A stretch of 64,000 nucleotides of DNA, taken from NCBI RefSeq assembly GCF_024227435.1, contig NZ_CP100445.1, positions 1,981,369 to 2,045,368 of the forward strand, given 5' to 3'. The notes below the pieces were generated by a model. It saw nothing but the letters and a program-made list of their open reading frames with translations, ran no database searches and had not been told where the DNA came from. This document shows, piece after piece, positions 1 to 64,000 of the stretch. Source of the stretch: Natrinema caseinilyticum. Its GTDB lineage: Archaea; Halobacteriota; Halobacteria; Halobacteriales; Natrialbaceae. Numbering within the stretch: the stretch's first letter is position 1; every line of letters begins with the position of its first letter. Made by a program: the position numbers and the translations under genes.

Positions 1-441
1 CTCGGCGTCGGGGAGGCGACCGAACTCTCCGCCGAACCCGGTAACGAGGCGGAATACATGACGCTGGCGCGGCGCAAGACCGGCGCGCTGTTTCGGGCCG
101 CGGCCGAACTCGGAGCGATCGCCGCCGATTCCGATCCCGTCACCGTCGACGCCCTGGGCGAGTACGCCGAACGGGTCGGGGTGGCGTTTCAGATCCGTGA
201 CGACGTCCTCGACGCGATCGCCGATCCCGACGAACTCGGCAAACCGACCGGTCACGACGCCGCCCTCGAGCGCCCGTCGGTCGTCCAGGTGACCGATCTC
301 ACGCCCGAGGAGGCCAATGCGACCGCCAGGTCGGAAGCAGACCGGGCGATCGACGCCCTCGAGCGAGTGGACGTCGTCGATCCCGAGGCGCGGAAGTACC
401 TCCTCGAGTTGGCGGAGTTCGTCGTCAAACGCGAACGGTGA
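1..441 (+). CDS. Polyprenyl (geranylgeranyl-type) diphosphate synthase, C-terminal part
   Basis: The frame is open from base 1, so the 5' end lies outside the window and about 146 C-terminal residues are visible. The segment FQIRDDVLD is the second aspartate-rich motif of trans-prenyltransferases, which binds the magnesium-diphosphate of the allylic substrate. A KTGALFRAA stretch before it is also typical. In haloarchaea such enzymes build the C20/C25 chains of the ether lipids and of carotenoid precursors. Chain length cannot be predicted because the first aspartate-rich motif is missing. It converges with the DUF373 gene, 16 bases apart. Confidence 0.9.
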   Translation, partial: LGVGEATELSAEPGNEAEYMTLARRKTGALFRAAAELGAIAADSDPVTVDALGEYAERVGVAFQIRDDVLDAIADPDELGKPTGHDAALERPSVVQVTDLTPEEANATARSEADRAIDALERVDVVDPEARKYLLELAEFVVKRER

Positions 442-457
442 CGAACTGGCCGAGCAC

Positions 458-1573
458 TCAGGCCCGCTCGGCACCGCGTGTCCCGTCCTCCCGGTCGACG
501 TCCGCAAAGCGCGATTCCGCGACGGCGAACATAAGCGTACTCACGATCCCCAGTAGCGTCCCCGCGGTCAACGCCGCCGCGAGGTAGGTGATCCCGACGT
601 CGTCCAGGAAAAACGCGCTCACAGCGTGGAGAACGACCGCGATCGAGAGGACGTAAAAGGGCGCGTTGAGGTACCGCCACTCGAGCGAGTCGGCGATGTA
701 CTCGTCGGTGATCTGACCGAGGCTGGTCGTGAGGCCGGCCGCGGCGAACCAGTGGATCGATCCGTAAACGAGCGCGGCGAGCATGACGGGGACACCGACG
801 TCACCGGCGGTCGACCGTTGGACGCCCTCGAGAGTATCGAACCCGCTGACGCCGCCCAGAACGAACAACGCCGCGGCGACGACGTACGCGAGCAGGGTCG
901 TCCGACCAGCGTACAGCGAGCGGCGACCGCGCTCGACGGCTGCGTCCAGCCGATCCCCCAATCCGAGCCCGCGCGAGATGAGGTAGAAGCCGAGCAGCGC
1001 CGACGTCGTTCCGAGGACGATTCCCGGCATGTTCAACACGGCTCCGATCAACGCGAGCGGGTAAATCAACAGGAGGATCCCGAGCGGGATGAGAACCGTT
1101 CCGCGCGTCTCTGGGTCGTCGAGCACCTGTTTGATCGTGTAGTACATCGATTCTAAGTTCTGGGCCTGCCGGACGACGACCCGCCGGACGCCGTCGATAG
1201 GGACGCGCGAGCGGATGATCGGGATGACGGATTCGTCCTGGGCGCCGTCGGTGACGACGAGCGCGGTGACGTCTTCCGCGGTCGAGAGGCTCGCGAGCAC
1301 CGTATCGACTTCGTTGCCGACCTCGCGATTCGCGCTGACGTCGCCTTCGTCGTTGCCGGTGACGACGGCAACCTCGACGCTCTCGTCGCGATCGGCGAGG
1401 TCGTCGTAGATGTGTAACCCCTGAAAGATGACGTTGAGGTCCGAATCCTCCGGGTCCGCCGTCGCGAGAGCGACGGCTGCCTCCTGGACTGGAGCGCGAC
1501 CGATGACCGGCGTCGAAAACCCGGTCTTTCGGCCGAGGTCGTCGTCGAGGTCGACACAGAGGACCAACAGCAT
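458..1573 (-). CDS. DUF373 family membrane protein
   Basis: The 371-residue product has a soluble N-terminal domain (about residues 1-160), rich in alternating hydrophobic strands and acidic helices (MLLVLCVDLDDDLG at the start), followed by about six membrane segments from residue 165 to 355. This matches the archaeal DUF373 family, whose function is not known. The N-terminal half looks like a nucleotide- or phosphate-binding alpha/beta fold, but no catalytic motif can be assigned. It is transcribed divergently from the radical SAM gene with about 220 bases between the starts. The ATG chosen is the first one of the conserved domain. Confidence 0.85.
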   Translation of the reverse strand: MLLVLCVDLDDDLGRKTGFSTPVIGRAPVQEAAVALATADPEDSDLNVIFQGLHIYDDLADRDESVEVAVVTGNDEGDVSANREVGNEVDTVLASLSTAEDVTALVVTDGAQDESVIPIIRSRVPIDGVRRVVVRQAQNLESMYYTIKQVLDDPETRGTVLIPLGILLLIYPLALIGAVLNMPGIVLGTTSALLGFYLISRGLGLGDRLDAAVERGRRSLYAGRTTLLAYVVAAALFVLGGVSGFDTLEGVQRSTAGDVGVPVMLAALVYGSIHWFAAAGLTTSLGQITDEYIADSLEWRYLNAPFYVLSIAVVLHAVSAFFLDDVGITYLAAALTAGTLLGIVSTLMFAVAESRFADVDREDGTRGAERA

Positions 1574-1794
1574 TGCGTCGAGGTTGCACGCCGCGGTATT
1601 TCCCTCTTCTGGGCCGGCGAAAGCACCCCCACGTCGGCCATCGCCCCCACTTCACGTCGACGACGCGGAATCAGTACCGAAATCGACGCGAACCGGGGAG
1701 ACGGCTCGCCGAGACACCACGGCCCGGGTCGACACGCCACGGTCCGGATGCGTTTCGCACCGCTTTTGAGTCTCGACCGGGTACGTTCCCTCGA

Positions 1795-2790
1795 ATGATC
1801 TCGAAGGGCTGTGAGCAGTGCGCCAAAGGCGGAAAGATGGTCCTGTTCGTCTACGGCTACTGCGACCAGCGCGACTGCTTTTACTGCCCGCTCGGCGAGA
1901 ACCGCAAGAACGTCACCGACGTCTACGCGAACGAACGGCTCGTCGAGACCGACGACGACGTCCTCACGGAAGCCCGGCGGATGGATGCCCTCGGAACGTC
2001 GATCACCGGCGGCGAACCGCAAGAGGCACTCGACCGCACCTGTCACTACCTCGAACTCCTCAAAGACGAGTTCGGCGAGGACCACCACACCCACCTCTAC
2101 ACCGGTATCACCGGCGGTCGCGAGAACATGCGCCGCCTCTCGGAGGCCGGTCTGGACGAAATTCGCTTTCACCCGCCCTTCGAACGCTGGGGCGACCTTC
2201 ACGGAACCGAGTGGGAGGACATTCTCTATATCGCGCGCGAAGAAGGACTGACACCCGCGTTCGAAATCCCCGGTATCCGCGCCGAAACGGAATTCCTCGA
2301 GTTCTTAGACGAGGGTGCCGCCGAGTTCTGTAACGTAAACGAGTTCGAGATGTCCCAGGGTAACTACCGCCGAATGCAAGAACAGGGCTTCGAACTCAAG
2401 GAGGGCCACATGAGCGCCGTCGACGGCTCTCGCGAGGACATTCTCGAGGTGATGGGCGACCACGAGCGGGTCTATTTCTGCACCTCGGTCTTCAAAGACG
2501 CCGCTCAGCACCGGCGCCGCCTGAAGCGCATGGCCCGCACCGTCCGCCGGGAGTTCGACGACATTACCGACGACGGGACCCTCGTCTACGGCAAAACGTA
2601 CACCGACCCCGAACGCCTCGAGGCGCTCGGCGTCCCCGAAGAATTCTATACCGTCAAGACCAATCACGTCGAGGTCGCCTGGTGGCTCTTAGAAGAGATG
2701 ATCGACGAGGGCGACCTCGAGGACGGCGAGATCGTCGAGCAGTATCCGACCTACGACGGCCAGGTCGTCGAACGAACGCCGCTGGCGTAG
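1795..2790 (+). CDS. Radical SAM protein, COG2108 family
   Basis: This is a 331-residue protein related to pyruvate formate-lyase activating enzymes. Cys23, Cys28 and Cys31 (CDQRDCFYC) form the likely iron-sulfur site with CX4CX2C spacing, one residue longer than the usual CX3CX2C. A second pair, Cys6 and Cys9 (CEQC), sits at the N-terminus. ITGGEPQ is the GGEP motif that contacts S-adenosylmethionine. The frame is open far upstream, but only the ATG used here begins at the conserved MISKGCEQC segment, and the upstream part is arginine- and proline-rich non-coding-like sequence. Substrate unknown. Confidence 0.88.
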   Translation: MISKGCEQCAKGGKMVLFVYGYCDQRDCFYCPLGENRKNVTDVYANERLVETDDDVLTEARRMDALGTSITGGEPQEALDRTCHYLELLKDEFGEDHHTHLYTGITGGRENMRRLSEAGLDEIRFHPPFERWGDLHGTEWEDILYIAREEGLTPAFEIPGIRAETEFLEFLDEGAAEFCNVNEFEMSQGNYRRMQEQGFELKEGHMSAVDGSREDILEVMGDHERVYFCTSVFKDAAQHRRRLKRMARTVRREFDDITDDGTLVYGKTYTDPERLEALGVPEEFYTVKTNHVEVAWWLLEEMIDEGDLEDGEIVEQYPTYDGQVVERTPLA

Positions 2791-2830
2791 CGGCGGGGTT
2801 TTATCGTTCGCGACGGGCCGTCTCGCCGCG

Positions 2831-3076
2831 TCACCCCGAACGGGCGAGCAAGAGACAACCCAGCGATAGCCCGGCGAGAACGATGAGAAGGGGCCAGTGA
2901 GAGCGGGAAAGGGCGACCCACCGGGTAAAAGGGCGAACCTCGGGGAAGAACGCACGCGTAAAATGGACGAAAATCGGCGGAAGAGCGGCTCGTATCGGGT
3001 ATCCCTGCACCAGCAGTTCTGACGGAGACGCGGTCGGTTTCGGGCGGGTTTTAGCACAGTATAGAGATCGTTTCAC
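2831..3076 (-). CDS. Possible small single-pass membrane protein
   Basis: A GTG-started frame of 81 residues in an otherwise empty 400-base gap. Its last 22 residues form a clear hydrophobic segment (HWPLLIVLAGLSLGCLL) preceded by an amphipathic, protein-like stretch (FVHFTRAFFPEVRPFTRW). Third-position GC is only moderate compared with the neighbouring genes, so coding is uncertain. The start could equally be further inside. No family is recognised. Confidence 0.35.
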   Translation of the reverse strand: MKRSLYCAKTRPKPTASPSELLVQGYPIRAALPPIFVHFTRAFFPEVRPFTRWVALSRSHWPLLIVLAGLSLGCLLLARSG

Positions 3077-3196
3077 GGCACAGAACAGAGGAGAAAGTGC
3101 CGTCTCGGGGGAGTACCGCCGCTATTGCCGGCGAGCGAGGAGAGACGGCTTATCAGAGTTGTAATAATGAGTATCGTATCGGAACGAAGGGGTACG

Positions 3197-4039
3197 ATGG
3201 AATTGCGAAACGTCGCTGTGGTGGCGGTTGCATTGCTCGTGGTCCTTTCGGGGTGCAGTGCCTTTGGTGGGACGCAGACGGATGCGCCGTCGAACGAAAC
3301 GGATACGGGGGACGAACAGAACGAATCGCCTTCAGACGACGATTCGAACGGATCTGGTGGTGACACTGGCGCGGGCAACGGGGACGACACGGCGAACGCG
3401 GATTGGAGTCCACCCCAGCCGCCGAATCGCCCGATGGAACGCAAAGATCTCGAGGAGAACCTTCCCGAGCGTATCGAGACCGTGCGGTTCGTCGACAAAG
3501 TGCCCGCCGAGGACGGCGAGGGGTACTCGAACTTCAACCTCGAGGTCGTCGCCAACACGAGTATGGAGAACATCGACCCGCCTAGCCACGGTACCGTCAG
3601 AGGCGAGCCGTACTTCTTCGTCAAGATCAATCAGGGACAGGACAACCGGAAGATCATCGAGCGCACGGCGCAGGTTCCGATGAAAGAAGACGGAACGTTC
3701 CACATAGACGTTCGGCCAGCCGGGATCGAAGAATTCGGCCAGACGACGCTGAACGTCGAGGTCTTCCTGATGGACAAGGACAAAGATTGGGACGACGTGT
3801 TCGACGCGACAACGCAAACGATCGAATTCAATCCGGGCACGGGCGGTGGAACAGAATCCGTCGACTCGGACACGTCCGGTGGTGAAAGCGCAGACGACAC
3901 CGAGACGAGCGATTCCACCGATTCGGCGACGAACGAGACCATCGATTCGGAGACGGGCGATTCCACCGATTCGGAGACGAGCGATTCCACCGATTCGGCG
4001 ACGAACGAGACCACCGAATCACTGGCGGTCGAGAGTTAG
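3197..4039 (+). CDS. Secreted lipoprotein with Ser/Asp/Thr-rich C-terminal repeats
   Basis: The 280-residue product begins MELRN, then a hydrophobic signal (VAVVAVALLVVLSGC) ending in the lipobox LSGC, so the cysteine should be lipidated and the protein held on the outer face of the membrane. An acidic, Asn/Asp-rich linker follows, then a globular domain (about residues 75-205) without a recognised family, then a low-complexity tail of repeated DSTDSATNET-like units. An AT-rich element (about 3160-3170) lies 25-30 bases before this ATG, which is why the in-frame ATG at 3125 was not used. It may be a cell-surface protein with an O-glycosylated stalk (inference). Confidence 0.8.
   Translation: MELRNVAVVAVALLVVLSGCSAFGGTQTDAPSNETDTGDEQNESPSDDDSNGSGGDTGAGNGDDTANADWSPPQPPNRPMERKDLEENLPERIETVRFVDKVPAEDGEGYSNFNLEVVANTSMENIDPPSHGTVRGEPYFFVKINQGQDNRKIIERTAQVPMKEDGTFHIDVRPAGIEEFGQTTLNVEVFLMDKDKDWDDVFDATTQTIEFNPGTGGGTESVDSDTSGGESADDTETSDSTDSATNETIDSETGDSTDSETSDSTDSATNETTESLAVES
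3910..4020 (+). repeat. Degenerate tandem repeat encoding SDSTDS units
   Basis: Units based on gattccaccgattcgg recur about every 30-60 bases at the 3' end of the lipoprotein gene, alternating with gcgacgaacgagacc. They encode alternating Asp-Ser-Thr-Asp-Ser and Ala-Thr-Asn-Glu-Thr blocks. The copies are nearly identical at DNA level, so the tail length probably varies between strains. Confidence 0.75.
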
Positions 4040-4076
4040 AGAGACGCGCGGATCGGTCGTACCCGCGATCGAGCAG

Positions 4077-5375
4077 TCAGTCGAACGTGGTCGGATCGAC
4101 GCCCGGAAGGGTGATGAGATTCTCCCGGCCGATCCGAAGCTTCTCGATCTCGTCTTCGTCGTCCATCTTCGAGAGCAGTTGTGACACCTTCGCGTTCGAC
4201 CAGCCGGTTTCGGAAACGATCGAGGCTTGCTTCATCCGGCCGCCGTTCCTGTTGAGAAGACGGAGGACGCGTTCTTCGTCGCTCAACAGTTCGGGGTCAA
4301 TCCCGTCGTCGATGGGTTCTTCGAACTCGAATTCCGTTCCCGGCCTCTGACCGGTACCGGGGGAGGCTGGCAAATCGGCAGCCGGTCGGCCGATCGCGTC
4401 GGATCCGCCGTCCCCTTCGGGCGTCGGTCCCGTCCGCGACTCGCCGGCGTTCTCGCGACGGCTCGGGAGCTGAAGGCGGTCGTCCCAGAGCGAGATGTCG
4501 ACGTCGTCTCGCCGTGCGAGAAGGTACCCGCCAGCACCGACGATGATAGCGAGTCCGACGAATCCGACGACGAGAAGGCCCGAACCCGAGAACAGCGTCT
4601 CGCTCCCGGCTCCCCGGATGATCGTGATCTCGAGCCCGTCCGTGCCGAACTGGTGGGGTCCCTCCCAGACGAGCGCTCCGTTTTCGGTCCCCGTCGGTGC
4701 ATCGACGAATCCGTAGTTGCTGTCCGGCGGTTCGATGACGAGCCGCTGGCCATCGCTCAACGTTCGGAATAGCGGGCCGGCATCCGTCTGCAAGGCATCG
4801 CCGGCGTAGATCCGCCCGTCGTCGACGGTCGCGAAGTTCGTCCAGGTAAACGAGTAGGAGATGATTCCCACTCGAACGTCGGAATCGGCACTCGATTCGC
4901 CGTCGTCGGACGCGAGCCGTTCGATTCGGGGGTCCTCCCAGCCAGCGTCGCTGATCGACATCTCGCGGCCGGTCGATTCAGACGCGTAACTCGCGTATCT
5001 GTGGAACAGTTGCGGATCGTATGGCGCATCTCGTCGCCCCGACACGATCGCATTGGCGTACTGATCGAACGTGTCGGCCTCCGTCTCGTTCGTCACGAGG
5101 AACCGACTTTCGATCGTCCACTTCGCGGTGCCATCACTGGCGACGTGAATCCGAACTACCTGCCAGGTACCCGGACGCTCGAGCGCTGGAGGGGCGACCG
5201 CTGGAGACGAGACAGCGTTAGATTGCTCGAGCGCTGGGGAGAGAGAGGACGACACCGACGGTGGCCGCTCGACGGGCGACGACATCTGTGCCGACGGTGT
5301 GGCAGCCACTGCCCCCAGCGTAGTTGTAGCGAGGAGGACTGTGAGAGCGAGTATGGCGGCAGTGGTAATCCGCAT
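4077..5375 (-). CDS. Membrane-anchored helix-turn-helix protein
   Basis: About 432 residues. After an N-terminal signal segment (AAILALTVLLATTTLGAVAA) comes a large extracellular domain of roughly 230 residues, then one transmembrane helix (GLLVVGFVGLAIIVGAGGYLLARR), a charged linker, and a C-terminal winged-helix domain (EERVLRLLNRNGGRMKQASI followed by VSETGWSNAKVSQLLSKM). This layout, known in haloarchaea, suggests an outside-in sensor whose DNA-binding domain faces the cytoplasm. The inner ATG at the signal peptide is preferred over the one 36 bases upstream. It is divergent from the exported protein gene that follows, and the two may be co-regulated. Ligand and target genes are unknown. 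Confidence 0.8.
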   Translation of the reverse strand: MRITTAAILALTVLLATTTLGAVAATPSAQMSSPVERPPSVSSSLSPALEQSNAVSSPAVAPPALERPGTWQVVRIHVASDGTAKWTIESRFLVTNETEADTFDQYANAIVSGRRDAPYDPQLFHRYASYASESTGREMSISDAGWEDPRIERLASDDGESSADSDVRVGIISYSFTWTNFATVDDGRIYAGDALQTDAGPLFRTLSDGQRLVIEPPDSNYGFVDAPTGTENGALVWEGPHQFGTDGLEITIIRGAGSETLFSGSGLLVVGFVGLAIIVGAGGYLLARRDDVDISLWDDRLQLPSRRENAGESRTGPTPEGDGGSDAIGRPAADLPASPGTGQRPGTEFEFEEPIDDGIDPELLSDEERVLRLLNRNGGRMKQASIVSETGWSNAKVSQLLSKMDDEDEIEKLRIGRENLITLPGVDPTTFD

Positions 5376-5545
5376 GCGTACCAACGGGTGGTTTCCCGGG
5401 GGAAAAAACACTTTCCATCGAAAAATAAAACGTTACCGACGGCTGTGAACGGTCTCAAATAAGCCTGAAGGCAAACGAAATAGGGGATTACGGATCTCAC
5501 CGACAGACGACCAGTTTTTGTATCAGGAGTACATACGGTGGTGCG

Positions 5546-6769
5546 ATGAACAACGCGACGCCTGCCCTCCTCGCGTTACTTCTCGTTCTCTCGGTACCTG
5601 CGATGACCGTCGTCGCGGCGGAACCGGCCCGCGGGACGGAAGACGGATCTAACGCGGCCCTTGGACGACAGGCTTCTCCACAGCTGCTGCAAACCGACGT
5701 CGCCAACACGACGAACCGACTCCAGCTCACGGGTGATGTACGGAGCGAGTATATCGACTACCGTCCAAACCTCGGAATGGCACTCGCGAGCGCCGACGAC
5801 GAACTCCGGATCGATCACGAGCAGTACACCCTCGTGGAAGAAGAGTTCAACAGCGCAACTGCGGACGAACGAGCGGCCATGATCCAGCGGGCGTACGAAC
5901 GCCTCAAGGAACGAGCCGACGAACTCGAGCAACGCGAACGCGAGGCAGTCAGAGCACATGCTGCCGGCGATCACTCGACGGCCCAACTCCTCCAGACGCT
6001 GATCCGAAACCACAACGAAGCTGAGATACTTTCCGAGCGCCTCGACGAACTGGACGCCTACGCGGACAGAGTCCCCGACTATTCACTCTCCTCGCGGCAA
6101 ACTCGCGTCGACAAGAACGTGTTCGAATTCCACCGAACGTCGCTTCGAGCAAGCCTCGATCGGCTTTCGGAAATACCGACCGGCCGGAGTCATCAAAACG
6201 TCGTGGTCTCGACGTCCGAGACCGGGTACAGCCTCTCGATGATGGAAAGCAGTAACTACATCGTCGAGACGACCCGCTTCGACAATCGAGACGAATCGGC
6301 GCCCGACCAATTCGAGGACCTCGAGGCGTTCGAACGGACGATGGAACTCTATCCGTGGGCGGACGAACACGGGTCGCCTCACTTCCAGGACAACAGCCCC
6401 GATCACTACTGGACCGAAATCGGCCACAGCCAGGGCCGCCTCGAAATCTATCTCGACGCCGGGACGGGTGACGTCCACCGCGAGGTACAGGAACTCATCG
6501 CACCGTCGCTCCCGCCCGAGTCCCTCGGCCCCTGGAGAGGTGACGGGCTCAACATGACGATGAACCGGACGCCAACGAGCGGGCCGATCAAAGTGATGAT
6601 AACGGACCAACGAACCGGTGAACCGGTAAACGCGGCCATCACGTTCGACGGAACCGAGATCGGCAGGACCGGCGACGACGGATCGCTGTGGGTCACACCA
6701 CTGCTCGGGACCCACCAACTCGAGGCGAAAACGAGCGACGGAGTGGTCAACGCGACAGTCACGCGCTGA
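5546..6769 (+). CDS. Exported coiled-coil protein with C-terminal Ig-like domain
   Basis: A 407-residue protein with a signal peptide (PALLALLLVLSVPAMTVVAA). Residues about 90-160 are a charged helical, coiled-coil-like region (YERLKERADELEQREREAV). The last 70 residues (TDQRTGEPVNAAITFDGTEI and onward) look like a carboxypeptidase-regulatory or Ig-like beta domain. It lacks a C-terminal anchor, so it is probably secreted or bound to the surface. A T-rich element (tttttgtatc, about 5514-5523) stands some 27 bases before the ATG. Its head-to-head pairing with the membrane HTH gene suggests one sensing unit (inference). Confidence 0.75.
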   Translation: MNNATPALLALLLVLSVPAMTVVAAEPARGTEDGSNAALGRQASPQLLQTDVANTTNRLQLTGDVRSEYIDYRPNLGMALASADDELRIDHEQYTLVEEEFNSATADERAAMIQRAYERLKERADELEQREREAVRAHAAGDHSTAQLLQTLIRNHNEAEILSERLDELDAYADRVPDYSLSSRQTRVDKNVFEFHRTSLRASLDRLSEIPTGRSHQNVVVSTSETGYSLSMMESSNYIVETTRFDNRDESAPDQFEDLEAFERTMELYPWADEHGSPHFQDNSPDHYWTEIGHSQGRLEIYLDAGTGDVHREVQELIAPSLPPESLGPWRGDGLNMTMNRTPTSGPIKVMITDQRTGEPVNAAITFDGTEIGRTGDDGSLWVTPLLGTHQLEAKTSDGVVNATVTR

Positions 6770-6877
6770 TCGGAGGATCGACAATCACGCGCCGATCGGA
6801 GGATCTGTACGGGTTTGCGTCTGCAGAGGGCGATTCGAGTCGCTCGGCGAGCGTTTGTATGCGGTGGCAGGCGAATA

Positions 6878-6883
6878 TTTATA
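6878..6883 (+). promoter_or_regulatory. TATA box of the pilin-like gene
   Basis: The sequence tttata lies about 28 bases before the GTG at 6909, the normal distance for a leaderless haloarchaeal transcript. It supports the GTG start rather than the upstream ATG at 6855, which lies 5' of the box. Confidence 0.55.
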
Positions 6884-6908
6884 CGAAAAGGGGCGACCAG
6901 ACTGGTTC

Positions 6909-7415
6909 GTGAATCGAGTGCGGCGCCGAGACCAGTACCGACACCGATGTCGACCAGCGCGAGCGGTCAGTCCGGTCGTCGGCGTGCTCGCGCTGATCGC
7001 ACTCACCGTCTGTCTGGCAGCCGTCGTCGCCGTTGGAATCGGTGCGTGGTCGCTCGAGTCGGGGCCACCGACCGCGACCTTCGAGCTCTCTGCTGACGGG
7101 GATCGGTCGACGGTCGTGATCGAGCACCGCACCGGTGACCCGATCGATGTCGACGGATTGACTGTCGTGATCGCGGTAAACGGAACGAACCTGTCGAGAC
7201 AACCCCCGATTCCATTCGTCGGGGCGAAGGGATTCGACGGGGCGCCCGACGGGCCGTTCAACGCGAAGGGCGATCGGGAGTGGACGGCGGGTGAGCGGGC
7301 GGGCCTCGCCATCGCCGAGACGAACAGCCCGAAACTCGAGGTCGGCGATTCGGTCACGGTTACCCTCGTCGTCGATGGGAAGCTGATAGCGAAACTCGAG
7401 GGGGTGGCAACGTAA
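6909..7415 (+). CDS. Type IV pilin-like exported protein
   Basis: About 168 residues. A short basic leader (VRRRDQYRHRCRPAR) is followed by AVSPVVGVLALIALTVCLAA, the N-terminal signature of haloarchaeal pilin-like proteins: a charged leader, a prepilin-peptidase site before the hydrophobic helix, and the conserved SPVVGV. The remainder is a small beta-rich domain with no cysteines. The GTG start is chosen because a TATA box sits 28 bases upstream and because the leader then has normal length. It follows the exported coiled-coil gene in the same direction. It may be a minor pilin or a membrane-anchored surface subunit. Confidence 0.75.
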   Translation: MNRVRRRDQYRHRCRPARAVSPVVGVLALIALTVCLAAVVAVGIGAWSLESGPPTATFELSADGDRSTVVIEHRTGDPIDVDGLTVVIAVNGTNLSRQPPIPFVGAKGFDGAPDGPFNAKGDREWTAGERAGLAIAETNSPKLEVGDSVTVTLVVDGKLIAKLEGVAT

Positions 7416-7502
7416 CCGTTCGAGAACGGCGGTGGATGCGCCGACGTTCGACGAACACTGCGCCGAAACAGCTGTCCCACAGCTGTTCCGATCCCGACGG
7501 GC

Positions 7503-8126
7503 TTACTCGGGCGCGCGGCCGATCGTCGTGATTGCAACGTCCGGATCGTACGACGGCCCCATGAAGGCGTGTTTCACGTCCTCGAAGCCGGCGGTTTTGA
7601 ACATCCGGTCGGCCTCGTACTCGTCGTAGAAAAGCATTACCGCGTCGGCGAGGCGCTGGGTGATCGGGTTGTCGGGATAGTTCGGCCCGACGACGAGGAC
7701 CTGACCGCCCGGTTTGAGGACCCGACGGATTTCCCGAAGCGCGAGAATCGGGGTCGGCCAGTACTCGATCGATCCGGACGACCAGACCACGTCGAACGTG
7801 TCGGTCGTAAACGGCAGTCGCTCGGCGTCACCCCGATGAAAGTGGACCGGCGGGGCCCGTTTACCGAACTTCTCGTAGGCCCGTGCGAGCTGGTGTTCGC
7901 TCTGATCGAGGGCGTAGACCTCGTCGACGTGTTCGAGCAGGCCTTCGGTCCCGAAGCCGGTTCCGCAACCGACGTCGAGGACGGTCATGTCCGCCTCGAA
8001 CTCGAGCAGCGAGAGCGCTTCGGCGCGCATCTCTTCGGTCCAGACGAAGGGGTTCACCTGGTCGTAGACTCGCGAGAGGTACTTGTAGAACAGTCGGGCA
8101 CGCGCCTTGTTCTCGAGAAGTCCCAT
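7503..8126 (-). CDS. SAM-dependent methyltransferase (UbiE/MPBQ-like)
   Basis: A 207-residue class I methyltransferase. VLDVGCGTGFGTEGLLEHVD is motif I with the glycine-rich SAM loop, followed by the acidic end of strand 2 (VYALDQSEHQL), DAERLPF (motif II region) and LREIRRVLKPGGQVLVVGPN (motif III region). The pattern is that of quinone or small-molecule C-methyltransferases; a role in menaquinone methylation is possible but not shown. The ATG at MGLLENKARARLF is chosen over a GTG 138 bases upstream because the intervening residues have no family-like pattern. Divergent from the ATP synthase operon. Confidence 0.85.
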   Translation of the reverse strand: MGLLENKARARLFYKYLSRVYDQVNPFVWTEEMRAEALSLLEFEADMTVLDVGCGTGFGTEGLLEHVDEVYALDQSEHQLARAYEKFGKRAPPVHFHRGDAERLPFTTDTFDVVWSSGSIEYWPTPILALREIRRVLKPGGQVLVVGPNYPDNPITQRLADAVMLFYDEYEADRMFKTAGFEDVKHAFMGPSYDPDVAITTIGRAPE

Positions 8127-8245
8127 TGGCGAGGAGTTTCGGTCGGATCGGCATATGTCTGCTGTTCTCGCCGGCGTACGCGAAGGGTAAGACGGAATTA
8201 CCGGTGGCTCAGCACCGGCTCGCGCCGAGACACTTTCGCAACTAC

Positions 8246-8253
8246 CATATACG
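8246..8253 (+). promoter_or_regulatory. Probable TATA box of the ATP synthase operon
   Basis: The sequence catatacg lies about 34 bases before the atpH ATG in the gap between the divergent methyltransferase and the operon. It would give a start of transcription a few bases before the ATG. Confidence 0.45.
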
Positions 8254-8283
8254 CGCTCTGGCAAACATCCGACTGCTTAGAGT

Positions 8284-8616
8284 ATGCCGAGGCCAGAGGT
8301 TCTCGAACGAATTAAGTCGGCGGAGACGGAGGCCGACGAGATCGTCGCAAAGGCAAACAACGACCGCGACGAGCGAATAGCCGAGGCCCGGGAACGTGCC
8401 GAGGAGATTCGCACGGAAGCGGAACAGGAGGCCAAAGAGTTGAAGGAGCGCCGCCTGGAGGAGGCTCGCGAGGAGATTGACCGGGAGTGCGAGCAGGTCC
8501 TCGAAGAAGGCGAACGGGAGCGAGAAGAGCTCGCCGAACGCGCCCGGAGTCGGATCGACGAGGTGACCGACCACGTCGTCGAACTGTTCCAGGAGGACGT
8601 TCATGCTCAGACCTGA
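8284..8616 (+). CDS. atpH: A-type ATP synthase subunit H
   Basis: First gene of the operon. The 110-residue product is almost entirely a charged coiled coil (ARERAEEIRTEAEQEAKELK) with no hydrophobic segment, as expected for the peripheral stalk subunit that pairs with subunit E and links the catalytic head to subunit I. The stop overlaps the start of atpI by 14 bases, indicating translational coupling. Confidence 0.9.
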   Translation: MPRPEVLERIKSAETEADEIVAKANNDRDERIAEARERAEEIRTEAEQEAKELKERRLEEAREEIDRECEQVLEEGEREREELAERARSRIDEVTDHVVELFQEDVHAQT

Positions 8617-10861
8617 ACGGATGAGCAAGGTCTCGGTGACCGGCTCCAAGGGCGTGATGCCCACGGTCATCGAGACGATTCACGAGTTGGGTCTGGTTCA
8701 CCTCTCCGACTACGACGGATCCTGGGAAGCGTTCGACAACGGGAACCCGATCGGACGGGCCGACGAGTCCTCCGAGAAGCTGGTGACCGTCCGCGCCCTC
8801 CAGAGCACCCTCGATCTCTCGGCCGACGAGGTCGACGCGGCCGCACTCGAGTCGGGCTGGGAGGAACGGCTCGAGGAGATTCGAACGGGGGTCAACGAAC
8901 TCGACGACAGGCGGACGGAGATCAACGACGAACTCCGACAGATCAACGAGAAGATCGACGGCGTCGCTCCTTTCGCGGCGCTGGGGATCGACCTCGACTT
9001 GCTATCCGGGTACGAGTCGGTCGACGTGCTCGTCGGCGAGGGCTCGCTCGGGGACGTCGAATCCGCACTCGACGCGTCGGACGACGTCGGTGCCTTCGAG
9101 ACGTTCACCGGCGGCGACGTCGTGGCGATCGTGGCCGCACCGACCGAAGACGGCGACGAAAACGCGATCGACGAGGCGCTGGTCGGAGTCGAATTCACCC
9201 GCTACGAGGTTCCGGAGACGGACCAGAGCCCCGCCGACTACGTGTCGGACCTCGAGAGTCGAAAGCGCGACCTCGAGTCACAACTCGACGACATCGACGC
9301 GGAACTCGAGGAGATCAAGCGGGAGGAAGGGTCGTTCCTCCTGGGGGCCGAACAGGAGCTGACGATCGAGGTACAGCAAGCTGAGGCGCCGCTGCAGTTC
9401 GCGACGACCGACCACGCGTTCGTCGCGGAGGGATGGCTCCCGAGCGACGAGTACGATCGCCTCGTCGCGGCGCTCGACGGCGCCGTCGGCGACGGCCTCG
9501 AGATCGAGGAACTCGTCCGGGCGGATTACAACGACGAGGGCTATCCGACGCGGACGGAAGAGGTCGACCACGGCGGACCCGGCGAATCCGAGGGAATGTC
9601 CGAAGCGGAAGAAGAGGAGGTACAGGAGGCGCTCGCCGACGGTGGCACGACGACCGGAAGCGCCGGCGTCGTGACGATGGTCGACGAACCGCCGGTCATT
9701 CAGGATAATATCGGCCCCGCACAGCCGTTCGAGTTCCTGCTGCGATTGATCGACCGGCCTCGCTACAGCGAACTCGACCCGACCATCGTTCTGCTGCTGA
9801 CGTTCCCCGCGTTCTACGGGTTCATGCTGGGCGACCTCGGCTACGGGATCCTGTACACCATCGCCGGATACACGCTGTACAGCCGCTTCGACGAGGACAT
9901 CGTTCGGAGCCTGGGTGCGATCGGCATCTGGGCCGGCGGGTTCACGATGCTGTTCGGCATCCTGTACGGCGAGATATTCGGGATGCACGTGCTGGGAGAG
10001 GTTCTCTTCGGCGGCAGTCCGCCGCTGCACAAGGGGCTTCAGCCAGTGTACGCGAAGTACGGCCAGACGTGGCTGCTGGTGAGCGTCCTCATCGGACTGG
10101 CCCACCTTACCGTCGGGTACATCTTCGGGTTCGTCAACGACCTCGACCACGGCGTCGTCGACGCGTACCTCGAGAACGGCTCGTGGGCGCTGCTCATGAT
10201 CGGCGTCTGGGTCTGGATCCTCAGTCGCCACGGTGAAGGCGTCAAGCCGGACTTCCTGTACACCTCGTTCGGCACCGGTTCCGAGGCCGCGTACGAACTC
10301 GGCTTCACCGGCTTCGCCGCCGAGACCGGCCTGATGGTCGGCCTCCCGGTCGCAGTGATCGGGCTCGTGACGATGATCTACGGCGAAGTCAAACACTACG
10401 GCGTGCTCGGCGTCATCATCGGCGGCCTCGAGAGCTTCAACGTCCTCGGTGACGTCCTCTCGTATCTCCGAATAGCGGCGGTCATCCTCGCGAAGGCAGG
10501 CATGGCGTTCGTCGTCAACATGCTGTTCTTCGGGGTGTACGTCGTCGGTGAGGGGGAACACGCGGAGTGGCACTTCGGTACCAGCCACGCCCCCCAGAAG
10601 ATGCTCGAGCAGGGAACCTACCACGGTCACGAAGTGACCGAGGTCATGTTCGGCGGCTTGCTCCACGGCGGCATCGTGATGGCGATCCTGGGCGTGTTCA
10701 TCCTCGTCCTCGGCCACATCGTCGTCCTCCTGCTCGGCGTTACGAGCGCCGGCCTGCAGGGAATCCGTCTCGAGTACGTCGAGTTCTTCAACAAGTTCTA
10801 CGAAGGCGGTGGACGGGTATTCGAGCCCTTCGGCGGAATTCGGTCCGACGACAAGAACTGA
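8603..10861 (+). CDS. atpI: A-type ATP synthase subunit I (a subunit)
   Basis: A 752-residue membrane subunit of the ion-conducting sector. The N-terminal half (about 1-390) is cytoplasmic and holds two coiled-coil stretches; the C-terminal half has seven or eight membrane helices. Arg623 in LSYLRIAAVILAKAG corresponds to the conserved arginine that faces the K ring and releases protons. Length and architecture match the family. The ATG inside the end of atpH is used. A 207-base AT-richer gap follows before atpK. Confidence 0.95.
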   Translation: MLRPERMSKVSVTGSKGVMPTVIETIHELGLVHLSDYDGSWEAFDNGNPIGRADESSEKLVTVRALQSTLDLSADEVDAAALESGWEERLEEIRTGVNELDDRRTEINDELRQINEKIDGVAPFAALGIDLDLLSGYESVDVLVGEGSLGDVESALDASDDVGAFETFTGGDVVAIVAAPTEDGDENAIDEALVGVEFTRYEVPETDQSPADYVSDLESRKRDLESQLDDIDAELEEIKREEGSFLLGAEQELTIEVQQAEAPLQFATTDHAFVAEGWLPSDEYDRLVAALDGAVGDGLEIEELVRADYNDEGYPTRTEEVDHGGPGESEGMSEAEEEEVQEALADGGTTTGSAGVVTMVDEPPVIQDNIGPAQPFEFLLRLIDRPRYSELDPTIVLLLTFPAFYGFMLGDLGYGILYTIAGYTLYSRFDEDIVRSLGAIGIWAGGFTMLFGILYGEIFGMHVLGEVLFGGSPPLHKGLQPVYAKYGQTWLLVSVLIGLAHLTVGYIFGFVNDLDHGVVDAYLENGSWALLMIGVWVWILSRHGEGVKPDFLYTSFGTGSEAAYELGFTGFAAETGLMVGLPVAVIGLVTMIYGEVKHYGVLGVIIGGLESFNVLGDVLSYLRIAAVILAKAGMAFVVNMLFFGVYVVGEGEHAEWHFGTSHAPQKMLEQGTYHGHEVTEVMFGGLLHGGIVMAILGVFILVLGHIVVLLLGVTSAGLQGIRLEYVEFFNKFYEGGGRVFEPFGGIRSDDKN

Positions 10862-11002
10862 CTCGCCTCTCACCCGCGGATCTTGTTATTGTTACGCTTG
10901 CTAGCCCTCCGCATATTTTCCCATCAAAATCGAAAGGATAATACCCTCCGACGCCCCGTACCAACGGTTAGGACGGCAAAATCGGCAATTTGGTTTGGGA
11001 AG

Positions 11003-11009
11003 TTTTAAG
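11003..11009 (+). promoter_or_regulatory. Possible internal promoter before atpK
   Basis: The sequence ttttaag lies in the only long gap of the operon (10862-11068), which is visibly richer in A and T than the genes around it. It is about 60 bases before atpK, leaving room for a short leader. A separate promoter would help supply the multi-copy ring subunit. Inference from composition and position only. Confidence 0.3.
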
Positions 11010-11068
11010 AAGACGCTGGGGAGTAGTACCACCTGTCCGGTTGCAAAACCACAAAGGAAAACTCAATC

Positions 11069-11335
11069 ATGACAATCGAAACTCTACCCCAGATCGGACT
11101 CGCGCTGAACAGTGTCGCAGAGAACGCCGTCCCGCTCCAGGCGCTGGACCAGGGTGCAGCGGCGGCGATCGGTATCGGTCTCGCGGCAATCGGCGCGGGC
11201 TATGCGGAGCGAGGGATCGGGGCCTCCGTCGTCGGCGCGCTCGCCGAGGAGTCCATCTCGCCGGGTATCGGGATTCTGCTGACGGTCCTGCCCGAGACGC
11301 TCGTGATCTTCGCACTGGTCGCGCTCTTCGTCTAA
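11069..11335 (+). CDS. atpK: A-type ATP synthase subunit K (c ring)
   Basis: An 88-residue hydrophobic proteolipid with two membrane helices (AAAAIGIGLAAIGAGYAERG and GILLTVLPETLVIFALVALF). The glutamate in LPETLVIFAL is the ion-binding carboxylate of the ring. It has a single hairpin, not the duplicated form. The N-terminal 25 residues before the first helix are relatively long. Confidence 0.95.
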   Translation: MTIETLPQIGLALNSVAENAVPLQALDQGAAAAIGIGLAAIGAGYAERGIGASVVGALAEESISPGIGILLTVLPETLVIFALVALFV

Positions 11336-11359
11336 AGCGTCCTATCGAACTTTCTTACA

Positions 11360-11941
11360 ATGAGTCTGGATACAGTCGTTGAGGACATTCGAGAAGAGGC
11401 TCACGCGCGTGCGGAGGAGATCCGCGCTGAGGGCGAAGCGCGCGCCGAAGAGATCGAGTCGACCGCCCGGGAGGACGCAGACGAGATCGTCGCTGACGCC
11501 GAGGCCGACGTCGAGCGAGAAATCGAGCAACTGCGCGAACAGCGACTCTCCAGTGCGAAACTGGAGGCGAAACAGAAACGCCTGGAGGCACGCAGGGACG
11601 TCCTCGGGGAGGTCCACGAGGCGGTCGAGGACGAACTCGCCGCCCTCGAGGGAGACACCCGCGAGGAGCTCACCCGTGACCTGCTCGAGGCGGCGACCGA
11701 CGAGTTCGACGAGGGCGACGACGTCAGCGTCTACGGCCGCGGCGACGACGAGGAGCTGATCGACTCGATCCTCGCCGACTACGACGGCTACAAGTACGCC
11801 GGCGAGTACGACTGTCTCGGCGGCGTCGTCGCCGAGAGCGAGCAGTCCCGCGTCCGCATCAACAACACGTTCGACACGGTACTCGAGGACGTGTGGGAAG
11901 ACAACCTCCGGGAGATCAGCAATCGACTCTTCGAGCAATGA
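11360..11941 (+). CDS. atpE: A-type ATP synthase subunit E
   Basis: A 193-residue peripheral stalk subunit with a long charged N-terminal helix (EEAHARAEEIRAEGEARAEE) and a compact C-terminal domain with the family-typical YDGYKYAGEYDCLGGVVAES region. It forms the stator coiled coil with subunit H. Its TGA overlaps the ATG of atpC (ATGA), a sign of coupled translation. Confidence 0.93.
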   Translation: MSLDTVVEDIREEAHARAEEIRAEGEARAEEIESTAREDADEIVADAEADVEREIEQLREQRLSSAKLEAKQKRLEARRDVLGEVHEAVEDELAALEGDTREELTRDLLEAATDEFDEGDDVSVYGRGDDEELIDSILADYDGYKYAGEYDCLGGVVAESEQSRVRINNTFDTVLEDVWEDNLREISNRLFEQ

Positions 11942-12990
11942 GTTCAGGTGCCTCGAATCCGGAATACGTGAACGCTCGCGTTCGCTCGCGACAGGCGGCG
12001 ATGTTGGCGGACGAGGACTACCGCAAGCTGATCCGGATGGGGCCGAGCGAGATCGCACGGTTCATGGAGGAAACGGAGTACGAACGCGAGATCAACGAAC
12101 TCGGAACGCGGTTTTCGGGCGTCAACCTGATCGAGTACGCCCTGAACCGCAACCTCGCGAAGCACTTCAACGACCTGCTCGAATGGGCGGAGGGGCGACT
12201 CTACGACCTCATCGCCCGGTACCTCCGGAAATTCGACGTCTGGAATCTCAAGACGATCATCCGCGGGATCTACACGGATTCGGACGCCGACGCGATCCGG
12301 ACGGACCTCATCCGCGCCGGCGAACTCGACGATCGGACGCTGGACCGGCTGGTCGAACTCGACTCGATCGAAGACGTGATCGAAGTCGTCGGCGGGACGA
12401 TTTTCGCGGACCCGCTCGCGGACGCCTACGAAGAGTACGAAGCCGTCGGGACGCTCGTCCCGCTCGAGAACGCGCTCGACCGCGCGTTCTACGAGAACTT
12501 ACTCGAGGACCTCGGTCGGCCACAGGAGGGGCCGGAAGCCACCTACGTCGAGTTCCTGCAGACGGAGATCGACTTCCGGAACGCGCGAAACGCGTTGCGA
12601 CTCGCGCGAAGCGGTGCCGATCTGGACCCGGCAGCCTACTACATCGAGGGCGGCGTCCTGTTCGACGAGTCGGAGCTGAATCGGCTGGTCGGTCACTACG
12701 ACGAACTCGTCGACCACATCGCGGAAAACAAACGCTACGGCGACCGCCTCTCGGGAGCGCTGGAACGGCTGCGCGATGCTGACAGCCTTATACAGTTCGA
12801 ACACGCACTAGATGCTGCGTTGCTCGAGTACGCGGACACGCTCTCGAGCATCTATCCGACCACCATTACCCCCGTTCTCTCGTACATCCTCGCGAAAGAG
12901 CGCGAGGTCGAGAACATCCGTGCGATCGCACGGGGACGCGAGGTCGGGCTCGACGAGAGCGAAATCGAAGAGGAGCTGGTGATCCTATGA
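11938..12990 (+). CDS. atpC: A-type ATP synthase subunit C
   Basis: A 350-residue helical protein that joins the central stalk to the K ring. Repeated YxNxRVR/RxxK-like segments and the VNARVRSRQAAML start are those of the family, which contains three similar helical modules. The frame is open 45 bases further upstream, but the ATG overlapping the atpE stop is chosen. The stop overlaps the atpF ATG by four bases. Confidence 0.93.
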   Translation: MSSGASNPEYVNARVRSRQAAMLADEDYRKLIRMGPSEIARFMEETEYEREINELGTRFSGVNLIEYALNRNLAKHFNDLLEWAEGRLYDLIARYLRKFDVWNLKTIIRGIYTDSDADAIRTDLIRAGELDDRTLDRLVELDSIEDVIEVVGGTIFADPLADAYEEYEAVGTLVPLENALDRAFYENLLEDLGRPQEGPEATYVEFLQTEIDFRNARNALRLARSGADLDPAAYYIEGGVLFDESELNRLVGHYDELVDHIAENKRYGDRLSGALERLRDADSLIQFEHALDAALLEYADTLSSIYPTTITPVLSYILAKEREVENIRAIARGREVGLDESEIEEELVIL

Positions 12991-13319
12991 GCCAGGAAAT
13001 TGCAGTCGTCGGCAGCCCGGAGTTTACGACCGGCTTCCGCCTCGCGGGAGTCAGACGGTTCGAAAACGTTCCGGACGACGAGAAAGAAGAGCGACTAGAC
13101 GACGCGGCGACGGCGGCCCTCGAAGACGAGGGCGTCGGGATCGTCGTCATGCACGACGACGACCTCGAGCACCTGTCGCGCAACGTTCGCCAGGAGGTCG
13201 AGACGAGCGTCGAGCCGGTCGTCGTCACCATCGGCAGCGGGACCGGTGGCGGCGGGCTGCGCGACCAGATCAAACGTGCGATCGGTATCGACCTGATGGA
13301 AGAAGAAGAAAGCGAGTAA
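12987..13319 (+). CDS. atpF: A-type ATP synthase subunit F
   Basis: A 110-residue Rossmann-like subunit of the central rotor stalk. [20 protein letters not shown] and the [13 protein letters not shown] segment are typical. The acidic C-terminal tail is short. It overlaps atpC by four bases and is followed by atpA after four bases. Confidence 0.93.
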
Positions 13320-13323
13320 CACT

Positions 13324-15087
<1,764 letters not shown>

Positions 15088-15089
15088 CA

Positions 15090-16505
15090 ATGAAAGAGTA
15101 CCAGACTATCACGGAAATCAGCGGTCCGCTGGTGTTCGCCGAGGTCGACGAGCCCGTTGGCTACGACGAAATCGTCGAGATCGAGACGCCACAGGGCGAC
15201 ACCCTGCGCGGACAGGTACTGGAATCGAGCGAGGGGATCGTCTCGATCCAGGTGTTCGAGGGCACGGGCGGGATCGACCGCAACGCCTCCGTTCGCTTCC
15301 TGGGCGAGACGATGAAGATGCCCGTCACCGAGGATCTGCTCGGACGGGTCCTGGACGGGTCCGGGAACCCGATCGACGGCGGCCCGGAGATCGTCCCCGA
15401 CGAGCGCCGCGACATCGTCGGCGAAGCGATCAACCCCTTCTCGCGCGAATACCCCGAGGAGTTCATCCAGACCGGCGTCTCCGCCATCGACGGCATGAAC
15501 ACGCTGGTCCGGGGCCAGAAGCTGCCGATCTTCTCCGGATCGGGACTGCCCCACAACGAACTCGCACTCCAGATCGCCCGTCAGGCGACGGTGCCGGAAG
15601 AAGAGGAAGGCGAGGGCGAAGGCTCCGAGTTCGCGGTCATCTTCGGCGCGATGGGAATCACCGCCGAAGAGGCAAACGAGTTCATGGACGACTTCGAGCG
15701 CACCGGCGCGCTCGAGCGCTCGGTCGTCTTCATGAACCTCGCGGACGACCCCGCGGTCGAACGGCAGGTCACGCCGCGACTCGCGTTGACGACCGCCGAG
15801 TACCTGGCCTTCGAGGAGGGCTACCACGTCCTGGTCATTCTGACGGACATGACCAACTACTGTGAGGCGCTGCGCGAGATCGGTGCCGCACGCGAGGAGG
15901 TTCCGGGACGTCGTGGCTACCCCGGGTACATGTACACCGACCTGGCGCAGCTCTACGAGCGCGCGGGTCGAATCGAGGGCAAGGAGGGGTCGGTCACGCA
16001 GATTCCGATCCTGACGATGCCCGGCGACGACGACACCCACCCGATTCCGGACCTGACCGGCTACATCACCGAGGGTCAGATCATGATGGATCGGGACCTG
16101 AACAGTCAGGGGATCGAACCGCCGATCAACGTCCTGCCCAGCCTCTCGCGGCTGATGGACGACGGGATCGGCGAGGGCCTGACCCGCGAAGACCACGGCG
16201 ACGTCTCCGACCAGATGTACGCCGCCTACGCGGAGGGTGAGGACCTGCGCGACCTCGTGAACATCGTCGGCCGCGAGGCGCTGTCCGAACGCGACAACAA
16301 GTTCCTCGACTTCGCCGACCGCTTCGAAGCGGAGTTCGTCCAGCAGGGCTACGACACCAACCGCTCGATCGAGCAGACGCTCGAGGTCGGCTGGGACCTG
16401 CTGTCTGCGCTCCCGAAAACGGAGCTCAACCGGATCGACGAGGACCTCATCGAAGAGCACTACCGCGAAGACGAGACGGAATCCGTCGAAGTCGAAGCCG
16501 AGTAA
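15090..16505 (+). CDS. atpB: A-type ATP synthase regulatory subunit B
   Basis: A 471-residue non-catalytic head subunit. It shares the catalytic fold but lacks a normal P-loop ([13 protein letters not shown] replaces it), as in the family. The start [14 protein letters not shown] begins three bases after the atpA stop; the frame is open upstream but that part lies inside atpA. It is the last subunit gene before the island; atpD follows only 5.5 kb later. Confidence 0.97.
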
Positions 16506-16608
16506 TCACACGACTCGAGGGATCCGAGATTTTCCTTCTGTTCGTTCGAAGTGCTCCGACGAACTCGTCGTTCATGCCTTACACCAACTCACCGTCGCTG
16601 ACCGCCCG

Positions 16609-16712
16609 GTGGACTGTCAGCTCGTGCCGGGTTCTTCGACTAGATGCGCATCCACTACGGCGACGACGAGGCGGTCGTCGCCACCACAGGCGAACGGCTC
16701 ACGCACACCCGG
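16609..16712 (+). pseudogene. Decayed copy of the 5' end of the acyl-CoA ligase gene
   Basis: The segment aligns with the beginning of the ligase gene at 19437-21059. An identical 36-base core, ending gtcgtcgccaccac, occurs at 16652-16687 and 19493-19528. Similarity extends from ctcgtgccgg on the left to about 16712 on the right, with one base deleted before the core, so the frame is broken. Upstream it keeps a possible GTG start (GTG-GAC-TGT-CAG). The simplest reading is that the ligase gene once followed atpB directly and that the island was inserted near its start, leaving this stub. Confidence 0.7.
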
Positions 16713-16761
16713 TGTACTCTTGCGCACATTTAACTAAATCAGATGTTCCTGCAACAAAATG

Positions 16762-16768
16762 CTTATAA
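16762..16768 (+). promoter_or_regulatory. TATA box of the 55-residue membrane peptide gene
   Basis: cttataa lies 25-27 bases before the ATG at 16791, the leaderless spacing. The surrounding sequence is AT-rich compared with the atp genes. Confidence 0.5.
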
Positions 16769-16790
16769 CCAATGGTGAGGATGTGTGAAT

Positions 16791-16958
16791 ATGGTTGAGA
16801 GGATACAGATTGGCATTACGATTGCATTCATCATTATCGCGATTGCATTATTTTTCTGGGGTCAATCTACAGAGATCAATAGCAAAGCATTATATGCTCT
16901 GCTAATCGGTGTCGGGGTTATCATTCCAACAATTATTACGTCAATCTTGTCTGATTGA
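16791..16958 (+). CDS. Small two-helix membrane peptide (55 residues)
   Basis: The product starts MVERIQIGITIAFIIIAIAL, giving a first membrane helix, then a short polar loop (WGQSTEINSK), then a second helix (ALYALLIGVGVIIPTIITSI) and ends LSD. Codon use is much richer in A and T than in the atp genes, in line with the rest of the island. A TATA box stands at leaderless distance. It converges on the broken bPH2 gene and lies 1.6 kb from the halocin-like gene. It could be an immunity or accessory peptide (inference from place and size). No family recognised. Confidence 0.6.
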   Translation: MVERIQIGITIAFIIIAIALFFWGQSTEINSKALYALLIGVGVIIPTIITSILSD

Positions 16959-16988
16959 TCAAACTGTGGTCCTTGGTCTCTCGGTACC

Positions 16989-18534
16989 TTATCTCTCTAC
17001 TCGTTCTTTCAGACCGTACCGTTGACGCTGTGGATTCGACAGTCGGTCCTGTAAGGAAGACCGACACTCGTTGTGAATACATCGTGCATCATGTGGATGT
17101 ACATCGATCACAGTCGGTGACCGATCGAATACCGCCGTCGCGCTTGCTGTATCGAAAATAAAACTTGCCAATTTCCATCGCCTTTGAAACACTGTTTGTT
17201 TGACCGACCCGGACTGGAAACGAAAATAGGGAACGATTCGAGTAGTGCGGTTCCAAAACCCGCTTCGAACCACGAAACAGTGGTCACCAATATGGTATCC
17301 AAGATTAGCCCATTTAACGTGTGCAGCGACAGGGGCCAGCGGAAGCAATAGTAACGGCCCGTACCAATAGTGGAAACCTGTCGTGACTGTTGCGGCTATA
17401 GCGACTACGAAAACGATGCCGATAGAAATCGTGTATTGCATAGCGTACCTCGTTCAAGCACGCTTTGGGGGGCGTTCGAACGCTGGGTCTTCAAATTCGA
17501 ATAGACCGTGTGCAAAACGCCACACCCGTGACCCGTGAGCGAGGGGAATAATTAATTCGCGACCGTGACGCTCAGCATTGTCGGTTCCCCCGGCACCAGC
17601 AGTTTCTACTGATAGCTTCGCCATTCCAAGGAACCTAACGGGGACAGACTCCGAAATTCGGAGTGTTTGTATTTTTTCGTATGGAACCGTTCCGCTTCGG
17701 GTGCTTATCATCCCGCGTCTATAGACGAGTGAATCGTTCAGTCGTCCGAGAGCGTGGCCGTAATATTGTAAGCCGGTGAGAACGGCGCTACATGCCCAGA
17801 GCCCGATGAAAGCAAGCGGTCCCCAGACGGGAGTCAGTGCGAAGACACCTTCAGGATTGATTGCATCGAGAGCAAGTTGATCCGGCCCGCCGAGGGGTTG
17901 TGCGAGTTGAAGAAGTTCCGGTCCGAATAAATCATTGATAGCCGGGAGACTTATTGTGGCAAGTAAGACCGTCCCCTGGTAAAAATGACGTCAGGCAGAG
18001 GATAAGAAACTCTGATCGATTGAGTGAAAATAGATGTGTTGGTGACTGACTTGCCCCGTCACTCTCGGTGGCTTCGTCTCGAATAGTCTGCTGTAGTCGT
18101 TCCGCCTCTCCGATGGAGATACATCCGAGGACGACTTCTGACGTGGTCTCGCCCGCCGTCTCAATCATGACAGTTGCAACTCCGAGAAGACGGGATACCG
18201 CTCCCCGTTGAACGTGAATATTCTGCACGCGCGTATACGGTATTTCTCGTGTCGTTCTGGCGAGAACACCGGAATTGATGACGAGAGAGTGGCTCCGATC
18301 TTCGTATTTGAAACAGAGGTACCGAGCGATTCCGTATATCGGGCCGATGAAGACGAGAACGAACGATAAATCAAGCAAAACTGCAACCCGCTCCATTGGA
18401 AACAGAATAGTCAAAAGACCAGTTACAAAGATGGGTGCCCCGAGTCCAAGTAACATGCCTTTGGAAAATAATTGAACGGCGCTAAATATGTGCAACCGTT
18501 TCGCGGTATGGCGATCGCTTTGTTCAGGAATCAT
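16989..18534 (-). pseudogene. Broken three-domain bPH2 membrane protein (YdbT-like)
   Basis: Three frames read in order on the minus strand together give one protein of about 510 residues with three membrane/bPH2 modules. The domains begin near SHSLVINSGVLARTTREIPY, LVYRRGMISTRSGTVPYEKI and FVVRSGFWNRTTRIVPYFRF. The first break is a one-base excess in a run of five A (17981-17985); removing it restores the frame into the second domain. The second is an in-frame TGA at 17454-17456 (ERPPKRA-stop-TRYAMQYTI), most simply a CGA to TGA change. The bPH2 family is PF03703. The gene follows the halocin-like gene by 63 bases on the same strand, so it probably belonged to that locus. Confidence 0.8.
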
Positions 18535-18597
18535 TCAAACATTACACTATTTACTCATGTTAGATTTGGCCTCAAATAAATGCGTTAGTGTTATATT

Positions 18598-19050
18598 TCA
18601 GCAGAGATTTACTTCCTCTTCACACACACTATCAGCGAGCGATCCAGTGCAGCCGTACGTTGATGCAAATGCGCAGGTTACGTTCACGATGGTGAGGCAC
18701 CCGACACCTCCTATGCCGCCACTAATAATACCGAAGAAACCGCAGGCGAACCCACCTGCTGCACCACAAACGTTTTGACAGATGAGAGGAACTGCCCACT
18801 TGCACTCGTCACGAGGACCATTACCAACTCCTTGGATAGTCACCTGGCCCGAACCTCTCCGATTTTCCACTGATTCCATCGTTTCTCGGATTTCTTTCTC
18901 AGGAGTAACGACCCTCTTCGTAAGATCGGATTCAGTGGACTGTGTTGAAAGCCTGTCGGAGGATGAACCATCATCTACTGCATCGTACACCGCAAGACGA
19001 TGCTCAGCATCGATGCTGGAATTCTCACTTTCATCTCTTCGTAGTGACAT
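18598..19050 (-). CDS. Halocin C8-like antimicrobial peptide precursor
   Basis: A 150-residue protein. Residues 1-80 are polar and charged; residues 83-150 hold nine cysteines (83, 91, 95, 103, 118, 126, 134, 143, 150). The intervals 8,4,8,15,8,8,9,7 compare with 8,4,8,14,8,9,9,6 in the last nine cysteines of mature halocin C8 as I remember it. Both contain an AAGGF.CG..GI core and end in cysteine. The first of the ten halocin cysteines is absent. Halocin C8 is made as a longer Tat-exported precursor whose N-terminal part gives immunity. Here no Tat signal is seen and an in-frame TAA lies 12 bases before the ATG, so the N-terminal part may have been lost. Confidence 0.85.
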   Translation of the reverse strand: MSLRRDESENSSIDAEHRLAVYDAVDDGSSSDRLSTQSTESDLTKRVVTPEKEIRETMESVENRRGSGQVTIQGVGNGPRDECKWAVPLICQNVCGAAGGFACGFFGIISGGIGGVGCLTIVNVTCAFASTYGCTGSLADSVCEEEVNLC

Positions 19051-19098
19051 CCTCGCCCGCCGTTAACAGCGGGATTCTCTCGGTGCTTAAAGATCGTG
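19046..19098 (-). mobile_element. IS200/IS605-like terminal hairpin remnant
   Basis: On the minus strand, gagagaatcccgctgttaac and the following cggcgggcgaggatgtcac form an imperfect hairpin (arms 19056-19060 and 19069-19073, TTAA loop). It resembles, from memory, the right end that follows tnpB genes in haloarchaeal IS200/IS605 elements. No tnpB-coding sequence was recognised upstream, so this would be a leftover end. It abuts the ATG of the halocin-like gene. Confidence 0.4.
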
Positions 19099-19436
19099 TG
19101 ACGGTTCACAGAATTGTAACGCGGATGCCTCGGGATCGTCCGTAAATTGGATATTTCAGTGAGCGGGCGAGACCGAAGCTCTTGCTGTCATCGAGAATCT
19201 TCGATTTTCGAACGACTTGACTCCGAGTCTGTTGACATACAATAGTAGTTGTTGAAACGATTCACTCACCGTTAGCAATGAAGCGGCCAGCAACGACTCG
19301 CCCGCCGCGAATGCGCGAGCAGGGTGTGCACTGACTTCAACGACTCCTGTAACTCTGCTCACTCCAAAACATTCCCTTCCGTGATCGTTCTCCACGTGTG
19401 ACAGATGAAAACTATCGTATGTACTGCCCGCAAAGA

Positions 19437-21059
19437 ATGGCATGCATGCACAAACCACTACTCGTACCGGAGTTCTTAGACCGGGCGCGGACCCACTACG
19501 GCGACGACGAGGCGGTCGTCGCCACCACGGGAGAACGATTCACGTACGACGAACTCGGCGAGCGCGCCGACCGGTTCTCGGCGGCGCTCGAGCAACGCGG
19601 CATCGAAAAAGGCGACCGAGTCGCTGTCCTCGACCCGAACACGCACTACCACCTCGAGGCGGCCTACGGGATCATGCAACTGGGCGCGATTCACACGCCG
19701 CTGAACTATCGCTTGACACCGAACGATTTCGAGTACATCCTCTCGGACGCGGGCGTCGACGCGATTTACGCGGATCACGAGTACGCCGACCGGATCGAGG
19801 AGATTCGCGACGAGGTGCCGACGGAGACGTTCATCACGAACGACTCGAGCGCCCTGGAGGGTGACTGGGAACGTTTCGACGAGGTTCTCGAGGACGCGGG
19901 AACGGAGTACGACCGGCCGGCGATGAGCGAGGACGAAATCATCACGATCAACTACACCTCGGGGACGACGGGCGATCCGAAGGGCGTCTGTCGCACCCAC
20001 CGCTGCGAGACGATCCACGCCTACCTGCTGGTCGCCCACCAGGAGTTGACCGACGACGACGTCTACCTGTGGACGTTGCCGATGTTCCACGCGAACGGCT
20101 GGGGCCACATCTTCGCGGTGACCGGAATCGGCGCGAAACACGTCTGCACGCGCGGCGTGGATGCCGGGGACATCTTCGAAGCGGTGCGGTCGGAGGACGT
20201 CTCGTACATGTGCGGTGCCCCGACGGTGCTGAACATGTTGGTCGAATATTACGAAACGAACGAACCCGAGACGACCGGCGACGCGGACGTTCGACTGGCG
20301 ACCGCCGGCAGCGCGCCGCCGGAAGCCACGATCAGAACCGTCGAAGACGAGTTCGGCTGGTACCTGAAACACGTCTACGGCGCGACCGAAACGGGGCCGC
20401 TGATCACGACCTCCGACGCGCGGCGACGGTTCGACGACGACAGCGACGACCGGTTTCGGATCAAGAAACGGCAGGGGCTGTCCTTCCTCGGCACCGAGAT
20501 CCGGGTCGTCGACGAGGACGGAACCGACGTCCCGCGTGACGACGAGACCCTCGGCGAAGTCGTCGTCCGAGGCAACCAGATCATGGAGAAATACTGGGAG
20601 AAGCCCGACGCGACCGAGGAGGCCTTTACCGACCGCGTCGAGGGCTACTACCACACGGGCGACCTCGCGACGATCGACGAGAACGGCTTGATCGCCATTC
20701 AGGACCGCAAGAAAGACATCATCATCTCGGGCGGCGAGAACATCTCGAGCATCGAACTCGAGGACGCGCTGTTCGACCACCCGGACGTGGCGGACGTCGC
20801 GGTGATTCCGGCCCCGAGCGACGAGTGGGGCGAGACGCCGAAAGCGTTCGTCGTCCCCGGGTCCGGCGACCCCGACGATCCGGGGGTGACCGAGGGCGAC
20901 CTCGAGGCGTTCACGCGCGAAAAGTTAGCGGGCTACAAGGTCGTCCACAGGATCGAGTTCGTCGAGGAACTGCCGACGACCGCGACGGGGAAGGTCCAGA
21001 AGTACGAACTCCGAAAGGAGGAGTGGGAGGACGAAGAGCGAATGGTCGGCCAGGGATAA
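19437..21059 (+). CDS. AMP-forming acyl-CoA synthetase / ligase
   Basis: A 540-residue member of the adenylate-forming family. INYTSGTTGDPKGVCRTHRC is the ATP-binding P-loop motif, YGATETGPLITT the adenylate motif, YYHTGDLATIDENG the hinge Asp region, and TATGKVQK carries the C-terminal catalytic lysine. It activates a carboxylic acid (probably a fatty or aromatic acid) to its CoA thioester; the substrate is unknown. The first residues (MACMHK) do not look like the family's usual start and probably derive from the island junction. Conserved sequence begins at PLLVPEFLDRARTHYGDDEA. ATGs at 19398 and 19446 are also possible. Confidence 0.88.
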   Translation: MACMHKPLLVPEFLDRARTHYGDDEAVVATTGERFTYDELGERADRFSAALEQRGIEKGDRVAVLDPNTHYHLEAAYGIMQLGAIHTPLNYRLTPNDFEYILSDAGVDAIYADHEYADRIEEIRDEVPTETFITNDSSALEGDWERFDEVLEDAGTEYDRPAMSEDEIITINYTSGTTGDPKGVCRTHRCETIHAYLLVAHQELTDDDVYLWTLPMFHANGWGHIFAVTGIGAKHVCTRGVDAGDIFEAVRSEDVSYMCGAPTVLNMLVEYYETNEPETTGDADVRLATAGSAPPEATIRTVEDEFGWYLKHVYGATETGPLITTSDARRRFDDDSDDRFRIKKRQGLSFLGTEIRVVDEDGTDVPRDDETLGEVVVRGNQIMEKYWEKPDATEEAFTDRVEGYYHTGDLATIDENGLIAIQDRKKDIIISGGENISSIELEDALFDHPDVADVAVIPAPSDEWGETPKAFVVPGSGDPDDPGVTEGDLEAFTREKLAGYKVVHRIEFVEELPTTATGKVQKYELRKEEWEDEERMVGQG

Positions 21060-21412
21060 CGCACGCAAAACACCCTGTTGCACCCGCGTTCGAGTGGAGA
21101 CGAGAGGCGAACGGTTCCGAAGGATTCGACCGTCCCATCCAAGTACCGCCGAATGGTGGTCGGTTCTGGCAGGATCCGGACCACACTGTTTCGTTGGAGA
21201 ATCCGGAGACGGATCGGTCGAGGCGGGAAGCGATGGCCGGAACCCATTCGATACTGCGATCTCGTACGCTCGATCGGTTCTCCGTGACGGTTACGGAGGC
21301 CCCGTTCGATCAGAAATGATAGCATATGCCAAGAGTGAAATGTACTACCTGGAACCAGATAGTGAGGGTTGTTGCTAGTGACTGGATGAAGTAATAACAA
21401 CGGACCCAAACT
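21060..21412. other. Gap without a recognised gene
   Basis: About 350 bases between the ligase and the next small frame. Short frames on both strands have no family pattern and no good start context. The composition falls from GC-rich to AT-richer toward 21310-21410, as in the left part of the island. Confidence 0.5.
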
Positions 21413-21673
21413 ATGAATTCAAGAACCACGGATACTGATTCGGAGGTACTAGCGAGATATCTATCGCGAATCGGAACCGGCACGCAACTGCTCGCCCTGT
21501 TCACGACCTCCGGGGGTATTGTAGCCGCTGACGGCGTTTATCCGGTCGTCTCAGCGTCGTATACGACGATACTCGCCGCAGGTGCGCTCATCTTCGCCGC
21601 CAGTTCGTATTTTGAAGTGAAGGCCCTCGAGGCCCGTCTCGACGCTCGAGAGTCGAGGTCTTGCCCTAAATAA
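21413..21673 (+). CDS. Possible small membrane protein
   Basis: An 86-residue frame starting at an ATG, with a polar N-terminus (MNSRTTDTDSEVLARYLSRI) and two hydrophobic segments (QLLALFTTSGGIVAADGVYP and YTTILAAGALIFAASSYFEV), ending in a charged tail. The hydrophobic pattern is coherent, but no family is recognised. It lies in the island between the ligase and atpD. Confidence 0.4.
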   Translation: MNSRTTDTDSEVLARYLSRIGTGTQLLALFTTSGGIVAADGVYPVVSASYTTILAAGALIFAASSYFEVKALEARLDARESRSCPK

Positions 21674-22059
21674 CCGCTGGGAACGGCATCCGGTCTCCGT
21701 ATAGTATCGATCGGACGGTAAGCAGAATATTGACGCGAAGGGAATGGCTGCGACGGCAACCGCCTTTATCCACGGAAGGTCGCGAACGTGTTGGATTTCA
21801 AACAATCAAATTAATCCCCGCTACAACAACGTGATCAATCCGACGACCGCCGCGACCGAATCCCAGGGACACGCGACGTAACCGATTCGGTTGCGACTCA
21901 CTATCCCCGATCGGTCCGCTTGCGGACTCGAGTCAGCATCCACTGCGCTCGCTCGGAGTAGAGTCACACCGCCTTCACTCCCGGTATCGGACCGCAGGCG
22001 AGCCTGGTCGACGAAAACTGTAAACAGTTATCCGACTGCGGCCGCAATCCCCCCACAAG
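21674..22059. other. Upstream region of atpD, no clear gene
   Basis: A 386-base stretch that must hold the promoter of atpD now that the gene is separated from the main operon. A TATA-like gtaaacagttatcc sits about 30-40 bases before the ATG. A 26-residue hydrophobic minus-strand frame (21821-21901) was noticed but not called. Confidence 0.4.
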
Positions 22060-22776
22060 ATGGCCAACGACGTCAAGCCCACCCGCAAGAACTTGATGGC
22101 GATCGAGGATCGCATCGAGCTCTCCGAGCGGGGACACGGCACGCTCGAGAAGAAACGCGACGGGCTGATCATGGAGTTCATGGACATCCTGGACAAGGCC
22201 CAGGACGTCCGCGGCAACCTCGCGGAGGACTACGAGTCGGCCCAGCAGAAGATCAACATGGCACGGGCGATGGAGGGCGACGTCGCCGTTCGCGGTGCCG
22301 CGGCGGCGCTGGAAGAACACCCGGAAATCACGACCGAATCGAAGAACATCATGGGCGTCGTCGTCCCGCAGATCGAATCCTCGCGGGTCACCAAGAGCCT
22401 CGATCAGCGCGGCTACGGGATCATGGGCACCTCCGCCCGCATCGACGAAGCCGCGGAAGCATACGAGGACTTACTCCAGAGCATCATCCTCGCCGCCGAG
22501 GTGGAGACGGCAATGAAGAAGATGCTCCGCGAGATCGAGACGACCAAACGGCGGGTCAACGCCCTCGAGTTCAAACTCCTCCCGGAACTGTACGAGAACC
22601 AGGAGTACATCGAACAGAAGCTCGAAGAACAGGAGCGCGAGGAGACGTTCCGCCTGAAGAAGATCAAGGAGAAGAAGGAAGCCGAAGAGCGTGAAGAACG
22701 GGAATCCGCGCCAGAAACGGAGCCCGAAGACGAAGACGAGACGGAACTGGAACAAGCGGCTGCAGACGACGACTGA
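22060..22776 (+). CDS. atpD: A-type ATP synthase subunit D
   Basis: A 238-residue central-stalk subunit. [20 protein letters not shown] and the two long helices (to VDALEF-like [13 protein letters not shown]) are typical: an antiparallel coiled coil that rotates inside the A3B3 head. The acidic C-terminal tail ([18 protein letters not shown]) is a halophilic extension. It is separated from atpB by the 5.5-kb island and must rely on its own promoter or on readthrough. A zinc-ribbon DUF6276 gene follows. Confidence 0.95.
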
Positions 22777-22838
22777 TCCGGTCGATCACGACCGCCGACC
22801 ATCGACGATCACCGAATCGTTCACACCCGAGTCCGATC

Positions 22839-23291
22839 ATGGCCTGTTCCGAGTGCGGCGCGTCGAGTATTCTCCTTTCGGTTCCCGACGAGTACCGCGA
22901 GTACGCGCCGTCGGAGGCCCCAACGGTAACCTTCTGTCCGCGCTGTCTGAGCCTCGAGCCGGCCCCGCGTTCGGACTCGACCGCGACTGGAGACGATGCG
23001 CCGGACGTGTTCCCGGGCGAGGACGGGGCCGCGGCCGAAAATCCCGACTTTACGCGGGTCAGCGACGCGTTTCCGAGGCGACCCGAGCGTGCGGTTCCGC
23101 TGGCGCTCGCGATCGGCCTGTGTTCGTCGCTGGCGACGAATCGGACCGCAATCGAGTTGCTCCTCAGAGAGGTCGAGCGCCTCGGAGCGGACCCGTTGCT
23201 CGTTCTCGATCGCCTCGGCGACGATCCTTCGGTCGAACCGGCAATCGACCTCGAACGTCGCCGACACCAACTCGAGCAGTTGCTCTACTGA
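22839..23291 (+). CDS. DUF6276 family protein with N-terminal zinc ribbon
   Basis: A 150-residue haloarchaeal protein. Cys3 and Cys6 (CSECG) with the CPRC pair about 27 residues later form a probable zinc ribbon. The C-terminal half is helical (RAVPLALAIGLCSSLATNRT, then a leucine-rich segment). Function unknown. It lies 62 bases after atpD in the same direction and may be co-transcribed. Confidence 0.75.
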   Translation: MACSECGASSILLSVPDEYREYAPSEAPTVTFCPRCLSLEPAPRSDSTATGDDAPDVFPGEDGAAAENPDFTRVSDAFPRRPERAVPLALAIGLCSSLATNRTAIELLLREVERLGADPLLVLDRLGDDPSVEPAIDLERRRHQLEQLLY

Positions 23292-23334
23292 CTCGAATCG
23301 CGCACTCGCGAACCCGATAAGAAATCGCGGGGGG

Positions 23335-23730
23335 TTATTTTCCGGTCGGCCGGACGTTGTCGCTGACGGCCTGTTTCACCTGTAGCGCGGCACTCGCGGC
23401 GAGCCCCCGGGCGACTTCGTCGCGTTCGTCGGCGGTGATGACCTCCTCCGTGGCCGCGTCCTCCAGGTCAGGCGTGAAGCCGGCGCTGACCGGGTGGCCG
23501 ACCGGGGGACGGACCGCAACGGTGACCTGTGGGCCAGTCAGGCTCGTCGAGACGTCGGAATCGACGATGTACTCGTTCGGGAGAAACTCGCGCGTTCGGG
23601 CGGCGATCCGCGAGACGTCACGGTGAAGCAGTCGTTTCTGCGCCCTCGAGAGGTCAGGAACGTCCGCCGCGGCACGCTGTCCAGCCCCAGTCTCGCCCGG
23701 CAGACCTGCGTACGGCGTATTTCCGTTCAT
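23335..23730 (-). CDS. DUF5811 family protein
   Basis: A 131-residue protein beginning MNGNTPYAGLPGETGAGQRA, with a basic helix (LSRAQKRLLHRDVSRIAART) and a compact beta-rich middle. The family is restricted to haloarchaea and has no known function. The inner ATG is preferred; the upstream extension is arginine-rich and reads into the gap before the arginine decarboxylase gene. Confidence 0.75.
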   Translation of the reverse strand: MNGNTPYAGLPGETGAGQRAAADVPDLSRAQKRLLHRDVSRIAARTREFLPNEYIVDSDVSTSLTGPQVTVAVRPPVGHPVSAGFTPDLEDAATEEVITADERDEVARGLAASAALQVKQAVSDNVRPTGK

Positions 23731-23789
23731 GAGAAGTGTGTGCCAGTAGCAACGGGCCGCCGGGTGAAAAGGGTTCGCCTTCGGACAAT

Positions 23790-24269
23790 CTAGAGAATCG
23801 GCTCGCTGTCGCCGTAAACTGCCAGGACGACTGCCGTCGTGTATCGACCCGAATCGGCCTGCTGACTCTCGACGGCGACCTGCGGGTCCGCGAAGCGCCA
23901 CTCGCGAAGTTCCTGGCCCGCGGACAGACCCTCTCGAACTCGTCGTTCGACGTCAGCGCGGTCCATCTCGCCGGCGGTCTCGTAGAACAATCCCGGCCCG
24001 TCGTCGACGGACTGGGACCAGGCGAGCGCGGCGCTCACCCGTCCCGGCCCGGCGGTGGTCGCTCGCGCTTCGACGACCGTCAGTCGTTCACCGGCGGGAC
24101 CGAGGTCCGGTGCGGTCCCGACGGCCTCGACGGAGACACCGGCTGGGATCACGGAGGAGACGGAGACGAGGTTGTAGTTCTCGACGCCGGCTTCGGCGAG
24201 CGCGGCGTCGTAGGAGGCCATCGCCGTGGGGCCCGACGCGGCCCCCCAGACGACGCGAATCGTGCTCAT
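23790..24269 (-). CDS. pdaD: Pyruvoyl-dependent arginine decarboxylase
   Basis: A 159-residue proenzyme. The segment NLVSVSSVIPAGV contains the Ser-Ser bond that cleaves itself to give the beta chain and the pyruvoyl group on the new N-terminus of the alpha chain. The C-terminal glutamate-rich region (GLFYETAGEMDRADVERRV) matches the family. It converts arginine to agmatine, the first step of archaeal polyamine synthesis. The start MSTIRVVWG is chosen as the first conserved residue. Confidence 0.92.
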   Translation of the reverse strand: MSTIRVVWGAASGPTAMASYDAALAEAGVENYNLVSVSSVIPAGVSVEAVGTAPDLGPAGERLTVVEARATTAGPGRVSAALAWSQSVDDGPGLFYETAGEMDRADVERRVREGLSAGQELREWRFADPQVAVESQQADSGRYTTAVVLAVYGDSEPIL

Positions 24270-24428
24270 ACTGGCATTCGGGGGCGGGCGGCGTAAGGCG
24301 TTGCGATCCGCGCTCGTGTCGGAATATCGCAACGGTGATCGCTGAACGGCCAGGATCGGAACCCGAAGACGTGTCGGGAGGTCGTCGAGTGGTAGAAAAC
24401 GAGTCCACACAGCGGGAACGAACGGCTG

Positions 24429-25661
24429 CTATTGATAGAAGTATCCCGCCGACGAAATCACGTCGCTCGAGTCGTCGTTTTCGATCTTCTCCAAGGCCTC
24501 GGCGAAATCGGTATGCGTGACCGTCTCGCGGTCGTTGCGGATGGCGAACATGCCGGCTTCGGTGGCGAGGCTCTCGATGTCCGCGCCGGAGTAGCCGTCG
24601 GTATCGTCCGCGAGGTCGGCAAAGTCGACGTCCCCGGAGACGCTCATTCCGCGGGTGTGGATCTCCAGAATCTGTTCGCGGCCGTCGCGGTCGGGTTCGG
24701 GGACTTCGATGAGGCGGTCGAACCGGCCGGGACGGAGGATCGCGCGGTCGAGCATGTCGAAGCGGTTCGTCGCGGCGATGATGCGAATCTCGCCGCGGGC
24801 CTCGAAGCCGTCCATCTCGGAGAGCAGTTGCATCATCGTCCGCTGGACCTCGGCATCACCGGAGGTCTTCGACTCGGTTCGGCGAGTGGCGATGGCGTCG
24901 ATCTCGTCGATGAAGATGATGGCGGGTTCGCGTTCGCGGGCCATTTCGAAGAGGTCGCGGACCAGGCGGGACCCCTCGCCGATGAATTTGCGGACGAGTT
25001 CGGAGCCGGCCATCTTGATGAACGTCGCGTCCGTCTCGTTGGCGACGGCCTTCGCGAGCATCGTCTTGCCCGTTCCCGGCGGGCCGTAGAGCAAAACGCC
25101 GCTCGGCGGATCGATCCCGACTTCGTCGAACAGTTCGGGCTCGGCGAGCGGTTGCTCGACGGCCTCGCGGACTTCCCTGACCTGCTCGTCGATGCCGCCG
25201 ATGTCCGCGTACGTCACTTCCGGCTTCTCGGTGATCTCCATCGACTGCGCGCGCGCGTCGGTCTCCGCGTTCAGTATCGTCTGGATAGCGAAGGAATCGT
25301 TGACGGCGACGCGGTCGCCGGGTTCGACGCGGTCGACCATCCGGGCGGAAACCTCGGTGAGGACCTCCTGGTTGTTGCCGTGTTGTTTGACGATGACCTC
25401 GTCATCGTCGAGGACGTCTTCGACGGTGGCGATGTACAGCGACGAACTCTTCAGCGTCTCGTTTTCGCGTTCGACACGATCGACGTTCTCCCGAAGGCGC
25501 TTCCGGCGGTCCTCTGCGTCGTCGAGCTGAGCGGTCAGCTGTTCGTTGACGTCGACGAGGTCCTCGTAGTGCCCGCGAAGCGCCTCGAGCCGCTCGTCGT
25601 CGGGAAGGTCGGGGTCGATATCGCGGTGAGGTCGGTCGGGAATAGACGGGCTTCGAGACAT
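24429..25661 (-). CDS. pan: Proteasome-activating nucleotidase (Pan)
   Basis: A 410-residue AAA+ ATPase: N-terminal coiled coil (about residues 20-75), OB domain, then the ATPase domain with Walker A (GPPGTGKT), Walker B (IIFIDEIDAI) and arginine finger region (ILRPGRFDR). The C-terminus FYQ fits the hydrophobic-Tyr-X motif that docks into the 20S proteasome and opens its gate. It unfolds proteins for degradation. Haloarchaea usually carry two paralogs (PanA, PanB); which one this is cannot be decided here. The ATG at MSRSPSIPDRP is used, not the frame start upstream. Confidence 0.95.
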   Translation of the reverse strand: MSRSPSIPDRPHRDIDPDLPDDERLEALRGHYEDLVDVNEQLTAQLDDAEDRRKRLRENVDRVERENETLKSSSLYIATVEDVLDDDEVIVKQHGNNQEVLTEVSARMVDRVEPGDRVAVNDSFAIQTILNAETDARAQSMEITEKPEVTYADIGGIDEQVREVREAVEQPLAEPELFDEVGIDPPSGVLLYGPPGTGKTMLAKAVANETDATFIKMAGSELVRKFIGEGSRLVRDLFEMAREREPAIIFIDEIDAIATRRTESKTSGDAEVQRTMMQLLSEMDGFEARGEIRIIAATNRFDMLDRAILRPGRFDRLIEVPEPDRDGREQILEIHTRGMSVSGDVDFADLADDTDGYSGADIESLATEAGMFAIRNDRETVTHTDFAEALEKIENDDSSDVISSAGYFYQ

Positions 25662-25877
25662 CCTGATATACGCCGATAAGATATCGACAGTAAATGTGCC
25701 TTTGGGTCCCGGCGCAAATTCCGTCATGTGGTATCAACCCACTCCCGGACGGTGCAAGGCGACAGCCGTGGGGAACTCGTCCAACGTATCCGCATCGAAG
25801 CGGTGGTCGGGACCGCCTCGTCGGATCGCGGATCTGTCCGACGAAAATCGGAGAACCGGTGGACTGTGGCCGCCCGG

Positions 25878-27671
25878 TCAGTCGAGCAACGACTCGAATT
25901 CGTCGAGACGATCGCCGTAGGTTTCGAGCGCGCGGTCGATCGGCTCCGAGGAACTCATATCGACGCCGGCGATCCGAAGGAGTTCGAGCGGGTACTCCCT
26001 GGACCCCCGCTGGAGGAAGTCGAGGTAGTCGTCCGCGGCCGGTCGGCCGCGCTCGAGAACGTCGTCGACGATCGCCAGTGCCGCGGAAATACCGGTCGCG
26101 TACTGGTAGACGTAAAACGCCCGGTAAAAGTGAGGGATCCGCATCCACTCGCGGGAGATACGGTCGTCGACGACGGCGGGTTCGTAATACTCCTCTTTGA
26201 GGCCGCGGTACACGTCGTCCAATCGGTCGGCGGTCAGCGGTTCGCCGTCCTCTTCGAGTCGGTGGGTTTCGTGTTCGAACTCGGCGAAGAGCGTCTGTCG
26301 GTACAGCGTCGAACGGACGCGCTCCAAGAATTCGTTGAGGACGTGTTTTCGGAACTCTGGATCGTCGACGGTTTCGAGCAAGTGGTTCGTGAGCAGGGCC
26401 TCGTTGACCGTGCTTGCGACCTCCGCGACGAATATTTCGTAGCTCGAGTAGATGAACGGCTGTTCTTCCTTGGTGAGTTCGGAGTGCATCGAGTGGCCGA
26501 GTTCGTGGGCCAGCGTGTACATCGAGGCGATGTCGTGTTGATAATTGAGCAAGATGAACGGCTGGGTGTCGTACGTGCCGCCCGAGTAGGCGCCGGATTG
26601 CTTCCCCACGTTCTCGAAGACGTCGACCCACTGAGAGTCGAGCCCGTCGGCGACGCGAGACTGGTACTCGTCGCCCAACGGTGCGAGCGCGTCGACGACG
26701 TACTCGGTCGCCTGCTCGTACTCGAGGTCGGGACCTTCGTCCCCGGTCAATGGCATGTAGAGATCCCACATCCGAAGTTCGTCGACGTCTAACGCTCGTT
26801 GCTTCAGTGTTGCGTGGCGGTGAAGTTTCCCGAGATTGTCGTGGACCGTGTCGACGAGGGTGTCGTAGACCTCGACCGGGACGTTCGGGCCATCGAGGGC
26901 GGCTTCGCGAGCGGTATCGTAGTTTCGCGCTCGAGCGGTTTTCACGTCGGCTTTGACGCTGTTCTTGTAGGCGGAGGCGACGGTGTTGCGGACCGATTCC
27001 CACTCGTCGAAGTACGCTTCGTAAACGCGCTCGCGGAAGTCGCGGTCGGGCCGTTTGAGCAGGTTCGTGAAGTTGCTCTGAGTGATCTCGACGGCTTCGC
27101 CCTCGGAGTCCTCGGCGGTCGGGAACTCCATGTCGGCGTTCGAGAGCATGTTGTACACCTCACCCGTCGCACCCGTCACTTCGCTCAGGTCGGCGAGCAA
27201 CGCCTCGACTTCCGCCGAGCGAGTGTGCGGTTTCATCCGGAGGACGTCGTCCACGTAGTGGTCGTACGTCTCGAGGGCGGGTTTCGCGTCGACCATCGAA
27301 TCGAACTCCTCGCGGTCCAGTTCCTGTATTTCGGGATCGATGAAAGAGGCCGAAGACTGGGCTTCGGCCGCGAGCGACTGGGCGCGGGCGGTCAGCCCCT
27401 GATAGTGTTGGTCCGTCGTGTCCTCGTCACGACGCATCCGGGCGTAGGCGACGACCGTCGACACTTCGCGCATGATCTCGTCGCGCAACTCGAGGACGGC
27501 GAGGAGGGTCTCGGCGTCGTCGATGACCTGCCCCTCGTAGGCCTCGAGTTCGTCGACGCGCTCGGCGACGGACTCGTAGGCGGACTCCCAGTCGTCGTCC
27601 GTCGCGTAGATGCTCTCGAGGTTCCAGGTATACTCATCGTCTACCTCGGAGCGGTCAGGAACGGAACTCAT
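25878..27671 (-). CDS. pepF: Oligoendopeptidase F (M3 family)
   Basis: A 597-residue zinc peptidase. TLAHELGHSMHSEL is the HExxH zinc site of M3B enzymes, followed about 25 residues later by the glutamate of EIFVAEVASTVNEALL, the third ligand. It cleaves short peptides in the cytosol and may finish products of the proteasome encoded next door (inference). Length is normal for the family. Confidence 0.95.
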   Translation of the reverse strand: MSSVPDRSEVDDEYTWNLESIYATDDDWESAYESVAERVDELEAYEGQVIDDAETLLAVLELRDEIMREVSTVVAYARMRRDEDTTDQHYQGLTARAQSLAAEAQSSASFIDPEIQELDREEFDSMVDAKPALETYDHYVDDVLRMKPHTRSAEVEALLADLSEVTGATGEVYNMLSNADMEFPTAEDSEGEAVEITQSNFTNLLKRPDRDFRERVYEAYFDEWESVRNTVASAYKNSVKADVKTARARNYDTAREAALDGPNVPVEVYDTLVDTVHDNLGKLHRHATLKQRALDVDELRMWDLYMPLTGDEGPDLEYEQATEYVVDALAPLGDEYQSRVADGLDSQWVDVFENVGKQSGAYSGGTYDTQPFILLNYQHDIASMYTLAHELGHSMHSELTKEEQPFIYSSYEIFVAEVASTVNEALLTNHLLETVDDPEFRKHVLNEFLERVRSTLYRQTLFAEFEHETHRLEEDGEPLTADRLDDVYRGLKEEYYEPAVVDDRISREWMRIPHFYRAFYVYQYATGISAALAIVDDVLERGRPAADDYLDFLQRGSREYPLELLRIAGVDMSSSEPIDRALETYGDRLDEFESLLD

Positions 27672-28187
27672 AGAAGTTGGTTAGAAATGCATGAGGTAAA
27701 GCTTGCCGAACCTGACCGGCGACTGATAGCGAGCGGGTGCGCCACTCGGGCCGCAGGAAGCGATTTTTCGGGACCCGCGTGGCCGCGAACCTGAGAAGGG
27801 CACCGTCCATCGGGCTCGAGTATCAGCCTCCATACAAGTATGGCCTGCAGACGATCGGCAACCGGGATCGTCACGCGGAACGGCTCGTTCGAAGGTGGGC
27901 CGCGACCGCGCCTTACGAAAGTGAGGGCCGCCGTGTCCAGTTTCACGCGCAGGTGGGTGTCTCGCCGTCCCCGCGTCGCCATCGCCGCCTCACTGACGTT
28001 GCATTCCGCTTTCGCGGCCCTCCCCGCCGTGTTGCCGCCGTCGGCTTTCCTGGTCGCGTTTCCGTCATCGAGTCGTCGGTCCGTGCCGTCCTCGAGTTGC
28101 GTCGACGGGTCCAAGTACGGAATCGATGGGGTCTACTCGAGCGGTTCGTCGCACCGTCTGCCGTCGCCACACCGTATCGCGCCCGCC
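27672..28187. other. Gap without a supported gene
   Basis: A 516-base GC-rich stretch between pepF and truA. Frames exist on both strands because of low stop-codon frequency at this GC content, but their products are arginine/proline-rich and show no domain, signal or membrane pattern. The start side holds the pepF promoter. Confidence 0.5.
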
Positions 28188-29045
28188 TCACCGCATGCCG
28201 TCCGCGACCTGCCCGGCCACGCGCGCGCCGGTTCGCCGGTCGATCCGGCGGCGCTCGAACACGGCGCGAGCGCTGGCGGCTGCCGCGTCGTCGATTTCGA
28301 ACTCGAGGTCCGGATAGACCACGTCGGTCAGCACGAGCGGCTCCGGCGGGGCGGGTTCGATCCCCTCGTGGCCGGGGATCGGCTCGGATGCGAAAACGCG
28401 GTCTATCTTCTCGAGTGGCTCCTCGCCGGTGGCGATATCGCGAGCCAGCGAGAGGAGCCGACGGACGAGTTCTCGGGCGAAGCCGGAGGCGCTGACGGTG
28501 ACGACGAGGTAGTCGCCGTCGCGGCTCGCCGCCATCGACGGCGAGCGCTCGGTGTTGTGATCGTCCGGCGTCAGATTGTGGAAATCGTGGGACCCCGACA
28601 GCGCCTCGCAGGCGGTCCGGAATCGATCGTCCTCCAGCGGGGTCGGAACCGTTTCGGACCCCGACAGCGCGTCGGACGGCGCATCGACCGGCGCGTAGAG
28701 GTGATAGGTGTACTCCCGACGTATCGCGTGGTGGGTCGCGTGGAATTCGTCGGGTGCGTCGGCGGCCGCCCAGGCCCGAACGTCGGCGGGAAGTTCGGCG
28801 TTCAGCGCCCGCGGCGTGAGCCAGTCGGGGGACTCGAGTGCGATGGTCTGTGCGAGCGCGGAGACGCCCGCGTCGGTGCGCCCCGCCGCGGCATATCCGT
28901 CGGGCTTGTCCGCGCTCGAGTCCAGGACTTCGAGCGCACGGAGGGCGTCGAAGATGGCGTCCTCGACGGTGGAGACGTCGGGCTGGCGCTGATAGCCGTA
29001 GTAATCCGTGCCGTCGTAGGCGATCCGGAACGCGCGAAGTGTCAT
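28188..29045 (-). CDS. truA: tRNA pseudouridine synthase A
   Basis: A 285-residue enzyme that makes pseudouridine at positions 38-40 of tRNA. AGRTDAGVSALAQ contains the catalytic aspartate. The N-terminus (RAFRIAYDGTDYYGYQRQPD) and the AIRREYTYHLY region are conserved in TruA. Length is as expected for archaeal members. Confidence 0.93.
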   Translation of the reverse strand: MTLRAFRIAYDGTDYYGYQRQPDVSTVEDAIFDALRALEVLDSSADKPDGYAAAGRTDAGVSALAQTIALESPDWLTPRALNAELPADVRAWAAADAPDEFHATHHAIRREYTYHLYAPVDAPSDALSGSETVPTPLEDDRFRTACEALSGSHDFHNLTPDDHNTERSPSMAASRDGDYLVVTVSASGFARELVRRLLSLARDIATGEEPLEKIDRVFASEPIPGHEGIEPAPPEPLVLTDVVYPDLEFEIDDAAAASARAVFERRRIDRRTGARVAGQVADGMR

Positions 29046-29284
29046 CGGATATCGGTTCTCGAGTTGATCCAGCGGAGCCAGCGAGTTATGCTACCCGTTT
29101 TGCTCCCCGACTGGGTCGACTCGAACCCGGTCGTCTCCGGATCGGAGCAGCGGACACGAGTCGACATGAGTCGACGATCGACCCTCGCGAACGCGGGCCT
29201 CTGAAAAAAGCGGACGGCATCGATCAATTCGCCCCTGGCGGGTCCGTCCGCCGGAACGATCCATAGCACTCTTCGGCGGCAAAG

Positions 29285-29470
29285 TCACTCGTCGGCCGGG
29301 TCCGCCTCGGGGGCGAGCGTAACTTTGCTTACGTTGACCTGTCGTTCCTGAAGTTTTTGGAACATTCGATCGTCCAGGTCGCGTATTCGTCCTTCGACGC
29401 GGACTCGGACCTCGTTTTCTTCCGGTACCGTCTGCGTTTCCCAGGCGATGCTGTCCCAGTCAGTGTGCAT
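29285..29470 (-). CDS. Small acidic protein (61 residues)
   Basis: A compact acidic frame beginning MHTDWDSIAWETQTVPEENE and containing an alternating beta pattern (VRVRVEGRIRDLDDRMFQKL). Codon use resembles that of the real genes around it, and a TATA-like tttatcc lies about 40 bases upstream. No family or function recognised. The beta-helix pattern could form a small homodimeric domain. Confidence 0.55.
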   Translation of the reverse strand: MHTDWDSIAWETQTVPEENEVRVRVEGRIRDLDDRMFQKLQERQVNVSKVTLAPEADPADE

Positions 29471-29785
29471 AGAACTGGTGACCCACCATCGGATGGACTC
29501 GCTCGAGACGGATAAATGCCATCTTTGATCAGGAACGATATGTGCGGTGAGTCACTGACAGGATCGCTCAGGTACAGCACGGCGATGCCCCGGAAGGCGT
29601 GGTGACGGTACGGCTCGAAGGGAGAGACCATCTCGAGTGGCATGATACAGCGCAGCCACTGTCGGGGTCGGGTTTCGTTCCCAGTGTACAGAGTTTTGCC
29701 AACTATCGGCGTCGACTCGAGCACGTCGTGGCGCAGTTTCCGGCTCCGAACACCTCTCCTCGGCGTTGTGTCAGAGAACCAGAAT

Positions 29786-29793
29786 CTATTATA
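29786..29793 (+). promoter_or_regulatory. TATA box of the ABC transporter operon
   Basis: ctattata lies about 33 bases before the ATG of the ATPase gene, giving a very short leader. The 350 bases before the operon hold no other supported gene. Confidence 0.5.
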
Positions 29794-29822
29794 CGCCCCA
29801 TTGGTAACGTCAGAAAGGACAG

Positions 29823-30779
29823 ATGCCCTCCATTCAGACGAACGGATTGACGAAGCGATTCGGTGACGACACGGTCGCAGTCGAGGGGCTGGACTTGACC
29901 GTCGAAACCGGCGAGATATTCGGGTTTCTCGGTCCCAACGGGGCGGGAAAGTCGACGACGATCAATATGCTGCTCGACTTCATCAGACCGACCGACGGGT
30001 CAGCACGGGTCCTCGGGATGGACGCGCAGACGGAAATCGCCGCGATCCGGGAGCGTATCGGCGTGCTACCGGAAGGATACGAGTTCGACGAGTACCTGAC
30101 CGGACGAGAATACGTCGAGTGGACGATCGAGACCAGAGCGGCCGACGACGATCCGGAGGAGATACTCGAGACCGTCGGCATCCGGGGCGACGCAGACCGA
30201 ACGGCCGCCAGCTATTCCACGGGAATGCAACAGCGCCTCGCCTTCGGGATGGCCCTGGTCGACGACCCCGAACTCCTCATTCTCGACGAACCATCGGCGG
30301 GTCTCGACCCCAACGGTATCCAGCGGATGCGTTCGATCATCCGCGATCGAGCTGACGACGGAACGACCGTGTTCTTTTCGAGTCACCTCCTCTCGGAGGT
30401 CGAGGCCGTCTGCGATCGAGTCGGCGTCATGAACGACGGCGAACTCGTCGCGATGGACACGCTCGAGGGGCTTCGGACGAAGGCGGGTGGCCGTTCGGGC
30501 ATCGAACTCGAATGCGCGAACCGGCCGACGGCAGCCGACGTCGAGGCGTTAGACGGCGTCGCAGAGGTGATCGTCGATGGGACGACCCTAACCGCGTACT
30601 GCACCGATTCGTCCGTCAAAGCCGACGTGGTCAGGCTGGTCGACGATCGGGCCGACGTCCTCGACATCTCCGTCGACGAGACGTCGCTCGAGGAACTGTT
30701 CAACCGGTATACGAGCGGCGGACGCGACGGACGGAACGCGGACGAATCTGAGAGCGCGTCTCGAGAGGTCTCCGCATGA
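29823..30779 (+). CDS. ABC transporter ATP-binding protein (ABC-2 type)
   Basis: A 318-residue ATPase: Walker A (GPNGAGKST), signature (YSTGMQQRLAFGMAL, a variant of LSGGQ as in many ABC-2 exporters), Walker B (LLILDEPSAGLDPNG) and H-loop (FFSSHLLSEVE). The C-terminal 80 residues form the extra domain common to this class. The gene overlaps the permease gene by four bases. Substrate unknown. Confidence 0.92.
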   Translation: MPSIQTNGLTKRFGDDTVAVEGLDLTVETGEIFGFLGPNGAGKSTTINMLLDFIRPTDGSARVLGMDAQTEIAAIRERIGVLPEGYEFDEYLTGREYVEWTIETRAADDDPEEILETVGIRGDADRTAASYSTGMQQRLAFGMALVDDPELLILDEPSAGLDPNGIQRMRSIIRDRADDGTTVFFSSHLLSEVEAVCDRVGVMNDGELVAMDTLEGLRTKAGGRSGIELECANRPTAADVEALDGVAEVIVDGTTLTAYCTDSSVKADVVRLVDDRADVLDISVDETSLEELFNRYTSGGRDGRNADESESASREVSA

Positions 30780-31696
30780 GCGTACTCGCCGTCACGAAGA
30801 AGGACTTCAAAGGAGCGCGACGGTCCAAGACGCTCTGGGCCGCCGCCGTCCTCCTCGGTCTGATCGCGGTCCTCCTCGGATTCACGGCTCGAGGCTACCG
30901 ACTGAGTGCGACCGAGACCGTTCAGAACCAGTTCCGGATGTTGACGCAGCTGCTTTCGGTACTGCTGCCGCTCATCGCGCTGGCTGTGACGTACATGGCT
31001 ATCGCCGGAGAACGCGAAGGCGGCGGGATCAAGTTCCTGCTGTCCACGCCGAACACCCGTCGGGACGTCTTCGTCGGAAAACTCCTGAGCCGACTCGGAA
31101 TCGTCGCGGCGGGCGTCGTCTTCGTGTACATCGCTGCGGTCAGCATCTCGCTGACCAAACACGGTGTGTTCCCTGCTGGCGTTATTCTCGGGACGCTCTT
31201 GCTGACGATCGTCTACGGATCGGTGTTCGTGAGCATCGCCGTCGCGGTGTCGGCCGCGGCGGCGACGCGGAGCCGTGCGATCGGCAGTTCGCTGACGTCG
31301 TACTTCGTCCTCGTTATCCTCTACGTCTTCCCCTTGATCGGGGTCAAAAGCCTGGCTCGAGGAGTCCACACGGCCGTACTCGGGATGGACCCGAATCCCG
31401 ATCTCTACAACGCGGTCCAGTACACGAGCCCGTTCCTGGCGTACCGGAAATCGATAAACCTCGTCGTACCCGACGGCCTAGAACAGCGGTTGTTCCGCGA
31501 TAGCTTCGCGAACGCGGACCGAGGCGCAGCCACGGGAGCAGACACCGTCGGAGGTGCAGGCCCGGGAGCAGGACACGTCGATCCCGATCTACCGCTGTAT
31601 CTGACCGACGAGTTCTCCCTGGTGATTCTCGCGTTCTGGCTCGTGGTTCCGCTGCTCGTCGGGTACTGGGCGTTCAATCGAGCTGATCTGGAATGA
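30776..31696 (+). CDS. ABC-2 type permease
   Basis: A 306-residue membrane protein with six predicted helices, starting MSVLAVTKKDFKGARRSKTL, a cytoplasmic stretch typical of ABC-2 permeases. Helices 1-5 occupy residues 20-210, and one more lies at the C-terminus (LVILAFWLVVPLLVGYWAFN). Between them is an extracellular loop rich in Gly and Ala. It pairs with the preceding ATPase and overlaps both neighbours by four bases. Confidence 0.9.
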   Translation: MSVLAVTKKDFKGARRSKTLWAAAVLLGLIAVLLGFTARGYRLSATETVQNQFRMLTQLLSVLLPLIALAVTYMAIAGEREGGGIKFLLSTPNTRRDVFVGKLLSRLGIVAAGVVFVYIAAVSISLTKHGVFPAGVILGTLLLTIVYGSVFVSIAVAVSAAAATRSRAIGSSLTSYFVLVILYVFPLIGVKSLARGVHTAVLGMDPNPDLYNAVQYTSPFLAYRKSINLVVPDGLEQRLFRDSFANADRGAATGADTVGGAGPGAGHVDPDLPLYLTDEFSLVILAFWLVVPLLVGYWAFNRADLE

Positions 31697-32274
31697 GTCC
31701 GATGGATCGACGCACCACGGTCGGGACGGCACTCGTCGCTCTCGCGGTCGTCCTGTTCACAGTGCCTGCGCTGGCCCCCGTCCAGGCGGTGCTCACGCAC
31801 GACACGACGGCGATCACCTTCGACGGCCGAGACACACTCGAGGAACAGGGCGTGAGGATCGTCCCGTACGAGAACCTCTCCGATCGAGGGCAAGAGCTGT
31901 ACGTCCAGACGCTCGAAAACGGAGGGACGTACCGCGTCTCGCCGGGAAAAGGAGCGCCCGAATTCGACTACAGGACCGGTGCGGAGCGGTCGCAAGCTCG
32001 AAGGGAGGATCCGGACACGAGGCCCGGTTACGTCGCGATCGAACGTCCCGAGAACGCCACCCTTCCGACGGCAGACGAGCCGTTCGATCGGGAGCGTCGC
32101 ACACGAGAGGACGGGGCCGAAAAGCACCGCAAAACGGTGATGCGCTACGACATCATGAAGGTTTCGAGAGGACCACCCCCGCTCGGATCGACGCCACAGC
32201 TGGTCCGTCTCGGGGCCTCGCTGCTCGCGGTCGTCTCGTTCGGGATCGGCGGGTATCTCGTGTCCTCGAAGTGA
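31693..32274 (+). CDS. Membrane protein of the ABC operon
   Basis: A 193-residue protein with one membrane helix near each end (TVGTALVALAVVLFTVPALA and LVRLGASLLAVVSFGIGGYL) and an acidic extracellular domain of about 120 residues between them. Its ATG lies four bases inside the permease gene, so it is the third gene of the operon and probably an accessory subunit of the transporter. No catalytic motif seen. Confidence 0.8.
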   Translation: MSPMDRRTTVGTALVALAVVLFTVPALAPVQAVLTHDTTAITFDGRDTLEEQGVRIVPYENLSDRGQELYVQTLENGGTYRVSPGKGAPEFDYRTGAERSQARREDPDTRPGYVAIERPENATLPTADEPFDRERRTREDGAEKHRKTVMRYDIMKVSRGPPPLGSTPQLVRLGASLLAVVSFGIGGYLVSSK

Positions 32275-32497
32275 CGGTCGGAGAATTACTCGCGCGGAAA
32301 TCGCCGAGAGTCGGGCCGCTCTCGGATGGCGCTCGCGTCCGATGCGGGCGTTCTCCAGCGGGACCCACACGGGAGGCGATGACTCCCTGTGTGTCGACCG
32401 AGCGGCGGTGCGACTCCGAAGCCGTCGTGTCGGATCGGTTTCCGCGTCAGCGGCGACCCGCTGTCGGAACGCTGATTCGACGTCGCCGCGAGAAGAG

Positions 32498-32974
32498 TTA
32501 ACGTTCGGAAGTGGTGTCGAAACCGTTAGTTTCGGACTCGTCGATGTCGAACTCGTCGGTCTCGAGGGCCGACCCGTCGACGCCGACGCGCCCCTCCTGG
32601 ACCTCGATCGTGACGCCGTCGTCTTCGGACGACGTGCCGAGCAGGTCGCCGGTCGCAGACTCGACTTCCTCGTTGACCGACCAGACGAACCGCAGGACTG
32701 ACTCGAGTTCGGTGCCGGCTTCTCTGACGCCGCGTCTCGGTGAGAGGTCGCCCAGACTCCGTGCACCTTCCGGGTGAAGGTACTGGATCGGGTGATCGGT
32801 CGGCACCTCGCGGAGGTCCACGTCGAACGACCAGAGGTACGGGAGAAACTGGATGGCGTAGCCGTGGGGCTTCGGCGCTCGTCGACCGGCGGCAGTCAGT
32901 GCGACGGTCTTGGCCGTCGACTCGCCGTCCGTATCGAAATACACGCCCGGCACTCGTGGAATGGATACTCGCAT
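32498..32974 (-). CDS. Conserved haloarchaeal protein of unknown function
   Basis: About 158 residues. The N-terminus MRVSIPRVPGVYFDTDGEST and the DHPIQYLHPEGARSLGDLSP region look conserved, while the C-terminal 50 residues are acidic low complexity ending in DIDESETNGF. No signal peptide or membrane helix. The inner ATG is used because upstream residues are arginine-rich. The 323 bases before it hold only short frames that look non-coding. Confidence 0.6.
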   Translation of the reverse strand: MRVSIPRVPGVYFDTDGESTAKTVALTAAGRRAPKPHGYAIQFLPYLWSFDVDLREVPTDHPIQYLHPEGARSLGDLSPRRGVREAGTELESVLRFVWSVNEEVESATGDLLGTSSEDDGVTIEVQEGRVGVDGSALETDEFDIDESETNGFDTTSER

Positions 32975-33297
32975 ACTCGTTGGAGGGGGCCTGGGACGGG
33001 TGAGTCCGCACCCGGCAGTGTCACCCCGCTTTTGTACCGGGCGGGCACGAAACCGACGGTCCCGCAAATCGCTCCCATTCGGGCGGTTTCTGGGCGTCTG
33101 AACGGTGAGACGTCGGTCCTCGTCCCCGCTCGGTGAGACGACGATTCTCGTCACCGCGCGAACGTCGACCGGTGTCCCACGCTCGAGCGACTCCGACATC
33201 GGTGGTACTCATCGAACGACTGCGGGATCGGCCGGCCGTGAGGATCCCTCGACGCGAGAAACGGGTCGAGAGACGAGCGGGCGAGAACGCGAGAGAG

Positions 33298-34878
33298 TCA
33301 GTAGCCCTCGAGGTCGTACAGGTCGCCGTACTTTTCGGTGACGTACTCGAGGAAGTAGTCCGCGGTGAGTTCCTCGTCGGTGGCTCGCTCGATCAAGTCT
33401 TGCGTGACGTAGCGTTTGCCGTGCTGGTGGACGTTCTCGCGGAGCCAGCCGTTGAGTTCGTCGAACTCGCCCTCGCGGATGTCGTCGTCGAACGAACCGC
33501 AGTTCTCCGCGGCGGTGGCGTACAGTTGGGCGGCGAGCACCGAGCCCAGCGAGTACGTCGAGAAGTAGCCGAAGTCACCGTGGGACCAGTGGATGTCCTG
33601 CAAGCAGCCCTCCGCGTCGGTCTCCGGGCGGACGCCGAGGTAGTCCTCGTACTTGTCGTTCCAGACGTCGGGAACGTCGGAGACCTCGAGGTCGCCCCTG
33701 ATGAGGTCGCGTTCGATCTCGAAGCGGATCACGATGTGGAGGTGGTAGGTGAGTTCGTCCGCCTCGACGCGGATGAGATTGTCGTCGTAGACCTGGTTCG
33801 CGGCCTCGTAGGCTTCCTCGGGGGTGACGTCCTCGAGTTCCGGGAACCGCTCGCGGGCGATCGGCAGGAAGTGTTTCCAGAAGGGGCGTGAACGGCCGAC
33901 GTGGTTCTCCCAGAGCCGGGACTGGGACTCGTGGACGGAGAGGTCGCGCGCCTCGCCGAGCGGCGTGCCGTACCCGTCGTCGGGGAGTCCGAGCGTGTAG
34001 TTCGCGTGACCGAATTCGTGGATCGTCGAGGTGATCGATCCCAGCAGGTCCGCCTCGTCGAACCGGGTCGTCACGCGCGCGTCGAACTGCGTCCCGGACG
34101 AGAACGGGTGCGGTGCGGTATCGAGACGGCCGCGATTCCAGTCGTATCCCAACGAATCGAGGACGTCCCGCGCGAGGGCCTCCTGATCGTCGTCGTCGAA
34201 CTGGCCCGCGAACGCGTCGGTCGCGAGCTCCGCATCGCTGTCCTGGACTGCCTCGATCAGCGGGACGAGTTCCTCGCGCAGGCGCTCTAAGACCCGTTCC
34301 GCGGTTTCGAGGTCGATGTACGGCTCGTAGTCCGCAAAGAGCACGGCGTAGGGATCTGCGTCGGGGTCGATGTGATTCGCGTACTCCCGCTTGAGTTCGA
34401 CCAGTTTCTCGAGCGTCGGCGCGAAGTGCTCGAAATCGTCCTCCGCCCGGGCCCGTTTCCACTCGGGATGGGCGTTCGACGCGGTCGCGGAGATTTCCTC
34501 GACCAGACGCTGGGGAACGCTCGTCTCGCGGTCGTACGTCCGGCGAACTTCGCGAACGACCGCGGCCTCGTCGTCCGTGATTTCGGCACTCGCGGTTTCA
34601 CCGCTCGCCTCTCGAGACGACGATGTCGTCTCGCCACCCTCCAGTTCGTCGAGTAGCGACCCGGTTTCGTCGGCGGTCAGGAGTTCGTGACTGATCGACG
34701 AGAGCGTCGAGAGCTGCTGTGCGCGGGCCGGTGTTCCCTCCTCGGGCATTACGACTTCCTGATCCCACCGCAGGATTCCGGCGGCGTTGCCGACGTTCGA
34801 GATGCGCTTTACTCGTTCTTCGAACCGGTCGTAGGTGTCGGCATCGCTCGAATCACTTTGAGCCTGATCGGTGGCCAT
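33298..34878 (-). CDS. Carboxypeptidase Taq family metallopeptidase (M32)
   Basis: A 526-residue cytosolic peptidase. STIHEFGHANYTLG holds the HExxH zinc motif, and HESQSRLWENHVGRS is the family-specific segment downstream. The N-terminus (AAGILRWDQEVVMPEEGTPA) is also characteristic. It removes C-terminal residues from peptides. The ATG at MATDQAQSD is used; the upstream extension of 11 residues is not family-like. Confidence 0.93.
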   Translation of the reverse strand: MATDQAQSDSSDADTYDRFEERVKRISNVGNAAGILRWDQEVVMPEEGTPARAQQLSTLSSISHELLTADETGSLLDELEGGETTSSSREASGETASAEITDDEAAVVREVRRTYDRETSVPQRLVEEISATASNAHPEWKRARAEDDFEHFAPTLEKLVELKREYANHIDPDADPYAVLFADYEPYIDLETAERVLERLREELVPLIEAVQDSDAELATDAFAGQFDDDDQEALARDVLDSLGYDWNRGRLDTAPHPFSSGTQFDARVTTRFDEADLLGSITSTIHEFGHANYTLGLPDDGYGTPLGEARDLSVHESQSRLWENHVGRSRPFWKHFLPIARERFPELEDVTPEEAYEAANQVYDDNLIRVEADELTYHLHIVIRFEIERDLIRGDLEVSDVPDVWNDKYEDYLGVRPETDAEGCLQDIHWSHGDFGYFSTYSLGSVLAAQLYATAAENCGSFDDDIREGEFDELNGWLRENVHQHGKRYVTQDLIERATDEELTADYFLEYVTEKYGDLYDLEGY

Positions 34879-35074
34879 AGAAGACCCATGCACGGGGTGC
34901 GGTATCAACATCCTGGTTATCGGATCACGAACTGTCCGGGAGCGTGTCGCCGGCGGCGCGACTCAGCGAGGACGAAGTCGTCTCGAGGCGCGTCGGTGAT
35001 TCGGCGGCCGTACAAAACGTGTTGGCTGTGCAAGGACTACCTTATTCCGGTATTCTGAGGTAAGTCGGATCGGT

Positions 35075-35443
35075 ATGGTCGTTGCTTCGCCACTCGCATC
35101 AGTCGTCGTTTTCGTCGTGAGCCTCCTGATCGGCGCGCTCGGTATCTGGGCCGGTGCGCGAGTCATCGTCGGGAGAGGGGACTACGATCACGCGATCGTC
35201 ACCGCCCTGATCGGAGCGATCGTCTGGGCGGTCGTCGGCTTTTTCGTCGGCTGGATACCCCTCGTCGGACCGCTGATCGTCCTGCTCGCCTATATCGCGG
35301 TGATCAACTGGCGGTATCCCGGCGACTGGACGGCCGCGGCCATGATCGGACTCGTGGCCTGGGTGACCGTGTTGATCGTCCTCTACGTCCTCGCCGCGCT
35401 CGGGCTCACCGGCTTCGGAGCGATCGGCGTCCCGGGAATTTGA
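35075..35443 (+). CDS. Small integral membrane protein
   Basis: A 122-residue protein with four hydrophobic helices and a charged loop (GRGDYDHAIVTALI) after the first. The remaining pattern (GWIPLVGPLIVLLAYIAVIN) is that of a conserved haloarchaeal membrane family without known function. A TATA-like element (ttattccgg) occurs about 35 bases upstream. It converges with the M20 peptidase gene. Confidence 0.75.
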   Translation: MVVASPLASVVVFVVSLLIGALGIWAGARVIVGRGDYDHAIVTALIGAIVWAVVGFFVGWIPLVGPLIVLLAYIAVINWRYPGDWTAAAMIGLVAWVTVLIVLYVLAALGLTGFGAIGVPGI

Positions 35444-35483
35444 CGTCTCCCCGCTCCCCGATCCACCGCGGAACCCGCTCTCG

Positions 35484-36569
35484 TCACCGCGACCGCGGCC
35501 ACGCGTCCGCGATTCGCCGGTAGGTCTCGCGGCACCGCTCGAGAACGGCGATCGAGACGCTCTCGTCGTCCGTGTGGGCTTCTCCGGGTTCCGAGGGGCC
35601 GTAAACGACGCACTCGGTGCCGGCCTGTGAGAGCCACCCCGCGTCGGTTGCATGGGGTTTCGTCACCGCTTCGGGGTGTTCGTCCTGGGCACCGGCGGCG
35701 GCCTCGAGAACCGCGTCGGCGAACGCGTCGTCCGCACACTGCATCGGCGGCCAGTCCTGGTCGACCGTCCACTCGATCTCGTCGAGCGCCTCGACGCGCT
35801 CGAGGGCGGCGCGTTCGCCCGGAACCGTCCGTTCGTCGACGGTGAACTCACAGCGCGCGGGAACGACGTTCATCGCCGTGCCGCCGTCGATTTCCGTGAC
35901 GGTGAGGCTCCCCTCGAGGGTCTCGCCCGCCACGTCGACCGATGGACGTTTCAGGTCGCGAACGCGATCGACGGCGTCGGTCGCGCGGTAGATGGCGTTC
36001 TCGCCCGCGCCGGCTTCGCTCGCGTGGGCTGCGGTCCCCCGAGCGACGATCGTACTTCCGCGACGACCTTTGTGGGCGATCGCGACGTCGGTCACGTCCG
36101 GCCCGGAGTAGTTCGTCGATCCCTCGCCGACGACGGCGTAGTCCGGTTCGAACCCGCGCTCGGTCGCGTGGCGCGCGCCGACGCCGCCGACCTCCTCGCC
36201 GACGAAACTGGCGAAGACGAGTTCCCCGGCCGGATCGGCGTCGCGGAAGGCGAGCATCGCTGCCGCGAGCGCACCTTTCATGTCCGCCGTCCCGCGGCCG
36301 TAGAGCCGCCCGTCGCGTCGCTCCACCGCGTACTCGTCGCCGTCGGTCCCACGCTGTGAATCCGCCGGTTCGACGACGTCGTGGTGGCCCACGAGCGCCA
36401 GCGTCTCCTCGCCCGTCCCCGTCCGCGCGATCACGTTACCGGCGTCGTCTCGCCGAACGTCCGCCTCGGTCTCGCGGCGCAGCCACTCCTCGATGAAATC
36501 GCCGGCTTCGGTTTCGTCCTCGTGGCTTGGAATCGAAACGAGCGTGCGCGTCAGATCGACGAGGGTCAT
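35484..36569 (-). CDS. M20 family metallopeptidase (DapE/ArgE-like)
   Basis: A 361-residue dinuclear zinc hydrolase. LVGHHDVVEP carries the first metal ligand and the catalytic Asp; RLYGRGTADMKGALAA the bridging Asp; FVGEEVGGVGARH the catalytic Glu pair. The TAAHASEAGAGENAI segment belongs to the dimerisation lid. Homologs deacylate N-acyl amino acids (lysine or arginine synthesis) or cleave dipeptides; the substrate cannot be chosen from sequence. Confidence 0.88.
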   Translation of the reverse strand: MTLVDLTRTLVSIPSHEDETEAGDFIEEWLRRETEADVRRDDAGNVIARTGTGEETLALVGHHDVVEPADSQRGTDGDEYAVERRDGRLYGRGTADMKGALAAAMLAFRDADPAGELVFASFVGEEVGGVGARHATERGFEPDYAVVGEGSTNYSGPDVTDVAIAHKGRRGSTIVARGTAAHASEAGAGENAIYRATDAVDRVRDLKRPSVDVAGETLEGSLTVTEIDGGTAMNVVPARCEFTVDERTVPGERAALERVEALDEIEWTVDQDWPPMQCADDAFADAVLEAAAGAQDEHPEAVTKPHATDAGWLSQAGTECVVYGPSEPGEAHTDDESVSIAVLERCRETYRRIADAWPRSR

Positions 36570-36727
36570 ACCTGGCGACTCGACGGCTGTCGTGTTCAGT
36601 CCACCGAAAACGAACCCCGAACCGGCGACTGACGATCGGTGCGGCCGCCGCTGGCCGTCTCCTCGTCTGCGGCCCGCCGCGTTGCGGTCCGCCCCACCGA
36701 TCGCACCCGTGTCCGCCCGACACCGCC

Positions 36728-38371
36728 TCAGTCGATCCGTTCGTACACCGGCGGTTCCGTCCCCGTTCCGTCGTCGGTGAGTCGCGCGACCGTGTCGCGA
36801 ACCTCCCGGAGGCTGGCCGTCTGCTGCTGGCTCGCCGCGGCCGCCGACTCCGCGGCGCTCGCCACCTGCTCGGCCGAGTCCGAGAGGTCCTCGAGCGTCT
36901 CGGCCGTTACCTCGACGCCTCGAGCCTGTTGATCCGCTGCGGCCGCGACGTCCTCCATTCCGCCCGCCGTCTCGGTCGCCGAGTCGTGAATCTCGTCGAG
37001 CGAGTCGACCGTCTCCCGAACGCGGTCCGTTCCGGCGTCCACGCGGGCGACCGTCTCCCCGGTCGTCTCGACGGTGGCCGCGGCGTCCTCGCGGACGGCT
37101 TCGACGGCGTCCTCGATCTCCGCGAGGTCGGCTTTCGTCCGCTGGGCGAACGATCGCACCTCACTCGCGATCACGCCCATCGTCCGGCTACTGGCTGCGT
37201 CCGATCGGGAGGATTCGATCTTCGCGTTCGCAGCCAGTAGCGTCGTCCGCTCGGCGAGGTCGTCGAGTCGGTCGACGACCTCGTCGATCTCGTCGGTCCG
37301 GTCCGCGAGATCCGCGGCGGCGTCTGCGGCGCGGTCGGTCGCCGCTTCGATCGCCTCGAGTTCGGCCAGTGCGCCGTCGGCCGCCTCGACTCCCGCCGCG
37401 GCGAGACGCTCGGTCCGGTCGCTCTCCTCGCGGACCTCGCCGGCGACGCTCGCGACCTCTTCGACGGCGGCGCTCACCTCGGTCAGTTCGGTCGCGGCCC
37501 GCGTCGCGCCGGCCGCCTGCGACTCGGTGTGATCGCTGATCGCTTCGGCTCGTCGAGCGACGACCTCGCTCGAGTCGTGGAGGTCTGCGATCGGCCGTCG
37601 GACGTCTCGCTCGACTTCGCGTGCGAGTCGCTCGCGGCGTTCGATCGAATCCTCGAGCCGACGGGCGTAGGAGTCGACGTACGTGTCCGTCGCGACCTGC
37701 AGGTCGAGGTTGATGATTCGCAGCAGCGAGAGGACGTCCATCATGCCGTCGTCGATCGCCTCCCTGACGGTCGCTTCGAACGATTCCTCGAGTCCGTCGT
37801 CGGCCTCGGCGTCGCCGCGGAATCCGAGCGCGCCGGCCAGGCGCTCGAGGCCGCCGTCGTCACCGTCCGCATCGCGCTCGTCGGCCCACTCCTCGATGGC
37901 GTCGACGACCTGCCGTTGTACTCGTTCGTTCAGCCGCGACAGAATGAGGTCGTAGTAGACGCCGTACTGCCCGACGTACTGCTTCAGGGGCATATCGAGT
38001 AGCTCGTGGAGCTTGCCGATTCGAGCCCGATTCTCGAAGAAGTCGCGGTCGTACCGGCCGGTCGAGAGCGAGACGAGGTACGCTTGCTGGGTCCGTTTGA
38101 GCGCGTCGATTCCCTTGGGCGATCGATCGACGATCTCCCTGGTTTGATCGTACTGTAACACGTTCTCGTAGAAATCGTCGGCGATCTCCTCGCGGTTGGC
38201 TCGAAAGAGCGGTTCGAGGTCAGAGAGACGCCGTTCGTCGACCTCGTCGAAGCCGATAAACGCCTTCCGCCAGGCGATTTCGCTGTCGTCGAGTCCGATG
38301 CGGTCGACGAGTTCGTCGACGTCGAAGGAGTCGTTTAGCCCCCCGTGACCAAACGTCCGTGCCGGTTGCAT
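36728..38371 (-). CDS. Soluble globin-coupled methyl-accepting transducer (HemAT-like)
   Basis: A 547-residue protein without membrane segments. Residues about 20-185 form a protoglobin-type sensor; His122 in ARIGKLHELL is the likely proximal haem ligand. A linker and a long coiled-coil signalling domain follow. Such proteins sense oxygen and steer swimming through CheA/CheW. The usual tip consensus (IEAARAGE.GRGFAVVA) is altered here to IESSRSDAASSRTMGVIASE, though EVRSFAQRT is kept. The coupling to CheA may therefore differ. The ATG at MQPARTFGHGG is used. Confidence 0.88.
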   Translation of the reverse strand: MQPARTFGHGGLNDSFDVDELVDRIGLDDSEIAWRKAFIGFDEVDERRLSDLEPLFRANREEIADDFYENVLQYDQTREIVDRSPKGIDALKRTQQAYLVSLSTGRYDRDFFENRARIGKLHELLDMPLKQYVGQYGVYYDLILSRLNERVQRQVVDAIEEWADERDADGDDGGLERLAGALGFRGDAEADDGLEESFEATVREAIDDGMMDVLSLLRIINLDLQVATDTYVDSYARRLEDSIERRERLAREVERDVRRPIADLHDSSEVVARRAEAISDHTESQAAGATRAATELTEVSAAVEEVASVAGEVREESDRTERLAAAGVEAADGALAELEAIEAATDRAADAAADLADRTDEIDEVVDRLDDLAERTTLLAANAKIESSRSDAASSRTMGVIASEVRSFAQRTKADLAEIEDAVEAVREDAAATVETTGETVARVDAGTDRVRETVDSLDEIHDSATETAGGMEDVAAAADQQARGVEVTAETLEDLSDSAEQVASAAESAAAASQQQTASLREVRDTVARLTDDGTGTEPPVYERID

Positions 38372-38560
38372 GCAAAACCGTGATCGGGCGGTCGTTTAAG
38401 CTCTCGCGAGAGTTTTCATCCGGCAGGAACACAACCCGTCCGGCCGGCGGCAGCTGATTCCGCCAACGACGGGTGGCCGGACGGTCAACGGCGACAGCCG
38501 AACCGACACGAAGCGGCGGAGACGGAGCGCGTCGGTGACGCCTGGGGCGGTGAGGACACC

Positions 38561-38566
38561 CTTAAA
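38561..38566 (+). promoter_or_regulatory. TATA box of the PIN-ATPase gene
   Basis: cttaaa stands 27 bases before the ATG at 38591, the leaderless spacing. It confirms that ATG as the start. Confidence 0.5.
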
Positions 38567-38590
38567 GGCGTCGGGGAACCTACGTTCGGT

Positions 38591-40474
38591 ATGAACGTCG
38601 TGCCGGACACGAGCGTGGTAATCGACGGCCGCGTCTCGGCGACAATCGAAGATGGGCAGTTCGAGGGAGCGACGATCTGCGTCCCCGAAGCGGTCGTCGC
38701 GGAACTCGAGGCGCAGGCGAACGACGGCATCGACAGCGGCTGGGACGGCCTCGAGGAACTCCAGCGGCTGGCGGCCCTCGCCGACGAGGGAGTCGTCGAC
38801 CTCGAATACGTCGGCGAGCGGCCGAGCGCCATCGAACGAGGGCACGCCTCCGAGGGCGAAATCGACGCCGTGATTCGGGACCTCGCGGAGGAACTCGAGG
38901 CCACCTTCATCACCAGCGACATCGTCCAGTCGGAGGTCGCACTGGCGAAGGGCCTCGACGTCGAATACGTCTCCCCCGAGGCCCGCAAAGTCGGCACCCT
39001 GACCATCGAGGAGTTTTTCGACGACGAGACGATGAGCGTCCACCTCAAGGCGGACGCCGTCCCGAAAGCCAAACGCGGCGAACTCGGGGCGATGCACTAC
39101 GAGCCGATCGCCGACGAACCGCTCGACGAGGCGACCATGGACGAGTACGCCCGCGAGATCGTCGACGGCGCGAAGGAAGCCGCCGGCGGGTTCATCGAGC
39201 TTTCGGAGCCGGGGATGAAAATCGTCCAGTTCCGGGATTACCGGATCGCGATCGGTCGCCCGCCGTTTTCCGACGGCATCGAGATCACCGCCGTCCGCCC
39301 GATCGCCCAGACCGACATCGAGGATTACGAACACGCCGACGAACTGAAAGACCGGCTCCTCGAGCGCCAGCGAGGCGTCCTCATTTCGGGCGCTCCCGGA
39401 GCGGGGAAGTCGACGTTCGCGCAGGCCGTCGCTCGCTACATCACGGATCACGACTACTCGGTCAAGACCATGGAGAAACCGCGGGATCTGCAGGTCGGCC
39501 CCGACATTACCCAGTACACCGAACTCGCGGGCGACATGGCCAAAACCGCGGATGCCCTGTTGATGGTCCGACCGGACTACACCATCTACGACGAGGTCCG
39601 CAAGACCGACGACTTCGAAGTGTTCGCCGACATGCGCCTCGCCGGCGTCGGTATGATCGGCGTCGTTCACGCGACCAGACCGATCGACGCGCTGCAGCGG
39701 CTCGTCGGCCGCGTCGAACTCGGGATGATTCCCCAGGTCGTCGACACCGTCGTCTACATCGAGGCCGGGAAAGTCGAAACCGTCTACGACGTCAGGACCG
39801 AGGTCAAAGTGCCCGCGGGCCTCACCGAAGAGGACCTGGCCCGACCGGTCATCCAGGTGTCCGATTTCCAGACGGGCGAACCGGAGTACGAAATCTACAC
39901 CTTCAACCGCCAGGTCGTCACCGTCCCGCTCAAAGAAGAGGAGGGCGGCCCCGGCAGCGAATCCGGCGTCGACCGCATCGCCATCCAGGAGATCGAACGC
40001 GAGATTCGCTCCGTCGCCCGCGGCTACGTCGACGTCCAGCTCAAAGGGCAGGACAGAGCGATCGTGTACGTCGAAGAGGACGACATCTCGAGCGTCATCG
40101 GCAAGGGCGGCGGTCGGATCTCCGACATCGAAAACCGACTGGGGATCAGCATCGACGTCCGCACTCACGACGAGAATCCCAGCTACGGCGCGGCCGCGGG
40201 CGGTGCCGGCGGAGCCGGCGGAACCGGCGACGGTGGCGGTGGCGGCGGTCAGGCCGGCCAGATGGTCCAACCCGAGATCACGTCGAGACACATCGTCATT
40301 CCCGTCGACGGCAACCACGGCGAAACCGTCGAAATCCAGGCCGCCGGCGACTACCTCTTTACGGCGACGGTGAGCCGCGGCGGCGAGATCCAGGTGTCAC
40401 GCGGCAGCGCGATCGCCGAGGAACTCGAGCACGCGATCGATCGCAAAGCGCCGATCACCGTCGTGCCGTCCTGA
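38591..40474 (+). CDS. PIN domain / T2SS-type ATPase / KH domain protein (COG1855)
   Basis: A 627-residue protein. Residues 1-140 are a PIN nuclease-like domain with N-terminal acidic residues (VPDTSVVIDGR). An ATPase of the PilT/secretion family follows (GAPGAGKST, about residue 265). Near residue 500 lies a KH-like RNA-binding segment (SSVIGKGGGRISDIENRLGI). A Gly-rich linker and a C-terminal 55-residue module (IVIPVDGNHGETVEIQAAGD) complete it. The arrangement is conserved across archaea; a role in RNA handling has been proposed but is not established. The 3' end of this gene is duplicated downstream. Confidence 0.92.
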   Translation: MNVVPDTSVVIDGRVSATIEDGQFEGATICVPEAVVAELEAQANDGIDSGWDGLEELQRLAALADEGVVDLEYVGERPSAIERGHASEGEIDAVIRDLAEELEATFITSDIVQSEVALAKGLDVEYVSPEARKVGTLTIEEFFDDETMSVHLKADAVPKAKRGELGAMHYEPIADEPLDEATMDEYAREIVDGAKEAAGGFIELSEPGMKIVQFRDYRIAIGRPPFSDGIEITAVRPIAQTDIEDYEHADELKDRLLERQRGVLISGAPGAGKSTFAQAVARYITDHDYSVKTMEKPRDLQVGPDITQYTELAGDMAKTADALLMVRPDYTIYDEVRKTDDFEVFADMRLAGVGMIGVVHATRPIDALQRLVGRVELGMIPQVVDTVVYIEAGKVETVYDVRTEVKVPAGLTEEDLARPVIQVSDFQTGEPEYEIYTFNRQVVTVPLKEEEGGPGSESGVDRIAIQEIEREIRSVARGYVDVQLKGQDRAIVYVEEDDISSVIGKGGGRISDIENRLGISIDVRTHDENPSYGAAAGGAGGAGGTGDGGGGGGQAGQMVQPEITSRHIVIPVDGNHGETVEIQAAGDYLFTATVSRGGEIQVSRGSAIAEELEHAIDRKAPITVVPS

Positions 40475-40489
40475 GAGAGCCGAACCGCG
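40383..40489 (+). repeat. Direct repeat, copy 1 (3' end of the PIN-ATPase gene)
   Basis: A 107-base segment covering the last 30 codons, the stop and 15 bases after it. The second copy begins 207 bases downstream. Confidence 0.95.
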
Positions 40490-40589
40490 AACGAACGGCG
40501 TGAGTGAGCGGCGTTTTTTGGTGCAGATTTTTTGGAGGAGCGGGGCGCGAGCGAAGCGAGCGGCCCCGACGAGAAAAAAAGGTGCGTGC

Positions 40590-40696
40590 GCGAGATCCAG
40601 GTGTCACGCGGCAGCGCGATCGCCGAGGAACTCGAGCACGCGATCGATCGCAAAGCGCCGATTACCGTCGTGCCGTCCTGAGAGAGCCGAACCGCG
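40590..40696 (+). repeat. Direct repeat, copy 2 (duplicated 3' end of the PIN-ATPase gene)
   Basis: Matches copy 1 at 106 of 107 bases; the only difference is C at 40456 versus T at 40663, a silent change in the ATC/ATT codon. It lies outside any gene and keeps the reading frame of the last residues (AITVVPS-like end) without a start. The 100 bases between copies include the palindromic gcgagcgaagcgagcggcc and runs of T and A. Confidence 0.95.
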
Positions 40697-40860
40697 CGTA
40701 ACCGGACGCGACGCGACACGTTGCGTCGGGACGAGGGGTACCGCCGGCGAGTCAGGCATCGGGCGGTTTTTCGGCGCCGTCGCGAGTGACCCGATCGACG
40801 AGCCAGCGAGGGCGAAACTCTCGCAGGGGAGCGGTGTGCGCGAATGGCCGACACTCCGGG

Positions 40861-41922
40861 TCAGGGCGACCAAATCCCCTGTTCCCGATCGAGCAACGAG
40901 ACCACGACGACGTGCGGGAGCGTCAGCACGGCGATCCCGACCAGATAGACCGCGAGGACGTCGGCGACGGTCGCGGGCGTCCGCGGGACGGAGATCCAGA
41001 TACCGACGAGTATGGCCAGCGCGGCGACGGTCAACGGTACCGCGTCACGGACGAAGCGGTGAACGGCGGTCCAAATCGCACCGCACTCGAGGGCCGCGCT
41101 GGCGACGGGATCGACGAGCATCGTTCTAAGGACGTGCCGGAGGGAGTGCCAGAAACAGAAGTAGAGACCGACCGCGAGGATCGGCGGCACGGTGGCGAAG
41201 TAGCAGACGAGACCCAGCGTCTCCGCGGCGTCGACGAGCCACGGCCACCGCTCGCCGGGGCTCGTTCGACGGGCCCCGAGGAGGAGCGAGAGCGCGATCA
41301 GGGACCCGAACCCGATCGTCACGGCCGCCCGAACCGCCGGTTCGAAGAGCGGATCGAGCGCGGACGCCGCGCCGGGGTCGAACAACCCGACGAGCGTCTC
41401 GGCGACGAACGCGTATTGTCTCGGGAAGGCGACCAGTGGGACGAGCATCGGGAGACCGCCCCTGACGAGGAGGGCGAGCAACCGGCTGGCCCGCGTCTCG
41501 AGGTGGTCGGCGCCGACGAATTCGAGGAGCGCGTAGACGTCGCCCTGCCCCCAGTGGACGAGCGTGACGAGGACGAACAGGACGAACGCGGCGACTGGTG
41601 CGAGAAACCAGACGACGGCGTATGCACACCCGAGGACCAGATAGAGGACGCCGACGAACGCGAGCGATCGCGGCGTCACCGGGTCGTCTCGGACCCGCGG
41701 TAACACGAGATGGTCGACGGCGCCGTGGGGGAGTCCGAGAACGAGGACGCTAAGCGCCAGCGGCACGTACTGGTAGACGAGCGGTGGCGAACCGAACGCG
41801 ATCGTCGCCACGGCGGCGACGGCGAGCAGCGAGCCGAAGCCGAGGCTCAGCCGAACGGCCCGCGATCGGCTCTCGGCGCTCGCTCGTCCGTCGGCGCGCC
41901 GGTCGATCACGTCACTGGTCAT
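40861..41922 (-). CDS. blh: Brp/Blh beta-carotene 15,15'-dioxygenase
   Basis: A 353-residue membrane enzyme with about eight helices. The histidines that bind the catalytic iron are visible in LPHGAVDH, LVHWGQGD and CFWHSLRH, with a further LPHVVVV near the end. It splits beta-carotene into two retinal molecules, the chromophore of the opsins encoded upstream. It overlaps crtY by 11 bases on the same strand, so both are translated from one message. Confidence 0.92.
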   Translation of the reverse strand: MTSDVIDRRADGRASAESRSRAVRLSLGFGSLLAVAAVATIAFGSPPLVYQYVPLALSVLVLGLPHGAVDHLVLPRVRDDPVTPRSLAFVGVLYLVLGCAYAVVWFLAPVAAFVLFVLVTLVHWGQGDVYALLEFVGADHLETRASRLLALLVRGGLPMLVPLVAFPRQYAFVAETLVGLFDPGAASALDPLFEPAVRAAVTIGFGSLIALSLLLGARRTSPGERWPWLVDAAETLGLVCYFATVPPILAVGLYFCFWHSLRHVLRTMLVDPVASAALECGAIWTAVHRFVRDAVPLTVAALAILVGIWISVPRTPATVADVLAVYLVGIAVLTLPHVVVVSLLDREQGIWSP

Positions 41923-42694
41923 CGGAAACGGTCGGAAACCGCGGAGACGCGTTCGTCCACGCCGAAACGCCGTCGATTCGCTCGAGCACCCAGATGTACA
42001 TGGTGATCCCCTGGACGATGAAGAGATTGGTGACGAGGAAAAATAGCGCTTCCTCGATCGGGAGTCCGAGGAGTGCGTAGCCGGTGGTGTACGTGTCGGA
42101 GATGACCCAGACGCCGAGTTCGATCGCGATCCGGTCGACGAACCAGAGGTACAGCGTCGGGACGGCGACCGCGACCAGCAGCGACCGGCGGACGTCCCAC
42201 AGGTACGTCGACCCGAACCCCCACTGAACGGCGAGGACCGGCCCGGCCCAGAGGAACAGCCAGCCCAGATAGTACGTCGCAGTGTCGTCGAGGAGCACCA
42301 GGCCGACGACGGCGATCGCCAGTCCGCCGGCGACGCCGAGCAGTCGGTGTGTGCGGGGAATCGCCAGCGGCCGATCGGCGGTCGGTCTCACATGAAACAG
42401 CCAGAGCGCGGTCAGTATCGGCTGGAGGACGAAGAAGAGGTACTCCTCGATCGGCGTATGCCAGACGGTCGCGAGGACGGCACCCTCCCCGTACCACCAG
42501 ACGCCGGCGGGGATGAGGCGGTTCGTAAACGGCGTCGTGTAGGGGACGGCGAGGACGATCATGGCGCCGAGTCCCGAGAGGGGGCGGACGCCCCACCAGA
42601 CGCGATCGCGCCGGAACGCGAGCCACCCCAGAATCAGGATTGGCGGCACCAGGAAGGCGAGGTGGATTCCGAGGTACGTGAGCGGGACAGTCAT
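41912..42694 (-). CDS. crtY: Lycopene beta-cyclase (fused CrtYc-CrtYd type)
   Basis: A 260-residue membrane protein with seven hydrophobic helices. It contains two copies of the heterodimeric-cyclase motif: HTPIEEYLFFVLQP and LGLPIEEALFFLVTNL. It closes both ends of lycopene to give beta-carotene for Blh. The ATG before TVPLTYLGIHLAFLVPP is used; the frame is open upstream but proline-rich. Downstream, blh starts inside its end. Confidence 0.92.
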   Translation of the reverse strand: MTVPLTYLGIHLAFLVPPILILGWLAFRRDRVWWGVRPLSGLGAMIVLAVPYTTPFTNRLIPAGVWWYGEGAVLATVWHTPIEEYLFFVLQPILTALWLFHVRPTADRPLAIPRTHRLLGVAGGLAIAVVGLVLLDDTATYYLGWLFLWAGPVLAVQWGFGSTYLWDVRRSLLVAVAVPTLYLWFVDRIAIELGVWVISDTYTTGYALLGLPIEEALFFLVTNLFIVQGITMYIWVLERIDGVSAWTNASPRFPTVSDDQ

Positions 42695-42898
42695 GGGTAG
42701 GTCGACGTTCGCTGTCGGTGCGCCGGCGGGGACCGGGGCCTCCGTGATCGACAGTACGAAGGGAAGCGGAATAGTGCCGTGTCCATACTGGTTAGGGACG
42801 ATCGGGGGAACTTGCCCGGGATCGGTCGAGGACGGCCGAAAGTTGGAATCCGGACGGGACACCCTCGTCGGTCAGGGAGCAATCGGGGATCGGTTCGA

Positions 42899-43774
42899 TC
42901 AGTCGTCGCCAGAGACGGGTCCGGGCACGCTGGTGCCGTAGTCCGCCCCGCCGGTGATCGCGTCGGGTTCGTCGGCGATGTAGAGCATGGCGACGAACGT
43001 CACGGCGTACTTCGTGATCATATCGAGGATGCTATACCCCCAGGAGGTAACGGTGACGTCCAGAATGGCGAATCCTTCGACGCCGAGCGCCCAGAGGATC
43101 GGATAGCCGAACCAGCCGACGACGGTGAGGAGTTTCAGCGTCCGGAACAGATCGGCCGTTCCCGTCACCGACGCCTCGGCGGTCCAGTCGACGAGGATGA
43201 TGTAGACGATCACGAGAAAAAAGATCGTTCCCAGGACGAACCACCACCACCGCAGCACCAGCGAGGACGTGGTCAGTGCGGCGGCCAGGCCGGTGACGCA
43301 CATCGCGACCGTGAACGCGCAGGTCGTGAGGATCTTCGTCCAGTTCGACCCGGCGATCATGCCGAGCGCGATCAGGATAAACGGGGTCGAGAACGTCCAC
43401 GTGAGGTATCGACCCCACATCGTCAGGACGCCGTCCTGGCCGGCCGTCGTCGCACCCGCGGCCGGATGACCCGGCGGCATCTCGACGACGCCCAGGGTCA
43501 GCCCCGACGTGAGCCCGCTGTAACTCGAGATCGAAACGATCGAGATCAGCATCAGCGCCATCGCGATTGCCTTCGACCGGGAGTCCGTCAGGTTCCGCCC
43601 GAGGTAGGCGATTCCGAGGATGGTGATCCCCGCGAGGGCGATGTTGACGACGAACGACAGCGCGAGCAACGTGTTGTCACCGCCGAAGACGTACTCGAAT
43701 AGTTCCCGGTCCGTCGCGACGTTCTGCAGGACGGCGTTCTGGGCGCGGAAACCGAGGTCGTGGACTGACTGCAT
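42899..43774 (-). CDS. hop: Halorhodopsin, light-driven chloride pump
   Basis: A 291-residue seven-helix retinal protein. RYLTWTFSTPFILIALG shows Thr125, Ser129 and Ala136 at the positions of bacteriorhodopsin D85, T89 and D96, the TSA pattern of inward chloride pumps. The Schiff-base lysine is in LDMITKYAVTFV. The length equals that of Natronomonas halorhodopsin as I know it, and motif numbering is shifted by only one residue. The ATG at MQSVHDLGF is chosen; 21 upstream codons are not opsin-like. Confidence 0.95.
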   Translation of the reverse strand: MQSVHDLGFRAQNAVLQNVATDRELFEYVFGGDNTLLALSFVVNIALAGITILGIAYLGRNLTDSRSKAIAMALMLISIVSISSYSGLTSGLTLGVVEMPPGHPAAGATTAGQDGVLTMWGRYLTWTFSTPFILIALGMIAGSNWTKILTTCAFTVAMCVTGLAAALTTSSLVLRWWWFVLGTIFFLVIVYIILVDWTAEASVTGTADLFRTLKLLTVVGWFGYPILWALGVEGFAILDVTVTSWGYSILDMITKYAVTFVAMLYIADEPDAITGGADYGTSVPGPVSGDD

Positions 43775-43993
43775 GAACAGGGATCGCTTCACTACCGCGA
43801 CACATAAACGAGTGTCTGCCTCGATCCAGAGACTCACGAGCAGTGATCGGAGTCGTGCCCGGGCTCCGCGGTCGTGTCGATCGCGGGCGCCGTCCGTCGA
43901 TCACTCGCGTCCGAACCGGCGAACCAACTCGATCGCGGGTCGGTCGCGAGACGAGCGTCGCGAAGCCGATCGTCGGGAGTCGATGCTGCGTCC

Positions 43994-44719
43994 TCAGGCC
44001 GGCGCGGCCGTCGGCGTAACGGCCCGTTCCAGGACGGAGCGACTCCTGAGCAGGATCACCCCGAATCCGACCTTCGCCGCGAGGTCGAGCACCATGAACG
44101 CCGCGGTTTCCCAGTACAGCGGGAGGATGCCGAACGTCCCCTCCGTGCCGAGGATCCAGACCACCGGGTAGAGGAACCACAGCGCGATGACCAGGTTGCG
44201 GAGTCTCCCGAACAGCGCCGCGACTTCGGGGGATTGACTGCGCGCGTTCTCGGAGAGCGTCCCGACGAGGACGTACAGCAGGGTGAGCAGAGCGCCGGTG
44301 CTGATCGCCCACCAGGCGATCCGGGTGCCCGGGGTGGACGAGAACGCCGCGATCGCGCCGGTCCCGATCATGAAGACGTCGAGGCCGATCAGCGTCGCGA
44401 TCGTGTTTCGGTTCGCCCCGGCTAGCAGCGCGAGGTCGAGCAACAGCAGCGGCGTCGTGAACAGCCAGTCGGCGTAGCGCGCCCAGTAGATCGTGAGCGT
44501 CTCGTCCCCGACCACCACTTCGGTGACGCCGAAGGCAGTCGCCATCGCGAAGTACATCGCAGCGGCGATGGTCGTGATGAAGATCGTGATGATGTAGAAC
44601 TCCTGCATCTTCTGGTCGCGAACGCCACGTCCGCGCCCGATGAAGTACAGGGTTCCGAGGGTCATCCCGATCGTGCCGATCCACAGCCAAATGGATTCTG
44701 GGCCAACTGTTGCGGCCAT
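43994..44719 (-). CDS. bop: Bacteriorhodopsin, light-driven proton pump
   Basis: A 241-residue seven-helix opsin. RYADWLFTTPLLLLDLALL carries Asp84 and Asp95, equal to the proton acceptor D85 and donor D96 of Halobacterium bacteriorhodopsin. Asp212 and the retinal-binding Lys216 (LDLAAKVGFG) have exactly the classic numbering, and Glu193 and Glu204 match the proton-release pair. All residues needed for proton pumping are therefore present. The ATG at MAATVGPESIW is used. Divergent from a four-helix membrane protein gene. Confidence 0.96.
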   Translation of the reverse strand: MAATVGPESIWLWIGTIGMTLGTLYFIGRGRGVRDQKMQEFYIITIFITTIAAAMYFAMATAFGVTEVVVGDETLTIYWARYADWLFTTPLLLLDLALLAGANRNTIATLIGLDVFMIGTGAIAAFSSTPGTRIAWWAISTGALLTLLYVLVGTLSENARSQSPEVAALFGRLRNLVIALWFLYPVVWILGTEGTFGILPLYWETAAFMVLDLAAKVGFGVILLRSRSVLERAVTPTAAPA

Positions 44720-44739
44720 GGTGGCCGCTAGAACGCGCA

Positions 44740-44774
44740 CATACATACTGCTTGACCCTAACGGAAATAACCCC
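44740..44774 (-). promoter_or_regulatory. Candidate bop promoter and upstream activator site
   Basis: Relative to the bop ATG at 44719, a TATA-like agtatgtat (44741-44749) is centred about 26 bases upstream, and ggggttatttccgttagggt (44755-44774) lies 36-55 bases upstream. In Halobacterium the Bat-dependent activator site of bop is at about this distance. The two GTTA half-sites are suggestive only. Confidence 0.4.
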
Positions 44775-44885
44775 TATCGTGGACGCTATGTCCAGAAATT
44801 TGACGTAGAGCATGAAACCGCAGCGTATTTTGGGGCGTTCTGTGTCCGGTCGGATACCCCGATCACAAAGCGCCCCCGACAACCG

Positions 44886-45488
44886 ATGACTTCGACTGAT
44901 CCGAACGATCCGATCGCGGACGCACTCCTTGGCGAATCGACGTACGAGCGACTCAAAGTAGAGCGCTACGCGCTGATCAAGGGCCGAATTCCGCAAAAGC
45001 TCGTCTACCAGAGCGGCCTGCTGTTCGCGCTCGCACTCGTCGTTCCGATCGTCGCCACGTATCCGTCGTCGGTACAAGCGACGTTTCCGGGCAGCGATCC
45101 ACTGTGGTCGTCGCCGCTCGTCCTCTGGGTCGGGGTCTACGCCGGCGGCATCGAATTGGGAACTGCAACCAGTCTCGTCGCGGTGGCGATCGCGCGCCGG
45201 CGCTACGAACCCTCCCTATCGGAGTCGCAGGTACACGCGATGCTCAACGTCGAGGACGTCGCGTCGATGTTCGGACTGGCGACCGGCGGCTTCGCGATCC
45301 TGATCACGGTCGGGTTCTTCCTGCTCGGCCACGCCGGCACCGAGACCGTCACCGCCGTCGTCGACTCCGCACCGCGAAATCCCTACGGACAGACCGGCGT
45401 CTCGGTACCCGTGATCGCCGTCGGTGCCGCTGCGGCGATCAGTTCCTGCGTCGTCTACGCCGTCGGCCGATACCTCTCCTCGCGGTGA
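44886..45488 (+). CDS. Four-helix membrane protein divergent from bop
   Basis: A 200-residue protein starting MTSTDPNDPIADALLGESTY, with an acidic N-terminus, an amphipathic region (ERLKVERYALIKGRIPQKLV) and four membrane helices. The family is not recognised. It shares a 166-base control region with bop. That placement suggests co-regulation with the opsin, possibly as an accessory protein, but nothing in the sequence shows a function. Confidence 0.75.
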   Translation: MTSTDPNDPIADALLGESTYERLKVERYALIKGRIPQKLVYQSGLLFALALVVPIVATYPSSVQATFPGSDPLWSSPLVLWVGVYAGGIELGTATSLVAVAIARRRYEPSLSESQVHAMLNVEDVASMFGLATGGFAILITVGFFLLGHAGTETVTAVVDSAPRNPYGQTGVSVPVIAVGAAAAISSCVVYAVGRYLSSR

Positions 45489-45754
45489 GCGACGACCCGG
45501 CAAAGAGTCTCGCGGCGGTACCCGAGCGACCGATCGGAAGGACCCGGTGACGATCGATCCGGCCGACGCAAAGAGTGCAACCGTGCGGAACGGAGGCTTT
45601 CGAGGCTGGAAAGTGGACACACGATCAGTCAACTCCGCAGATACCAGACCGTGTGCGTCCAATACACGGGTAGAGAAACTAGGTGTTTAAGGGTTAGCTT
45701 CAAATACGAAACAATCGTTCAGGTATTTCGTGAACAACGGAGTGATTCCAACGA

Positions 45755-46678
45755 ATGAGCGTAGATAGGAAGACGTTCGTATTCTCGGACGTGGCGCCCA
45801 CGAACGGAGCGTTCGTCACGGATCGCCGCTCGCTCGAGGTCGTCCGCGAGCGGATCGTGGCAGCGATCCGGACCAGCGTCGGCGACGCCGGCGCGGACGG
45901 CGTCGTCGTGGCGATGAGCGGCGGACTCGACTCGACGCTGACGGCGGCGCTCGCGGTCGAAGCCGTGGGCAACGAGAACGTGCTTGGACTGGGGCTGCCC
46001 TGTCACAAAACGGATGCGGCCCACGTCAGCGACGCCCGGACGCTCGCCGAGGGAATGGGGATCGATTACGAAGAGATTCAGCTTCGGCCGCTTCTCGAGG
46101 CCTTCGAGGGGACGGTCGCGAGCGAACTCGAGTCGGAATCGGCGTCGGACGCGAGCGGCCGATCCGACGAGCGAACCCACGCGGTCGGGAACGCGGTCGC
46201 ACGGCTGCGGATGGTCACAGCCTACTACGCGGCGAACCGCCAGTCGCGTCTCGTGATCGGAACCGCGAACCGCTCGGAGCGACTGCTGGGGTACTTCACC
46301 AAGTACGGGGACGGCGCGGCCGACGTCTATCCGCTCGGCGACTGCTACAAGACGGAGGTCCGGGCACTCGCGAAACACGTCGGGATTCCCCGCCGCATCA
46401 TCGGCAAAGAGCCGACGGCGGGATTCTGGGCGACCCAGACCGACGCCGACGAACTCGGCGCGCGATACGACGTGATCGACCCGCTGTTGTATCGGCTCGT
46501 GGAAAACGACCTCCCGCTCGAGGAGGCCATCACCGAACTCAGGATCGATCCCGAGACGGCCGGTGAGATCGCCTCGAGATTCGAGGCGACGACTCACAAA
46601 CGTACGGTCCCGCCGACACCGGGAATCGGTGACCGCGCCGATAGCCGCGCGTTCGACGGATCGACCGGGCCCGAGTGA
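45755..46678 (+). CDS. nadE: NAD+ synthetase
   Basis: A 307-residue enzyme that amidates deamido-NAD. VVAMSGGLDSTLTAAL is the SGGxDS P-loop of N-type ATP pyrophosphatases. ANRSERLLGYFTKYGDGAAD is the conserved deamido-NAD site, and FWATQTDADELGA lies in the C-terminal part. It is the ammonia-dependent form without a glutaminase domain. An AT-rich stretch about 30-60 bases upstream holds the promoter. Confidence 0.93.
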   Translation: MSVDRKTFVFSDVAPTNGAFVTDRRSLEVVRERIVAAIRTSVGDAGADGVVVAMSGGLDSTLTAALAVEAVGNENVLGLGLPCHKTDAAHVSDARTLAEGMGIDYEEIQLRPLLEAFEGTVASELESESASDASGRSDERTHAVGNAVARLRMVTAYYAANRQSRLVIGTANRSERLLGYFTKYGDGAADVYPLGDCYKTEVRALAKHVGIPRRIIGKEPTAGFWATQTDADELGARYDVIDPLLYRLVENDLPLEEAITELRIDPETAGEIASRFEATTHKRTVPPTPGIGDRADSRAFDGSTGPE

Positions 46679-46788
46679 GTCCGGCGACCCGTCGTGACGA
46701 CCCGCCGCGGAGGAAGTGACGGCACGCACAGCCTGCCCGTGACGCTGCTCTACAGCGTATCTCGGGGACGTCGGTGGACGAACTCACC

Positions 46789-47202
46789 TCACCGGTCGGA
46801 TTCGTCGGCGTACAGGTCGGGATTGCGCCACCAGAAGAGCCCCCAGGAGAGCAGGAACCCGCCGGCCATCGCGACGATGTCCAGGAGAAACGTTGGAAGG
46901 CCCAACCCGGTGATCGCGACGAGCGTCATCGCAGCCCCGAGTGCGGCCCCCGTGACGACGAACACGACGTCACCGAGGATTCGGGCTCGAGAGTGCGTCC
47001 AGTAGTGCTGTCGGTCCTCGTCGTACCAGACCCCTACGTAGATCACGACCGGAGACATCGCCGAGATGACCGTGACCGCCCGATACGTATCGGGAAACAC
47101 GGTCGGGACCAGGACGAAGACGTTGAGCACATTCGCCACCAGCGTCGCGACGAACAACCCGGCCATGAGCCATCCCCACCGCGGTATCCGCTCTTTGTCC
47201 AT
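46789..47202 (-). CDS. Four-helix membrane protein
   Basis: A 137-residue protein: four hydrophobic helices separated by a charged cytoplasmic loop (WYDEDRQHYWTHSRARILGD), ending WRNPDLYADESDR. The family is not recognised. The ATG at MDKERIPRWG is preferred over a GTG 15 bases upstream. It lies just downstream of the small HTH gene on the same strand and may share its message. Confidence 0.65.
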   Translation of the reverse strand: MDKERIPRWGWLMAGLFVATLVANVLNVFVLVPTVFPDTYRAVTVISAMSPVVIYVGVWYDEDRQHYWTHSRARILGDVVFVVTGAALGAAMTLVAITGLGLPTFLLDIVAMAGGFLLSWGLFWWRNPDLYADESDR

Positions 47203-47247
47203 ATCAGGGACGGTCACCGCGAGAAAATAATTCTGCCGCTCCGCGGG

Positions 47248-47541
47248 TTATTCCGCGCAGCAGGCGTCCTTTTTCGGCGCCTCGTCGACGCCGTTGCCGT
47301 CGGCTGCGACCGGTTCCTCGAGCCGATACAGGCTCTGGCGAGCGTCAGCAAAGTAAATATCCTCGTCGACGATGCCGATTTCCTCGAGTCGCTCGAGTGC
47401 GTACCGCACCGTCCGGGCCGAGAGCATAGACTCCTCGACGATCTGTTTTTGTGTCAGTGGCCCGTCGTACTCGAGAACCTTGAAGACCAGTTTCGCACTC
47501 GGTGGCAAGTCTACTATCTCTTCCCCGTCGGTCTCTTCCAT
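47248..47541 (-). CDS. Small winged-helix transcription regulator
   Basis: A 97-residue protein of the MarR/ArsR-like winged-helix type: PSAKLVFKVLEYDGPLTQKQ, then the recognition helix region (SARTVRYALERLEEIGIVDE) and a beta wing (DIYFADARQSLYRL). The C-terminal KKDACCAE has two adjacent cysteines, which might bind a metal or sense redox state. A TATA box at leaderless distance confirms the ATG. Target unknown; the next gene downstream is a membrane protein. Confidence 0.8.
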   Translation of the reverse strand: MEETDGEEIVDLPPSAKLVFKVLEYDGPLTQKQIVEESMLSARTVRYALERLEEIGIVDEDIYFADARQSLYRLEEPVAADGNGVDEAPKKDACCAE

Positions 47542-47565
47542 GTTACGAATCGAAAGGCCCCAGGA

Positions 47566-47574
47566 GTATAAAAG
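47566..47574 (-). promoter_or_regulatory. TATA box of the winged-helix regulator gene
   Basis: On the minus strand the sequence is cttttatac, centred about 29 bases before the ATG at 47541. Transcription would begin at or next to the start codon. Confidence 0.6.
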
Positions 47575-47905
47575 TTGAGCCTTACCCCCACAGCTAATAG
47601 TGACAGTTTACGACATTATTCGGTTCGTAAATTGCGCTCTGAGGAGTTGCACGGCTGGATATGAATTTCGCAGCTGAGTGGTCGAAACAGGTCGGATCGA
47701 GCGATACTCAGGATCGGACCGGCAATGAAACGGGAATGCGCCACCCGATCCAAACGGGCGCGTCCCGCGACGAACGCGCTACCGACGGCCACCGTTTACC
47801 GATCGTTGGATCGGTGGGATTTCGCCTCCCCGCCGACGGCGCGATGGCCACCGCTCCACGCTCGGTAAACGGTGTCGCCGACTCCGACGTGATGCGAGTG
47901 CGAGG
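47575..47905. other. Gap without a supported gene
   Basis: The right end of the regulator's control region followed by about 300 bases with no convincing frame. A plus-strand frame through here (47661-48098) runs antisense to the next gene, is Ser-rich and has no pattern. Confidence 0.5.
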
Positions 47906-48235
47906 CTACAATTGCTCCCAGACTTGCTCGTCGTCCTCGAAGGCGTCCGGATCGTCGGGAGCCGAAAATTCGTCGCTCCCCCCGAGTTCCGTGACCGAAT
48001 CGGCATCGAGCTCCCCGTCGGCGTCGACGACCGGTGGCTGTTCTTCGAGGTCCATCTCCGGCCAGGCGGTCTCCTCCCACAGGCCGCTGTCGCTGTAGTA
48101 GTACACGACGCTGTCGTTGACGACAGCGAACAGACCGCGTCGCTCGTCGTGGACGACGCGCTCGTTGGTATCGATCGCGACGTCGACCACGTCCTCTAAC
48201 GTATCGAGCGAGACGTGGTAGTCGCCGATCCACAT
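47906..48235 (-). CDS. Conserved haloarchaeal protein of unknown function
   Basis: From the ATG at MWIGDYHVSLDTLEDVVDVA the product has 109 residues, with a tail of Asp and Glu. The protein-like sequence continues upstream without a start codon (VVDAARRAVHEQRYTEWISR precedes it in frame), back to a TTG at 48415 that lies inside the divergent gene. Either translation starts at the ATG or the true start has been lost. No domain recognised. Confidence 0.55.
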   Translation of the reverse strand: MWIGDYHVSLDTLEDVVDVAIDTNERVVHDERRGLFAVVNDSVVYYYSDSGLWEETAWPEMDLEEQPPVVDADGELDADSVTELGGSDEFSAPDDPDAFEDDEQVWEQL

Positions 48236-48392
48236 CGGGATCGACCCGCGCGAGATCCACTCGGTGTAGCGCTGTTCGTGGACTGCCCGGCGGGCAGCGT
48301 CAACGACGATCGGCGAACGACGGGCGACGACCGGCGAGAGCCGACCGGCCCAGACGGGGCCCTCGGACCGCGACGCCCAGTCGAGGGAAGGT

Positions 48393-48893
48393 GAGATTTT
48401 CGACCTGCTTTCCAATCAGCGTCGCCGCTACGCCATCCACTACTGCAAACGCGAAGACGAACCCGTGACGCTCGGCGATCTCGCCGAACACGTCGCCGCG
48501 TGGGAACTCGAGAAGGACCTCGACGAGATAACCTCCGCGGAGCGAAAGCGCGTCTATACGTCCCTCCAACAGTCGCACCTTCCGACCCTCGAGCGGGCCG
48601 ACGTAATCGAATTCGACGACCGGACGATCGAACTCACCGACGAGGCGGCCGAGCTGGACGTCTACCTCGACATCGTTCCGGGCAATTCGGTCTCGTGGGG
48701 GGTCTACTACCTGGGGCTGACCGGAGTCGGATCCGTCGTTATGGCGGGGCTGTGGCTCGAGGTAGTGCCGACGGAGACGATACCGGAACTCGGCTGGGCG
48801 ACGCTGGTGTTCGCCCTGTTTGCCGTGTCGGCTATCGTCCACGTGACACAAACCAGACGGCTGCGCCTCGGTGAAATGGAACGACCACCGTAA
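48393..48893 (+). CDS. DUF7344-type winged-helix membrane protein, start codon not found
   Basis: The sequence GEIFDLLSNQRRRYAIHYCK is the beginning of the haloarchaeal DUF7344 winged-helix domain, and LQQSHLPTLERADVIEFDDR its second half; two membrane helices follow (YYLGLTGVGSVVMAGLWLEV and LGWATLVFALFAVSAIVHVT). The first ATG/GTG/TTG in frame is a GTG at 48465, which would remove 24 residues of the domain. The frame is open back to a stop at 48267. The product may regulate the exported-protein gene that follows two bases later. Confidence 0.65.
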   Translation, partial: EIFDLLSNQRRRYAIHYCKREDEPVTLGDLAEHVAAWELEKDLDEITSAERKRVYTSLQQSHLPTLERADVIEFDDRTIELTDEAAELDVYLDIVPGNSVSWGVYYLGLTGVGSVVMAGLWLEVVPTETIPELGWATLVFALFAVSAIVHVTQTRRLRLGEMERPP

Positions 48894-48894
48894 G

Positions 48895-50151
48895 ATGACT
48901 CGAACCCCCTCACTCGTCGCGGTCGGTTTGATATTCACGGGAGCCGTGACGATGGCCGGACCGACGTTCGGCTTCTCGTCGCTCGCGGCCGACCGTGGGG
49001 TTCAGGTGGACACGACGAACGATCCGATGGCGTATCTTGGAATCGTCGACAACTCCGGATCGGTCGACGCCGATATACAAAACAGCAACGGGAACAGTTT
49101 GCTGTATTACCTCGACGACAACGTCGGCGTATTCTCGAGTTCGGACATGATCACCGCCGACGTCGTCGCGTTCGACGGAAGTCCGACAGGGCTGAACGCA
49201 ACCGTGGAACCGGCCAGTGGGTCGAACGATTACGTCGTTTCGGTGTCGTGTGGCAGTTCGAACCTGAACGCCCAGGGTACCGCGACCGTCGACATCGTCG
49301 CCGACGGGGCTGCTCGCGTCGAATTGCAGCGCACGACTGTGAACCAGATCGACGTCAATTGTCGCGGCGGTGGAAACCCCGGTTCCGGTTTCAATTCGGT
49401 GTCTGCGAGCGACGTCTCCGGATTCGTTCAGCCGGGCGACGAACGCCAGACCTTCAGCTTCGTTCTGGCTGGAAACCGGAAACCGAACGAGCAGATAGAG
49501 ATCGATCTGAGCGACGCGCGAGACAACGGCATCAACTACGATCAGACGTTCTGGGACGGCGACGTTCGGATCGAAAGCGGACAGGGTTCCGTCTGGACGA
49601 GCGGCGATAGCATCGTGTATCAGGTGTCGTCCCAGGACAAGCGTGGGGGCGAGATCGTCATCTCCGCTGGAAGTTACGCGACCGACGGGAACGGCGGCCC
49701 GTATGAGGCCTCCTTCACCCGTGTCGACACCGGAGAGATCGGCACCGACCAGTTCCAGATCGACGGTCCGGCCGGCGGCGGAGACCCATTCCTGGACGTT
49801 ACAGCGGAAGGCGTCCCCCCGAACGCGGGCTCGAGCGGTGAGCGCCAGACTTTCCGCTTCGAACCCGGACAACAGATCACCGCGTACGAGGAGGTTCGAA
49901 TCGACCTCAGCGAGGCGCAGGGGAACGGGGTAGACTATACGTGGGACACCCGGGTGGAAACCGGAAGCGGCAGTGTCTGGCGAAGCGGTGAGACGCTCGT
50001 CTATCAGGTGGATCCGAACGACTACGCGGGAGAGGAGATCGTCGTCTCGATCGCGCTTGCGGACACCGCGGCGAGCGGCGGACCGTACGACGTTGCCTTT
50101 ACTCGCACCGATACCGGTGATATGGGAACAGACGCGTTCGAGATTGGATAA
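48895..50151 (+). CDS. Exported protein with DUF1102-like N-terminus and two repeat domains
   Basis: About 418 residues. A signal segment (SLVAVGLIFTGAVTMAGPTF) is followed by AADRGVQVDTTNDPMAYLGI, which resembles DUF1102 proteins of haloarchaeal envelopes. Two homologous beta domains follow (about residues 165-290 and 297-418); each contains ERQTF, a GSVW(T/R)SG(D/E) motif, VYQV and ends TDxFxI/TDAFEI. Two cysteines occur in the N-terminal part. It follows the DUF7344 gene after one base. Probably a surface or matrix protein (inference). Confidence 0.75.
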   Translation: MTRTPSLVAVGLIFTGAVTMAGPTFGFSSLAADRGVQVDTTNDPMAYLGIVDNSGSVDADIQNSNGNSLLYYLDDNVGVFSSSDMITADVVAFDGSPTGLNATVEPASGSNDYVVSVSCGSSNLNAQGTATVDIVADGAARVELQRTTVNQIDVNCRGGGNPGSGFNSVSASDVSGFVQPGDERQTFSFVLAGNRKPNEQIEIDLSDARDNGINYDQTFWDGDVRIESGQGSVWTSGDSIVYQVSSQDKRGGEIVISAGSYATDGNGGPYEASFTRVDTGEIGTDQFQIDGPAGGGDPFLDVTAEGVPPNAGSSGERQTFRFEPGQQITAYEEVRIDLSEAQGNGVDYTWDTRVETGSGSVWRSGETLVYQVDPNDYAGEEIVVSIALADTAASGGPYDVAFTRTDTGDMGTDAFEIG

Positions 50152-50205
50152 GGACCCGGACGGTAACCCGAACCCCTTTTCACCACTGACGACAGAATTC
50201 GTCCT

Positions 50206-50523
50206 ATGTCGACCGAATCGATCAGCGACCGACGCGAACACATTCGCTCGGTCAGCGTAACAGCCATGTCCGCGCTCCTTGGCATCGGCGCGGCGCTCGC
50301 CTCCGCGACCTGGGTCGGGACCACCACTGCGGCGGCCCAGAGCACGCAGGCGCTCGCGTTCGTCCTCGGTGCGGTCCTCGTCCAGTATCTCCTCATCAAC
50401 GCCTCGGGGATCTACGGCGAAGACGAGTTCGGGACGAAACACTACCTGTTCGTCGCCTTCATGACCTTCGCGCTGTGGTTCGTCACCTGGGGCATCCTAC
50501 TCACCTCGGAGGCCACGGGCTAA
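50206..50523 (+). CDS. EMC6-like small membrane protein
   Basis: A 105-residue protein with three hydrophobic helices and a short polar N-terminus. The third is preceded by GEDEFGTKHYLFVAFMTF. The size and pattern fit the archaeal EMC6/TMEM93-like family, which is thought to help insert or assemble membrane proteins. It lies one base before the ABCE1 gene and is probably co-transcribed with it. Confidence 0.6.
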   Translation: MSTESISDRREHIRSVSVTAMSALLGIGAALASATWVGTTTAAAQSTQALAFVLGAVLVQYLLINASGIYGEDEFGTKHYLFVAFMTFALWFVTWGILLTSEATG

Positions 50524-50524
50524 C

Positions 50525-52339
50525 ATGGCCGACGACAGCATCGCCGTCGTAGACCTAGACCGATGTCAACCCGACCGGTGTGGCTACGAGTGCAAAAACT
50601 ACTGTCCGCCGAACCGGACCGGCAAGGAGTGTATCACCCTCCGCGGAGAGGACGCCGATGAGGGCCAACCCGAACAGATTCACATCTCCGAGGAGATCTG
50701 TCTGGGCGAGACCTGCGGGATCTGCGTCGAAAAGTGTCCGTTCGACGCCATCGAGATCATCAACCTCCCGAAGGAACTCCAGGACGACCCCGCTCACCGC
50801 TACGGCGAGAACGCCTTCTCGCTGTACGGCCTCCCCGCGCCACAGGAGGGCCAGGTAACCGGCATCCTGGGACCCAACGGGATCGGGAAGACGACAGCCG
50901 TCAGAATCCTCGCCGGCGAACTCGAGCCCAACCTCGGCCGCTACGAGGAGTCCCCGGGCTGGGACGAGGCGCTCGAGGCCTACCGCGGGACGGAACTCCA
51001 GGACTACATCGCGGACGTCCGCGACGGCGACGTCACGGTAGCGCGAAAGCCGCAGTACGTCGACCAGATTCCGAACTCCTTCGACGGCAACACGCGCCAG
51101 TTACTCGAGCGGACGAACGAGCGCGCTGCGTTAGACGACCTGGTCGAGCGCCTCTCGATCGAACCGGTCATGGAGCAATCGATCGACGACCTCTCGGGAG
51201 GCGAACTCCAGCGAGTCGCCATCGCAGCCACGCTGGCCCGCGATACGGACTTCTACTTCCTCGACGAGATCACGCCGTACCTCGACATCGGCCAGCGCGT
51301 GACCGCCGCGCGATTGATCCGGGAACTCGCCGAAGAGGAAGGGAAGTCGATGCTCGTCGTCGAACACGACCTGGCGATCCTCGACTTGCTCGCGGATACG
51401 CTGCACGTGGCCTACGGTGAACCGGGCGCGTACGGCGTCATCACGTCGCCGAAATCCGTCCGGAACGGCATCAACGAGTATCTCTCCGGCTATCTCGACA
51501 ACGAAAACATGCGGATCCGCCCGGACCCGATCGAATTCGAGGAACACGCGCCTCGAACCGAGACGCACGGGGACGCGCTCGTCGAGTACCCCGCACTCAC
51601 CAAGAGCTACGGCGACGGCGAATTCGGCCTCGAGGTCGAGGCCGGCCAGATTCGCGAAAACGAGGTGCTCGGGATCGTCGGTCCGAACGGGATCGGGAAG
51701 TCGACGTTCGCGAAACTATTGACGGGCAATCTGACGCCGGACGACGGTGATGCCGACCTGGACCTCGAGATTTCCTACAAGCCACAGTACGTCACCATCG
51801 ACCAGCCCATGCGGGTCGACGCGTTCCTCTCGTCGATCACCGACCAGTTCGGCTCGTCGTACTGGAACACCGAAATCGCCCAGCCGCTCCAGTTAGAGCG
51901 GATCATGGAGCAGAACCTCTCGGATCTCTCCGGCGGCGAGCGCCAGCGGGTCGCGATCGCAGCCTGCCTCTCCGATTCGGCCGACCTCTACTTGCTCGAC
52001 GAGCCCTCGGCGCACCTCGACGTCGAACAGCGGGTACAGGCGACGAAGGCGATCCGTCGCTACGCCGAACAGCAAGACGCCACCGTGATGGTGATCGACC
52101 ACGACATCTACATGATCGACCTGCTCGCGGACCGACTGATGGTCTTCGACGGCGAACCCGCCGTCCACGGACGCGCGGGCAAACCGCAGTCGATGCGCGA
52201 CGGCATGAACGAGTTCCTCGCGAACCTCGAGGTCACGTTCCGCCGGGACGAGCGCACCTCGCGTCCGCGAATCAACAAACCCGAGTCCCAGCTGGATCGC
52301 CAGCAAAAAAGCGAGGGCGAGTACTATTACGCGCCCTGA
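50525..52339 (+). CDS. ABCE1 / Rli1 ribosome recycling ATPase
   Basis: A 604-residue twin-ATPase. The N-terminal 75 residues carry eight cysteines for two [4Fe-4S] clusters (CQPDRCGYECKNYCPPNRTG, then CLGETCGICVEKCP). Two ABC domains follow with Walker A GPNGIGKTT and GPNGIGKST, signatures LSGGELQR and LSGGERQR, and Walker B LLDEPSAHLD in the second. It splits ribosomes into subunits after termination. Length and order are normal. Confidence 0.97.
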   Translation: MADDSIAVVDLDRCQPDRCGYECKNYCPPNRTGKECITLRGEDADEGQPEQIHISEEICLGETCGICVEKCPFDAIEIINLPKELQDDPAHRYGENAFSLYGLPAPQEGQVTGILGPNGIGKTTAVRILAGELEPNLGRYEESPGWDEALEAYRGTELQDYIADVRDGDVTVARKPQYVDQIPNSFDGNTRQLLERTNERAALDDLVERLSIEPVMEQSIDDLSGGELQRVAIAATLARDTDFYFLDEITPYLDIGQRVTAARLIRELAEEEGKSMLVVEHDLAILDLLADTLHVAYGEPGAYGVITSPKSVRNGINEYLSGYLDNENMRIRPDPIEFEEHAPRTETHGDALVEYPALTKSYGDGEFGLEVEAGQIRENEVLGIVGPNGIGKSTFAKLLTGNLTPDDGDADLDLEISYKPQYVTIDQPMRVDAFLSSITDQFGSSYWNTEIAQPLQLERIMEQNLSDLSGGERQRVAIAACLSDSADLYLLDEPSAHLDVEQRVQATKAIRRYAEQQDATVMVIDHDIYMIDLLADRLMVFDGEPAVHGRAGKPQSMRDGMNEFLANLEVTFRRDERTSRPRINKPESQLDRQQKSEGEYYYAP

Positions 52340-52356
52340 ACCGGACCCCGTACCGA

Positions 52357-52878
52357 TTACCTGATCAATCGCTGACAGCTCCCGCAGAGGTTCTCTTCTT
52401 TGATATCGACTTCGCGAACCGTCGGCGAGAAGTTCATCACGCAGCGGTTGTTGTCGCAGTGTTCGAGCCCGTAGGTGTGGCCGATCTCGTGGACGATCTC
52501 CTTGCGGACGCGGTCTTCGAAGATGTCGGCGGCGCTCTGGTTCGAGAAGCCGCCGTCGCTCGAGGTCTGGAGGCGGTACGTAGAGACGACGCTCCCGCTG
52601 CCGTCGAGATACGCGAGACCGAAGACGTAGTTTCGTCGCCGATAAAAGAGGTCGTGCGGGGTAATGGCGATGTTTTTCGTGCCGCGTCCGACCCGCTCGG
52701 CCAACTGAATGAACGTCTCGGCGGAGTACTGGTTCCGGTCGGAATCGAAGGCGCCGTTGGGGACCGACTGCGAGTCGTTGACCGACACGTCGCAGTCGTA
52801 GACCGATCGCAACGCGGTGGAGGCCGCCCGCTTGACCGTAGCGGAGACGTTGCCGACCGGGACGATATCGACGAGCAT
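52357..52878 (-). CDS. amzA: Archaemetzincin
   Basis: A 173-residue zinc peptidase. HEIGHTYGLEHCDNNRCVMN is the complete family motif HExxHxxGx3Cx4CxM, and the CxxC (CGSC) follows near the C-terminus, both binding zinc. The substrate is unknown. The start MLVDIVPVGNVSATVKRAAS is chosen; the open frame runs further upstream through the divergent UPF0146 gene, which is a shadow. Head-to-head with that gene, 39 bases apart. Confidence 0.93.
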   Translation of the reverse strand: MLVDIVPVGNVSATVKRAASTALRSVYDCDVSVNDSQSVPNGAFDSDRNQYSAETFIQLAERVGRGTKNIAITPHDLFYRRRNYVFGLAYLDGSGSVVSTYRLQTSSDGGFSNQSAADIFEDRVRKEIVHEIGHTYGLEHCDNNRCVMNFSPTVREVDIKEENLCGSCQRLIR

Positions 52879-52917
52879 AGCAAGGGCTATGGCCGCGGAC
52901 GGCATAAACGTCCCGCC

Positions 52918-53322
52918 GTGGTACACTCTCGCCGGGGTTTCGAATCGATGGTCGGATATCTCGCCGACTACGAACGAGTGATCGAAATCGGCATCGGCCG
53001 CCGGACGGACCTGGCTCGGGCGCTGGCGGAACGTGGGGTTTCGGTGACCGCGACCGACGTTTACGATCGCGACGTTCCCGTAGAGGTGCAGTTCGTGCGC
53101 GACGACGTCGTCGACCCCGACTCGTCGATCTACGCCGACGCGGACGCGGTGTACGCGCGAAATCTTCCGCCAGAACTTCACCGGCCGGCGCTCGCAGTCG
53201 CGCGGGACGCCGACGCCGACCTCCTGTTTACGACGCTCGGCGGCGATCAACCGACGATCCCGGTCGAGCGGAAGCCGATTCGAACGGGAACGCTGTACAT
53301 CGCTCGAGCACGCCGGAAGTAG
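52918..53322 (+). CDS. UPF0146 family protein
   Basis: A 134-residue protein with a truncated methyltransferase-like fold: RVIEIGIGRRTDLARALAER resembles the SAM-binding motif I, and VTATDVYDR the end of strand 2. The family occurs in archaea and has no assigned function. The GTG start (VVHSRRGFESMVGYL) is preferred to the ATG ten codons later because family members have a similar basic lead; both fit. Confidence 0.8.
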   Translation: MVHSRRGFESMVGYLADYERVIEIGIGRRTDLARALAERGVSVTATDVYDRDVPVEVQFVRDDVVDPDSSIYADADAVYARNLPPELHRPALAVARDADADLLFTTLGGDQPTIPVERKPIRTGTLYIARARRK

Positions 53323-53423
53323 CACCCGTCGGCGCTCGAGACGGTCGGGAGCGACGGATCGGTTCGCTCCTGGAGACCGACCGACTCGAATGTATTATCC
53401 GAACGTGGGACGTTTCGGGGCTC

Positions 53424-54053
53424 GTGAACGCGGACGTCCTCACCTCTGCTGCCGTGGCCGTGATCGCCGTCGTCGGTCTCGCGGCCACGATCGTCGGTAT
53501 CGCCAGCCTCCTCCGGTTCGCGATCCGGCTCTTTTCCGTTCCGGGCGTTATCGTCCACGAATTCGCTCACAAGTGGGCCTGCGGTCTCGTCGGCGTGACC
53601 GTTCTCGAGGTGGTGTACTTCCGGTTCGGAGATCCACCGGGATACGTCCGTCACGTCCAGCCCGACCGGTATCGGGAGGCGTTCGTCGTCAGCGTTGCCC
53701 CGTTTCTGGTCAACACGGGGAGCGCGTTCTGCCTCTTCCTGGGTCTCGCCGCGCTCCTCGAGACGACGGGCGGTATTCGGTCGGCGACGAACGGACAGCT
53801 CGCCATCGCCGTCGTCCTCTGCTGGTTCGCGCTTTCGATCGGGATGTACGCGTTTCCGAGCACGGGAGACGCGAACAGCCTCTGGAACCGCTCGCGAACC
53901 GAGTGGCGGCGGTCACCGACGGTGTTGCTCGGCGTCCCCGTCGTCGTCGTGATTTACGTCGCGAATCTGCTGTCGCGGCTGTGGGCGGACGCGCTCTACG
54001 CGCTGGGAATCGGGGTCGCGGCGTTTTCTGTCGTCGGTCCGACGGTGATCTGA
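53424..54053 (+). CDS. Polytopic membrane protein with HExxH motif
   Basis: A 209-residue protein with about five membrane helices. GVIVHEFAHKWACGLVGVTV holds HEFAH at the end of the second hydrophobic segment, as in site-2-protease and DUF3267-like intramembrane zinc peptidases. Downstream YVRHVQPDRYREAFVVSVAP and FLVNTGSAF could supply further ligands. A GTG codon is the start. Probable membrane metalloprotease of unknown target. Confidence 0.7.
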   Translation: MNADVLTSAAVAVIAVVGLAATIVGIASLLRFAIRLFSVPGVIVHEFAHKWACGLVGVTVLEVVYFRFGDPPGYVRHVQPDRYREAFVVSVAPFLVNTGSAFCLFLGLAALLETTGGIRSATNGQLAIAVVLCWFALSIGMYAFPSTGDANSLWNRSRTEWRRSPTVLLGVPVVVVIYVANLLSRLWADALYALGIGVAAFSVVGPTVI

Positions 54054-54155
54054 CGGGCCGGTCTCGTCTGTCTCGAGGAGCTCGTCGAACGCCCCTCCGC
54101 GAGTCGGTGGGTGAAACGGGAAACCGAAGACGGTGAGCGCGACGCAACCGGGTGG

Positions 54156-54163
54156 TCTTTATC
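54156..54163 (+). promoter_or_regulatory. TATA box of the HAD hydrolase gene
   Basis: tctttatc is centred about 28 bases before the ATG at 54187 and so supports that start over an in-frame ATG 54 bases upstream. Confidence 0.5.
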
Positions 54164-54186
54164 CGCCGCGACACATCACACCGAGT

Positions 54187-55068
54187 ATGAACGCAGACGC
54201 CGTCGTCCTCGATATCGACGGAGTGCTCGTCGACGTCGCAGACTCGTATCGGCGAGCGATCGTCGAATCCGTCGAAGCCGTCTACGACCGGACGATCCGG
54301 AAAGCCGACATTCAGGAGTTCAAGGACGCGGGCGGATTCAACAACGACTGGGAACTGACGTACGCGGTCGCGCTCTACGTGTTGGCGACCGAGGAGGGGT
54401 ACGACGAATCGATCGCGGCGTTCACGGACGACATCCACGCCGCGGGCGGCGGCCTCGGGGCGGCCGAAACCGTCGTCCGCGAGTCGATCGGCGCGCGCGC
54501 GACGCAGCGAGTGACCGAGCGGTGGGATCGCTCGCGCCTGCGAGACGTCTTCCAGCAACTGTACCTGGGGGACGAACTCTACCGAGGACTCGAGGACGGG
54601 ACCCCGGATCTCGAGCGCGAAACGCCGGGGTTCATCCACGACGAGCCCGTGTTGCTCGACGCTGGTGCGCGTGATCGATTGCTCGAGCGCTTCGACGTCG
54701 GTATCCTGACGGGCCGGCCGGAAGCCGAGGCCGAGATCGCCCTCGATCGCGTGGGACTCGGTGACGCGATCCCGGCCGATCACCGCTTTACGATGGACGA
54801 CTGGGAGGAAGGCAAACCGAATCCGCGGGCGCTGCGGATCCTCGCAGAGCGGTTCGACGCCGACTCGGTCGTCTTCGTCGGCGATACCCTAGACGACGTC
54901 CGAACGGCCGTCAACGCGAGCGAGACGGATTGCGGACGCGACTACCGCGGCATCGGCGTCCTGACCGGTGGGCTGACCGGCGAGGAGGGTCGACGGAAAT
55001 ACGAACGGGAAGGCGCAGCTGCGGTGCTCGAATCGGTCAACGCCGTGGCGAACCTGCTCGAGTCGTAG
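54187..55068 (+). CDS. HAD superfamily hydrolase, TIGR01548-like
   Basis: A 293-residue phosphatase-like protein. [11 protein letters not shown] is motif I with the two catalytic aspartates, [12 protein letters not shown] is motif II, the GKPNPRAL lysine is motif III, and [10 protein letters not shown] is motif IV. A helical cap lies at about residues 20-150. The resemblance is to the TIGR01548 group, whose substrate is not settled. The TATA box upstream fixes the start. Confidence 0.85.
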
Positions 55069-55244
55069 TCACGGATCAACGACCGACGAGGCCGAGTCGG
55101 CGTTGCCGGACGGCGACCGACGAGGCGAAATCTGGGTCACGAAACGCCACGAGACGGTATCTCGACTGGAGAAATCGAATTCTCGAGCGTCCGAATCCGG
55201 TTCATCGAGGGGTGATCGGTGCAATCGTTGGTCGAGGGTCTCGG

Positions 55245-55694
55245 TCACGACTGATCGCCGGGCAGACGGACGAAGGTGAGCCAGAAGTCTTCGAACGAGC
55301 GGCCGAGTTGGATGAATTCGTCGGCTTCGACCGGTTTCTGGACGTAGGCGTTGGCGTGGAGATCGTACGACCGGGCGATGTCCTCTTCGGAGGACGAACT
55401 CGTCATCACGATGACTGGGATCGACCGGAGCGCCGGTTCGGACTTGAGTTCCGATAAGACGTCGGCGCCGCTGACGCCGGGCAGTTGAAAGTCGAGCAGG
55501 ACCATGTCCGGACGGGGGCTGTCCGCGTGATCGCCGCGCTGGTAGACGAAATCGAGGGCGGACTCGCCGTCGGTGACGGTATAGATATCGCTGGCGATAT
55601 TCGCATCCTCGAACGATTCGGAGAAGAGGCGTGCATCGCCGGGATTGGGTTCGACGAGGAGGATCGTAACGGCGTTCTCGATGGAGGGAGACAT
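55245..55694 (-). CDS. Single-domain response regulator
   Basis: A 149-residue receiver domain of the CheY/Rcp1 type. TILLVEPNPGDARLF shows a Pro in place of the usual second acidic residue of the metal site; DMVLLDFQLPGVSGADVLSE carries the phosphorylated Asp; IPVIVMTSSSSEEDI the conserved Thr/Ser, and ANAYVQKPVEADEF the Lys. There is no output domain. Its sensor kinase is not encoded in the window. Confidence 0.9.
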   Translation of the reverse strand: MSPSIENAVTILLVEPNPGDARLFSESFEDANIASDIYTVTDGESALDFVYQRGDHADSPRPDMVLLDFQLPGVSGADVLSELKSEPALRSIPVIVMTSSSSEEDIARSYDLHANAYVQKPVEADEFIQLGRSFEDFWLTFVRLPGDQS

Positions 55695-55888
55695 ACCCTC
55701 GTTTCGGAGCGAGACAAGAAGAATCGCTCGGGTTTTCGACCCGAAGATGCTCGACTGTGTGGCGATAGCGATCCGAATCAGACCCCGATGGAGACGATCG
55801 GGATCGGCCGGGAAACGACACGATGTTCCGGTGGCGGTGGCGGACAACGGCAGCTATTTCGGGATTGGAACACCATAGAAAGGCGGTT

Positions 55889-56149
55889 ATGGAAGATTCC
55901 GAAATCACCGTCGACGTCGAGGTCGAGGTGGAAGTAGATTCCGACGAACTCGAGATCGAAGTCGGGGACAAACGCGAGTTCGAGGCCGAACTCGAGGCCG
56001 ACGGTCTGACTATCGAAGTCGAGGCGGAAGTCGAGATCGAAGGGGACGAAGGCGAGGAAGAAGAAGCGGAAGACGGCGAGGAAGAAGAAGCGGAAGGTGA
56101 GGAAGAAGAAGCGGAAGACGACGAAGCGGAAGACGACGACGAGAACTGA
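55889..56149 (+). CDS. Highly acidic beta/low-complexity protein
   Basis: An 86-residue protein. The first half alternates charged and hydrophobic residues (ITVDVEVEVEVDSDELEIEV), suggesting beta strands; the second half is a run of Glu with EEEEAE(D/G) units. No aromatic residue beyond one Phe, no cysteine. The upstream ATG at 55823 adds a basic stretch that does not fit. Function unknown; possibly a solvation or charge-buffer protein. Confidence 0.6.
   Translation: MEDSEITVDVEVEVEVDSDELEIEVGDKREFEAELEADGLTIEVEAEVEIEGDEGEEEEAEDGEEEEAEGEEEEAEDDEAEDDDEN
56053..56145 (+). repeat. Tandem repeat gaggaagaagaagcggaa
   Basis: Three near-identical 24-base units (gaggaagaagaagcggaa plus a variable gacggc/ggt) and shorter gacgaagcggaa copies at the 3' end of the acidic protein gene. 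Such repeats expand and contract easily. Confidence 0.85.
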
Positions 56150-56233
56150 CCCCCTCGAGTAGAAACCTTGAACAGGTTATGATTTCTCGGACGTGTCGAA
56201 AAACGCTATGTGCTGGTCTCGAAAGGCGGAGGC

Positions 56234-57895
56234 ATGAGCTGGACGGTAATGCCACCATTCGAGGATTACGAGGCGGCCCGCGAAGGGTTTTCGTGGGACC
56301 TCCCCGACGAGTACAACCCAGCCGTCGACTTCCTCCGGAAACACGACGATACGAGTCGGACGGCGCTTCGATACGAAAGCCCCGACGGGACCCTCGAGAC
56401 CTATTCGTTCGACGGTCTCGACGAGCGGTCCGATCGCCTCGCGGCGGCGCTGGCCGACCTCGGCGTGGAAGCGGGTGACCGCGTGGGCGTCGTCGTCCCG
56501 CAGAAACCCCAGAACCCGCTGACGCACCTCGCAAATTGGAAGCTCGGTGCCGTGTCGGTACCGCTTACGGTCCTCTTCGGTCGCGATGCGCTCCAGTATC
56601 GGCTCAGAGACAGCGAAGCCAGAGCGGTCGTCGTCGATCCGAGCGTTCGGGAGACGATCGACGAAATCCGCGACGAGTGTCCGGCACTCGAGGCCGTGAT
56701 CGAACTCGGTGACGGCGATTCGGTAGCGGGTGGGGCACACGCCTTCGACGACCTCGTCGCAGGCTTCGAGCCCGGACTCGACGTCGCCGACGCGACGCCG
56801 GAGACGCCGTCGGCGATCATGTATACGAGCGGCTCGACCGGCCCACCGAAGGGAGTGCGCCACAGTCACGCGCTCTGGCTCGGTCGGGCCGCCGCGGCGT
56901 ACAACTACTTCGGCCAGGGCCTGGCGGAAGGCCAGGCAACACTCTGGACACCGGCCGACTGGGCGTGGGGAGCGGCCCTCGGCGGGACCCTCTTCGCGGC
57001 GTGGCATCACGGCTGTACGATCGTCGGCTGGCCCCGCGACGGGTTCGACCCCGGGGACGCCTACGAGCTCGTGGAACGCCACGACGTGACGCACGCGTTC
57101 ATGCCCCCGACCGCACTCCGGATGCTGATGGACGTCGACGACCCCGAGAGCCGATACAAGCTTTCGCTCGAGACGTTCGCCTCGGCCGGCGAGCCACTCA
57201 CCTCGGAGGTCGTCGAGTGGGTCGACTCGACGTTCGACGACGTCGGGATCAACGAGTTTTACGGCCAGACCGAACTCAATCTCGCCGTCGGAAACGTCGA
57301 AAACTGGTTCGACACTCAACCGGGAAGCATGGGGAAACCGCTCCCCGGCTACGAGGTCGCGGTGCTCGATCCGGACACCCACGAGCGCAAGCCACGCGGC
57401 GAAGTCGGCGAACTCGCCGTAAAGCCCGGCGACCGCCGCGTCTTCTTCGACGAGTACCACGGATTGCCCGAAAAGACGGCGGCGAAGCGACTCGAGGACG
57501 GATGGTTCCTGACCGACGACCTCGTCGAACGCGACGAGGACGGCTACTGCTGGTTCGTCTCCCGGGCCGACGACGTCATCCTCACCAGCGGCTATCGCGT
57601 CGGTCCGATGGAAGTCGAAGACGCGATTCTTACCCACGACGCCGTCGAACAGGCGGGTGTCGTCGGCGTTCCCGACGACACCCGTGGCGAAGCGATCAAG
57701 GCGTTCGTCAAGCCGGCCACCGAGGAATACGACCCCGACGGGCTTCGCGGGGAGCTCCGCGAACTGGTCCGCGACCGATTGGCCGAATACGAGTATCCAC
57801 AGCACATCGAGTTCGTCGAGACGCTCCCGACCACGACGACCGGCAAGATACGGCGTCGCACCCTGCGAGACCGCGACGGAACCGGCGACGAGTGA
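56234..57895 (+). CDS. AMP-forming acyl-CoA synthetase (medium-chain type)
   Basis: A 553-residue adenylate-forming enzyme. IMYTSGSTGPPKGVRHSHAL is the P-loop motif, EFYGQTELNLAVGN-like the adenylate motif, WFLTDDLVERDEDGYCWF the hinge, and TTTTGKIRRR contains the catalytic Lys. The sequence MPPFEDYEAAREGFSWDLPD at the N-terminus resembles acetyl/propionyl/butyryl-type enzymes. It activates short or medium-chain acids. The inner ATG (MSWTVMPPF) is preferred. Confidence 0.9.
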   Translation: MSWTVMPPFEDYEAAREGFSWDLPDEYNPAVDFLRKHDDTSRTALRYESPDGTLETYSFDGLDERSDRLAAALADLGVEAGDRVGVVVPQKPQNPLTHLANWKLGAVSVPLTVLFGRDALQYRLRDSEARAVVVDPSVRETIDEIRDECPALEAVIELGDGDSVAGGAHAFDDLVAGFEPGLDVADATPETPSAIMYTSGSTGPPKGVRHSHALWLGRAAAAYNYFGQGLAEGQATLWTPADWAWGAALGGTLFAAWHHGCTIVGWPRDGFDPGDAYELVERHDVTHAFMPPTALRMLMDVDDPESRYKLSLETFASAGEPLTSEVVEWVDSTFDDVGINEFYGQTELNLAVGNVENWFDTQPGSMGKPLPGYEVAVLDPDTHERKPRGEVGELAVKPGDRRVFFDEYHGLPEKTAAKRLEDGWFLTDDLVERDEDGYCWFVSRADDVILTSGYRVGPMEVEDAILTHDAVEQAGVVGVPDDTRGEAIKAFVKPATEEYDPDGLRGELRELVRDRLAEYEYPQHIEFVETLPTTTTGKIRRRTLRDRDGTGDE

Positions 57896-57955
57896 CGCGC
57901 TTCGGGCCGCGATCCGTCGGCGAATCACTTCCGAGGCGACGGGAGTCAGAATCGG

Positions 57956-57962
57956 TTTTATT
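57956..57962 (+). promoter_or_regulatory. TATA box of the UspA gene
   Basis: ttttatt is centred 28 bases before the ATG at 57987; it confirms the start and predicts a leaderless message. Confidence 0.55.
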
Positions 57963-57986
57963 GTGCCTCATCGCGAACGTCAGGAC

Positions 57987-58409
57987 ATGTATCGCGTGTT
58001 ACTGCCCGTCGACACCAACGAGGACCGCGCGCTGGCCCAGGCCGACTACGTCTCGTCCTTGCCGGACGCCACCGAATCGATCGAAGTCTACCTCCTGTTC
58101 GTCTTCACCGAGGACAGCGAAGACCTGCCCAGGGAGTTCGAGAAGTTCAAGTCCGCCTCCCGTATCAGCTCCGTTCGACGCGCGCAAGAGGCCATCGAAA
58201 ACGCCGGCATCGACGTCACGATCCTCGAGGACAGCGGCGACACCGAAGGGGACATTCTCGAGGAAGCCGAGACCTACGACGTCGACGCGATCGTTCTGGG
58301 GGGCCGGAAGCGGTCGCCGGTCGGGAAAGCGATCTTCGGAAGCACGACGCAGGGCGTCATCCTCAAGTCGGATCGACCGGTGGTCGTCACGGGCGGGGGC
58401 AAAGAATAG
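57987..58409 (+). CDS. UspA family universal stress protein
   Basis: A 140-residue protein. YRVLLPVDTNEDRALAQADY is the N-terminal strand and ATP-binding aspartate, and VLGGRKRSPVGKAIFGSTTQ near the end contains the G2xG9G(S/T) nucleotide motif. It probably binds ATP and acts in stress or membrane-stress signalling. The long frame upstream is the shadow of the synthetase gene. Confidence 0.9.
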   Translation: MYRVLLPVDTNEDRALAQADYVSSLPDATESIEVYLLFVFTEDSEDLPREFEKFKSASRISSVRRAQEAIENAGIDVTILEDSGDTEGDILEEAETYDVDAIVLGGRKRSPVGKAIFGSTTQGVILKSDRPVVVTGGGKE

Positions 58410-58539
58410 TCGCACGCGGCGGTCGCCACGCGGACGGCGATGCGTCCACCAGTTCCGGACGGCAGGTGCGACTCCGCTTCGTCCCACCGCTTGTTTCCGC
58501 CGGCAGCCATCTTATGCGAATCCGTGCCCAGTATCCGAT

Positions 58540-59358
58540 ATGGAAATTCGGGAGCCGGACCCGGACGAATCGGGCCGGATTCGGGAGGTCGTCGACAGTT
58601 CGATGACGACCTCGTTCAGGCTGAGTCCGGGACAGATCGACGCGGTGACCGACGATCAGTTCGCCGACGACGCCGTCGCCGAGCGACTCGAGGACGAGGC
58701 AACCGTGCTTCGCGTCGCCGAAACAGGCGACGAAATCGAGGGTGAAACGGTCGCCGGATTCGTCGAGGGACGCCTCGAGGACGGCTGGGGAACGGTGAAC
58801 TGGCTGTTCGTCGATCCGGAGCACCGGGGCCGAGGGATCGGAACGAGGCTCTACGAGGCGGCCTCGGAAACCATGCGCGACCGCGGCGTCGAACAGATCT
58901 GTGTCTCCGTTCTCGAGGCCAATACCGAGGGCCACGGATTCGTCGAACGGTTCGGCCTCGAACACGGGGGCGACCGCCGAATCGAGATCGCCGACGAGTC
59001 CCTCGTGAAGTACGCGTATACGGACCCCGGCGTCGACGTCGATCTCCCCGGCGAGTCGGGCACGGAGGATGCGACCGAGGAGGCGTTTCCCGAAACGGAG
59101 GCGACCGACGGGATGCTGACGACGACCGACGACGGCGAGACGGTGTACATCGATCGCGACGAGGAACGATCCGGAACCGCGGCGCCGTTTTACGTGACGT
59201 ACGAGGACGAAGCCCTCACGGACCAGTACGGTTTCTACTGCGCGAACTGTGGGTCGGTCGACATCTCGATGGACAACGTGGATCGCCTCGAGTGTGCGGA
59301 CTGCGGGAACACCCACGCGGAGCGGTCCGGCGAATCGTACGACGACTCGTATCTCTGA
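58540..59358 (+). CDS. GNAT acetyltransferase with C-terminal zinc ribbon (DUF5816-like)
   Basis: A 272-residue two-domain protein. Residues 1-155 are a GNAT domain: VNWLFVDPEHRGRGIGTRLY is the acetyl-CoA loop. After an acidic linker, the last 60 residues form a zinc ribbon (CANCG and CADCGN). The fused ribbon is typical of haloarchaeal members; the acetylated substrate is unknown. A cttatg element lies about 28 bases before the ATG. Confidence 0.85.
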   Translation: MEIREPDPDESGRIREVVDSSMTTSFRLSPGQIDAVTDDQFADDAVAERLEDEATVLRVAETGDEIEGETVAGFVEGRLEDGWGTVNWLFVDPEHRGRGIGTRLYEAASETMRDRGVEQICVSVLEANTEGHGFVERFGLEHGGDRRIEIADESLVKYAYTDPGVDVDLPGESGTEDATEEAFPETEATDGMLTTTDDGETVYIDRDEERSGTAAPFYVTYEDEALTDQYGFYCANCGSVDISMDNVDRLECADCGNTHAERSGESYDDSYL

Positions 59359-59419
59359 CCGACGCCGCCGCGGCGACCCCGAGCCGAAGCGCGGATGCGG
59401 TCCGACGATGGTCGTGCCC

Positions 59420-59863
59420 TCACTTGGCGAAGAGGCTGTCAGCGGTCGCTGCGCCGACGACGCTGAAAACCGCGCCGACGCTGATGGCCTTGAACGTCGT
59501 CGTCGCGAGGGCGCGGGTCGAATCGGCCTCGAGGAAGGTCTCGGGTGCACCGAACAGGAGCGCGAGGACGGTGACGGACCCGAAGGTGACCACCATCAAC
59601 GAGATGAATCGGATCGGGACCCCGGCGACTTCCTGTTCTTCCTCGGCCTCGCGGGTCGTATCGGCCTTGTACAGCGCCGCGTACCCGATGGCGAAGACGA
59701 CCGCGACGGTCCCTACCGCCTGTGCGATGTGCATGTTCCTCGCGAGCCTCCAGACCTCCTCCGTGACCACGAACGGACCCGCGAGCAGGAATCCCCCGAC
59801 GATCTGCTGTGCCGAGTCCGCCAACCGGAACTCGGGCGGGCGGCGCGGTCGTCGAAGTTTCAT
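59420..59863 (-). CDS. DUF2391-like integral membrane protein
   Basis: A 147-residue protein with about four helices, the first preceded by a basic N-terminus (MKLRRPRRPPEFRLADSAQQ). ETFLEADSTRALATTTFKAI occurs in a loop near the end. The pattern fits the DUF2391 membrane family; function is unknown. Same strand as the two membrane proteins that follow upstream but separated by 86 bases. Confidence 0.6.
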   Translation of the reverse strand: MKLRRPRRPPEFRLADSAQQIVGGFLLAGPFVVTEEVWRLARNMHIAQAVGTVAVVFAIGYAALYKADTTREAEEEQEVAGVPIRFISLMVVTFGSVTVLALLFGAPETFLEADSTRALATTTFKAISVGAVFSVVGAATADSLFAK

Positions 59864-59949
59864 GGCAGAAGATACCGACGGAAGGCTAAAATACTCCCGC
59901 TCGAGCGGCTCCGTCCGTCACACGGGGGCGCCCGGCGGAGAGCCGTCGT

Positions 59950-60690
59950 CTAGACGAATACGAGAAGCGCAGCGTAGCCCGCAGCCCCACCGGCGAAGGC
60001 CCAGAATCGGCTCTCGCGATCCGAGGGCAGTTCCTCCTTGATCACGTTGAGGACGACGCCGCCGGACAGAAACGGCACGAACACCGCGACGAGGAGTTCG
60101 GTCCCCTCGAGTGCGTAGCCGGCCGCGAATCCGGCGATCACGGCACCAGACAGTATCCACCGACCCTGACGGTCGTAGACTCGACCGTGGTGGTCACGAA
60201 GTCCGTCGTCCGTCACGACGAAGTGGAGCGCCATCGCGAAGACGAAGAGTCCGACGGTGCCGAGTTCGGGGTCCCATAGGAGGGAGCCGATGATCGCGTT
60301 GTAGGCGGCGAACGATCCGAGGTGAATCCAGAAGAGTCCCGTTGCCGAGCCCCCTTCGGGTCGGTCTTCGACGGTGTTGGTCCGTCTTGCGAGGTGCTCG
60401 AGACCGTAGAAGACGACGAACCCCGAAAGCGCGATCAGATAGCCGTATCGTTCGGCGAACGCCATCGGACTCCCGTGGCGTTCGATCGTCGTCGCGGCGT
60501 CGTGAATCTCGGGCAGGAGGTGGACGAACACGTACGCGACCGAAATACCGCCAGCGGCGGACAGCCACCGGCTCCGCGGGGTTCGACCGCCCACGCCCAG
60601 TCGACCGGCGAACAAATGCACCAGTGCGAGGACGGCCGCGTACGCGAAAAGGATCTCCACGGGCGGACCCGCTGGTTCCAGCTGACGCAT
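59950..60690 (-). CDS. ZIP-like integral membrane protein
   Basis: A 246-residue protein with about seven helices. VFVHLLPEIHDAATTI and HFVVTDDGLRDHHGRVYDRQ carry clusters of His and Asp that recall the metal-binding segments of ZIP transporters, though the order is not that of a standard ZIP protein. Start MRQLEPAGPPVEILFAYAAV. Metal transport is possible but not proven. Confidence 0.6.
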   Translation of the reverse strand: MRQLEPAGPPVEILFAYAAVLALVHLFAGRLGVGGRTPRSRWLSAAGGISVAYVFVHLLPEIHDAATTIERHGSPMAFAERYGYLIALSGFVVFYGLEHLARRTNTVEDRPEGGSATGLFWIHLGSFAAYNAIIGSLLWDPELGTVGLFVFAMALHFVVTDDGLRDHHGRVYDRQGRWILSGAVIAGFAAGYALEGTELLVAVFVPFLSGGVVLNVIKEELPSDRESRFWAFAGGAAGYAALLVFV

Positions 60691-60736
60691 CGGCGGGGAC
60701 TACACGCCGAACGGATATGTCGGTTGGCCGATCGAC

Positions 60737-62104
60737 TCAATCGTCCGTGCTTTGCGGCCGATTACCGCCGATCGGCATCGCCTCGCCGACCGTCCCCGCG
60801 GTTCGGCGAAGGAGACGGCGGAACGACTGCCAGCGACGGACGAACAGCGCGACACCCAGGACGATGTAGATGGCCGTGTAGACGAGCAACAACTCGGTAC
60901 TCGAGACCGGCAGTTCGACGTACTCGCGGATGATAACGAACTCGAAGAGGACCTGTGAGAGGAACAGGCCGAGTAGGACGAGCGCTTCCCTGACGGAGAT
61001 CTGAAACCGAAGGAGGAGGGCGATGGCGAAAAACGACTGTGCGGCGGTCAGCCAGATCTCCGCAGATTGCTTGGAGTCGAACACGAGAACGCCGTATCGG
61101 CCGAGTGCGAGCGAGTGGACGACGACGAGCGTTCCGATGAGCAGCGTCCACTGATTGAGTTTCGAGGAGATGAGCGCGTTGAACCCCGCGGTCGACCGCG
61201 CCTTGTTCACCAGGTAGATGACGACGATGAGTTCCGGCGATTCGGACGCCAGCGGCGCGATCCACTGGATCATGAAGAACGAGGGGACGCCGATGCCTCG
61301 ACCGAGTTCCTCGAGACCGTGTGCGAAGGGTTCGACGGCGGTGAAGATCATCGCGCCGGCGTAGGCAAAGAGAAAGAGAACTGTGGCGATCCGCCGACCC
61401 CTGGAGAACTGTTGTAAGTACGCCGGGACGCCGACGTGTTGTGTCTCGGGTTCGGCCTCGCCGCGGAGGATAACCGCGATGTAGAGGACGTAGAGCCCGA
61501 CCAGAAACAGCATGTCGAAGACGTCGATGCCACCGTTGAGTGGAACCAGAAACGCCCAGACCGTCGCGACGAGCAAGAACACCACCTCGAGACCGATATC
61601 GCGATCGAGGACGACGACGTCGGCGAGGAAGCCGGGCCGTGGTTCCACGGCGGGATCGGACGACGATCCCCGCCGGAAGATCGTAAAGAGGGCGATCCCG
61701 GCCCAGCCGATACCGATGAGGATCCTGTTCGCGCCCGTCATGTTGGCGACCGCGAGGTTGCCCGCCTCGATTCCGCGGTCCGTTTCGGCGAAGACGCCCG
61801 CGTTCCAGGCGTACAGTGCGTCGACGGCGTATTCGGGGGCGACCGCCAGGACCGCGAGGACGGCGATCGCGAACGCTCGAGGAACGTCTTTCTCGGCCGT
61901 TTCGGCCGCCCACGCGAGCAGGAACGAGGCTCCGAGAACCGCGAGGCCGGTCACGATAACCGTCCCGAACGTCGACAGCGTTCGGAACACCGCCGGGGCA
62001 CGGTACCCGAGCCACGGGAGAAGAGACGTCGAGCTCCAGACGGCGACCCAGGGAAGTGTCAATGCCAGTGCGACCGAGATGGGGGCGAGCGCTCGTCGTC
62101 TCAT
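60737..62104 (-). CDS. CaCA family cation exchanger (Na+/Ca2+ exchanger-like)
   Basis: A 455-residue membrane protein with about eleven helices. The two alpha repeats are recognisable: LAVAPEYAVDALYAW with NLAVANMTGANRILIGIGWA, and QWIAPLASESPELIVVIYLV with AGFNALISSKLNQWTLLIGT. The acidic residues in APEY and SPEL are the cation ligands. It probably exports calcium or another cation against Na+ or H+. The ATG at MRRRALAPISVAL is used instead of a TTG 36 bases upstream. Confidence 0.85.
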   Translation of the reverse strand: MRRRALAPISVALALTLPWVAVWSSTSLLPWLGYRAPAVFRTLSTFGTVIVTGLAVLGASFLLAWAAETAEKDVPRAFAIAVLAVLAVAPEYAVDALYAWNAGVFAETDRGIEAGNLAVANMTGANRILIGIGWAGIALFTIFRRGSSSDPAVEPRPGFLADVVVLDRDIGLEVVFLLVATVWAFLVPLNGGIDVFDMLFLVGLYVLYIAVILRGEAEPETQHVGVPAYLQQFSRGRRIATVLFLFAYAGAMIFTAVEPFAHGLEELGRGIGVPSFFMIQWIAPLASESPELIVVIYLVNKARSTAGFNALISSKLNQWTLLIGTLVVVHSLALGRYGVLVFDSKQSAEIWLTAAQSFFAIALLLRFQISVREALVLLGLFLSQVLFEFVIIREYVELPVSSTELLLVYTAIYIVLGVALFVRRWQSFRRLLRRTAGTVGEAMPIGGNRPQSTDD

Positions 62105-62170
62105 GGAGATCTCTGGAGATGCGTACCGGCCGAATGGCAATACATGATGCGATGCGACGCAGGTATCCGA

Positions 62171-62839
62171 CTACTGCTGCGGCGCGAGTTCCTCGTACGG
62201 CTGGACGACCACGAACCCGTCGGAGCCCGAGAAATCGAGCTGATAGGTCTCGTCGGAGGACGAGCCGATCATGTTCGAGAGGCTCTTGTCGACGTAGTTG
62301 CCCGGGGAAAGATTCCCGCTCCACGCGACGGTCGCGCTGGGGTCCGTTCGAACCGGGGGCTGCAAGACCAGCGGCTCACCGTGGGTGGTGATCGCGACGG
62401 AACCCGGCCCGGAGAGGAAGACGTTCGTCATTCCGCCGGCCGAGAACCCGGCGATGCTCTTCATCGTCCGAATCTCGTAGTTTACGCTCGACTCGAACGC
62501 GAGGACGTCGTTGCCGTTGACCGAGATCTCGTCTCCCGCGTCGAGTTCGATGAGCTGGATCTTCTTTTCCTGGTCGGCGACGTAGAGGTGACCGGTACCG
62601 GTCGCTTCCATCACGTCCGTCCCTTCACCCGTCGCCTTCTCCTTTAAGAATCCCGTAATCCCACCCTCCGCGGAGGACTTGCCTTCGAACGAGATGTCTC
62701 CGCTGTAGGCGACCATCGATCCGGTCTTCGTGGTTACGGATCCGTCGAGATCGATGTCGAGGAGTTTTCCGTTCTCGAGTTGAAACGATTCGCCGCCTTC
62801 TTTCGGTTCGTTTGCGTTGACAAATTCGTCGACATTCAT
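62171..62839 (-). CDS. AIM24 family protein
   Basis: A 222-residue beta-rich protein. KTGSMVAYSGDISFEGKSSA, GTGHLYVADQEKKIQLIELD and NVFLSGPGSVAITTHGEPLV are typical of the AIM24/TerD-related beta-sandwich family. The role is unknown. A TATA-like tacttatttg lies about 57 bases upstream, leaving a short leader. Confidence 0.88.
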   Translation of the reverse strand: MNVDEFVNANEPKEGGESFQLENGKLLDIDLDGSVTTKTGSMVAYSGDISFEGKSSAEGGITGFLKEKATGEGTDVMEATGTGHLYVADQEKKIQLIELDAGDEISVNGNDVLAFESSVNYEIRTMKSIAGFSAGGMTNVFLSGPGSVAITTHGEPLVLQPPVRTDPSATVAWSGNLSPGNYVDKSLSNMIGSSSDETYQLDFSGSDGFVVVQPYEELAPQQ

Positions 62840-62942
62840 GATATACCGAGCCGGAGAACGGCTCTATCGGGCCGGTTGGGAGGGAGGTATCAAATAAGTA
62901 CGCATAGATAACATTTCACCACCTGAAATTGTCGGGTATCGA

Positions 62943-64000
62943 TCACGCTTCGTTCCGGATGAAATCCGCCGCCTTCTCGGCGATCATCGTCGTCGGCGCG
63001 TCCGTGTTTCCGCTGGTGATCGTCGGCATCACCGACGCGTCGACGACGCGCAGCCCCTCGAGCCCGTGGACGCGGAGTCGGTCGTCGACGACGGCCACGT
63101 CGTCGTCGCCCATTTTACACGTGCCGACGGGATGGTACAACGTCTCGGCCGTCTCGCGGATGTGTTCGATCAACTCGTCGTCACTCTGGACGGCCGGTCC
63201 CGGAAGCAGTTCTTCCCCGCGATACTCGTCGAACGGATCGGCCTGCATGATATCGCGACCCAGTTTGAGCCCGGCGAGCAACACCTCGAGGTCGGCGCCC
63301 TCGGTCAGATACTGCGGGTCGATCACGGGATCGTCGAAGGGATCGGAAGAGCGAAGCGTAATCCGGCCACGGCTCTCGGGTCGAAGCTGAAGCGCGTTCA
63401 GGGAGAACCCGTGGCCCTCTGGGTTCTCGAACCCGTGTTCGACGAAGTGTGCGGGAGCGAAGTGAAACTGAACGTCCGGGGTGGTGGCGTCCTCAGTGAC
63501 GGTCGCGAACCCGCCGGCTTCCCCCACGTTCGACGTCAGCGGTCCGCTCTTTAGTACCACGAATTTGAGAAGGTTCAACAGCGAATCCGCGTCGTCGAGG
63601 GTGATCGGTTTCTCGCATTCGTAGTCGACGCCCGCCTGCAGGTGATCCTGCAGATTTCGGCCGACACCGGGGAGGTCCGTGACGACGGTGATATCGTGGT
63701 CGGCGAGGTGGTCGGCCGGACCGACGCCGGAGAGCAAGAGGAGCTGCGGTGAGTTGATCGCCCCGGCCGACAGGACGACTTCCTCGGTCGCGTCGACCGT
63801 CGCGGAGCTGTCGGCGCCGCCGTCGCGCGCGTACGCGACGCCGACGGCCTCCCGCCCGTCGAACCGAATCCGCGTCACTCGCGCGCCGGTCACCGCAGTC
63901 AGGTTGGGCCGATCCAATACCGGTTTCAGGTACGCGTCAGCAGCACTGTGGCGACTGCCGTCCGCCTGTGTGACCTGGTAGAATCCGACCCCCTCCTGAT
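62943..64000 (-). CDS. GMC family oxidoreductase, C-terminal part
   Basis: The frame is open through the end of the window, so the N-terminal FAD-binding part is outside. The visible 350 residues include VVLSAGAINSPQLLLLSGVG, the second GMC signature, and the catalytic region YHPVGTCKMGDDDVAVVDDR with VVDASVMPTITSGNTDAPTT at the end, where His and Asn form the active site. It oxidises an alcohol with FAD; choline dehydrogenase-like enzymes are the closest pattern, but the substrate is open. Confidence 0.93.
   Translation of the reverse strand, partial: QEGVGFYQVTQADGSRHSAADAYLKPVLDRPNLTAVTGARVTRIRFDGREAVGVAYARDGGADSSATVDATEEVVLSAGAINSPQLLLLSGVGPADHLADHDITVVTDLPGVGRNLQDHLQAGVDYECEKPITLDDADSLLNLLKFVVLKSGPLTSNVGEAGGFATVTEDATTPDVQFHFAPAHFVEHGFENPEGHGFSLNALQLRPESRGRITLRSSDPFDDPVIDPQYLTEGADLEVLLAGLKLGRDIMQADPFDEYRGEELLPGPAVQSDDELIEHIRETAETLYHPVGTCKMGDDDVAVVDDRLRVHGLEGLRVVDASVMPTITSGNTDAPTTMIAEKAADFIRNEA

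Follow-up and report, generated by a model that had tools for sequence, protein, structure and literature searches.

Halocin C8 is made from a 283 aa precursor (ProC8) that carries a Tat signal and a HalI part (PMC11509114), and that article, citing Sun 2005 and Mei 2008, places the immunity activity in the N-terminal HalI part. A second group of described systems bears on the locus presented here. Export of the leaderless bacteriocin enterocin DD14 is reported to need YdbS/YdbT-like proteins (PMC8657885), and proteins with PH domains are common in the gene clusters of leaderless bacteriocins (PMC11580447).

The window, by which we mean the whole 64,000 nt stretch of a Natrinema caseinilyticum contig (NZ_CP100445.1) that was analyzed, holds a 150 aa ORF related to halocin C8 beside a broken gene for a YdbT-like protein (Table 1). 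We consider this ORF, with a probability of about 80%, to be a 5′-truncated and most likely non-functional remnant of a halocin C8-like precursor gene, carried together with the YdbT-like gene in a horizontally acquired insertion. An earlier reading, made from the letters of the window without database searches (the sequence-only reading), had called it an antimicrobial gene; as a working gene it is unsupported.

Table 1. Features of the halocin C8-like locus (window coordinates)
Feature	Position	Strand	Basis or remark
Halocin C8-like ORF, 150 aa	18598..19050	minus	TIGR04449 (46.6 bits) and alignment to full-length precursors
Broken YdbT-like gene, three bPH_2 domains	16989..18534	minus	PF03703 in all three pieces
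Small membrane protein ORF, 55 aa, two TM	16791..16958	plus	Convergent with the YdbT-like gene
Inserted segment	16713..19384		49.3% GC against 63.4% GC for the window; relatives lack it at the atpB–ligase junction
Remnant of acyl-CoA ligase 5′ end	16620..16712	plus	84% to 19461-19547; left insertion edge
Intact acyl-CoA ligase gene	19398..21059	plus	Right insertion border
Hairpin element GAGAATCCCGCTGTTAACGGCGGGCGAGGATGTCA, 52 bp	19043..19094	minus	Resembles haloarchaeal TnpB/IS200-IS605 right end
MITE-like repeat, ~120 bp	19236..19355		Terminal inverted repeats ATAGTAGTCGTTGAAA...TTTCAACGACTACTAT

The halocin C8-like ORF and its missing N-terminal half

The ORF starts with an ATG and runs for 150 codons with no internal stop. 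Residues ~18–82 correspond to the end of a precursor pro-region, and residues 82–150 form a halocin C8-like domain with nine of the ten family cysteines. This domain matches the NCBIfam profile TIGR04449 (halocin_C8_dom) with 46.6 bits (cut-off 24, E=5e-12) over positions 3–69 of 69, i.e., nearly the whole profile, and it is the single match in the whole 4.77-Mb genome. Because of this E-value and the score relative to the cut-off, the cysteine pattern is not one of chance. The family assignment made by the sequence-only reading is thus backed by a significant profile match, while Pfam gave no family, and PHROGs nothing, at E<=1.

Recomputing the cysteine intervals returned 8,4,8,15,8,8,9,7, as had been claimed, and the series given there for halocin C8 (8,4,8,14,8,9,9,6) is exactly that of the Natrinema altunense AJ2 precursor (L123/L211), which we take, by its mature sequence, to be HalC8/ProC8. 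The nine cysteines are in register, the AAGGFxCG core is retained, and identity to full precursors is 37–44% with the same cysteine register. The first of the ten is absent, which had also been seen correctly; it is present in 55 of the 61 loci examined and lacking in six, so the TIGR04449 profile does not require it. Membership of a regular nine-cysteine subfamily was considered as the reason for its absence and rejected, as the nearest relatives all have CxxC.

Nothing closely related to the entire ORF, as DNA or as protein, was found in plasmids, phages or a first scan of genome contigs, and no viral contig was found to carry an alignment of the halocin C8-like domain. Searching solved structures with the sequence gave no meaningful match, and Rfam families were absent from 16500–19500. 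An AlphaFold model has fair confidence for the C-terminal ~70 residues only (four helices, block pLDDT about 67–86) and drew nothing from the PDB by Foldseek; it takes no part in the argument.

The best match to the whole ORF lies within a 284 aa frame of Haloterrigena salina (G357; residues 18–145, 38% identity), and residues 18–82 align with full-length precursors at the end of their pro-region. The ORF is therefore not a short halocin with a leader of its own, and what had been described as a leader of about 80 residues is the end of the precursor pro-region. By these alignments, it is the C-terminal half of an ordinary precursor of ~290 aa. The aligned precursors have Tat-type starts and a region of more than 100 residues, both absent from the ORF. 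A profile search of the 4.77-Mb genome for this N-terminus (Tat signal and HalI-type region) did not find it (best E 0.49), nor was a hidden N-terminus found in other frames upstream of the ORF. The first 80 residues contain no RRxxL motif with a hydrophobic stretch, and no hydrophobic or Tat segment; by a simple motif scan, an RRxxL-type motif is present in 48 of the 61 loci, the window ORF not among them. The sequence-only reading had reported the Tat signal and an immunity-type N-terminal domain as missing, and both absences hold, that of the HalI-type region for the genome as well as the ORF. Against the whole-protein precursor model NF040679 the ORF scores 23.7 bits (cut-off 200, a value that full-length C8 precursors also fail to reach). 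A longer alignment with L144, extending up to ~19365, was not credible and was set aside; it passes through three stops and a repeat.

Two other N-terminally truncated halocin C8-like copies were observed, L038 (genome G092) and L036 (genome G192), and in neither is the missing part found upstream. The L038 copy is 88% identical to the HalC8 precursor.

The insertion and the broken YdbT-like gene

The ORF lies between atpB and atpD on the opposite strand, and its earlier placement inside the ATP synthase region was right; the site, however, is that of an insertion with no relation to ATP synthase. Nowhere in the window is the GC content lower than in this 2.7-kb insertion, which holds both the halocin ORF and the YdbT-like gene. 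Here, atpB and the acyl-CoA ligase gene are 2.9 kb apart. In a relative with a 98% identical AtpB (G396) the site is empty, the ligase gene following atpB after about 117 bp, and several other relatives have the same gene order with <1 kb between. A direct repeat of the ligase 5′ end flanks the insertion. The segment is most simply explained as a foreign insertion that has partly decayed.

The hairpin element supplies the ATG of the ORF and sits at the truncation point. It recurs within this genome (G000), and most of the family's genomes have copies as well. Elsewhere in this genome (L002), a tnpB gene is followed by a similar sequence that ends GGGGAGGATGTCA, hence the resemblance to a TnpB-element end given in Table 1; beside the hairpin at the ORF, tnpB is no longer present. 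The MITE-like repeat stands farther upstream of the ORF, has 16–17-bp terminal inverted repeats and about 25 copies in the genome, and is also found in other genomes of the family.

The YdbT-like gene starts 64 bp downstream of the halocin ORF on the same strand and is broken into three pieces (18534–17932, 17711–17454 and 17441–16989); the lesions are a frameshift at about 17970 and, near 17455, an in-frame TGA. By tblastn, the pieces are colinear with an intact 531-aa homologue adjoining the H. salina halocin gene, and Pfam finds all three bPH_2 domains, spread over the pieces and not in one protein. An assembly error might account for the frameshift; the TGA would remain even then. In a tree, the gene lies on a long branch near one of the core YdbT groups.

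Relic or working gene

A relic is favored because the pro-region breaks off at what resembles the end of a mobile element, there is no secretion signal, the cysteine count is odd, and the neighboring gene is broken twice. The sequence-only reading had left the choice between a divergent short halocin and a truncated relic; the relic is preferred. Counting against a relic, the frame is open over 150 codons and preserves both the cysteine register and the AAGGFxCG core. Given two lesions in the 1.5-kb neighboring gene, however, the chance that a 453-bp frame stays intact under plain decay is about 56%, and the open frame is therefore weak evidence.

The events leading to such a relic may be pictured as follows. 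The precursor gene and the YdbT-like gene would have arrived together in a low-GC segment that entered the genome between atpB and the gene for the acyl-CoA ligase. If they behave like the published halocin C8, the intact relatives would produce a Tat-exported precursor of ~290 aa that is cleaved extracellularly, with the N-terminal HalI part shielding the producer and the cysteine-rich C-terminal peptide attacking other haloarchaea; the YdbT-like partner may help in export or immunity, like the YdbS/YdbT-like proteins of leaderless bacteriocins. In the window, the N-terminal half of the precursor was lost at the TnpB-element-like end, which now gives the start codon, and any translated product would probably stay in the cytoplasm. 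Of this account, the homology, the point of truncation, the absent N-terminus, the damaged neighbor and the insertion are seen in the sequences; that function was lost, that the segment came by horizontal transfer and what the YdbT-like protein does are inferred.

It is improbable that the ORF is a working short halocin that dispenses with a Tat leader and is exported in the style of a leaderless bacteriocin by the adjacent YdbT-like membrane protein. Such a peptide would suit the open frame, the conserved core, the YdbT-like genes adjoining 6 of 61 halocin C8-like genes, and the need of leaderless enterocin DD14 for YdbS/YdbT-like proteins in export (PMC8657885), but residues 18–82 are leftover pro-region, hence the ORF is not leaderless, one of the ten cysteines is gone, the YdbT-like gene of the window is broken, and those precursors that have an intact YdbT neighbor are full length. 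Less probable still, and in our view very unlikely, is a domesticated cytoplasmic fragment that is translated and has a new function as a decoy or in immunity or regulation: truncated copies do occur in three genomes, but their truncation points and contexts differ, and the HalI part, to which PMC11509114 assigns halocin C8 immunity, is missing from the window ORF. An unrelated cysteine-rich metal-binding protein or a chance ORF, for which nothing speaks beyond the richness in cysteines, can be dismissed on a TIGR04449 match at twice the cut-off, the empty Pfam and PHROGs searches, and the identity and shared cysteine register with precursors.

Possible membrane-protein partners and comparison with described systems

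Taken by itself, the truncated gene, a relic from an antimicrobial family already known, is of little weight; the association with membrane proteins is the part of the findings most worth following up. The halocin C8-like domain was detected in 44 of 391 sampled genomes of the class, mostly in open frames of 250–400 aa, and 61 loci, the window included, were surveyed in fetched stretches of mostly 8–10 kb. In six of these (L040, L041, L044, L050, L052 and the window) the stretch includes a YdbT-like gene, where 0.4–1.0 would be expected by chance at 3–8 bPH_2 gene loci per genome (an estimated density, and the loci are partly non-independent). The six belong to at least three YdbT lineages in the tree, and some of the loci also have a YdbS-like gene. 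After dereplication, 46 halocin C8-like genes (L036–L055, L120–L159) remained, and 25 of them are followed within 130 bp by a small ORF with at least two hydrophobic segments, in 19 cases on the strand of the halocin gene; among 177 other long ORFs of the halocin loci, 14 are so followed (Fisher p about 3e-11; the hydropathy test was crude, but identical in the control). These small multi-TM ORFs are candidate immunity or export genes.

Tentatively, we propose that halocin C8-like antimicrobials use YdbS/YdbT-like PH-domain proteins or, elsewhere, a small downstream multi-TM protein as dedicated partners for export or immunity, an idea that we hold to be possible but somewhat less than even in probability. 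Among the papers searched, none mentions both halocin and pleckstrin. If true, the principle would be convergent or shared with leaderless bacteriocins and go beyond the published single-gene (HalI) immunity, and the locus in the window would be an instance of it in decay. The pattern opens a testable view of archaeal antimicrobial immunity and export; the model published for these has one self-protecting gene.

Compared with ProC8, the window ORF shares the cysteine register (8,4,8,14-15,8,8-9,9,6-7), the AAGGFxCG core and the C-terminal cysteine. It differs in length (150 aa against 283), in having neither Tat signal nor HalI part, and in having nine cysteines where the halocin C8 peptide has ten; the neighbors also differ, there being no regulator/permease cluster beside the window ORF. 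The best sequence matches (36–38%) are in Haloterrigena salina JCM 13891 (L041) and Natrinema thermotolerans DSM 11552 (L044), where, as in the window, a gene of the YdbT-like family adjoins the halocin C8-like gene. Unlike in the window, their precursors have the N-terminal region and a C-terminal VDIPYF extension, their YdbT-like genes are intact, and the two genes are convergent and not in tandem. The YdbT proteins of these two halocin pairs are 87% identical, compared with ~60% for the core copies, which suggests that this pair, shared by two genera, was recently transferred. The locus in the window suggests that halocin C8-like loci move among haloarchaea and decay. Leaderless bacteriocins come from Gram-positive bacteria, and their peptides lack a C8 domain; the likeness to them is one of gene neighborhood, the operons of enterocin DD14 (DdE/DdF), lacticin Q (LnqC/D) and aureocin A53 (Orf7/8) having, as here, a peptide gene that adjoins one for a bacterial PH2-domain membrane protein.
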